A DNA stretch of 37,442 nt from Candidatus Omnitrophota bacterium (GTDB lineage: Bacteria; Omnitrophota; Gorgyraeia; Zapsychrales; JAHFFX01): the NCBI GenBank assembly GCA_023247705.1, contig JAHFFY010000015.1, forward strand, positions 1 through 37,442. The letters are read 5' to 3'. The notes below the pieces were generated by a model, which was given only the letters and a program-made list of their open reading frames with translations, was not told the origin of the DNA and made no database searches. Below are positions 1-37,442 of the stretch, one piece after another (the first letter of the stretch is position 1; the number at the start of each line of letters is the position of its first letter). A program made the translations under genes and the position numbers.

Positions 1-45
1 TGCGATTTGCAGTTTTTGTTGGCTGGTCCATTTACGTTTTTGCAT
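1..45 (-). CDS. IS3-type transposase OrfA, N-terminal fragment
   Basis: Reading leftwards from the ATG at 45-43, fifteen codons give MQKRKWTSQQKLQIA and run off the window edge. The pattern of basic residues, then (T/S)xxxK, then an aliphatic helix is typical of the helix-turn-helix start of IS3-family OrfA proteins. A perfect AAGGAGG ribosome binding site lies at 54-60 on the minus strand, at normal spacing, which supports this start. Only the first residues are visible, so the family call rests on this motif and on the terminal repeat-like sequence near 116. Confidence 0.55.
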   Translation of the reverse strand, partial: MQKRKWTSQQKLQIA

Positions 46-116
46 TGAATAAGCCTCCTTGTTTTGGTGCCTTATTCTAACTTAAAACCCTGTTTCTGTT
101 AATGGGGAGCAGTATA
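1..116 (-). mobile_element. end of an IS3-family-like insertion sequence (partial)
   Basis: The left edge carries the 5' end of an element read on the minus strand. It contains the start of an orfA-like gene and a presumed terminal inverted repeat. Read on the minus strand from about 116, the sequence TATACTGCTCCCC resembles IS150-type IS3 termini (TGTACTGCACCC). The exact end and any target duplication cannot be fixed because the rest of the element is outside the window. If 116 is the end, the element stops about 4 bp before the tRNA-Ala gene. Confidence 0.5.
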
Positions 117-120
117 TGAC

Positions 121-194
121 GGGCCGATAGCTCAGTTTGGGAGAGCGCCTGGTTCGCAATCAGGAGGCCGGGGGTTCGATCCCCCCTCGGTCCA
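121..194 (+). tRNA. tRNA-Ala(CGC)
   Basis: A complete 74-nt cloverleaf can be drawn. The acceptor stem is 121-127 with 187-193, the D stem is GCTC/GAGC, the anticodon loop is TTCGCAA with anticodon CGC, the variable loop has 5 nt, and the T stem of five G-C pairs carries a TTCGATC loop. The discriminator is A194 and CCA is not encoded. The third acceptor pair is G123-T191, the G3:U70 pair that is the classic alanine identity element. The D loop keeps the GG pair. The gene starts only a few bases from the putative IS terminus, and rsmE follows. Confidence 0.95.
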
Positions 195-259
195 TTTTAA
201 GAATTTAATTCTAACCCTTACAAATAAGTTAATCCGGTCATCATTCAGATAATTTGATT

Positions 260-1012
260 ATGCATCGTTTTTATTGCCCTGATGTGAAATTAGAGATCGA
301 TCAAATCGTTTCCATTCTCGAGAAAGAAGAGATTCATCATCTCAAAAGTGTTCTGCGGTTAAAAGAGCAAGATCAGATCAGCATTTTTAACCGTCAAGGT
401 GAAGAAGCGGTTGGGACGATTAGATTGATCAAAGATAAACAGGTCGCGGTGAGAGTCGATTATCTCCAATCGAATGCTCGATTTAAACCCGTGGTTTCCA
501 TAACCATGGCCTGTGCGATTCCCAAAAAAGCGAAATTTGATTTTATTGTCGAAAAGTGTACGGAATTGGGCGTTATGGAGATTTTTCCCCTCCTGACCCA
601 GCGCGGAGATGTTTCGGTGAAGCCGTTACAATTCGAGAAAAAATTGAAACGTTATCATGCCATCGCCGTCAACGCGAGCAAACAATGTGGACGAAGAGAT
701 GTTCCGGTCGTCCACCCGGTCATTCATTTCTCGGATTTTTTCAAATCAAATCCAAAACCTGACAGCCTGAAACTGATCCCGTATCTAGGTTCACGAGAAC
801 AGCGTAAAAGCCTCTGGGAGGTATTTCCGCTGGTTAAGAACGAGATCGTATTTTTAATCGGGCCTGAAGGCGATTTTTCTCCTGTCGAAATCGATCTGGC
901 GATCAAATCCGGTTGTGTCCCGATTTCTCTGGGAGATCTCATCCTGAAAGTGGACACTGCCGCCATTTCGGTTGTCGCCTGCGCGAATTCTTATTTTTTT
1001 CATCAAAAGTGA
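260..1012 (+). CDS. rsmE: 16S rRNA (uracil-1498-N3)-methyltransferase RsmE
   Basis: The product is a 250-residue SPOUT-class methyltransferase that methylates U1498 of 16S rRNA using SAM. An N-terminal PUA-like part (MHRFYCPD..., then EIHHLKSVLRLK) precedes the knotted C-terminal domain. The SAM motifs are LIGPEGDFSPVEI at about residues 200-212 and SLGDLILKVDTAA at about 225-237. The second usually reads LGxRILRxETA; here both arginines and the glutamate are replaced, although the fold pattern is intact. The ATG at 260 is chosen over an in-frame TTG at 254 because family members start with MxRFY/F. No clear ribosome binding site is seen. The next gene begins 12 nt downstream. Confidence 0.9.
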   Translation: MHRFYCPDVKLEIDQIVSILEKEEIHHLKSVLRLKEQDQISIFNRQGEEAVGTIRLIKDKQVAVRVDYLQSNARFKPVVSITMACAIPKKAKFDFIVEKCTELGVMEIFPLLTQRGDVSVKPLQFEKKLKRYHAIAVNASKQCGRRDVPVVHPVIHFSDFFKSNPKPDSLKLIPYLGSREQRKSLWEVFPLVKNEIVFLIGPEGDFSPVEIDLAIKSGCVPISLGDLILKVDTAAISVVACANSYFFHQK

Positions 1013-1024
1013 AGTGATCATGAG

Positions 1025-2851
1025 GTGCCAGAGTTGTCGGAAAGTTTAATCAAGATCGGGGAGAACACCCGCGAACAAATCTTTGTGATTTTTCTTTTTT
1101 GCTTCGCCTTAATATTACGCCTGCTTTACACAGTCTTCTTGAGACGCCATTATCTTTTTTATGATGATCCTGCTGGAGACGTTCTATATTACCAAAAATG
1201 GGCACAGGAAATCGCACATGGCCATTGGGTTGGGAACAAAGTCTTTTGGGGCTTGCCGCTTTATCCGTATTTTCTGGCTGTCCTGGAACGGCTGACGTTC
1301 CATAACCTTGAGTTGATCCGCTTTATTCATCTGGCCCTTGGCTCTTTGAATTGTGTCCTGGTTTATTATATTGCCGAGCGAATTTTTTTAAGGAAAGTAG
1401 CGATCGGGGCGTCTCTTTTAATGGCCACCAATTTTGTTTTAATTTACTATGATTGGCTGTTGATGCCTGTGACGTTGACGATCACGTTAAGTTGTATTGT
1501 GATTTTGGTTTTATCGCAATCGAATTCGTCATTAAGCAAGCGGGAATGGTTTTTATTAGGTCTCTTAATCGGTCTGGGAAGTTTGCTGGATGGAAAATTT
1601 ATTATTTTTTTTCTGCTTTTTTTGATCATCTCGTTAAATCGGTGTTTCCAAAAGGCCATGACAGCCCAACAATTCCTTTCTTTTTTTCTGGGATGCGTGA
1701 TTGTCTTATCCGTTGTTGCCGTTCGTAATCGAATCGTGGGGGGAAGTTGGGTCTTGGTCAGCGCCCAAACAGGATTGAGTTTTTATTCCGGGAACAAAAA
1801 GGCCGCGGATGGAATCTTTGATAACGAGCAGCTGATCCGTCCAAATCATGGGGGACAGGATGAGGATCAACAAATTATTGCAGAGCAGACATTAAAAAGA
1901 AAACTAACCCCTGCCGAGGTCTCCAATTTCTGGAAGGACAAGGCGTTTCAATTTATCAAGGAGTCTCCTGGGGATTATATAAAACTGCTCTTCCGGAAAT
2001 TGTATCTTTTTGGCGTTGAAACCGAGGAGGCGGATGACATTGATTTACTTTTACAACAGGATTGGAAACAGAGATTCGATTTTAACCCGTTTGCAGTCAT
2101 TTTTCCGCTCGGGCTCATGGGGATTGTTCTGAATGATCGAGACCATCGGCGCAAGACGGTTTTGTTAGATCTATTTATTTTCAGCCAGCTTTTATTTACA
2201 ATTATTTTTTTTCTTACAACCAAACATCGCGTTACCGTCCTGCCGTTTCTTTTGATTTATGAGGTTTATAGTCTTTACTGGGTCGTTGAAAAATTAAAGC
2301 AGGGGCAATGGGGCAAAGTTTTTGGTTTTTTACTGATTGCCACCGGTTTATCGATTTGTTTTCATCCGGTCCGCATTAATCCGAATATCATTGCGTTATC
2401 GAAATTCTCAAAGAGTGGCGCAATTTTTGAAAGACAAGGGGCCTATGAAGAAGCTTCGCATCAGTATCTTCAAGCATTGAAGATGAGTCCCAACGACACA
2501 ACACTGCTTTATAACCTCGCGAATGTATCACTTAAGCGCGGGCAAGTTGGGCAGGCGATTGATTATTATCAAAAGGCCTTGGCGATCAATCCGATTCATC
2601 TAGATGCGCTCTTTAATCTAGGGGTCGCCTATGCTGAATCTGGAAATTTTGCATCAGCACTGGGATCTTATCGAAAAATCCTTGGTCTTGCTCCGGGAAG
2701 TCCGGATGTCTATTACCGAATGGCGAACATTTATCGACAGCAAGGGGATTGTGAACAGTCACAAGGGTACTATAAAAAAATTTTCGAATTACAGCCTGAA
2801 GTAATAATGTATCTTCAAGAAGAAATGAAAAATTGTTTACAAAAGCGTTAA
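1025..2851 (+). CDS. membrane glycosyltransferase (GT39/ArnT-like) with C-terminal TPR repeats
   Basis: The 608-residue protein has two parts. Residues 18 to about 440 form a polytopic membrane domain with roughly ten hydrophobic segments. Its early DDPAGDVLYYQKWA loop and later GLPLYPYFLA are typical of polyprenyl-phosphate-sugar dependent GT-C glycosyltransferases (PMT/ArnT superfamily). Residues about 458-600 hold four TPR units, recognisable by repeats such as LLYNLANVSLKRGQVGQAIDYYQKAL. Family knowledge suggests transfer of a sugar from a lipid carrier to a protein or envelope glycan outside the membrane; the acceptor cannot be told. The start is a GTG, or TTG at 1034, since the nearby ATG at 1020 is out of frame. 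It is probably co-transcribed with rsmE. Confidence 0.75.
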   Translation: MPELSESLIKIGENTREQIFVIFLFCFALILRLLYTVFLRRHYLFYDDPAGDVLYYQKWAQEIAHGHWVGNKVFWGLPLYPYFLAVLERLTFHNLELIRFIHLALGSLNCVLVYYIAERIFLRKVAIGASLLMATNFVLIYYDWLLMPVTLTITLSCIVILVLSQSNSSLSKREWFLLGLLIGLGSLLDGKFIIFFLLFLIISLNRCFQKAMTAQQFLSFFLGCVIVLSVVAVRNRIVGGSWVLVSAQTGLSFYSGNKKAADGIFDNEQLIRPNHGGQDEDQQIIAEQTLKRKLTPAEVSNFWKDKAFQFIKESPGDYIKLLFRKLYLFGVETEEADDIDLLLQQDWKQRFDFNPFAVIFPLGLMGIVLNDRDHRRKTVLLDLFIFSQLLFTIIFFLTTKHRVTVLPFLLIYEVYSLYWVVEKLKQGQWGKVFGFLLIATGLSICFHPVRINPNIIALSKFSKSGAIFERQGAYEEASHQYLQALKMSPNDTTLLYNLANVSLKRGQVGQAIDYYQKALAINPIHLDALFNLGVAYAESGNFASALGSYRKILGLAPGSPDVYYRMANIYRQQGDCEQSQGYYKKIFELQPEVIMYLQEEMKNCLQKR

Positions 2852-2930
2852 AAAATTTAAGTCCCGAATTATTTGTATTACAATTTATTTGTTTCCATAG
2901 TGTTATACCTTTATTGCAGGGGATAAACGA

Positions 2931-2959
2931 TTGACAATATAAACTGACTCATGTATAAT
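2931..2959 (+). promoter_or_regulatory. consensus sigma-70-type promoter upstream of recA
   Basis: A perfect TTGACA at 2931-2936 and a perfect TATAAT at 2954-2959 are separated by 17 bp, the ideal spacing. Transcription would start near 2966, leaving a leader of about 220 nt before the recA ATG at 3187. No recognisable LexA operator overlaps the elements. It is the strongest promoter match in the window. Confidence 0.85.
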
Positions 2960-2965
2960 TTACAC

Positions 2966-3186
2966 CTCTTTTAGCCTAAAGAAGTGATCTCCATTTTTGA
3001 ATGGATATGTTTCGGTGAAATAATATCCCGAGGTTAGTTCTCCAACCCTACAGTCAGTTAGGCTCGTCGGACAATTTGTAAAACAAAAGGAGTCATTGAA
3101 AATTTTATTTTTCCAATTGAGCGCTTCCCGTTCCAATAACAATCTCCTATGGAATTTGGACTATAGGGAAATGAAAGGAAAGATCC
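2966..3186 (+). ncRNA. candidate structured RNA or recA 5' leader
   Basis: This non-coding stretch lies between the consensus promoter and recA. Visible pairings are AGCCTAA (2973-2979) with TTAGGCT (3058-3064), TCCAT (2990-2994) with ATGGA (3001-3005), GGTT (3032-3035) with AACC (3044-3047), and GTGATCTCC (2984-2992) with GGAGTCAT (3089-3096, one bulge). The first and last of these cross, so they are alternatives or a pseudoknot. A T-rich tract at 3103-3112 follows the last arm, as in an attenuator or the end of a short RNA. The recA ribosome binding site AAAGGA is at 3174-3179. No known riboswitch or 6S signature was recognised. Confidence 0.4.
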
Positions 3187-4254
3187 ATGTTAGACCAGAA
3201 GAAAACAGCAGAAGTCGAGAGCAAAAAGAAAACGGATGACGCCGAAATTAAAAAAGGCGTTGAATCCGACAACAAACGAAAAGCCCTGGAACTTGCGTTG
3301 ACGCAGATTGAAAAGCAGTTTGGTAAAGGTTCCATTATGAAACTGGACAGCAACGTCGCGGTCAATATTGATTCGATTCCGACCGGTTCGTTGGCGCTGG
3401 ATATCGCGTTGGGTATCGGAGGGGTGCCCCGGGGGCGGGTCATCGAGATTTTTGGTCAGGAATCTTCCGGCAAAACGACGTTAACGTTAAGCATTATCGG
3501 TCAGATCCAGAAGTTGGGAGGGGTCGCGGCGTTTATCGATGCCGAACACGCGTTTGATTCGCTGTATGCCAAAAAAGTCGGAGTGAGACTAGATGATCTT
3601 TTGATCTCCCAGCCGGACACCGGCGAACAGGCTTTGGAAATTGCCGAGACGCTTGTGCGTTCCAACGCAGTTGATTTGGTGGTCATTGATTCGGTTGCCG
3701 CCTTAACGCCTCGAGCTGAGATTGAAGGTGAAATGGGCGATTCGCACATGGGACTCCAGGCGCGTCTGATGTCCCAGGCCTTAAGAAAATTAACCGCCGC
3801 GATCAGCAAATCTAAAACCTGTGTCATATTTATCAATCAGATCAGAATGAAAATCGGTGTCATGTTCGGCTCACCAGAAACAACGACCGGCGGCCGGGCG
3901 CTCAAGTTTTATGCCTCGGTGCGTCTGGAATTGCGTAAAGTAGAGTCCCTGAAAGTGGGGGAAGACATTGTTGGCAACCGTGTAAAGGTGAAGGTTGTCA
4001 AAAACAAAGTCGCGCCACCCTTTCGAGAAGCGGAATTTGAGATTTTATTTACCGAAGGAATTTCTCGGATCAGCGATATTCTGGATTTAGGTGTTCAGTC
4101 GGATATCCTGCAGAAATCCGGCGCGTGGTTATCGTTTGAGAACGAAAAGATCGGGCAAGGCCGTGAAAGTGCCCGGAAATTTCTCCAAGAAAATCCCAAG
4201 GTTTTAAACAAGATCGAAAAGCAGATCTTGGAGAAGATGGGTGTGAAACGATAA
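3187..4254 (+). CDS. recA: recombinase RecA
   Basis: RecA (355 residues) forms ATP-dependent filaments on single-stranded DNA, drives homologous strand exchange, and acts as SOS co-protease. The Walker A motif is GQESSGKT at residues 90-97, with Gln where Pro is usual. [24 protein letters not shown], the L1 loop [15 protein letters not shown] and the L2 region [22 protein letters not shown] are all present. A lysine/glutamate-rich extension of about 30 residues precedes the conserved core, and the usual acidic C-terminal tail is replaced by a basic end. AAAGGA at 3174-3179 supports the start. The gene appears to be a single transcription unit with its own strong promoter and a downstream terminator. 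Confidence 0.98.
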
Positions 4255-4256
4255 TT

Positions 4257-4386
4257 ATGGAACCCCACGGGCCTCCCCGTGGTACCTTTGTTTGCCCTTC
4301 GGGACTTTTACAATGCGTCCCTCTTATGAGAGGGTTCCATCCCGAGTCATGCTCCCACGGCCATGACCGTGGGAGAAGTCGAGGGA
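4257..4386 (+). repeat. GC-rich multi-hairpin element (possible REP/MITE-like insertion)
   Basis: This element sits 2 bp after the recA stop and is GC-richer than the flanking DNA. A 9-bp inverted repeat ATGGAACCC (4257-4265) / GGGTTCCAT (4332-4340) encloses three hairpins. These are CCACGGG-CCTC-CCCGTGG at 4265-4282, CCC-TTC-GGG at 4295-4303, and CCCTCT-TATG-AGAGGG at 4319-4334, a cloverleaf-like arrangement with slight overlap at the stem base. A further 9-bp hairpin CTCCCACGG/CCGTGGGAG is at 4352-4375, closed by imperfect TCCC/GGGA at 4340-4386. The CCACGG/CCGTGG core recurs in both halves. This is reminiscent of REP palindromes or IS200/IS605 ends; that identity is inference. Confidence 0.5.
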
Positions 4387-4412
4387 TTGAATTTTTCAAT
4401 AAAAATGTCATG

Positions 4413-4459
4413 ACAAATCTCCTAACATCGTTTGTAAAAGTGATAGGAGATTTGTTTTT
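4413..4459 (+). terminator. rho-independent terminator of recA
   Basis: A perfect 12-bp inverted repeat, ACAAATCTCCTA (4413-4424) and TAGGAGATTTGT (4444-4455), is followed directly by a T run (4455-4459). The loop of 19 nt is longer than usual. It separates recA and its downstream element from the protease gene starting at 4502. Confidence 0.75.
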
Positions 4460-4501
4460 GCTAGAACTGGGGTTATTAACTTTTATGAAGAGTATCTCGC
4501 G

Positions 4502-6022
<1,521 letters not shown>

Positions 6023-6024
6023 AT

Positions 6025-6495
6025 ATGGATGCGCCGCGCATGGATGATGAATTGAGAAAAGCCCGGAATTCCGCTTTTCAGTTTTTGAAAACGCGTAACC
6101 GCAGTGAAAAAGAAACGCGGCTGCGGCTGCTTAAAAAAAAGTTCACGGGGGATGTGGTCGAACAAACGATCCAATATTTAAAAAGCGTTCAATTGCTCGA
6201 TGACCGGCAGTTTGCCCGGGACTGGATTCAGATGCGCCGACGCAAACCGTTTGGCGCGCGCAGGATCCTTTTTGAGTTGAGAGAAAAGGGCATTGCCTCG
6301 GAGATTATCAAAGAGGAAATCGAACAATCGACAACAGATTATTCGGAAGTGGATGCGGTGATCAGCTTGGCCCAAAAATGTCTGCAGAAATATCAACAAT
6401 TGGATCAACCAACGGCGCTGCGCCGCCTGGCCGGCTATCTGAGCCGTCGTGGTTTTAACAACGAAACAATCGAGAAGGTTATCAATCATCTATGA
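6025..6495 (+). CDS. recX: regulatory protein RecX
   Basis: The 156-residue helical-repeat protein fits RecX, which binds RecA filaments and limits RecA activity. Typical features are ARNSAFQFLKTRNRSEKETRLRL near the start and VVEQTIQYLKSVQLLDDRQFARDWIQ, followed by KPFGARRILFELREKGI. The ATG at 6025 is chosen because family similarity begins just after it. A longer frame starting at 5974 would run back into the protease gene. The stop overlaps the alaS start as ATGA (6492-6495), which indicates translational coupling. recX often sits beside recA; here the protease gene and a terminator separate them. Confidence 0.88.
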   Translation: MDAPRMDDELRKARNSAFQFLKTRNRSEKETRLRLLKKKFTGDVVEQTIQYLKSVQLLDDRQFARDWIQMRRRKPFGARRILFELREKGIASEIIKEEIEQSTTDYSEVDAVISLAQKCLQKYQQLDQPTALRRLAGYLSRRGFNNETIEKVINHL

Positions 6496-9239
6496 CCGCT
6501 AATGAGATCAGAAAAAAGTTTTTAGAATTCTTTGCCTCCAAAGGCCACACCGTTGTGCGCAGCGCTTCCCTGGTCCCTCCGGAAAAAGAGGATGAAACGG
6601 TTTTGTTCACCACCGCTGGGATGCAGCAGTTTAAGCGCCAGTTCCTGGGTCAAATTGATGGGTATACCCGCGCGACCACGTCCCAAAAGTGTTTGCGCAC
6701 CGATGATCTGGACTGTGTCGGTAAGACCGCGTTTCATCATACATTCTTTGAGATGCTGGGGAATTTTTCATTCGGTGATTACTTTAAGAAAGAAGCGATC
6801 CATTGGGCCTGGGAATTTTTGACCAAGGACATGGCTCTTCCCGTTGAAAAACTTTGGGTCTCGGTTTATAAAGAGGACAGCGAAGCCGAAAAAATTTGGC
6901 TCAACGATATCAAAATCCCCGCAAATAGACTGGTGAGACTCGGAGATAAAAGTAATTTCTGGCCGTCGGAAGCCAAAGAAAATGGTCCCAACGGTCCCTG
7001 CGGACCTTGCTCGGAAATATTTTTTGATTACGGTGTCAATCCCAATTGCCCCAAAAAAGAAAAATGCGACCCGGATTGCAGCTGCGGGCGGTTTTCGGAA
7101 GTCTGGAATCTGGTCTTCACCCAATTCAACCGTAAAGACGGCGGCATTTTAGAGCCGTTGCCGGCCAAGAATATCGACACCGGGATGGGCTTGGAGCGTC
7201 TGGTGGCGGTTGTGCAGGGAAAGAAAAGTAATTATGAGACGGATTTGTTCGAATCTATTTTCAAAGCGATAAATAAGGAAATTGTCGGAATCAGAGGAGC
7301 AGGCCCTTCAACCACCTCAAAAAATATCATAGCCGATCATATTCGAGCAATAGTGTTCGGAATTGCAGATGGAGTTATTCCTTCAAATGAAGGCCGCGGA
7401 TATGTTGTGAGAAAATTAATCGTTGAGATTTCAGACATCGTTGTATTTATCGGTATGACAAAATCTGTGATTTATAAGCTCGTGCCTTCAGTAGCGCAAG
7501 CAATGGGAGAAGCTTATCCGGAAATTTCTGAGAAAGCACAAGAAATCTCAAAGATAATTCAAAGGGTAGAACAGAATTATATTGATGTCCGAAGCTTAAA
7601 GATTCCAGAGTTTGGAAAACTGGTAAGAGAAATTAATCAATCTGCGCTCTCTCCGCTAGAAAAATATAAGAAATATGGGGAGCTTATGTTTTTATTTAAA
7701 GATACCCATGGATTAAATTACAGAAGTATGTTCAATATAATAGAAGATTTTTTACCTAAAAATTATCAACAAGAAGGAGATATTGTTAAAGATTCATTTG
7801 ATAGCAAAATGAATGAACAGAAGCAACGTTCTAGATCAAGCAGCAAAATGACCGGCGACGTCTTTGCCGATGCCGAATTGAATTTGAATGTCCCGAAAAC
7901 AAAGTTCACTGGCTATGAGTCGAAGTTATCTATAGATGATGTTGAAGGAGTAGAAAAAACAAAGTTTACTGGCCATGATACAGGCTCATCTCAATCGAAT
8001 GTTATAAAAATTTTTAGAAATAACAAAGAAGTTGAAAGTGCCATTGTGGGGGATGATATTAAAGTTGTCCTGAACGAAACTCCATTTTACGCTGAGTCAG
8101 GTGGTCAAGTTGCTGATATTGGAGAGATTTGGAAGGGTGATATGTTAAACCCAGATGCTCTTTTAACTATAACCGCTACTCAAAAAATTTCTGATGTTTT
8201 TATTCATAGTGGGAAAGTAGAAAAAGGCTCTTTCAAAGCTGATGATTCAGTAATAACTCAGATCAATACTGATCGCAGAATTGCTATTATGCGTAATCAT
8301 ACGGCCACACATCTGCTTCAAGCTGCTTTAAGGATAGTTTTAGGGGCACATGTGCAGCAACAAGGATCTTTGGTCCGCCCGGAGTACCTACGCTTCGATT
8401 TTACGCATCATCAATCGATTCCTAAATCATTACTTCAAAGGATTGAGGCTTTAATTAATTTATGGATAAGACGGTGTGACGAAGTTAAGAAAGAAGAAAT
8501 GTCGCTGTCTGAGGCAAAGAGAAAGGGTGCGTTAGCATTTTTTGCTGAGAAATATGGTGAAAGAGTCCGAGTTGTTGAGATTGATGGCTATTCAAAAGAA
8601 TTTTGTGGGGGTACTCATTTAGATCGTACGGGTGAAATTGGTTTGTTTAAGATCATTAATGAAAGCGCTGTTGCTCAAGGGATCCGCCGAATTGAAGCGG
8701 TAACAGGGACGTATTCCATCAAATTAATTAAAGAACAAGAAGATCAATTAGAAAAAATTGCACAAATAGTTAAATCTTCTTTCTCAGAAGTCGTTGAACG
8801 CGTGGACAGCCAAACGAAACGCCTTAAAGAATTGGAAAAGGAAGTCGAGTCCCTTCGCTTTGAAGAAATCAAGAATTCCGTCGCGACTTTGATCCAGAAC
8901 GCCCAGACGATTAAAGAGAGTAAAATTATTTCGACTTCTTTTAAGGAGGTTGACGCGGTGATCTTGCGCAAGGTTTCCGATTTGATTAAACAGAAAGCCC
9001 AATCTGCGGTCGCGATTTTGGCATCGTCGTATCAGGGCAGCGCTTTTATTTTGATCGCGGTCACGGATGACTTGGTCAAGAAAGGTGTTAAAGCCAACGA
9101 CCTGATCAAAGTCCTCGCGCCGTTGATCGGCGGGACCGGCGGCGGACGCCCGGAATTAGCGCAAGCGGGAAGCAAAGAAATTCAAAAAATCGAAAGCGCC
9201 GTTCAGCAGGCCAAACAACTGATTGCCGAAAAGATTTAA
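6492..9239 (+). CDS. alaS: alanyl-tRNA synthetase
   Basis: AlaRS (915 residues) charges tRNA-Ala and clears misacylated products. The class II core has LFTTAGMQQF and FHHTFFEMLGNFSFGDYF, a cysteine cluster at about residues 193-208 (CPKKEKCDPDCSCG, probably Zn-binding) and DTGMGLER. The editing domain has His603-xxx-His607 (HTATH) and Cys705-GGT-His709. A coiled coil and the C-Ala domain (GGTGGGRPELAQAG) follow. From about 7240 to 8770 base composition and codon use are clearly AT-richer than either flank. There the usual GRGYVLRRIIRRAVRHG reads GRGYVVRKLIVEISDIV, and other tRNA-binding helices are unusual. KTKFTG occurs twice, 20 codons apart. The frame is intact. Confidence 0.93.
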   Translation: MTANEIRKKFLEFFASKGHTVVRSASLVPPEKEDETVLFTTAGMQQFKRQFLGQIDGYTRATTSQKCLRTDDLDCVGKTAFHHTFFEMLGNFSFGDYFKKEAIHWAWEFLTKDMALPVEKLWVSVYKEDSEAEKIWLNDIKIPANRLVRLGDKSNFWPSEAKENGPNGPCGPCSEIFFDYGVNPNCPKKEKCDPDCSCGRFSEVWNLVFTQFNRKDGGILEPLPAKNIDTGMGLERLVAVVQGKKSNYETDLFESIFKAINKEIVGIRGAGPSTTSKNIIADHIRAIVFGIADGVIPSNEGRGYVVRKLIVEISDIVVFIGMTKSVIYKLVPSVAQAMGEAYPEISEKAQEISKIIQRVEQNYIDVRSLKIPEFGKLVREINQSALSPLEKYKKYGELMFLFKDTHGLNYRSMFNIIEDFLPKNYQQEGDIVKDSFDSKMNEQKQRSRSSSKMTGDVFADAELNLNVPKTKFTGYESKLSIDDVEGVEKTKFTGHDTGSSQSNVIKIFRNNKEVESAIVGDDIKVVLNETPFYAESGGQVADIGEIWKGDMLNPDALLTITATQKISDVFIHSGKVEKGSFKADDSVITQINTDRRIAIMRNHTATHLLQAALRIVLGAHVQQQGSLVRPEYLRFDFTHHQSIPKSLLQRIEALINLWIRRCDEVKKEEMSLSEAKRKGALAFFAEKYGERVRVVEIDGYSKEFCGGTHLDRTGEIGLFKIINESAVAQGIRRIEAVTGTYSIKLIKEQEDQLEKIAQIVKSSFSEVVERVDSQTKRLKELEKEVESLRFEEIKNSVATLIQNAQTIKESKIISTSFKEVDAVILRKVSDLIKQKAQSAVAILASSYQGSAFILIAVTDDLVKKGVKANDLIKVLAPLIGGTGGGRPELAQAGSKEIQKIESAVQQAKQLIAEKI
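7896..7978 (+). repeat. direct repeat inside alaS
   Basis: Positions 7896-7918 and 7956-7978 match at 21 of 23 bases and are offset by 60 bp, so the repeat is in frame. It encodes KTKFTG twice, once followed by YES and once by HDT. AlaRS proteins normally have a single KxxFxGY-like element at the junction before the editing domain. The copies lie near a small patch of host-like composition inside the AT-rich part of alaS. Confidence 0.6.
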
Positions 9240-9241
9240 TT

Positions 9242-10465
9242 ATGAAAACACTCAAACAAACCGGACAAGGGATCACCCGTTTATATTTGCGCAATTTTTA
9301 TTCACGCAAGAAATACGTGGAGGAGAAAGTCAAGGCGATCATTGAAGACGTTAAGTTAAACGGCGATGAAGGGATTTTGAAATATACCCGTCGTTTTGAT
9401 AAAGTTAAAATGACCAGCAAAGAACTACGGGTGGATGAAAGCGAGATCAGCGGGTCTTTCCAGAACATCACCAGCGAATTCATCGGGACTTTAAAGTTCA
9501 TCATCAATAACGTGGAGGCCTTTTACCGCAAGCAGCTCAAGAAACCCGCGCGGATCAAAAACGACGAAGGGATCATGCTCAAAGAAAATATCCGGCCGCT
9601 TGAATCCGTTGGGATTTATATCCCGGCCGGAACCGCACCATTGGTTTCCTCCGTTTATATGACCACCATTCCGGCCAAGGTCGCCGGTGTCAAACGGGTC
9701 GTGATCGCCACCCCGCCTAACAAAGAAGGCCAGATTAATCCCTATATCCTCGCGGTGGCCAGTCTTTTGAAGGTTCATGAGATTTATAAAATCGGCGGTG
9801 CGCAGGCGATCGCGGCATTGGCGTTTGGAACAAAGTCCATTGCTCCCGTGGACAAGATCATCGGTCCGGGCAATATGTATGTGACCGAAGCCAAACGGCA
9901 GCTGTTCGGCTATGTGGACATCGATATGCTGGCCGGCCCGACGGAATTGGTGATCATTGCCAACCGTCACAGCAACGTGGATTATGTGGTCGCGGATCTG
10001 GAGGCCCAGATGGAGCATGTGGGCGGGTTATCGATTTTGATTTCGACTTCTAAACAATTGATCCGCCAGGTTCGCAAGCGTGTCGCCAATGGCTACAGCA
10101 TTTTTGCCAAAAATATGGATGAGGCCGTGATGATTGCTAACCAGATCGCGCCGGAACATTTGCAGATTTTAACCAACAACCCGTTGAGTATTGCCTCTAA
10201 GATTACCAACGCCGGGGCCATTTTTCTCGGGCCGTACAGCCCGACGGCGATCGGCGATTATGTGGCCGGCCCCAGTCACGTGCTGCCGACCTTGGGCACC
10301 GCCCGGTTTTTTTCCGGGTTGTGTTTGTCGGACTTCATGAAGACGAGCCATGTGATTTCTTATTCCAAGAAAGCGTTGGAGAAAATCCGCGAACCGTTAG
10401 AAAAGATCGCCGGGATTGAAGGGCTTTATAAACATTCGGAATCGGTGAAGGTGAGATTTGATTAA
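9242..10465 (+). CDS. hisD: histidinol dehydrogenase
   Basis: HisD (407 residues) catalyses the last two steps of histidine synthesis, L-histidinol to L-histidine, using NAD and Zn. The signature run from SVGIYIPAGTAPL to IIGPGNMYVTEAKR is intact. Probable Zn ligands are Gln256 and His259 in AQMEHVGG, Asp339 in IGDYVAGPSHVLPT and His398 near the end (YKHSESVKVR). Glu305-His306 (PEHLQI) match the catalytic pair. The usual AQAEHD reads AQMEHV here. The start lies 2 nt after the alaS stop, so hisD probably belongs to the same transcript. It opens a histidine block that runs to hisI. Confidence 0.95.
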   Translation: MKTLKQTGQGITRLYLRNFYSRKKYVEEKVKAIIEDVKLNGDEGILKYTRRFDKVKMTSKELRVDESEISGSFQNITSEFIGTLKFIINNVEAFYRKQLKKPARIKNDEGIMLKENIRPLESVGIYIPAGTAPLVSSVYMTTIPAKVAGVKRVVIATPPNKEGQINPYILAVASLLKVHEIYKIGGAQAIAALAFGTKSIAPVDKIIGPGNMYVTEAKRQLFGYVDIDMLAGPTELVIIANRHSNVDYVVADLEAQMEHVGGLSILISTSKQLIRQVRKRVANGYSIFAKNMDEAVMIANQIAPEHLQILTNNPLSIASKITNAGAIFLGPYSPTAIGDYVAGPSHVLPTLGTARFFSGLCLSDFMKTSHVISYSKKALEKIREPLEKIAGIEGLYKHSESVKVRFD

Positions 10466-10522
10466 TTTGAACACTTACGCCAGACACCATCATTGCGTAA
10501 TGATAAATCGAAAGGATAACTT

Positions 10523-11146
10523 ATGGCACAGCGCAAAGCGAGTTTAGAACGAAAGAGTAAAGAGACCGAGATCAAGGCGGAATTAAACCTCGACGGCAGC
10601 GGTCAGACCAAGATCAAAACTCCGATCGGTATTCTCGACCATATGCTGGAATTGTTTTCCTTTCATGGTTTTTTTGATCTGAACCTCGAGGTGAAAGGCG
10701 ATACGCACATCGATATTCATCACACCAACGAGGATATCGGGATTGTATTAGGGAAGGCTTTTAAGAAAGCGCTGGATGAGAAGGAAGGGATCAAACGCTT
10801 TGGTTCTGCGTTTGCACCAATGGAATCGACATTAGGTCATTCCGTAATTGATATCAGTGGAAGGGGGTATTTAAAATTATTGCTTGATGGAAAGAAACCA
10901 GGTGATCTGCCTCCGATCAGCAATCAGGGAGAATATACGTTTATTTATTTAGAACATTTTTTGGAATCTTTCGTCAAGCAATTAGGGGCTAATTTAATTG
11001 TTAATATTCAAAACCCAGATGGATCCGGAGATTTACACACTGTTATGGAAACCGTTTTTAAATCCCTCGGTATGGCGCTCGATCAAGCGATTCAAATCGA
11101 TCCTCGCCGAAAAGGAATTCCTTCCACCAAAGGAATCATTGACTAA
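10523..11146 (+). CDS. hisB: imidazoleglycerol-phosphate dehydratase HisB (altered metal-site motifs)
   Basis: The 207-residue protein matches monofunctional HisB, which dehydrates imidazole glycerol phosphate using two Mn ions. The first half is classical: GILDHMLELFSFHGFFDL and HHTNED at residues 66-71. The second half departs from the family. PMDEAL reads PMESTL (99-104), SGRPY reads SGRGY, and the C-terminal HHxxE metal motif reads LHTVME (171-176), so one of the paired histidines is Thr173. From about 10795 to 11060 the DNA is AT-richer than its surroundings. The altered residues could mean changed activity, a diverged paralogue or recombination. AAAGGA at 10511-10516 precedes the ATG. 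The stop overlaps the hisH start by 1 nt. Confidence 0.85.
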   Translation: MAQRKASLERKSKETEIKAELNLDGSGQTKIKTPIGILDHMLELFSFHGFFDLNLEVKGDTHIDIHHTNEDIGIVLGKAFKKALDEKEGIKRFGSAFAPMESTLGHSVIDISGRGYLKLLLDGKKPGDLPPISNQGEYTFIYLEHFLESFVKQLGANLIVNIQNPDGSGDLHTVMETVFKSLGMALDQAIQIDPRRKGIPSTKGIID

Positions 11147-11775
11147 TGATTGCGATTATCGATTATGGGATGGGAAATTTGCGCAGCGTTCAGAAAGCGC
11201 TGGAACGCGTGGGCGCCAAGGCAGCGATCACCCAGAATCCGCAGGATATTTTGCAAGCAGAGAAGGTCGTGTTACCCGGCGTGGGTGCCATGCAGCCGGC
11301 GATGAAGAAGCTGGAAGAACTCAAATTGATTCCAACCATTAAAGACGTCATCCGTGACGGGAAACCGTTTTTGGGGATCTGCCTGGGGCTGCAGCTTCTT
11401 TTTGAAAAAGGTTTTGAGGGTGGGGAAGTCGACGGGCTGGGGATTTTTCCCGGAACAGTCCAGCGTTTCACCAATCTAAAAGTGCCGCACATGGGTTGGA
11501 ACCAGATCAGGATCGTTCAAAAAGCATGTCCGCTTTTTGACGGGATCAAAGAATCCAGTAATTTTTATTTTTGTCATTCTTACTATGTGAATCCAATCGA
11601 CCGTTCCCAGGTGGCCACAACGACGGACTATGGCCTTAATTTCCCGTCGGCGATTGCGAAAGACAATGTTTTTGGCGTGCAATTCCATCCGGAGAAAAGT
11701 CAGGCCTTGGGGCTGGCGGTTTTGAAAAATTTTACGCAGGTGAGCTGCTCACAGACGAAGGCAGGTGCATTATGA
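11146..11775 (+). CDS. hisH: imidazole glycerol phosphate synthase, glutamine amidotransferase subunit
   Basis: HisH (209 residues) hydrolyses glutamine and channels ammonia to HisF. It is a class I amidotransferase. The start IAIIDYGMGNLRSV is typical, the nucleophile is Cys79 in GICLGLQ, and the partner residues are His181 and Glu183 in FGVQFHPEKSQ. It overlaps hisB by 1 nt (TAATG) and hisA by 4 nt (ATGA), so translation is probably coupled. Length and motifs are normal for the family. Confidence 0.96.
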   Translation: MIAIIDYGMGNLRSVQKALERVGAKAAITQNPQDILQAEKVVLPGVGAMQPAMKKLEELKLIPTIKDVIRDGKPFLGICLGLQLLFEKGFEGGEVDGLGIFPGTVQRFTNLKVPHMGWNQIRIVQKACPLFDGIKESSNFYFCHSYYVNPIDRSQVATTTDYGLNFPSAIAKDNVFGVQFHPEKSQALGLAVLKNFTQVSCSQTKAGAL

Positions 11776-12506
11776 TGGTCATTCCGGCGATCGACATCAA
11801 AGACGGCAAGGTTGTTCGGTTGAAACAGGGCCGTTTTGACGATGTGACGGTTTATTCTGATGATCCGGTGGCGTTTGCCAAAAAGTGGGCGGCCGCGGGG
11901 GCGGAGTTATTGCACCTCGTTGATCTGGATGGCGCCAGAACGGGAAAGGCGAAAAATTTTGAGATCATCACCAAAATTGCCACGTCCGTCAAGATTCCGG
12001 TTCAAATCGGAGGCGGGATTCGCAAGCCATACGATATCGCGCGTTATCTTTCGGCCGGATTGGTGGATCGGGTGATTCTCGGGACCCAGGCCATCGAGAA
12101 CACGACATTCTTGAAACGGGCGATTGAGGAATGGAAAGAAAAGATCGTGGTGAGTCTGGACTGTTCCGATGGTTATGTCGCTACCAAAGGTTGGACGTCC
12201 GTTTCGGAATTGAAAGCCACGGCGTTCGCGATGGAGCTACAAAGTCTCGGGGTGCAGTTTTTAATTTATACCGATATCAGCCGTGACGGAACGTTGACCG
12301 GACCGAATGTCCAGGGGATCCAAGAATTGTTGGAAGCGATCGATATTCCGGTTATCGCCTCGGGAGGGATTTCCAAAATCGATGATATCAAGAGTCTTCT
12401 GCCGCTGGAAATCAAGGGGCTGATCGGTGTCATCACCGGAAAAGCGATTTACGAAGGAAAAATTGACTTAAGCGAAGCCATCAAATTATGCTCACCAAAA
12501 GAATAA
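11772..12506 (+). CDS. hisA: ProFAR isomerase
   Basis: HisA (244 residues) is a TIM-barrel isomerase that opens the ribose ring of ProFAR to give PRFAR, the substrate of HisF. The catalytic aspartates are Asp8 in IPAIDIKDG and Asp168 in [12 protein letters not shown]. The phosphate-binding glycine motifs VQIGGGIR and VIASGGIS are present in both half-barrels. Its first codon overlaps the hisH stop, with a second in-frame ATG at 11775. Its last 19 nt overlap the hisF start. No unusual features. Confidence 0.96.
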
Positions 12507-13336
12507 TTCCTTGTTTGGATGTGAAGGATGGCCGGGTCGTCAAAGGAGTTAATTTTGTCAGTCTTCGCGATGCCGGAGATCCGGTCAGTGTCGCCGAAAG
12601 TTATAACGATCACCGGGCGGATGAATTGGTTTTTTTGGATATCACGGCGAGTTACGAGCGACGTTCGATTTTTATAGATGTGGTCAAGCAGACGGCTGAA
12701 AAAATTTTTATGCCCTTGACCGTGGGCGGGGGTATCGGGAGTGTTCAGGATATCCGGGATTTATTAAACGCCGGTGCGGACAAAGTATCAATCAATACCG
12801 CAGCGGTCAAACATCCTAATCTGATCAGGGATGCCGCGCAGCGTTTCGGCAGTCAGTGCATCGTGGTGGCGATCGATGCCAAACGTGTTATTGAGCTTCC
12901 TTCTAGTAAACAGAACACTAAATTTCCTACCAGCGTCTTGGATCCTAGTGAGAGATTTAGTGTTGGAAAGGAAAAACTCAATAAGGGTCAATGGGAAGTC
13001 TTTACGCATGGGGGGCGCACACCGACTGGGAAAGACGCGGTCCAATGGGCCCAAGAGGTTGAGCGGTTGGGAGCCGGCGAGATCCTTTTAACAAGCATGG
13101 ATTATGACGGAACCAAAAACGGATTTGATCTGGCCTTGACGAAATCAATCTGCCGGACGGTGAATATCCCGGTCATTGCCTCGGGTGGCGCTGGAACAAA
13201 AGAAGATTTTTATCACGTATTCGCCGAGACCGGCGCGGACGCGGCCCTGGCGGCGTCGGTTTTTCATTACGGAGAAATATCAGTCCAGGACGTTAAAGAG
13301 TATCTAAAAATAAAATCAATCGAGGTACGTTTATGA
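12488..13336 (+). CDS. hisF: imidazole glycerol phosphate synthase cyclase subunit with an inserted segment
   Basis: HisF (282 residues) makes imidazole glycerol phosphate and AICAR from PRFAR with ammonia from HisH. Asp11 ([14 protein letters not shown]) and Asp130 (AIDAKR) are the catalytic pair, and the phosphate loops [14 protein letters not shown] and [12 protein letters not shown] are intact. The protein is about 25-30 residues longer than usual. The extra length is one insert at about residues 135-163, between IDAKRV and [16 protein letters not shown], where most HisF proteins need only a few residues. The inserted DNA is AT-rich and contains nested inverted repeats, listed separately. 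The reading frame stays open, so the protein is probably still functional. Confidence 0.95.
12897..12973 (+). repeat. in-frame palindromic insert within hisF
   Basis: Inverted repeats TTCCTT (12897-12902) / AAGGAA (12968-12973) and AACACTAAAT (12914-12923) / ATTTAGTGTT (12955-12964) flank a 31-nt centre. Together they would fold as one long stem-loop. The segment coincides with the extra residues of HisF and differs from the surrounding DNA in base composition. The arrangement resembles small palindromic elements that insert in frame into protein genes, such as those of Rickettsia. Its identity as a mobile repeat is inferred from this single copy. Confidence 0.55.
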
Positions 13337-13686
13337 AACCTGAAGAAAAAATTATTTTAACCCCGAGGACACTGAATCAACTAAAATTCAACGACCAGGG
13401 ACTGATTCCATCGATCATCCAGGATGATCAATCGAAGGACGTCTTGATGATGGCCTTCATGAATCTGGAATCGATCAAACGCACGATTAAAGAAGGAAAG
13501 ACCTGTTTTTGGTCGCGCTCACGCAAGGAATATTGGATCAAGGGGATGACCTCCGGGCATTTCCAATTCGTCAAAGGAATTTATTACGATTGCGACTGCG
13601 ATTGTCTTTTGATCAAAGTCCGCCAGGTCGGTTCGGCGTGCCACACCATGAAACGCAGTTGTTTTTACCGGAAACTGAAAACATAA
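13333..13686 (+). CDS. hisI: phosphoribosyl-AMP cyclohydrolase
   Basis: This is a stand-alone cyclohydrolase (117 residues) without a fused HisE domain. It opens the adenine ring of PR-AMP, an early step of histidine synthesis. The Zn/Mg motifs are present: [31 protein letters not shown] and [11 protein letters not shown]. The usual TSGN reads TSGH and ACHTG reads ACHTM. It overlaps the end of hisF by 4 nt (ATGA) and ends 3 nt before trpE. No hisE or hisG is in the window. Confidence 0.95.
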
Positions 13687-13689
13687 AAT

Positions 13690-15204
13690 ATGTATTATCC
13701 TTCTCAAAAAGAATTCTTAAAGTTTACGGCCGCCGGCGCGAAAGGCAATCTGGTTCCGGTCTATAAGGAGATCTTAGCGGATCTGGAAACACCGGTGTCG
13801 GCTTATTTCAAACTGGCGCAAAATAGCCCGTACTCATTTCTGCTGGAATCCGTCGAGGGTGAAGAGAAAGTGGCACGCTATTCGTTTCTTGCGCGAGATC
13901 CGGAATTGCTCTTTGAGAGTAAGAATGGCACGGCGAAAATGGTCCGGTTTAAAGACGGCCAAGCTTTAACCGATAATCAATCGGTCACCAGGACGCCGTT
14001 ATCGTTTATTCGGGATCTGATGGCAAAATACCGATTGATTCCCATGCCCGGATTACCGCGATTTTGCGGCGGAATGGTGGGATACATCGGTTATGATGTC
14101 GTGCGGTTCTTTGAAAAATTGCCGGTCCAAACGACCGATGATTTGAATTTGCCGGACACATTTTTTGTGTTGGCCAAGAACCTGGTCATTTTCGATCACC
14201 TGAATCATAAAATCAAAGTGGTGTCCTGTGTTGAATTTGATGCCAACAGTTCACAGGACGAGAAGATCAGGAATTTTGAAAAGGCCATCAGCGCCATTGA
14301 TGGGATCATTTCGGAATTAATCAAACCTTGGGAACGTCGGCCTTCCCCGCAATTTAAAGAAGAAGAGATTCCGGTGACCTCCAACGTTACCGAAGCCGAT
14401 TTTGTCGGGATCGTTAAGGAAGCCAAGAAAAAAATTAAGGCCGGGGATATTATTCAGGTTGTTTTGTCACAGCGGTTTCAGGTGTCCGTCAAAACCAATC
14501 CGTTTAATATTTACCGGACGTTAAGGGCATTAAATCCGTCGCCTTATATGTATTACTTAAATTTTGGTGATTTACAGATCGTCGGTTCTTCGCCAGAGCT
14601 TTTGGTTAGATGTGAAGATGATGTGGTTGAGACCCGTCCGATTGCCGGCACACGTCCGCGCGGTGCCAACGAAAAAAAGGACGCACAACTCGCTAAAAGT
14701 CTGTTGAATGATTCCAAAGAGAAAGCGGAACATGTCATGCTGGTGGATTTGGGACGCAATGATCTGGGGCGGGTTTGTCAGAAAGGTTCGGTCAAGGTTT
14801 CTGAATTTATGAAGATCGAAAAATATTCGCATGTGATGCATCTGGTAAGCAATATCACAGGAACGCTGGAGCGAAAAAAAGACAGCCTGGATGTCCTCGA
14901 GGCTTGTTTTCCGGCCGGGACGGTTTCCGGGGCCCCGAAAATCCGGGCCATGGAGATCATTGAAGATTTGGAGAAGGTAAGACGCGGGCCTTACGCGGGC
15001 GCGATCGGTTATTTCAGCTTCTCCGGAAATCTTGATACGTGTATCACGATCCGAACCATTGTTGTGAGCAAAGGCAAGGCGTATGTGCAGGCAGGAGCCG
15101 GGATTGTAGCTGATTCCGTTCCTCGGAAAGAATATCAGGAAACCATGAATAAGGCCAAAGCCCAGATGATGGCAATCAAAATTGCTCATACGCAAATTAT
15201 GTGA
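13690..15204 (+). CDS. trpE: anthranilate synthase component I
   Basis: TrpE (504 residues) converts chorismate to anthranilate with ammonia from a TrpG partner, starting tryptophan synthesis. The N-terminal regulatory part contains SPYSFLLESVEG, which matches the tryptophan feedback site (LLES). The chorismate-binding domain is complete: DIIQVVLSQRF, PSPYMYYLNFGD, ETRPIAGTRPRGA, LVDLGRNDLGRV, FPAGTVSGAPKIRAMEII and YAGAIGYFSF. It follows hisI by 3 nt, so histidine and tryptophan genes share a transcript. trpG is absent downstream. Anthranilate rather than p-aminobenzoate synthesis is favoured by the LLES motif. Confidence 0.93.
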   Translation: MYYPSQKEFLKFTAAGAKGNLVPVYKEILADLETPVSAYFKLAQNSPYSFLLESVEGEEKVARYSFLARDPELLFESKNGTAKMVRFKDGQALTDNQSVTRTPLSFIRDLMAKYRLIPMPGLPRFCGGMVGYIGYDVVRFFEKLPVQTTDDLNLPDTFFVLAKNLVIFDHLNHKIKVVSCVEFDANSSQDEKIRNFEKAISAIDGIISELIKPWERRPSPQFKEEEIPVTSNVTEADFVGIVKEAKKKIKAGDIIQVVLSQRFQVSVKTNPFNIYRTLRALNPSPYMYYLNFGDLQIVGSSPELLVRCEDDVVETRPIAGTRPRGANEKKDAQLAKSLLNDSKEKAEHVMLVDLGRNDLGRVCQKGSVKVSEFMKIEKYSHVMHLVSNITGTLERKKDSLDVLEACFPAGTVSGAPKIRAMEIIEDLEKVRRGPYAGAIGYFSFSGNLDTCITIRTIVVSKGKAYVQAGAGIVADSVPRKEYQETMNKAKAQMMAIKIAHTQIM

Positions 15205-15354
15205 TACACTTTTAGCCGTTTATCGGTTTATAAAATTAAAGAGAGTTCTAAAGAATTAAAATCAAAGTATATGAAAGATGGGGGGAGAGTTTAAATCGAT
15301 TTTCGCTCTGCCATGTTCGTTTTTCAAAAGCAAAAAGAAGAAAGGATCAAATCT

Positions 15355-15597
15355 ATGGAAGTAAGAATCAGGTTGCAAAAAGCTGGAAAGACATCAAACA
15401 AGCAATATAACTATCGGATTGTAGCGATCAGCAAGTCTCTGGCCCGTCAGGGGAGACGCTTGGAGACCTTAGGGTTTTATGATCCTGCGAAAAAACCAGC
15501 CATTGTTTCTGTCAACCAGGAAAAATTGGATCAATGGATCAAAAAAGGCGCTCAAATGAGCGAAACGGTCCGCAGTTTGATTAAGCAAAAGGCTTAA
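15355..15597 (+). CDS. rpsP: 30S ribosomal protein S16
   Basis: The 80-residue basic protein matches S16, an assembly protein of the small subunit. It starts MEVRIRLQKAGK and contains NYRIVAISKSLARQGRRLETLGFYDP, the family signature. The ATG at 15355 is used because S16 begins there and AAAGGA (15341-15346) lies at correct spacing; an upstream ATG at 15313 only adds non-conserved residues. The 150 nt between trpE and this start are AT-rich, with no convincing promoter or terminator. The usual rimM-trmD-rplS neighbours are missing; yajC follows. Confidence 0.95.
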   Translation: MEVRIRLQKAGKTSNKQYNYRIVAISKSLARQGRRLETLGFYDPAKKPAIVSVNQEKLDQWIKKGAQMSETVRSLIKQKA

Positions 15598-15703
15598 GAA
15601 ACAGTTTGCGAGTTATTGGGTTCGCGGGTTGTCGGGTTTAAGAAATTTGTTAATCCGTTAAACGCGAAAATTCGATTACTATCTTTCAAGAAAGGACCAC
15701 TAT

Positions 15704-15991
15704 ATGCCTCCAGATCACGCCGCTGCTTCCCCCATGCAATTTATTATTCCCTATGCGATCATCATCATGATTTTTTATTTTCTGGTTTTCAAACCTCAAA
15801 AAGAAAAACAAAAAGAGCAGAAAGCGATGATGAATAATCTGAAAAAGAACGATCAGGTGGTGACCTCCGGTGGCATTCACGCAACAGTTTTAAATGTCAA
15901 AGAAAAAACAGTGGTGGTACGTATTGATGACAATGCAAAAATGGAAATTGATAAGGACGCCATTATATCGGTAAACAAAAGTAATAGTTAA
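15704..15991 (+). CDS. yajC: Sec translocon accessory subunit YajC
   Basis: The 95-residue protein has one N-terminal membrane segment (about residues 10-28) and the cytoplasmic pattern FYFLVFKPQKEKQKEQKAMM, then LKKNDQVVTSGGIHATV, which is the YajC signature. YajC joins SecDF in the accessory complex of the Sec translocon. AAGAAAGGA lies about 10 nt before the ATG. It ends 12 nt upstream of secDF, so the two are probably one operon. The 106 nt between rpsP and yajC hold nothing recognisable. Confidence 0.95.
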   Translation: MPPDHAAASPMQFIIPYAIIIMIFYFLVFKPQKEKQKEQKAMMNNLKKNDQVVTSGGIHATVLNVKEKTVVVRIDDNAKMEIDKDAIISVNKSNS

Positions 15992-16003
15992 AGGGATTGT
16001 TTT

Positions 16004-18199
16004 ATGAAAAATTTAAAGTTGAAAATCGCACTTGTTTTGGCCGTTGTTTTAGCCTCGCTTTATCTCACATTTCCGCTTGAAAAGCGGGTCAATCTTGGCC
16101 TGGATTTAAAAGGAGGCATGCATCTTGTGCTTAAAGTCGAGACCGAGAAATTATCCGATAACGCCAAACAAGACGCGGTCATCCGTGCGATGGAGATCTT
16201 AAGAAATCGGATCGATTCGATGGGCGTTGGAGAAACCGTTATTCAAAGACAGGGCGAAAACCAGATTATCGTTCAGTTGCCGGGGGTCACCGACCGTGAC
16301 ACGGCGTTAGCCATGATTGGCCGGGTTGCTCTTTTGGAATTTAAGTTAGTGAATTCCGATCCGATTATCTTAAAGAACGCTTTGGCTGGTGATGTTCCCA
16401 AAGGATATGAGTTAAAAAATATGAAAGATGAGGCCAGCCAACCGATTCTTTTAGAAGAGAAACCGATTCTGACCGGAGAAGCAATCAAAGACGCGCGGGT
16501 TGATTTTGACCGCAGCGGTTTTGGCGAACCCAAAATTTCCCTGACTTTGAACGGAAGAGGCACCAAAGATTTTGCCGATATCACCCAAAAACATACCGGA
16601 GAGCGCCTAGCGATCGTCCTCGATGGAGAAGTATTGTCCGCCCCGAATATCCGCGAACCGATTTTAAGCGGAACAGCCGAGATTTCAGGGATGTTCAAAT
16701 TTGAAGAGGCCTCGCTTTTGGCGTTGGCTTTACGTTCCGGTTCTTTACCGGCCCCGATGCATGTCGAAGAAGAGAGAACGATCGGACCTTTGTTGGGAAA
16801 GGATTCGATTCACGCCGGTGTCAAGGCGTGTGTCATTGGCGCGGCCAGTGTGTTTATTTTTATGACGATTTATTATCTTCTGTCCGGACTCATTGCGGAC
16901 ATCGCACTGGTCATTAATATGCTGATGATCATTGGAACGATGAGTTTGCTCAATATTCTCATGCCAGGTTCTCAGGTGACACTGACCTTGCCTGGGATCG
17001 CCGGCATTATTTTAACCTTGGGTATGGCGGTTGATGCGAATGTTTTGATCAATGAACGGATTCGGGAAGAGCTCGAAAACGCCCGCCCGCTGAACGTCGC
17101 CATCAATACCGGATTTAACCGCGCGTTTGCCGCGATTTTCGATTCGCATATCACGTCGTTGATCGCTTCTTTTATTTTGTACCAGTTCGGTTCCGGTCCG
17201 ATCAAAGGGTTTGCGGTCACCTTGGCGATCGGTATCATTGTCAGTTTGTTTACCGCGGTCACTGTTACGAAGACAATTTTGGATTTATTGATTCAATTGA
17301 AAGTGGTCAAGACGCTGCCGATGTTGCATATTTTTCATAATCCCAAATTGGATTTTATTTCCGGACGGTTTATGTTTTTTACGCTTTCGGTGATCCTCAC
17401 GATTGCGAGCATTGCTACGATCATTGTTAAAAAAGAGGCCGCATATGGGATTGATTTTACCGGAGGACAAATTCAAGAATATAAATTTGAAAAGGCTGTT
17501 TCTTCCGAAGATCTCCGTCAACATTTGAAGGAGGCTCAAATTGCGGATGTGGTGATTCAGCAATTTGAAAAAAGCCCCGAGATTGTGATGCTGCGCTCCA
17601 ACGAAGACACGTTCAATAAAGTCGTGGAGGTCTTTAAAACGAAGATGCCGGATAATAAGTTTGAAGTGATGCGCATCGAGAAGGTCGGTCCGGTGGTCGG
17701 ACAGAATCTGCGCACGCGGGCCTTGTGGGCGATTGTGCTGTCTTTGGCCGGAATTTTGATTTATATCGGGTTTCGTTTTAAACATTTTGACTTTGCCGCC
17801 GCCGGAGTCATTGCGCTTTTGCATGACGTTTTGATGGCCGCGGGGATAACCGTCATGCTGGGTCATCAGATCGATCTTTTGGTGGTGACGGCGTTGCTGA
17901 CCATTGCCGGTTACTCGATCAGCGACACGATTGTGACTTATGACCGCGTCAGAGAAAACTTAATCAAAATCCGAAATAAAAGCCTGGCCGAGATTATTAA
18001 TCTCAGTATCAATCAAACCTTGGGACGGACGATTCTGACAACTGGCGTTACTCTTTTATCGGTGATCGCGCTGTTTCTGTTTGGTGGTTCTGTTTTGCAT
18101 ACCTTTGCACTCTGTTTATTGATCGGATTTTCTTGCGGTGCCTATTCGACGATTTTTATCGCGTCTCCGCTTGTTTTGGCCTGGCAAAAGAAAAAATAA
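16004..18199 (+). CDS. secDF: protein translocase SecDF (fused)
   Basis: SecD and SecF are one 731-residue chain that uses the proton gradient to assist secretion through SecYEG. SecD features are an N-terminal membrane helix, GLDLKGGMHLVL, the P1 domain from about residue 40 to 260, and transmembrane motif GMAVDANVLINERIREE. The SecF half starts at about residue 450 with a membrane helix, GIDFTGGQIQEYKF, and later GYSISDTIVTYDRVREN. Roughly twelve membrane segments are expected. AAGGGA precedes the ATG. A fused SecDF occurs in many lineages, so it is not odd in itself. The mfd-like gene starts 3 nt after the stop. Confidence 0.96.
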   Translation: MKNLKLKIALVLAVVLASLYLTFPLEKRVNLGLDLKGGMHLVLKVETEKLSDNAKQDAVIRAMEILRNRIDSMGVGETVIQRQGENQIIVQLPGVTDRDTALAMIGRVALLEFKLVNSDPIILKNALAGDVPKGYELKNMKDEASQPILLEEKPILTGEAIKDARVDFDRSGFGEPKISLTLNGRGTKDFADITQKHTGERLAIVLDGEVLSAPNIREPILSGTAEISGMFKFEEASLLALALRSGSLPAPMHVEEERTIGPLLGKDSIHAGVKACVIGAASVFIFMTIYYLLSGLIADIALVINMLMIIGTMSLLNILMPGSQVTLTLPGIAGIILTLGMAVDANVLINERIREELENARPLNVAINTGFNRAFAAIFDSHITSLIASFILYQFGSGPIKGFAVTLAIGIIVSLFTAVTVTKTILDLLIQLKVVKTLPMLHIFHNPKLDFISGRFMFFTLSVILTIASIATIIVKKEAAYGIDFTGGQIQEYKFEKAVSSEDLRQHLKEAQIADVVIQQFEKSPEIVMLRSNEDTFNKVVEVFKTKMPDNKFEVMRIEKVGPVVGQNLRTRALWAIVLSLAGILIYIGFRFKHFDFAAAGVIALLHDVLMAAGITVMLGHQIDLLVVTALLTIAGYSISDTIVTYDRVRENLIKIRNKSLAEIINLSINQTLGRTILTTGVTLLSVIALFLFGGSVLHTFALCLLIGFSCGAYSTIFIASPLVLAWQKKK

Positions 18200-18202
18200 G
18201 GA

Positions 18203-20209
18203 ATGTTTAAATCGGTTGAGTTGCTTGTTTCACAGATCATTGATCCTGAAGAAATTCGCTCCAACCTGGTACACTTAGGGTATAAAAAGGTCAAAAGCGT
18301 TTTTGACGTGGGAGATTTTGCTTTGCGGGGAGAAATCCTCGATATCTTCCCGGCGCATTACGATTGCCCCATCCGGATCACCCTCCATCACGATCAGATC
18401 GAATCAATCGACAGCATTAACCTTAAAACCGGAAAACCGATTTGGGAACATCGGTGTATCATCATCCTGCCGGTTCAGATTTCCACCACCACACCCTTTT
18501 CAGCGGACATCCCGATCAATACCTTCGTTGATATCAAGAAGGGTGATTATATCGTACATCATCAGCACGGGATTGGCCGGTTTTTAGGGATTACGGAATT
18601 GCTTAAAGAATTTTCTCCGACCTCGCCGCTTGAAATCGAACGGAACAAGACGCGTTTCGAAAACAAACAAAAGCCGAACAAAAAAGAAAAGAAAAAGCAT
18701 TCCGCCCATTTGGTCGTTGAATATGAAGGGGGAGATAAATTATATATCCCGCGTCATGATATCCACCTCGTCCAGAAATATGTCGGCTTCACCAAAAAAT
18801 CTCCGAAGCTAAATAAATTAGGATCGAAACGCTGGATGGGAACATGTTTATCCATCCAAAGACGCATCCAGCAAATGGCCGCGGAACTGTTGCACACCCA
18901 GGCCGTGCGTGCAAGCTTGACGGGTCATGCATTTTCCAAAGACACCGAATGGCAGCAGCAGTTCGAACGATTATTTCCTTTCCCAGAAACGCCGGACCAG
19001 CTCAAAACAACAGCTGAGGTCAAATCGGACATGGAATCACCTCAGCCCATGGACCGTCTTTTATGTGGTGATGTCGGTTATGGAAAAACAGAAGTGGCGA
19101 TGCGGGCGGTGTTCAAGGCGGTGATGGACAACAAGCAGGTGGCCATCCTTGTGCCAACGACGATTTTGGCGGAACAGCATTTTTATAATTTTCAAAAGCG
19201 GCTCACTTCTTTTCCTGTCAGGGTGGCGATGCTCAGCCGTTTTCGCACGCCCAAAGAACAAAAGGCGACGATTCGGGGATTGGCCGATGGAAGTGTTGAT
19301 ATTGTGATTGGAACCCATAGGCTCTTGTCCAAAGATCTGAAGTTTAAAGATATTGGCCTTTTGGTGATTGATGAGGAACAGCGCTTTGGTGTCAAAGCCA
19401 AGGAAAAATTAAAACGGTTGCGCGTTTTGATGGATGTCCTGACCTTAACCGCGACACCCATTCCGCGGACGTTATATATGGCCTTGACCGGTGCCCGTGA
19501 CATGTCGGTCATTTCAACTCCTCCTCAGGACAGGGTTCCGGTTGAAACGCAGATGATTTCATTTGATGAAGAGATGATCAAGAAGGCGATCGAGTATGAA
19601 TTAAAGCGAAAAGGACAGGTTTTTTTTCTTCATAATAAAGTGGACGACATTGATAAAATTGCTCATACTGTTAAGCGTTTAGTCCCGCACGCCAGGGTCG
19701 CGATTGGTCATGGACAAATGCCAGCGAGACTTTTGGAAGAAATTATGCTAAAATTTTTTTCTAATGAAGTCGATGTTTTGGTCTGTACGACGATTGTTGA
19801 GTCGGGAATCGATATCCCAAACGCAAACACGTTGATTGTCAACCGCGCCGACCGTTTTGGTCTGGCCGACTTGCATCAATTGCGCGGCAGGGTCGGTCGA
19901 TTCAAAGAAAAGGCCTTTGCGTATTTCATTGTCCCACCGAAAGAAAGGCTATCGACCCAATCGCAGGCAAGACTGAAGGCCCTGGAAAAAAATAGCGATT
20001 TGGGTGCTGGATTTCAAATTGCGTTTGAGGATTTGCAGATCAGAGGCGCCGGAAATCTGTTAGGTCAGGAACAGCATGGGTATATCACCGCGATCGGTTT
20101 TGATCTGTATTGCCGTTTACTGAAAGAGTCCATTGAACATTTGAAAAATATCAAATTCGTACCCCATTCCCAAAACACAGGTGAAGCGTATGCGTCAGCA
20201 ACAAAATAA
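18203..20209 (+). CDS. short Mfd-like transcription-repair coupling factor
   Basis: This 668-residue protein is a reduced Mfd; full Mfd has about 1150 residues. Residues 1-100 match a short piece of the N-terminal region (GDFALRGEILDIFPAH). An RNA-polymerase interaction domain follows at about 113-200 (KGDYIVHHQHGIGRFLG... EYEGGDKLYIP) with a lysine-rich insert. A complete RecG-type translocase comes next, with Walker A GDVGYGKTE near residue 288, DEEQ near 388, TATPIPRTLYMAL and QLRGRVGR. Most of the UvrB-like, UvrA-binding region and the whole C-terminal autoinhibitory D7 domain are missing. No remnant lies upstream, because secDF ends 3 nt before, and surA-like overlaps the 3' end. It probably moves stalled RNA polymerase. 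Confidence 0.88.
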   Translation: MFKSVELLVSQIIDPEEIRSNLVHLGYKKVKSVFDVGDFALRGEILDIFPAHYDCPIRITLHHDQIESIDSINLKTGKPIWEHRCIIILPVQISTTTPFSADIPINTFVDIKKGDYIVHHQHGIGRFLGITELLKEFSPTSPLEIERNKTRFENKQKPNKKEKKKHSAHLVVEYEGGDKLYIPRHDIHLVQKYVGFTKKSPKLNKLGSKRWMGTCLSIQRRIQQMAAELLHTQAVRASLTGHAFSKDTEWQQQFERLFPFPETPDQLKTTAEVKSDMESPQPMDRLLCGDVGYGKTEVAMRAVFKAVMDNKQVAILVPTTILAEQHFYNFQKRLTSFPVRVAMLSRFRTPKEQKATIRGLADGSVDIVIGTHRLLSKDLKFKDIGLLVIDEEQRFGVKAKEKLKRLRVLMDVLTLTATPIPRTLYMALTGARDMSVISTPPQDRVPVETQMISFDEEMIKKAIEYELKRKGQVFFLHNKVDDIDKIAHTVKRLVPHARVAIGHGQMPARLLEEIMLKFFSNEVDVLVCTTIVESGIDIPNANTLIVNRADRFGLADLHQLRGRVGRFKEKAFAYFIVPPKERLSTQSQARLKALEKNSDLGAGFQIAFEDLQIRGAGNLLGQEQHGYITAIGFDLYCRLLKESIEHLKNIKFVPHSQNTGEAYASATK

Positions 20210-21137
20210 AAGAAAAATATATGGGTGGCTCATTCTATTGTTTTTTTTCGTCGGCGCTTCCCGATCGTTTGCCACCGAGGACACAATCGTTGCGGTGGTC
20301 AATGATGAGATTATCACCCAAAAAGAGCTTGTTGATTATCTCAGTGCGAAATATATGCAACTAACCGCGGAGGGAAAAGAAGAGGAGACGATTCGGGAGA
20401 TGATGACGGACTATGAGCTCCATGGGATCGAGCATTTAATTGAGGAAAAACTCCTGGTGCAAGCAGCGAATAAAAAAGGGATGGAGATCCGTTCCGTTGC
20501 GGTAGATGAGCGGATCAAACAAGTCAAAAAACAGTTTAAAACCGAACAGCAATTCTTGGATGCGCTTGCTGAGGATGGCCTGACACTTGGTGATTTAAGA
20601 AACAAATTTACCGACCAGTTCAAAGCCAAATATATTGTCGAGACCGAAGTGAAATCCAAGATTTTTGTCAATCCTCAGGAGGTCACGGATTATTATCAAA
20701 GGCATATTAACGATTTTATGGATCCAGAGAAAGCGGAGCTTGATTCAATTTTTTTTAGCTATAAAGATGGTCGCGAGCAAGCGAACCAAAAAGCACAGAC
20801 CGCTCTTGATCAGCTGCGCAGCGGTAAAGATTTTCCCGAGGTGTCTAAAGAATTTTCCGATGCTCCTTCGATCGGGATGATCACCAAAGGTCAACTTTTA
20901 CCTAATCTGGAGAATTCGATTTTTAAATTGAAAGAAGCTGAAACCTCCCCGGTCATTGAAACAGATAACGGACTGTATATTTTTAAAATTAGAAAAAAGA
21001 TTCCAGTCAAGGTTTCGAGTCTGGAGGATGTTAGAAATAAAATTTATTCTCAGCTTTTTGACGAAAAGTTCCAAGCCCGTCTGAAATCCTGGATAGAGGA
21101 TCTCCGAAAGAATGCGTATATCGAACTCAAAAAATAA
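20190..21137 (+). CDS. SurA/PpiC-type periplasmic peptidyl-prolyl isomerase
   Basis: The 315-residue secreted chaperone has a signal peptide (GWLILLFFFVGASRSFA) and a SurA-like N-terminal helical module starting DTIVAVVNDEIITQKELVDYL. One parvulin domain lies at about residues 170-270 (AELDSIFFSYKDG... FPEVSKEFSDAPSIGMITKGQL... PVIETDNGLYIFKI). SurA itself has two parvulin domains; a single one is common outside proteobacteria. The ATG at 20190 is preferred because AGGTGA at 20179-20184 is well spaced; a GTG at 20181 is possible. It overlaps the mfd-like gene, and pdxA starts inside its last 26 nt. Confidence 0.88.
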   Translation: MRQQQNKRKIYGWLILLFFFVGASRSFATEDTIVAVVNDEIITQKELVDYLSAKYMQLTAEGKEEETIREMMTDYELHGIEHLIEEKLLVQAANKKGMEIRSVAVDERIKQVKKQFKTEQQFLDALAEDGLTLGDLRNKFTDQFKAKYIVETEVKSKIFVNPQEVTDYYQRHINDFMDPEKAELDSIFFSYKDGREQANQKAQTALDQLRSGKDFPEVSKEFSDAPSIGMITKGQLLPNLENSIFKLKEAETSPVIETDNGLYIFKIRKKIPVKVSSLEDVRNKIYSQLFDEKFQARLKSWIEDLRKNAYIELKK

Positions 21138-22059
21138 GCGGATAGGGATCACGATCGGAGATCCGTGTGGCATTGGGCCGGAGATTGTTGCCAAAGCGCT
21201 GGCCCAACGAGAAATTCGTCATTTGGCCAATTATACCATTATCGGCGATCGGGAAATTTACCGGCGTTATGGCCAGATACCGAATCATTGTTCTCTTGTT
21301 GATGTGTCAGGTCATTTGCCAGCCCGGGTACAATTCGGCCGTGCGAACCGTCCGGCCGCGAAAGCTTCCTTGTTTTATTTGAACAAAGCGGTTGAGTTAC
21401 TTAAAGACGGCGAGATCTCCGGGTTGGTCACCGCTCCGGTGTGTAAAGAAGCGATTGTTTCTTCAGGGATTAATTTTCAAGGCCATACGGAATATCTGGC
21501 TGACGCATTTGGTATCAAGAAATTTGCGATGATGTTTGTCACCAAAAAGTTGAAGACGGTGGTGATGACGCGTCATATTCCACTAAGAAAGATCATTGAA
21601 AAAATTACAGCCAAAGATGTTTATGAAATGATTCAATTGATTGCTAAGTCGTTAAAAGAATTATTTCAAATCGCCAATCCGCGGATTGCGGTTTGCGGGA
21701 TTAATCCTCATGCCGGAGAAAAAGGGACTATCGGTAATGAAGAGATTACGAAAATTATTCCGGCTATCAAAAAAGCGAAAAAAAGCGGATTGACTGTTTG
21801 GGGCCCGCTGGCGGCCGACACGCTTTTTGTGCCGAGCGTCGCTGGACGATATGACGCGATCATTGCCATGTATCATGATCAGGGGCTAATCGCAGTGAAA
21901 ACGCTTTATTTTTCTGAGCTGGTGAATTTGACAATTGGGTTACCGTTCATCCGGACCTCCCCGGCGCATGGGACCGCTTTTGATATCGCCGGCAAATCAA
22001 AAGCCGACGCTTCCTCCATGTGTGAAGCCATTAAACTGGCTGTCGAATTAAGTCATTAG
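21112..22059 (+). CDS. pdxA: 4-hydroxythreonine-4-phosphate dehydrogenase PdxA
   Basis: PdxA (315 residues) oxidises 4-phosphohydroxy-L-threonine in DXP-independent-of-salvage pyridoxal phosphate synthesis, the PdxA/PdxJ route. Motifs are GITIGDPCGIGPEI (usually GDPAG), VTAPVCKEAI, FQGHTEYLAD, INPHAGEKG, GPLAADTLF, IAMYHDQGLIAVKTL and GLPFIRTSPAHGTAFDIAGK. The metal-binding histidines and the catalytic lysine are therefore retained. It overlaps the surA-like gene by 26 nt, and a surA-pdxA-rsmA order is also known from enterobacteria. Start and length are normal. Confidence 0.95.
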   Translation: MRISNSKNKRIGITIGDPCGIGPEIVAKALAQREIRHLANYTIIGDREIYRRYGQIPNHCSLVDVSGHLPARVQFGRANRPAAKASLFYLNKAVELLKDGEISGLVTAPVCKEAIVSSGINFQGHTEYLADAFGIKKFAMMFVTKKLKTVVMTRHIPLRKIIEKITAKDVYEMIQLIAKSLKELFQIANPRIAVCGINPHAGEKGTIGNEEITKIIPAIKKAKKSGLTVWGPLAADTLFVPSVAGRYDAIIAMYHDQGLIAVKTLYFSELVNLTIGLPFIRTSPAHGTAFDIAGKSKADASSMCEAIKLAVELSH

Positions 22060-22102
22060 ATTTTGTTTTCATCACAAGAGCATATTTAATTTCAAAAAAC
22101 GT

Positions 22103-22951
22103 ATGAGACCCAAGCCCGCCCAAGCCCAGAAACCTGCGGGAAAATTCCCGGTGAAGAAGCATTTAGGGCAGAATTTTTTGGTTGATCCCAACATCACGCG
22201 AAAGATTATCGCTGCGTGTGAACTCAAACTGACGGACACCGTACTGGAGATTGGACCGGGCCAGGGAGTGTTAACCGCTGAAATCGCGCAACGTGTTCGA
22301 CAGGTGATCGCGGTGGAAACGGACCGTGATCTTTGTCATCACCTGACTCAGAAATTTGAAGATCAAAACGTGACCATTGTCCACGCGGATTTTTTGAAAT
22401 ATGATCTGAGCGGATTACCCACACAGGTCAAGGTCATTGGAAATTTGCCGTATTACATTTCATCCGCGATTATCGACAAAATTTTAAAAGCGCGGGAACA
22501 ATTTGTCGGCCTTTGGATCACCGTTCAAACAGAATTTGCGCGACGATTGAACGCCAAACCGGATACGAAGGATTACAGTTCGCTGAGTTGTTTTGTCCAA
22601 TATTATGCGGCGCCGCAGATTTTGTTTGAAATCAAACGGACATGCTTTCATCCGATCCCGAAAGTGGATTCAAGTTTTGTTAAACTTTTATTTCAAGATA
22701 GATTTCCCTTGAAAGCCGAAGATGAACATGCGCTGTTTGTGATCATCCGGCATGCTTTTCAGCAAAGAAGGAAAAATATCCTCAACGCACTGTCAAATTT
22801 GTTTGATAAAAAGAATTTAATGGCGGTATTGGAAACTTTGAAATTATCACCCACTGCCAGGGCAGAGAACTTACGGTTGAGTGATTACGTCCTCTTGTCG
22901 AATGCGATGGCCAAAGGCCTGCGAGTGGATCGAACGCAACGGGTCCGGTGA
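22103..22951 (+). CDS. rsmA: 16S rRNA dimethyladenosine methyltransferase RsmA (KsgA)
   Basis: RsmA (282 residues) dimethylates A1518 and A1519 of 16S rRNA late in 30S assembly. Motifs are KKHLGQNFLVDPNI, the SAM loop LEIGPGQGVLTAEI, the acidic ribose-binding end VETDRDL and the catalytic NLPYYISS. A basic C-terminal helical part (HAFQQRRKNILNAL) binds rRNA. It lies 43 nt after pdxA and 13 nt before the following hypothetical gene, consistent with one operon. The first 15 residues, rich in Pro, Ala and Lys, are a variable extension. Confidence 0.96.
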   Translation: MRPKPAQAQKPAGKFPVKKHLGQNFLVDPNITRKIIAACELKLTDTVLEIGPGQGVLTAEIAQRVRQVIAVETDRDLCHHLTQKFEDQNVTIVHADFLKYDLSGLPTQVKVIGNLPYYISSAIIDKILKAREQFVGLWITVQTEFARRLNAKPDTKDYSSLSCFVQYYAAPQILFEIKRTCFHPIPKVDSSFVKLLFQDRFPLKAEDEHALFVIIRHAFQQRRKNILNALSNLFDKKNLMAVLETLKLSPTARAENLRLSDYVLLSNAMAKGLRVDRTQRVR

Positions 22952-22964
22952 GGAATTTTAGATC

Positions 22965-23447
22965 ATGAATATGCCCAAGGAACTAAAAGTAATCGTGCTT
23001 TTTGGACTGGTCGTGAGTCCATTACTTTTTGGTTCCTTGGGGCGCGAATCATTTTGTTTTGCTAAAAACATCGAAGATACGATTGCGTATAAATTAGCGA
23101 TCCTGCAAACCAAGGATATTGATCCGGAAGGGGCGTTGCTTAAAAAAGCGATTGAACCAGAGCGAGCGACGGTGACGGAATTTCATTGGATCCTGGAGAC
23201 GCTGAGAAATCGTTGTATCAATCCGGAGACCGCGATTGCCGACACCATCGTTCAAACGTGGGGGTTTGTAAAACAAAAAGGGATGCGGGTGACTCTTTTG
23301 GATGTTGCGCGGGAGTTGTCGCAAGCCGCCAGCAACCGGGTTTTGTTTGGAGACAAAAAGGTTAATTTCCGGATGACGACCGCGTATTGGATCAATGAAA
23401 AGTTTCCTTCCGAACAAAACGCGCAGTCACTTCGAAAACCACGCTGA
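22965..23447 (+). CDS. hypothetical exported protein
   Basis: No family is recognised. The 160-residue protein has a hydrophobic segment at about residues 8-26 that could be a signal peptide, with possible cleavage after SFCFA. The rest is charged and helical: an NIEDTIAYKLAIL segment, two DPEGA/NPETAIAD-like stretches, and VTLLDVARELSQAASNRVLFG. It sits between rsmA and the ybgC-like gene with short spacing, so it is probably co-transcribed, but the context gives no function. Coding potential is supported by the tight packing and host-like codon use. Confidence 0.6.
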   Translation: MNMPKELKVIVLFGLVVSPLLFGSLGRESFCFAKNIEDTIAYKLAILQTKDIDPEGALLKKAIEPERATVTEFHWILETLRNRCINPETAIADTIVQTWGFVKQKGMRVTLLDVARELSQAASNRVLFGDKKVNFRMTTAYWINEKFPSEQNAQSLRKPR

Positions 23448-23460
23448 AGCAGAGGAGAAC

Positions 23461-23841
23461 ATGGAAAAAAGAATTTTTTATCATGATACGGATGCGGGTG
23501 GTATCGTCTATTATGGAAATTATCTGAAATATTTAGAAGAAGCACGCACGGAAATGCTGGAGAAGAAAGGCTTGAGTGTCGCGATTTTTCGTAAGCGCGG
23601 ATTGATGTATGTCGTAAGAAAATGCGCCATCACGTACCGCAGCCCGGCCCGATATGGCGACATTATCGTCTGCGCCGCCCAGGTCCAGAAAATCACCGCC
23701 GCTCAATTGGTGGTTGACCATACGATCCAAGATAAAGAAAACAAGCGTTTGATTGTGGAAGCGGAAGTCACGTTGGCTTGTCTTAATGGAGATTTTAAAC
23801 CCGTTTCGATCCCAGATGATTTAAAGGCTCAATTGCTTTGA
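23461..23841 (+). CDS. YbgC/4-hydroxybenzoyl-CoA thioesterase-type hotdog protein
   Basis: The 126-residue single-domain hotdog thioesterase hydrolyses acyl-CoA thioesters. The signature FYHDTDAGGIVYYGNYLKYLEEART contains the catalytic Asp (DTDAGG). YbgC proteins often sit next to tol-pal genes, but not here. The ATG at 23461 is chosen because GAGGAG at 23453-23458 precedes it and the family motif begins right after; an upstream in-frame ATG at 23395 overlaps the previous gene. The physiological acyl-CoA substrate cannot be read from the sequence. Confidence 0.9.
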   Translation: MEKRIFYHDTDAGGIVYYGNYLKYLEEARTEMLEKKGLSVAIFRKRGLMYVVRKCAITYRSPARYGDIIVCAAQVQKITAAQLVVDHTIQDKENKRLIVEAEVTLACLNGDFKPVSIPDDLKAQLL

Positions 23842-23867
23842 GGCAAAGGGCTGTTACCGAATTTAAA

Positions 23868-24719
23868 ATGAAAACTCTTGTTTTAGACCAACTCATTAAT
23901 TTTGCCATTGAAGAAGATGCCGTTCATCGGGACATCACAACCAATATTCTTATTGCGAAACAACAGATTTTAAAGGCGTTCATCATTGTGAAATCGCCGG
24001 CGGTTTTATGCGGAATTGATATCGCCGGGAGGATTTATAAAAAGTTGGACCGAACGATTCGCTTCAGCTCTGCTTATCGCGATGGGGATCGTGTGAAAGC
24101 GAATACCCGGATCGTTACGATTCAAGGAAAAACAAATGTGATCCTCAGAGGCGAGAGAATCGCGTTAAATTTTTTAAGTTATCTTTCTGCCATAGCAACT
24201 AAAACTTCGGAATATGTGCGGGCGGTTAGGCCATATAAGACGACAATTTTAGATACGCGTAAGACAACACCCGGCTTGCGCTTTTTGGAACGTATGGCGG
24301 TTCGCTGCGGTGGTGGAAGGAATCACCGCAACAATCTCGCACAGATGGTTTTAATAAAAGATAACCACCGCCATGCCTGTGCTAAAATGCTTTCGCTTTA
24401 CGATCTGATTCAAAAGGTCAAGCGTTCGGCCCAAGATCGAATTGAGGTCGAAGTGAATAACTTAACGGAATTCAAGGATGCCTTGCGGGCTGGTCCAGAT
24501 ATTATTTTGTTGGATAACATGAATTTGAAGATGATTAGGAATGCCATGAAAATTTATAACAATATTAAATTGTCGCGAAAACCTTTATTGGAAGCGTCCG
24601 GAGGGATCACGCTGGATCATGTCCGGCGGATTGCCCAAACCGGGATCCATCGAATTTCGATCGGTGATTTAACTCATTCGCGTAAATCAATTGATATGTC
24701 TCTGGAGGTCATGAAATGA
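23868..24719 (+). CDS. nadC: nicotinate-nucleotide pyrophosphorylase (quinolinate phosphoribosyltransferase)
   Basis: NadC (283 residues) converts quinolinate and PRPP to nicotinate mononucleotide in de novo NAD synthesis. Family motifs are EEDAVHRDITT at the start, GERIALNFLSYLSAIAT, the active-site run LDTRKTTPGLRFLER, GGGRNHRNNLAQMVLIKDNH and the phosphate loop LEASGGIT. The ATG at 23868 gives the expected N-terminus but lacks a ribosome binding site; a TTG at 23838 that overlaps the ybgC stop would add 10 residues. It overlaps the next gene by 4 nt (ATGA). Confidence 0.93.
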   Translation: MKTLVLDQLINFAIEEDAVHRDITTNILIAKQQILKAFIIVKSPAVLCGIDIAGRIYKKLDRTIRFSSAYRDGDRVKANTRIVTIQGKTNVILRGERIALNFLSYLSAIATKTSEYVRAVRPYKTTILDTRKTTPGLRFLERMAVRCGGGRNHRNNLAQMVLIKDNHRHACAKMLSLYDLIQKVKRSAQDRIEVEVNNLTEFKDALRAGPDIILLDNMNLKMIRNAMKIYNNIKLSRKPLLEASGGITLDHVRRIAQTGIHRISIGDLTHSRKSIDMSLEVMK

Positions 24720-25375
24720 AATGGCGAACATTTACGTTCTTCTTGCTGATCTTGCTTTGTCAATTTAATCGTCAGGTTTTTGCTCAACCGCAAAATACCA
24801 TTTTCGATGACAAAATGCTCTTGGACGGGTATACGAAGAAGTTTAGTACGGAACCCCAGGAGATCCTCATGGCCATGATCCAGGATGACACATTAAGTTC
24901 CTATAAAAGCGCGGCGGCGGTCCGTTCCTTTAGAGAGCGCTTTGCGCCGGAAGTGTTCTCACGCGAGAAAATCCTCGCTGAAAAGGCTTTGTTGCGCCGG
25001 TTTAACCGAACCGATTCGCCCTTTGTCCAGGTGGAAATCATGCACACCTTGTGCCTGATTGACCGGTATAAATATTTCAATTCAATGGTCCCCAGCATCA
25101 TCGAAAAGATGGACCATTATAATGAAGCCGTGAATGAAATTGCGTACAACAGTCTCAATAGCATCATTTCCTGGGCCCGACCGCGTAGCCGGGAGGCCAG
25201 AATCGTTTTTAATACGCTGCGCAAGAACCTTTTTTTGTCGCGCCGAAAACTTTCGGCGACCAAATCACCTTCTCCCAAGTTGAAACAGAAGTTGGAATTG
25301 TTAAGATGGTCGATTAAGGTTTTAGGAAGTCAGGAACTTAAACGGTTGCCTTCGGAAGTCATCAACCTTCTATAA
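24716..25375 (+). CDS. hypothetical exported helical protein
   Basis: The 219-residue protein has a clear signal peptide (about residues 5-24, ending QVFAQ) and then only helix-rich sequence, for example PQEILMAMIQDDTLSSYKSA and SPFVQVEIMHTLCLIDRYKYF. The spacing of hydrophobic residues suggests a small HEAT-like repeat, but no family is recognised. The C-terminal part is strongly basic. It is coupled to nadC by an ATGA overlap and lies 4 nt before the large membrane protease gene. A shared envelope role with that neighbour is possible but unproven. Confidence 0.65.
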   Translation: MKWRTFTFFLLILLCQFNRQVFAQPQNTIFDDKMLLDGYTKKFSTEPQEILMAMIQDDTLSSYKSAAAVRSFRERFAPEVFSREKILAEKALLRRFNRTDSPFVQVEIMHTLCLIDRYKYFNSMVPSIIEKMDHYNEAVNEIAYNSLNSIISWARPRSREARIVFNTLRKNLFLSRRKLSATKSPSPKLKQKLELLRWSIKVLGSQELKRLPSEVINLL

Positions 25376-25379
25376 TTCT

Positions 25380-27218
25380 TTGAAGATAAAATTTACTCAT
25401 TGGTTAGTACTCTGTGTTTGGGGCGTTATGGGATCTTGGGCTTGGTTCCAATATATGTACCCGAATTATTCTCTGGCCAATATCTCCATCACGAAAACTG
25501 AAGCGCTGGACATCGCCCAAAGATATCTTGCCTCACAGCGTCATGTCGATCTGAATCCGTTTGTCCAATCGATCGTTTTTATCGTGGACGATCAAACCGA
25601 TCGTTATTTGCAAAGGACTTTAGATTTCCGGCAAGAAATGCAATTCCTGAAGAAGCACGATTTCGAGATTTTCTTTTGGTTGGTGAGGTTTTTTAAAGAA
25701 AACAAAAAAGAAGAATACAGACTGACCGTCAGCTGTGCAACCGGGGAAATCACCGGGTTCATTCATACGATTGATGATTCGGATGCAAGGTCTTACGTTG
25801 ACGTGCAGGTCGCCCAACAAAAGGCGATGGATTTTCTTCGTTCGCAATTCCGGATTAATTTCGACGATTATGAATTTTCAAGCCAGATCACGAAAAAGTA
25901 TGATAACCGGATCGACTACGCATTTACTTGGCAGAAAAAAAATGCCATCATCAACTGGTACAATCCAAGCGACCCGAATTCTCTTCCCGGGAAAGCGCGT
26001 ATTTTGATGGGAGCTACAGTCTCCGGAGACGAAGTCCTGATCTTTTCGAAAAATAAACTTGCGGTCCCTGACCAGTTCACGCGCTATGTCAAGAGGATCA
26101 GCGATACCGGACGGAATTTGTTTCTTGTCTTCAAGACGTTTCATCTTTTGATCATTGCCGCCGCGACGTTCTTTGTGATTCTTCGCCGGAACCATCTGGT
26201 CATGCATCAGATGAAACGTTTTTCGATCGTTATCACCGCGGCGATGTTTTGTTTCAACCTGCTTTACAATATCAACGATTTGCAGGGAATTTTGTTTCAA
26301 TACAATTCGACTTCTTCGTTGGCTTCATTCATGTTTCGATATGTTTTAGATAGTATTTTTTATAGCTTCTTCACGGTCGTGGCCACATTGGTGATTTGTC
26401 TAGCGGGGGAATCCTTGCATTATGAAGTTGCCAAGAGCCAGAAAGAGGGGGGCATCCTTTTTTATCTGCGGACAACTATTTTTACGCGTCCGGTCTCTCA
26501 AAGAATCATCTTGGGATATCTGATTGCGGTGATCATGCTCGGTATTCAAGCCGTCGCGTTTCAAATCGGCCAGAAGTATTTCGGCGTCTGGAGAGAGCAA
26601 AGATGGCTGAGCCAGATTTCAACGGCCTATTTGCCTTTTTTGACGACGTTTATTATCGGATTTAACGCCAGTGTTTTTGAGGAAATTACTTACCGGCTCT
26701 TTAGTATCAGTTGGGGAAAGAGGTTATTCAAAAGCGCCGTGCTGGCCAGTATCGTTTCCTCTTTGATATGGGGTTTCGGCCATAGCTCTTATCCGGTGTA
26801 TCCCATGTGGTTTCGTGGCCTAGAAGTCACGTGCTTGGGATTCTTCTTGTCATTTATTTATTTGCGTTTTGGTCTTGTTTCGGTTATTGTTGCGCATTAT
26901 TTGTTCGATGTGTTCTGGTCGAGCGCCCCGTATTTTTTGGGGAAATCTGATCCGGTCTATTTTTATAGCTGTATGGCGGTTCTTTGTTTGCCTTGGGGCG
27001 TAGCGGTTGTCGCTTTCGTCTTGAACCGAAAGGAAAGTGAATGCGCGTTTGTTTGGCAGCTGAACAAACATCAGCTATTTAATCTGAACGTGCTGAACAC
27101 ATTTTTGGCCCAGAAAAATTTCCATGGACAGCAGAAAGCGGAGATCAAGAAAGAATTGATTGACCATGGTTGGGACATCGCGGTCGTTGAGACGGCATTG
27201 GATGATAAAAAAAGCTAG
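25380..27218 (+). CDS. large CPBP-family intramembrane metalloprotease
   Basis: The 612-residue membrane protein starts at TTG. After one N-terminal membrane helix (about residues 8-28), residues 35-235 form an extracytoplasmic region whose segments TKTEALDIAQRYL and VAQQKAMDFLR look like paired PepSY-type repeats. Several membrane helices follow. The CPBP (Abi/Rce1-type) protease motifs are EEITYR at residues 434-439, GFGHSSYP about 35 residues later, and AHYLFDVFW. A soluble tail of about 60 residues ends the protein. Family members cleave within membranes or process prenylated or bacteriocin-like substrates; no substrate is evident. No clear ribosome binding site is seen, so reinitiation from the preceding gene is likely. 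Confidence 0.8.
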   Translation: MKIKFTHWLVLCVWGVMGSWAWFQYMYPNYSLANISITKTEALDIAQRYLASQRHVDLNPFVQSIVFIVDDQTDRYLQRTLDFRQEMQFLKKHDFEIFFWLVRFFKENKKEEYRLTVSCATGEITGFIHTIDDSDARSYVDVQVAQQKAMDFLRSQFRINFDDYEFSSQITKKYDNRIDYAFTWQKKNAIINWYNPSDPNSLPGKARILMGATVSGDEVLIFSKNKLAVPDQFTRYVKRISDTGRNLFLVFKTFHLLIIAAATFFVILRRNHLVMHQMKRFSIVITAAMFCFNLLYNINDLQGILFQYNSTSSLASFMFRYVLDSIFYSFFTVVATLVICLAGESLHYEVAKSQKEGGILFYLRTTIFTRPVSQRIILGYLIAVIMLGIQAVAFQIGQKYFGVWREQRWLSQISTAYLPFLTTFIIGFNASVFEEITYRLFSISWGKRLFKSAVLASIVSSLIWGFGHSSYPVYPMWFRGLEVTCLGFFLSFIYLRFGLVSVIVAHYLFDVFWSSAPYFLGKSDPVYFYSCMAVLCLPWGVAVVAFVLNRKESECAFVWQLNKHQLFNLNVLNTFLAQKNFHGQQKAEIKKELIDHGWDIAVVETALDDKKS

Positions 27219-27279
27219 AAGTATGACGGGTTAAATTAAATCCGTGGATATAAAACCTATTTTTTTGCTGTACTTTTTC

Positions 27280-27308
27280 TTGTCAGAAAATTGCTTTGAT
27301 GATATTAT
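27280..27308 (+). promoter_or_regulatory. promoter upstream of gatC
   Basis: TTGTCA at 27280-27285 and TATTAT at 27303-27308 are separated by 17 bp. They lie about 35 bp before the gatC ATG, in the only non-coding gap of this region (27219-27342). No obvious terminator for the upstream genes was found in the gap. Confidence 0.5.
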
Positions 27309-27342
27309 AACTCTTCAAAAAATTTTATTTTGAAAAGGATTT

Positions 27343-27660
27343 ATGAACCAAACCAATCAGCAAAAAGGGAAAACTGTTTTTTCCGATCAAGATGTGAATT
27401 ATCTGGGTCGTTTAGCCAGGATCTATCTTTCCCAGGAGGAAATTGTATCCTTAACTAAAAATCTGGGAGGGATCTTGCAATATATTGAAAAACTCGAGAA
27501 GCTCAATGTCTCCGGCATTCAGCCCACCAGTCATGTCCTGCCCTTGCAAAATGTTTATCGGGAAGACCAGGTCCTGCCATCGTTGTCTCAAGAGGACGTC
27601 ATGAAGATGGCCGTGAGTCCGCATCATGGCTTTTTTAAAGTTCCGCAGGTAATCGAATGA
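27343..27660 (+). CDS. gatC: Asp-tRNA(Asn)/Glu-tRNA(Gln) amidotransferase subunit C
   Basis: GatC (105 residues) is the small structural subunit that holds GatA and GatB together. It has the pattern [21 protein letters not shown], then [32 protein letters not shown], as expected. AAAAGGA at 27333-27339 precedes the ATG. The last 4 nt overlap the gatA start (ATGA), so the subunits are translationally coupled. The promoter at 27280-27308 probably serves this operon. Confidence 0.95.
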
Positions 27661-29099
27661 ACCTTAATGAATCAACAGCCCACGAGCTGTTAGGCTTGAT
27701 TAAAGAAAAGAAAACGACACCCGAAGCTGTTCACATTTCGGTCAAGAAAGCGATTGAGCTTCATGATCCCAAAGTGAAGGCGTATGTCCGTGTCGATCAC
27801 GACAAAGCGCGGCCAACATCACGAGCCAACGGCAAATTTCCAATTCCGATTGCCATTAAAGATAACATCTGCATCAAAGGACGGGAGGTGACGTGTTGTT
27901 CCCGTATCCTCGAGGGGTTTAAACCTCCGTACAACGCCACTGTTATTGAAAAAATTTTAGAGGCCGAAGGGATTCTCATCGGTCAGGCGAATATGGATGA
28001 ATTCGCTTTTGGTTCTTCCACGGAGAATTCGGTCTTCGGTCCGACCCGCAATCCATGGAATACAAAATGCGTTCCGGGCGGTTCAAGCGGAGGCTCTGCG
28101 GCTGCAGTCGCAGCACACGAGGCGATTTGGGCGTTGGGCTCCGATACGGGAGGTTCGATTCGCCAACCCGCGTCGTTTTGCGGGATCGTCGGTCTCAAGC
28201 CGACCTACGGCCGGGTCTCCCGTTATGGTCTCATCGCATTTGCGTCCAGCCTCGACCAGATCGGGCCACTGACCAAAGATGTCACGGACAATGCGTTATT
28301 GTTAAATATAATTGCCGGACATGATCACCGTGATTCCACGAGCGTGAATGTTCCGGTTCCGGATTACACCAAATCATTAACAAAAGATTTGAAAGGACTC
28401 AAAATCGGGATCCCTAAAGAATATTTTATTGAAGGACTTGATCCCGAGGTTAAATTCGCCATCACTGCGGCGATTGAATTGCTGAAAAAGTCTGGAGTTA
28501 CGTTTAAAGAAATTTCATTACCGCATACGGAATATGCGGTCGCGACCTATTACATCCTGGCGACCGCCGAAGCCAGTTCGAATTTGGCTCGCTTTGACGG
28601 GGTCCAATTCGGCCAACGCTTTCAACCAGCGGCCCCCAGAAAAACCCCTATTGTCGATATGTATGAGGAAACCAGAGACCGTGGTTTCGGAAAAGAGGCC
28701 AAACGCCGGATCTTGCTGGGGACCTATTCGCTGTCCTCCGGTTATTATGAAGCGTATTATCTGCGGGCGCAGAAGGTCAGGACGCTGATCAAAAATGATT
28801 TTGACCTTGCCTTTAGCGAGTTGGATGCCATTCTGACGCCGACTTCCCCAACGACCGCTTTTAAGATCGGGGAAAAAAGCGATAACCCGCTGGCGATGTA
28901 TCTCTCTGATATTTATACGATCTCCGCGAACCTGGCTGGAATCCCGGCGATTTCCATCCCGTGCGGTTTTTCAAAGGACGGTCTTCCGATCGGATTGCAG
29001 ATTTTAGCTAAACCCTTTGCCGAAGAAATGATCTTTCGGATCGCATACAGTTATGAGCAAAGTACGGATTGGTATAAAAGAAAAGCGCCGTTAAATTAA
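27657..29099 (+). CDS. gatA: Asp-tRNA(Asn)/Glu-tRNA(Gln) amidotransferase subunit A
   Basis: GatA (480 residues) is the amidase that frees ammonia from glutamine for GatB. The Ser-cisSer-Lys triad is Lys68 (PIAIKDN), Ser143 (GSSGGSAAA) and Ser167 ([16 protein letters not shown]), with the same spacing as characterised GatA proteins. FMD-type gating motifs and the C-terminal [14 protein letters not shown] are intact. Start is coupled to gatC. gatB follows after 20 nt. Confidence 0.97.
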
Positions 29100-29119
29100 A
29101 AAATATAAATAAAACTTCC

Positions 29120-30574
29120 ATGATTTTTGAAACAATTATTGGTTTAGAAGTCCACTTGCAGTTAAATACAAACACAAAAATTTTCTGTGGCTGCGCCAAT
29201 CTTTTTGGAAAAGAATCGAATACCCTGGTGTGCCCGGTTTGTCTTGGACTCCCGGGGACTTTGCCGGTTCTAAATCAGAAGGCCTTGTCTTCCGCCATAA
29301 AAATCGCCTTGGCGCTGAATTGCCAGGTCAATCCGTATATCAAATTTGATCGCAAAAATTATTATTACCCTGATTTGCCCAAAGGGTATCAGATTTCCCA
29401 ATATGATCTTCCCGTGGCGAGTCATGGCTGGGTTGAAATTCCAGACAAGCAAGCAGGTGCGCCTTCCGACCATCGGGTCAAACGGATCAATATTAAACGC
29501 GCACATCTTGAAGAGGACGCGGGTAAATCCATTCACGATCAAACCCTCAACGCCAGCTTGGTTGATTATAACCGCACCGGCACGCCGTTGATGGAAATTG
29601 TCAGCGACCCGGATTTGCGCTGCGCCCAAGAGGCCTATGATTATCTCACGACCCTGAAACTGATTTTGCAATACCTGAATGTCTCGGACTGCGACATGGA
29701 AAAAGGGAGTCTGCGTTGCGACGCTAATATTTCGATCCGGCCCTTGGGCGAACAGAAGTTCGGTGTTAAAGCGGAAGTGAAAAACATGAATTCCTTTAAA
29801 GCGGTGAAAATGGCGTTGGAGTTTGAAGAAAACCGTCAGAGACAATTGCTTTTATCGAACCAGCGGGTGGTTCAGGAAACGCGTTTATGGAATGAAGAAA
29901 AAGGCATGACGTTTCCGATGCGCAGTAAAGAAGAGGCGCATGATTATCGTTATTTCCCCGAGCCGGATTTGGTGCCCTTTATGGTGCGGGAATCCATGAT
30001 CGAGGAGATCAGGGCGTCTTTGCCGGAACTGCCGCACGCGAAATTGGAACGCTTTTTGAAAGAATACCAAATCTCGGAATACGACGCGCAGATCCTGATC
30101 CAGGATCCGACGTTGTCCGGTTTTTTTGAAGAGTGCGTCAAGCGAACATCGATGATCAAAAAAGTTTGCAACTGGTTGATCGGGCCTGTCCTTCAGGAAC
30201 TTAATTTACGCAAAGTGAATATCCAGCAGATTGGTTTGCAGACCCAAGAATTAGTGAACCTGATCGACAAGGTCGAACAGGGTGTTTTAAGCAACCTCGT
30301 GGCCAAAGATGTTTTTAAATTAATGCTGGATACTGGCAAAACTGTTGATACAATTGTTGCTGAGCAAGGACTGACGCAGGTTTCGGATGACAGCGTATTG
30401 GAAAAGATCGTTGAGGAAATTATTAATGATAACGAAAAAGTTATTGCGGAAATAAAACAGGGAAAGACATCCGCAATGGGATTTCTCGTAGGACAAGCGA
30501 TGAAAAAAACACAAGGCAAAGCCAATCCCAAAAAGATTGGAGATTTGATTAAAAGGAGGTTTGAGAATGGCTAG
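29120..30574 (+). CDS. gatB: Asp-tRNA(Asn)/Glu-tRNA(Gln) amidotransferase subunit B
   Basis: GatB (484 residues) phosphorylates and amidates the mischarged Glu- or Asp-tRNA. Typical runs are FETIIGLEVHLQLNTNTKIFCGC, CPVCLGLPGTLPVLN, KNYYYPDLPKGYQISQYDLP, DYNRTGTPLMEIVSDPD and EVKNMNSFKAV. The Zn-binding cysteines near residues 28-42 are present. The C-terminal YqeY-like tail domain ends MGFLVGQAMKKTQGKANPKKI. The ctpA start at 30567 lies inside its last codons. The GatCAB set indicates indirect synthesis of Gln-tRNA and/or Asn-tRNA. Confidence 0.97.
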   Translation: MIFETIIGLEVHLQLNTNTKIFCGCANLFGKESNTLVCPVCLGLPGTLPVLNQKALSSAIKIALALNCQVNPYIKFDRKNYYYPDLPKGYQISQYDLPVASHGWVEIPDKQAGAPSDHRVKRINIKRAHLEEDAGKSIHDQTLNASLVDYNRTGTPLMEIVSDPDLRCAQEAYDYLTTLKLILQYLNVSDCDMEKGSLRCDANISIRPLGEQKFGVKAEVKNMNSFKAVKMALEFEENRQRQLLLSNQRVVQETRLWNEEKGMTFPMRSKEEAHDYRYFPEPDLVPFMVRESMIEEIRASLPELPHAKLERFLKEYQISEYDAQILIQDPTLSGFFEECVKRTSMIKKVCNWLIGPVLQELNLRKVNIQQIGLQTQELVNLIDKVEQGVLSNLVAKDVFKLMLDTGKTVDTIVAEQGLTQVSDDSVLEKIVEEIINDNEKVIAEIKQGKTSAMGFLVGQAMKKTQGKANPKKIGDLIKRRFENG

Positions 30575-31901
30575 AAAGGCGTTCATTATTATAACATCGG
30601 TGGTTGTTTTTTTTCTGATCACGCGATTGGCAATTTCACAGATCACCAAAGAGACGAAGGACGATCTCTATTCCCAGATAGAACTTTTTAGCTATGCGTT
30701 AACCACCATTCAATCCGAATATGTCGATGAACAAAAGCCCAAGGATTTGATTTACGGATCTTTGAAAGGGATGCTTTCTTCGCTTGATCCGCATAGCCAA
30801 TTTTTGACACCGGAAGATTACGCAGAACTGAAAACTGAAACTCAAGGAAAATTCGGAGGGTTAGGCATTGAAATATCGATCCGCGACGGATTATTGACGG
30901 TTGTAACACCACTGGAAGATACCCCGGCTTGGAAAGTCGGTGTCATGGCTGGCGACCGCATTGTGAAAATCGGCGATGAAGTCACCAAAGACATGAGTTT
31001 AAACGATGCGGTGAAGAAACTCCGTGGCAAACCGGGAACAGACGTCAAGATTACAGTTTTAAGAGAATCGGAATTTAAAATTCATGATTTTACGATCACC
31101 AGAGAAATCATTCATGTTCAGGATATCAAAGATCCCCAGATCTTGGAAGACCACATCGGCTATTTGCGATTAGCTGAATTTCGCGAGGATTCGCATAAAG
31201 AATTTGAGAAAGCCTTATACAAATTAAAAGCGGACGGCGCCGACAGTTTGATCTTGGATCTGCGCAATAATCCGGGTGGGCTGTTAAATGTCGCCATCAA
31301 GATTTCTGAATTGTTTTTGCCGGAAGGCCAACTGATTGTTTCCACCAAAGGACGAAGGGCTTCTCAGAATATGGAGACGAAATCGACGAATGCGACGATG
31401 GATTTTGTTCACTGGCCGATGGTTGTTTTGATTAATGAGGGGAGTGCATCCGGAAGCGAAATTTTGGCCGGGGCATTGAAAGATAACCAGCGCGCCATCA
31501 TTGTCGGAGAGAAATCGTTTGGTAAGGGATCGGTCCAATCGGTGATTTCGCTTCCCGATGGATCGGGATTAAGATTAACCACAAGTAAATATTTCACTCC
31601 GTCGGGAGTTTGTATTCATGGCATCGGGATCATGCCGGATGTTGAGGTGAAACGGGTTTATCCACCGGAGGAGACAGAGGATAAAGATAAAAAGAATCTC
31701 GATAAAATTTTCGATGATGTTCAAATGCATGACGCCAAAGATCCGCAATCCGTGATTCAGACGCAAAAGGATTCGGAATCAAAAAAGCGGCTCCAGCAGG
31801 ATAACCAGGTCCAGGCCGCCATCAGCGTCATCAAAGGGATTCGAGTTTTTCAGAAATTTGGGCAGCCTGTCCAGAGTGTAGCGAATGGCTCCAAAACGTA
31901 A
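30567..31901 (+). CDS. ctpA: carboxy-terminal processing protease CtpA
   Basis: The 444-residue S41 peptidase cleaves the C-terminal ends of envelope proteins. It has an N-terminal membrane or signal helix (residues 5-22) and SLDPHSQFLTPEDY. A PDZ domain lies at about 85-165 (GGLGIEISIRDGLLTVVTPLEDTPA). The protease core has NNPGGLL, Ser295 in EGSASGSEI and Lys320 in GEKSFGKGSVQ, 25 residues apart as in the catalytic dyad of the family. The ATG at 30567 is preferred over TTG at 30561 because AAAAGGAGG at 30551-30559 is well spaced. It overlaps gatB by 8 nt and the next gene by 17 nt. Confidence 0.95.
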   Translation: MARKAFIIITSVVVFFLITRLAISQITKETKDDLYSQIELFSYALTTIQSEYVDEQKPKDLIYGSLKGMLSSLDPHSQFLTPEDYAELKTETQGKFGGLGIEISIRDGLLTVVTPLEDTPAWKVGVMAGDRIVKIGDEVTKDMSLNDAVKKLRGKPGTDVKITVLRESEFKIHDFTITREIIHVQDIKDPQILEDHIGYLRLAEFREDSHKEFEKALYKLKADGADSLILDLRNNPGGLLNVAIKISELFLPEGQLIVSTKGRRASQNMETKSTNATMDFVHWPMVVLINEGSASGSEILAGALKDNQRAIIVGEKSFGKGSVQSVISLPDGSGLRLTTSKYFTPSGVCIHGIGIMPDVEVKRVYPPEETEDKDKKNLDKIFDDVQMHDAKDPQSVIQTQKDSESKKRLQQDNQVQAAISVIKGIRVFQKFGQPVQSVANGSKT

Positions 31902-32862
31902 GGAAAAAGTCGATTTAAAAAACCTCGTAATCATTGCTTTATTGATTACGGTCGTCATTGAGACTTCTTTGTTACTCAATCCTGATTTTAAAAAAGGATT
32001 GAGTAAACCTAAAGCTGTCGAAAAAAGTTCAACCTCATCAGAGAGAATTACCAAGAAAAAAGAACCTTCAGAACACAAGTCTCCCCCGATCGTTTTACCG
32101 GCTGCCCTGAAGTCTGAGCCAACGATCGTTCCTGCCTCTAAATCTCAGATGAAGCGACCGGTGGCGGTCACAAACAATGATCAGATAAAAAAACCGTTTT
32201 TAGGACGTATTGCGATCATTCTCGATGACTGGGGATATCATCAGGAATCCTGTGACGCATTGGTGTTCATCAAGAGTCCTCTGGCGGTCGCTGTTCTTCC
32301 GGGTTTAGAACATTCTCGCGATATCGCTGAATGCGCTTACCGTAACGGCAAGGAAGTGATATTGCATCTGCCTTTAGAACCGCATCGCTATACCGAGACT
32401 TATCCCGACAATTATATTATCAAAACATCGATGAACGATGCCAAGATTGTCCGTATGGTGGATCATTCTCTGGACAGTGTGCCATATCTGGTAGGTGTTA
32501 ATAATCATATGGGGTCTAAGGCGACAGAGGATAAACGCGTTATGTCGATTGTCTTTAATCGTTTAAAACAGAGAGGATTATTTTTTGTGGATAGCTTTGT
32601 TACCAGCAAGACGATTTGTCGTGATCTCGCGCGGAAAATGAAAGTCGGCTTTGCACGCAGGGATGTGTTTTTAGACAATAAAAATGAACGCGTTTATATC
32701 GAAGAACAATTCGCTATCCTCGCGAAAGAAGCGCACAAAAAAGGTTTCGCCATTGCGATTGGTCACGACCGTCCGTTAACTTTGCAGATTGTTAAAGAGC
32801 AAGTTGAGCTTCTGGAACGACAAGGTTTTAAGATAGTCAAAATAACCGACCTTCTCCAATAA
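31885..32862 (+). CDS. divergent polysaccharide deacetylase (YibQ/DUF610)
   Basis: The 325-residue protein has an N-terminal membrane anchor (about residues 12-32), a Lys/Pro/Ser-rich linker to about residue 105, and a divergent NodB-like domain. Motifs match the YibQ family: IAIILDDWGYH, VAVLPGLEHS, VILHLPLEPH, GVNNHMGS, FFVDSFVTS and GHDRPLTL. The family is paired with peptidases of the EnvC/CtpA type in many genomes and is thought to act on envelope polysaccharide. Here it overlaps ctpA by 17 nt. Enzymatic activity is not established for the family as far as I know. Confidence 0.88.
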   Translation: MAPKRKEKVDLKNLVIIALLITVVIETSLLLNPDFKKGLSKPKAVEKSSTSSERITKKKEPSEHKSPPIVLPAALKSEPTIVPASKSQMKRPVAVTNNDQIKKPFLGRIAIILDDWGYHQESCDALVFIKSPLAVAVLPGLEHSRDIAECAYRNGKEVILHLPLEPHRYTETYPDNYIIKTSMNDAKIVRMVDHSLDSVPYLVGVNNHMGSKATEDKRVMSIVFNRLKQRGLFFVDSFVTSKTICRDLARKMKVGFARRDVFLDNKNERVYIEEQFAILAKEAHKKGFAIAIGHDRPLTLQIVKEQVELLERQGFKIVKITDLLQ

Positions 32863-32879
32863 AGTGAAAGTGAGTTTTG

Positions 32880-33854
32880 ATGAAAGTTTTGGGCATTGAA
32901 ACATCCTGCGATGAGACAGCCGCCAGTGTCGTGGAAGACGGCCGATATATCCTTTCGCAAGTTATATCTTCGAGCTTAAAAGATCACCAGCGTTATGGAG
33001 GAATCATCCCGGAGATCGCTTCCCGTCGGCAGATTGAATTAATTAATCCGGTTATCGAAGATGCTTTGAAACAAGCGCAGCTGACGATTGAGGCCATTGA
33101 TGCCATCAGTGTCACACGCTCACCGGGGTTGATCGGTTCCCTTTTGGTGGGGATTTCTTTCGCCCGGGCTTTATCCTTGGCCTTGGCGAAACCGTTAGCG
33201 GAAGTGGATCATATCAAAGCGCACTTATATGCTAATTTTTTGCAATTTGGTCGCAGCGCAGAGAGTTCAATCGGTTTACCGAAATTACCGGCGATTGGAC
33301 TTGTTGTTTCGGGAGGGCATTCGAGTTTATTTTATGTGAAAGGGTTTAACGAATTTCGCCTTCTGGGGCAAACACGGGATGACGCAGTCGGAGAAGCGTA
33401 TGACAAGGTTGCCAGGATTTTAGGATTAGGTTATCCGGGAGGGCCGGTGATCGATCGTTTGGCCAAACAACAAAAGGAAGATCGAGAAATTCAATTCAGA
33501 TGTGCTGATTTGAATGACAGCTTTGATTTCAGTTTTAGTGGAATTAAAACAGCGGTGTTGTATCATGTCCGTCAGCGGCAAAAGGAAGGGTGTGCGATCC
33601 GCGTTGATCAGATCGCTTACGCGTTTCAGAAAAGTGTTGTCGCTTCTTTAGTTGATCAATCGTTCATGGCCTGCAGAAAAAAGAAAATAAAGACCTTATT
33701 GATCGGAGGCGGAGTTGCCGCGAATTCCTTCCTGCGGGAAAGGCTATTCAGAAGAGCTCAAGAAGAAGACATCCAGGTTTTTACCCCACCGATATCCCTG
33801 TGCACGGACAATGCCTCGATGATCGCCGGATTAGGTTATCATCGTTTAAGTTAA
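32880..33854 (+). CDS. tsaD: tRNA N6-adenosine threonylcarbamoyltransferase TsaD
   Basis: TsaD (324 residues) installs the threonylcarbamoyl group to make t6A37 in tRNAs that read ANN codons, working with TsaB, TsaC and TsaE. The start MKVLGIETSCDETAASVV is diagnostic. Metal ligands are His111 and His115 (DHIKAHLYANF). PAIGLVVSGGHSSLF and LLIGGGVAANSFLRE mark the ASKHA ATP-binding fold, and LCTDNASMIA supplies the last ligand. The ATG at 32880 is used rather than TTG at 32877. It follows the deacetylase after 17 nt. The locus then changes to a new transcription unit. Confidence 0.96.
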   Translation: MKVLGIETSCDETAASVVEDGRYILSQVISSSLKDHQRYGGIIPEIASRRQIELINPVIEDALKQAQLTIEAIDAISVTRSPGLIGSLLVGISFARALSLALAKPLAEVDHIKAHLYANFLQFGRSAESSIGLPKLPAIGLVVSGGHSSLFYVKGFNEFRLLGQTRDDAVGEAYDKVARILGLGYPGGPVIDRLAKQQKEDREIQFRCADLNDSFDFSFSGIKTAVLYHVRQRQKEGCAIRVDQIAYAFQKSVVASLVDQSFMACRKKKIKTLLIGGGVAANSFLRERLFRRAQEEDIQVFTPPISLCTDNASMIAGLGYHRLS

Positions 33855-33901
33855 GTTTTGCAATAGAAAAATCCTATTTGATGGGGAAATATTTTATTTA
33901 A

Positions 33902-33932
33902 TTGAATCGGCTTTTTATTTTTAGTATATAAT
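33902..33932 (+). promoter_or_regulatory. candidate promoter of the bactofilin unit
   Basis: TTGAAT at 33902-33907 and a perfect TATAAT at 33927-33932 are 19 bp apart, slightly longer than ideal. They lie in the AT-rich 150-bp gap after tsaD, about 70 bp before the bactofilin ATG. An AGGAGG ribosome binding site at 33994-33999 serves that gene. Confidence 0.45.
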
Positions 33933-34004
33933 AAACTGACATTAAAATTTATGATTGCCAAATTTATAAATTTTTAAAGGGCAACATCTGAACAGGAGGG
34001 GGAA

Positions 34005-34523
34005 ATGGGTTTAAGAGATCGAAAAGATTTTGTGAAAGAGCAGGAAGAAAAAAGCATTGAGATCAATGCCCAGATGCAGGGGACGTTGACCTTCAAAGAC
34101 CCGGTTAATTTAAAAATTAATGGCAAATTCAGCGGAGGTTTGGAAACACGAGGAACGTTATCGATCGGGAGCGCAGCCTTTGTCGAAGCCAATATTGTCG
34201 GCGAAAATATTGTTGTTGCCGGAAAAGTCCGAGGAGACATCGTGGCGAAGACCATGCTGGTGCTCATGCCCACAGCTGTTTTAAGCGGCAATATTACGAC
34301 CCCCAAATTGAACATTGTCGAAGGCGCCATCTTCCAGGGAAATTGTCAAATGATCGAGGATTATTTCGATGTGGATGGATTAGCTAAATATCTGGAGATC
34401 GATCCTCCAGCGATTTTAGAATTGGTCAATTCAGGAAAAATTCCCGCGATCAAAAACGGGGACGATTGGAGTTTTGAACGTAATAAAATCGATAACTGGG
34501 CTGCTTCTGGAAGAATTAAATGA
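34005..34523 (+). CDS. bactofilin fused to a C-terminal excisionase-type helix-turn-helix
   Basis: The 172-residue protein has two parts. Residues about 18-118 are a bactofilin (polymer-forming cytoskeletal) domain: the right-handed beta-helix pattern is clear in INAQMQGTLTFKDPVNLKING, VEANIVGENIVVAGKVRGDI and LSGNITTPKLNIVEGAIFQG. Residues about 121-170 match the excisionase/MerR-like HTH_17 fold: DVDGLAKYLEIDPPAILELV, a SGKIPAIKNGDDW wing, then FERNKIDNWAAS. Bactofilins form filaments on membranes, whereas HTH_17 domains bind DNA. The combination suggests a filament that contacts DNA; this is inference. Start is supported by AGGAGG at 33994-33999. It overlaps the next gene by 4 nt (ATGA). 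Confidence 0.88.
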   Translation: MGLRDRKDFVKEQEEKSIEINAQMQGTLTFKDPVNLKINGKFSGGLETRGTLSIGSAAFVEANIVGENIVVAGKVRGDIVAKTMLVLMPTAVLSGNITTPKLNIVEGAIFQGNCQMIEDYFDVDGLAKYLEIDPPAILELVNSGKIPAIKNGDDWSFERNKIDNWAASGRIK

Positions 34524-34822
34524 CGACGAACCAATACATCTCGGTCCGGGAAACCGCGCAGATTCTTGGCGTTAGCGAAAAAAAAGTCATGGATTTGGTC
34601 GAAGAGAAAAAGATTCAAGCTTACCGGATCGCTGATCAGTTTCTACGTTTGAAGAAATCAGAAGTCCTGGATATCAGAAATAGCGGTAAAATTGTCGCCG
34701 AATCAACCCCGGAGATTTACACGGCTCAAGAAAAGATTCTGGATTTTTTTTACTTTAATGATTTTTATATTGTGTCTCTCATTATTATTCTTCTGTTGCT
34801 TTATGTCGTTTTTGCCATGTGA
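34520..34822 (+). CDS. tail-anchored excisionase-type helix-turn-helix protein
   Basis: The 100-residue protein begins with an HTH_17-type DNA-binding domain at about residues 5-55 (YISVRETAQILGVSEKKVMDLV, wing KKIQAYRIADQFLRLKKSEV). A short linker follows, then a single hydrophobic helix at about 82-99 that ends the protein (FYIVSLIIILLLLYVVFAM). This places the DNA-binding domain on the cytoplasmic face of the membrane. Its HTH resembles the one at the end of the preceding bactofilin, and the two genes overlap by 4 nt, so a shared job is likely. No attachment site, integrase or phage gene is nearby, which argues against a true excisionase. Confidence 0.8.
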   Translation: MTTNQYISVRETAQILGVSEKKVMDLVEEKKIQAYRIADQFLRLKKSEVLDIRNSGKIVAESTPEIYTAQEKILDFFYFNDFYIVSLIIILLLLYVVFAM

Positions 34823-34875
34823 CGCAATTTTGTCTCACCCGAATAACAACGCATTTAAATAAAATTAATTTCAAT

Positions 34876-35238
34876 ATGTACAAAATAATTATTCTTTCCT
34901 ATTGCTTCGTGGCAATCTTGACGATGAGTGGATGCGCCGATTTTAGAAATAAAATCTCAGCAGACAAAAAGAAAAAAGAGGAGATTAGCGCTTTAAAAAA
35001 GAAAAATTATGAAACTTTAATAAAATCCCTGGCGAATAATTCGTTATTGAAAGGAGCGCAAACCGAGAAGGTCAAGGAGATGTTTGGAGAACCAGATGAT
35101 ATCCTCCTATCAGGTTCCGCGGTTGGAAAATTTGAGGTCTGGACTTATGAGAAAGTTCAAGAAAAAAATTACACCCCCGATCGGCAACCCATCCGGTTGT
35201 ATTTTGACGGCAATAAATTAATTAATTGGGAATATTGA
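34876..35238 (+). CDS. small BamE/SmpA-like lipoprotein
   Basis: From the ATG at 34876, 120 residues begin with a lipoprotein signal: hydrophobic core IIILSYCFVAIL and lipobox TMSGC with Cys20. After a lysine/glutamate-rich stretch (about 22-45), residues 55-118 read like the SmpA/BamE fold: GAQTEKVKEMFGEPDDILLSG, EVWTYEK, then PIRLYFDGNKLINWEY. BamE helps the outer-membrane beta-barrel machine; other members of this fold have other roles. A GTG at 34819 overlapping the previous stop would give a longer form whose lipobox is too far in. It is probably the third gene of the bactofilin unit. Confidence 0.75.
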   Translation: MYKIIILSYCFVAILTMSGCADFRNKISADKKKKEEISALKKKNYETLIKSLANNSLLKGAQTEKVKEMFGEPDDILLSGSAVGKFEVWTYEKVQEKNYTPDRQPIRLYFDGNKLINWEY

Positions 35239-35328
35239 ATTAATTTCACGATATCCGAAGATTGTGCTTACGGTAAATACGCGATTGCGTTGTTTGAAAA
35301 ATACAGATGCACTCCAGAGAAAAAAAAC

Positions 35329-35357
35329 TTGCTATTTTAACCCCTTTCGCGTAAAAT
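35329..35357 (+). promoter_or_regulatory. candidate promoter in the gap before tRNA(CAU)
   Basis: TTGCTA at 35329-35334 and TAAAAT at 35352-35357 are 17 bp apart. They lie about 160 bp upstream of the tRNA gene, so they could drive it with a long leader or serve a small RNA made from 35364 onward. Confidence 0.35.
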
Positions 35358-35363
35358 TTTCCG

Positions 35364-35490
35364 AAATTATTTTCAGCCCAATTTTGTGTCTGTAAAACCT
35401 GTCCCAATTGCGACGAAGCAATTCTCCTGATCTGAAAAATGTTGAGCGGGGAGTTCATTAAATGATCAGGGCTGTTGAGTTTTTCCATAT
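35364..35490 (+). ncRNA. possible small RNA or tRNA leader with two hairpins
   Basis: Downstream of the candidate promoter are a hairpin AATTGC-GACGAA-GCAATT (35406-35423) and a longer imperfect one closed by CCTGATC (35426-35432) and GATCAGG (35464-35470). A T5 run at 35480-35484 follows after 9 nt, too far for a standard terminator. No convincing protein is encoded on either strand. Otherwise I see nothing in the 280-bp gap 35239-35518. Confidence 0.25.
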
Positions 35491-35518
35491 TTCAAAAGAT
35501 AGAGCAACCTAGTATAAA

Positions 35519-35592
35519 GGCGGCGTAGCTCAGCCCGATAGAGCACTCGGCTCATACCCGATTGGTCAGTGGTTTAAATCCACTCGCCGCCA
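35519..35592 (+). tRNA. tRNA with anticodon CAT (elongator Met or Ile2)
   Basis: A 74-nt cloverleaf has a perfectly paired acceptor stem (35519-35525 with 35585-35591), D stem GCTC/GAGC, anticodon loop CTCATAC, a five-base variable loop and T stem AGTGG/CCACT. The first pair is G-C and the anticodon stem lacks the three G-C pairs of initiators, so it is not initiator tRNA. Elongator Met and the lysidine-modified Ile(AUA) tRNA cannot be separated by eye; tilS lies about 730 bp downstream. Odd points: the T loop is TTTAAAT, with T in place of invariant C56; the D loop AGCCCGATA lacks GG; and the top anticodon-stem pair is C-T. CCA is not encoded. Confidence 0.85.
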
Positions 35593-35665
35593 CTTAGAAA
35601 TTTGACGATTCCCTTTTCCCAAGGCATCACGTTGAGCTTTTTAAATATTAGAGTCCATTTTTGAT

Positions 35666-36217
35666 ATGGAATGTTATCGCGTTTTGACGATTATTCTTTT
35701 AACTCTTGCGATCTGCCCAACGGCGATGATCGCAACGGGGAGCGCTGATTCCGATAGGGATGAATTATTTGGTTTTCAAAAAAAATATGAAAATGTTTTG
35801 GTGGCTCGTGTCGTTGGCGCCGATACGATTATATTAGAGAACGACGAAAGGATTCGGTTGATCGGTTTAACCGTCCCGAATCCGCCCAAAAAAACAGCGC
35901 TTAAGAAAGACAAGTTCGGTTTTCCCATAGAAGAATTTAATCCGACCACACCTATTGAGGAACAAGCGTTGAATTTTACCAAGGACCTTCTTGAGGGGCA
36001 GGCTGTACGTCTGGAATTTGATGAAGAGCAAAAAAACGACAATCTTGAGACCCTGGCTTACGTTTTTTTAAAGGACGGAACATTGGCCAATGCCGAAATT
36101 TTGAGAGCGGGATTTGCCAACCTAAAAATTGTTCTCCCCAACACCAAATATTCTCAACAACTGCGCAGTGCCTATCAAGAAGCCAAGCGTGAGAAACGCG
36201 GTCTACAAGGCGAATAA
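35666..36217 (+). CDS. secreted SNase-like protein, probably not catalytic
   Basis: The 183-residue protein has an N-terminal hydrophobic signal (about residues 5-25). The rest follows the staphylococcal-nuclease OB fold: NVLVARVVGADTIILENDERIRLIGLTVPNPP, a long loop, EEQALNFTKDLLEGQAVRLEFD, then ETLAYVFLKDGTLANAEILRAGFANL. Active nucleases have DGDT, an arginine in RLxGID, DxPE and DxxGRxLA. Here only the RLIG arginine (Arg64) is kept: DGDT reads GADT, PE reads PN (71-72) and the second catalytic arginine is missing in DNLETLAYV. Such proteins usually bind rather than cut. It is followed by a possible tiny membrane protein and tilS. Confidence 0.75.
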   Translation: MECYRVLTIILLTLAICPTAMIATGSADSDRDELFGFQKKYENVLVARVVGADTIILENDERIRLIGLTVPNPPKKTALKKDKFGFPIEEFNPTTPIEEQALNFTKDLLEGQAVRLEFDEEQKNDNLETLAYVFLKDGTLANAEILRAGFANLKIVLPNTKYSQQLRSAYQEAKREKRGLQGE

Positions 36218-36224
36218 CCCGGTT

Positions 36225-36314
36225 ATGATGACGTACATATTAATCCTTTTATGTTTTGTCCTCGGCATGGGAGCGATTGCTTTCATCGGAACAAAATGGT
36301 TTAATCGTTTTTAA
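36225..36314 (+). CDS. possible 29-residue single-pass membrane protein
   Basis: Between the SNase-like gene and tilS, an ATG at 36225 (or 36228) opens a 29-codon frame that is almost entirely one membrane helix (YILILLCFVLGMGAIAFIG) followed by a short basic tail, TKWFNRF. The stop is 6 nt before the tilS ATG. No clear ribosome binding site is visible, though translation could be coupled to the upstream stop 7 nt away. The strongly hydrophobic composition with a positive tail argues for a real small protein. Confidence 0.4.
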   Translation: MMTYILILLCFVLGMGAIAFIGTKWFNRF

Positions 36315-36320
36315 TTCTCA

Positions 36321-37316
36321 ATGGATATTATTGATCAATTCAAACGGATGATTAAAGAGAGTGCTCTCTTTAAAAAAGGCGATCGTGTCATCATTGGGGT
36401 ATCCGGGGGGGCTGATTCGATTTGCCTGCTCTATTTGCTTGATCGCTTCAGGTATGATTTAGGGATTGCGTTGCATGTGGTCCATGTTAATCATAACCTG
36501 CGTTGCGGATCTAAGTTGGATGAGCATTTTGTGATTAAAACCTGCGCGGCGTTGAAATTGCCTTTAACCGTCAAGAATCTGGAGAAGAAATTTTTTAATA
36601 AAGTCGGATCGATCGAAGCGCTGGCGAGAGAATACCGTTATCAGGCCTTTCGGGCCGTGGCAAAAGCAAATAAAATTACCAAGATCGTGTTAGGGCATAC
36701 CCAGGATGATTTAGCCGAGACAATTCTCATGCATCTGTTGCGTGGGACCGGTTTTATGGGGATGAGAGGGATGATCCCAAAGCGGGAGATGCAGGGGGTT
36801 GTATATATCCGTCCGTTGATTGATATTTCGCGCAAGGAAATTGAAATATTTCTCAAAAGCGAGAAGATCAAGTTCCGCAATGATCCTTCGAACCAAAGTT
36901 TGAAATTCTTTCGTAATAAAATTCGTAAACAACTGATCCCGTTCCTTCAAAAAGGTTATAATGAAAACATCAAGGCATCACTCGCTCATTTGTCTGGGAT
37001 TTTGGCTCAGGACTATGATTTTATTGAACGCCAAGCTAATAAACATTTCGAGAGATTAGTGACGCATCAAGGTTCGCGGCAGCGATCCTTGAGTTTGAAC
37101 CCATTGGCCAAGCTGCATCCCAGCCTCCAGCGTATGGTGATTCGTCTAACAATCAAACAGTTGAAAGGAAATATCAACCAGATCACTTTTCAGCATATCC
37201 AGGAAATTGCCGATTTAATTTTTTCCAGACCAGATCAAGCTGTGGTTCATTTACCAAACAGTCTGCGGGTCACGAAACGGAAAAATAGTCTGGATTTTTC
37301 AATTTTACACAGTTGA
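36321..37316 (+). CDS. tilS: tRNA(Ile)-lysidine synthetase TilS
   Basis: TilS (331 residues) attaches lysine to C34 of tRNA-Ile2(CAU), switching its reading from AUG to AUA. The PP-loop VIIGVSGGADSICLLYLL (SGGADS at about residues 28-33) binds ATP. HVVHVNHNLR, LGHTQDDLAETILMHLLRGTGFMGMRGM and YIRPLIDISRKEI are family motifs. The protein lacks the full C-terminal domain of E. coli TilS and is close in length to the compact Aquifex type. A tRNA(CAU) gene, its possible substrate, lies upstream at 35519-35592. Confidence 0.95.
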   Translation: MDIIDQFKRMIKESALFKKGDRVIIGVSGGADSICLLYLLDRFRYDLGIALHVVHVNHNLRCGSKLDEHFVIKTCAALKLPLTVKNLEKKFFNKVGSIEALAREYRYQAFRAVAKANKITKIVLGHTQDDLAETILMHLLRGTGFMGMRGMIPKREMQGVVYIRPLIDISRKEIEIFLKSEKIKFRNDPSNQSLKFFRNKIRKQLIPFLQKGYNENIKASLAHLSGILAQDYDFIERQANKHFERLVTHQGSRQRSLSLNPLAKLHPSLQRMVIRLTIKQLKGNINQITFQHIQEIADLIFSRPDQAVVHLPNSLRVTKRKNSLDFSILHS

Positions 37317-37375
37317 GTTTCACCCAGTTCAATAACGAAGTGCAAGACAGAGGGAAAAAATGATACCCTTTGTGT

Positions 37376-37442
37376 ATGCCAAAACAATATAACCAAATCA
37401 CAGCCGATGAACGGGATAAAATCGCCGTCTATCTTGCTGGAG
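37376..37442 (+). CDS. IS30-family-like transposase, N-terminal fragment
   Basis: The last bases encode MPKQYNQITADERDKIAVYLAG and run off the edge. The pattern YxxIT..ER..I..YL..G is the characteristic helix-turn-helix start of IS30-family transposases. The 59 nt between tilS and this ATG probably include the left inverted repeat of the element (roughly 37328-37360), but its limits cannot be set without the other end. It is partial by the window boundary, with no sign of damage. Confidence 0.6.
   Translation, partial: MPKQYNQITADERDKIAVYLAG

Follow-up and report, generated by a model that had tools for sequence, protein, structure and literature searches.

A bactofilin with a folded winged helix-turn-helix tail and a predicted tail-anchored HTH neighbour in Omnitrophota

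Introduction

Bactofilins are typically membrane-associated polymers that form independently of nucleotides and recruit membrane clients via the cytoplasmic parts of these proteins (PMC12448750, PMC10945521). The consensus of their membrane-targeting peptide is MFSKKKK, and PbpC is able to stand in for this peptide (PMC12448750). Bactofilin C-terminal tails bind partners in several species, for example in Myxococcus and Asticcacaulis. How bactofilins recruit their partners is nevertheless poorly understood. Two membrane clients contact the bactofilin from the cytoplasm: in the pair of bactofilin and LmdC, an M23 peptidase, the membrane protein is encoded by an overlapping gene, and PbpC is likewise a membrane protein. 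In the MreB system, RodZ carries an HTH-type domain on a membrane protein and links the cytoskeletal filament to the membrane.

Here we describe a bactofilin from Omnitrophota, an almost entirely uncultured phylum of whose cell organisation little is known. It was found in a stretch of DNA of 37,442 nucleotides (the window) from an Omnitrophota MAG, whose relatives carry the label Candidatus Omnitrophota. With the canonical bactofilins (Caulobacter BacA, Thermus) the protein shares the beta-helix core, the polymerisation position and, in most members, a hydrophobic and basic N-terminal tail. However, the published flanks of canonical bactofilins are short and mostly disordered, whereas the C-terminal flank in Omnitrophota is a folded winged helix-turn-helix (wHTH) domain across the phylum. 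Judged by titles and abstracts, none of the papers found in a literature search that leaves subscription journals largely uncovered describes a bactofilin-HTH fusion or an Omnitrophota bactofilin. What is new on this otherwise known family is the folded tail together with a constant neighbour, a predicted tail-anchored protein that we call HTH-TM; a folded, partner-type domain fixed in the phylum beside a homologous membrane protein offers a recruitment system that is well defined and can be tested.

Results

A bactofilin core and a wHTH tail in one protein

The bactofilin-wHTH fusion is real (Table 1). Bactofilin (PF04519) is matched by residues 18-115 (E 2.7e-22; 79.3 bits against a cut-off of 27.9) and HTH_17 (PF12728) by residues 120-169 (E 2e-6; 28.4 bits against a cut-off of 27). 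The HTH_17 score of the window's protein alone is marginal, but the call is not due to chance, since both Pfam families were matched in 27 of 27 aligned relatives, with a best HTH_17 E-value of 7.9e-13. The polymerisation-interface phenylalanine of Caulobacter BacA (F130) and Thermus bactofilin (F105) aligns with F110 of the fusion; among 184 family members this position is F in 100, L in 68, I in 11 and M in 5, so that judged by alignment the polymerisation residue is retained as phenylalanine or another large hydrophobic. A hydrophobic residue at position 2-3 plus at least two K/R, as in a membrane-targeting peptide, begins the N-terminal tail of 132 of the 184 members; in 51 the tail is basic and has no early hydrophobic residue. 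A promoter scan gave no site directly 5' of the fusion gene and no usable excess.

Table 1. Features of the bactofilin-wHTH locus, with positions in the window
Feature	Position	Strand	Basis or remark
Conserved 5' context: S41 peptidase, divergent polysaccharide deacetylase, tsaD	30561..33854	+	
AGGAGG ribosome-binding site of the bactofilin-HTH gene	33994..33999	+	sequence; 5 bases 5' of ATG
Bactofilin-wHTH fusion protein, 172 aa	34005..34523	+	ORF starts ATG
N-terminal tail MGLRDRKDF...	34005..34052	+	hydrophobic residue and basic cluster; resembles bactofilin membrane-targeting peptide
Bactofilin beta-helix core, PF04519	34056..34349	+	Pfam, alignment, fold match
C-terminal wHTH (HTH_17), net acidic	34362..34511	+	Pfam, model, fold match, charge
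HTH-TM protein, 100 aa: N-terminal HTH_17, C-terminal membrane helix (predicted tail-anchored)	34520..34822	+	
HTH_17 domain of HTH-TM; invariant wing arginine R43	34535..34675	+	
Juxtamembrane motif (consensus DFFYFNDFY) and membrane helix of HTH-TM	34724..34816	+	

The AlphaFold2 model of the fusion, built on a 27-sequence alignment, had an overall pLDDT of 82, with a beta-helix core (about 90) and a helix-turn-helix-wing-helix tail at residues 123-167 (about 72-82). In Foldseek the core matched Caulobacter BacA (2n3d) and the Thermus bactofilin filament (6rib), with target TM of 0.83 and 0.89, and the tail matched BldC, RdfS, Pukovnik Xis and RacA, with which it has the wHTH fold in common (target-normalised TM mostly 0.61-0.81); E-values were weak for core and tail alike, at 0.007 and above. 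Among the wHTH fold matches were also CbpM bound to a J-domain (3ucs) and DafA with Hsp70-Hsp40 (9dvi). A PDB search with the isolated wHTH as query returned no match. By the testable features of sequence and predicted fold, the Omnitrophota protein is a bactofilin. The first-pass annotation of this DNA, which had placed a bactofilin domain at about residues 18-118 and an HTH_17/excisionase-type domain at about 121-170 and had called for structure prediction of both, is thus borne out as to the two domains and their folds.

Within the tail, L130 and F157 are invariant and W165, P147 and Y129 almost so, and E131, D133, E139 and E158 are acidic in most family members. Conservation is somewhat lower in the HTH (0.45) than in the bactofilin core (0.56).

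The fusion is fixed across Omnitrophota

That the fusion might recur in related genomes had been left as a check; it proved to be phylum-wide and not a one-off. Most genomes of the order have the full-length fusion, with 45-75% identity, and it extends to other classes. A bactofilin was detected in 239 of 285 Omnitrophota genomes, mostly as one copy each, and a profile reached the HTH tail in 185 of 186 non-redundant genes, a set picked by a profile of the fused protein in which rare unfused copies would therefore be under-counted. The sole gene not reaching the HTH is cut short by a stretch of N in its assembly. One unfused second copy of 132 aa, lacking the HTH, was noticed in genome G274 (locus L101), and four bactofilin matches are listed for genome G045.

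Outside Omnitrophota, a scan of the genome collection with short peptide patterns, which distant cases could escape, found no full-length fusion; in the same collection the bactofilins of Treponema match the core only. A plasmid search likewise gave no full-length match to the fusion.

An overlapping gene encodes an HTH protein with a membrane helix

The operon position given in the first-pass annotation was correct but incomplete, for the overlapping next gene, with its HTH_17 domain and membrane helix, had been missed. The start of HTH-TM overlaps the fusion stop by 4 bases (ATGA). Its product consists of an HTH_17 domain (residues 6-52), a variable linker, a juxtamembrane segment and, as its last element, a membrane helix; C-terminal helices lie at 69-79 and 81-99, with a topology predicted from sequence. 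The juxtamembrane segment DFFYFNDFY is the best conserved stretch, and the fold matches include Xis and DNA-bound RacA and BldC.

HTH-TM lies 3' of 184 of the 186 fusion genes, on the same strand and within a few hundred bases; the remaining two have it as well when an assembly gap in locus L202 and a longer ORF in locus L104 are taken into account. A 271-aa frame in L202 that looked like a Rosetta-stone fusion of both genes was discarded, as it crosses a block of N. HTH-TM was detected in 252 of the 285 genomes. By comparison of the lists, about 238 genomes have both genes, 14 have HTH-TM only and about 32 have neither; a bactofilin without HTH-TM was seen in one genome (G084, a weak match). 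In the four loci examined among the HTH-TM-only genomes the gene keeps its usual chromosomal position. Three of these, close relatives (L152-L154), have an unchanged neighbourhood except that the bactofilin is absent, and in the fourth (L156) tsaD stands directly 5' of HTH-TM. The linker of HTH-TM is longer in L152-L154. Since 14 genomes keep HTH-TM without a detectable bactofilin, the protein must have a further role or at least one further partner.

The bactofilin wHTH is acidic

We aligned 83 bactofilin wHTHs, 82 HTH-TM wHTHs, 29 standalone Omnitrophota HTH_17 proteins and BldC. The residue positions of the BldC sequence agree with those in PMC5859096. DNA-binding MerR-like and HTH_17 proteins have a basic DNA-facing surface, whereas the bactofilin wHTH is acidic in comparison with BldC and the standalone HTH_17 proteins: its net charge averages -2.9 (range -7 to 0, never positive), against +7.3 (4 to 9) in the standalone proteins and +6 in BldC, and for the recognition helix the means are -1.1 and, in the standalone proteins, +4.3. 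BldC positions 22, 24 and 50, mostly R/K in the standalone proteins, are occupied by E/D in 86-96% of the bactofilin tails. In these tails K150 and R159 remain basic, and mostly also K156. The domain of HTH-TM is intermediate (+2.7). The recognition helix of this domain lacks basic character (mean charge -0.67, with E20 and D/E25 frequent); in its wing, R43 is present in 184 of 184 proteins and K45 and K46 are basic.

Mutation of Arg30 abolishes DNA binding by BldC (PMC5859096), and this position is usually E or D in the bactofilin wHTH; however, the missing arginine was set aside as proof of lost DNA binding, as the standalone HTH_17 proteins also carry D there. These standalone proteins (L123-L148; matches near 1500) are widespread and strongly basic, with the consensus LMTIDEVADYLRVKKRTVYDWVKKGKIPAIKTVGQWRFKKEKIDAWL, and are close relatives of the bactofilin tail. 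Since, after its own orthologues, the fusion matches them best, at 30-42% identity, the likely history of the tail is a fusion followed by the loss of basic residues.

Gene neighbourhood and ParABS

The wider gene order, gatC-gatA-gatB, S41 peptidase, divergent polysaccharide deacetylase, tsaD, MgtC, bactofilin-HTH and HTH-TM, is conserved with local gains and losses; in the window's own locus the MgtC gene is absent from that place. This is a neighbourhood of envelope and housekeeping genes, and its conserved part contains no par gene. ParB_N had no match in the host genome, which is 91% complete, so that incompleteness may account for this; ParB was found in 16 of 19 genomes searched. No parS-like site was detected in the host genome with up to one mismatch allowed.

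Covariation of the two wHTHs

Mean-field DCA on 184 pairs of the two proteins raised only the HTH-by-HTH block, a level reached by 0 of 40 near-neighbour-swap controls. With mutual information on the same 184 pairs the block did not stand out (50 of 300 controls scored at least as high), and the negative correlation of charge between the two wHTHs is no more than relatedness yields by itself.

Discussion

A folded tail without an obvious DNA-binding surface, together with an overlapping gene for a more basic wHTH on a membrane protein, leads us to favour docking of the filament to the membrane. We tentatively propose a membrane-associated bactofilin scaffold peculiar to Omnitrophota, in which the wHTH is a docking domain tied to the membrane, probably via HTH-TM. 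Filaments would form through the beta-helix core, and the N-terminal peptide would contact the membrane from its inner side. The acidic wHTH domains, arrayed along the filament, could then dock on the wHTH of tail-anchored HTH-TM, with its basic wing (R43, K45, K46), and HTH-TM might either hold the filament at the membrane or pass it to envelope-growth proteins. The tail itself may have come from the standalone HTH_17 protein of the same phylum, and would have lost DNA binding and gained protein docking. Docking by a wHTH has a precedent, since MerR-type wHTHs occur in protein complexes: CbpM and DafA have a MerR-like wHTH in complexes of chaperones, although these are not cytoskeletal and have no filament domain. 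For contact between the two wHTHs, DCA is suggestive and mutual information is not; the 14 genomes that have HTH-TM but no detectable bactofilin speak against the model.

Among the bactofilin clients, LmdC resembles HTH-TM in the overlap of its gene with that of the bactofilin; however, LmdC and PbpC differ from HTH-TM, which has no periplasmic enzyme domain, ends at its membrane helix and carries a wHTH. RodZ is similar in that an HTH domain, predicted to be cytoplasmic in HTH-TM, is followed by one membrane helix, but the domain of HTH-TM is HTH_17 and not HTH_25, and no residues and no periplasmic domain follow the membrane helix. HTH-TM may therefore work like RodZ without being RodZ. The systems differ further in that MreB is an actin-like filament and RodZ has a Cro/C1-type HTH, whereas the Omnitrophota pair consists of a bactofilin and a membrane protein that both carry an HTH of the MerR/HTH_17 type. 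With somewhat more reserve than for the docking scaffold, we suggest that the two-wHTH module converts DNA-binding-type domains to filament-membrane coupling and might be a bactofilin counterpart of RodZ-MreB across the phylum. If true, this would clearly exemplify the conversion of a DNA-binding fold into a cytoskeletal connector.

The strongest rival, which we still consider unlikely, is that HTH-TM is itself a membrane-tethered DNA binder that the bactofilin wHTH regulates or clusters, giving an indirect link between nucleoid and membrane. Its net positive charge with the invariant R43 and the basic K45 and K46, its persistence in the genomes that have no detectable bactofilin and its matches to Xis and to DNA-bound RacA and BldC would all agree with this, but an arginine in the wing is a general feature of HTH_17 proteins, the recognition helix is slightly acidic on average, and the best conserved part of the protein is the juxtamembrane motif and not that helix. 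Somewhat less probable is self-association of the bactofilin wHTH, which would bundle or space filaments like the stacking of BldC and RdfS: these proteins stack head to tail via wing-HTH contacts, and domains closely spaced along a filament would readily touch sideways. Such a role leaves the constant HTH-TM neighbour unexplained, however; the stacking of BldC depends on DNA, and Arg22, which belongs to its stacking salt bridge, is replaced by E in 85% of the family.

The original proposal in the first-pass annotation, that the wHTH contacts DNA directly, with the filament serving as a tether for a chromosomal locus, appears less probable again. It is true that BldC bound to DNA and RacA, a chromosome-anchoring protein, are fold matches of the tail, that a few basic residues (K150, R159 and mostly K156) persist, and that bactofilins organise ParABS in Myxococcus (PMC5703909). 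Yet the basic recognition surface on which this proposal depends is largely absent at the sequence level, with the charge reversed relative to the standalone HTH_17 proteins; the gene context is of the envelope type, and the suggested connection to ParABS found no ParB match or parS-like site in the host genome, nor, unlike for BacNOP-type bactofilins associated with ParABS, a par gene in the conserved neighbourhood. The DNA-binding reading of the bactofilin wHTH is weakened by its charge; the tail might still bind DNA weakly, but it is more likely a membrane docking site than a chromosome anchor. That it is a degenerate leftover without function seems very improbable: the HTH is indeed less conserved than the core, but the tail is kept in every full-length gene examined across the phylum, and its invariant and nearly invariant residues as well as its acidic surface positions are conserved. 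Finally, each of the two wHTHs may bind something else.

Other features of the window

Directly after HTH-TM, a small lipoprotein-like protein (34819-35238) shows weak similarity to DUF3862 and BamE; among the loci compared, only 4 have its gene. Mfd is usually about 1150 aa long, and the Mfd-like transcription-repair helicase at 18203-20209 (668 aa) apparently misses, by eye, most of the N-terminal UvrB-like part. The alanyl-tRNA synthetase at 6492-9239 carries a tandem-looking KTKFTGYE...KTKFTGHD stretch.
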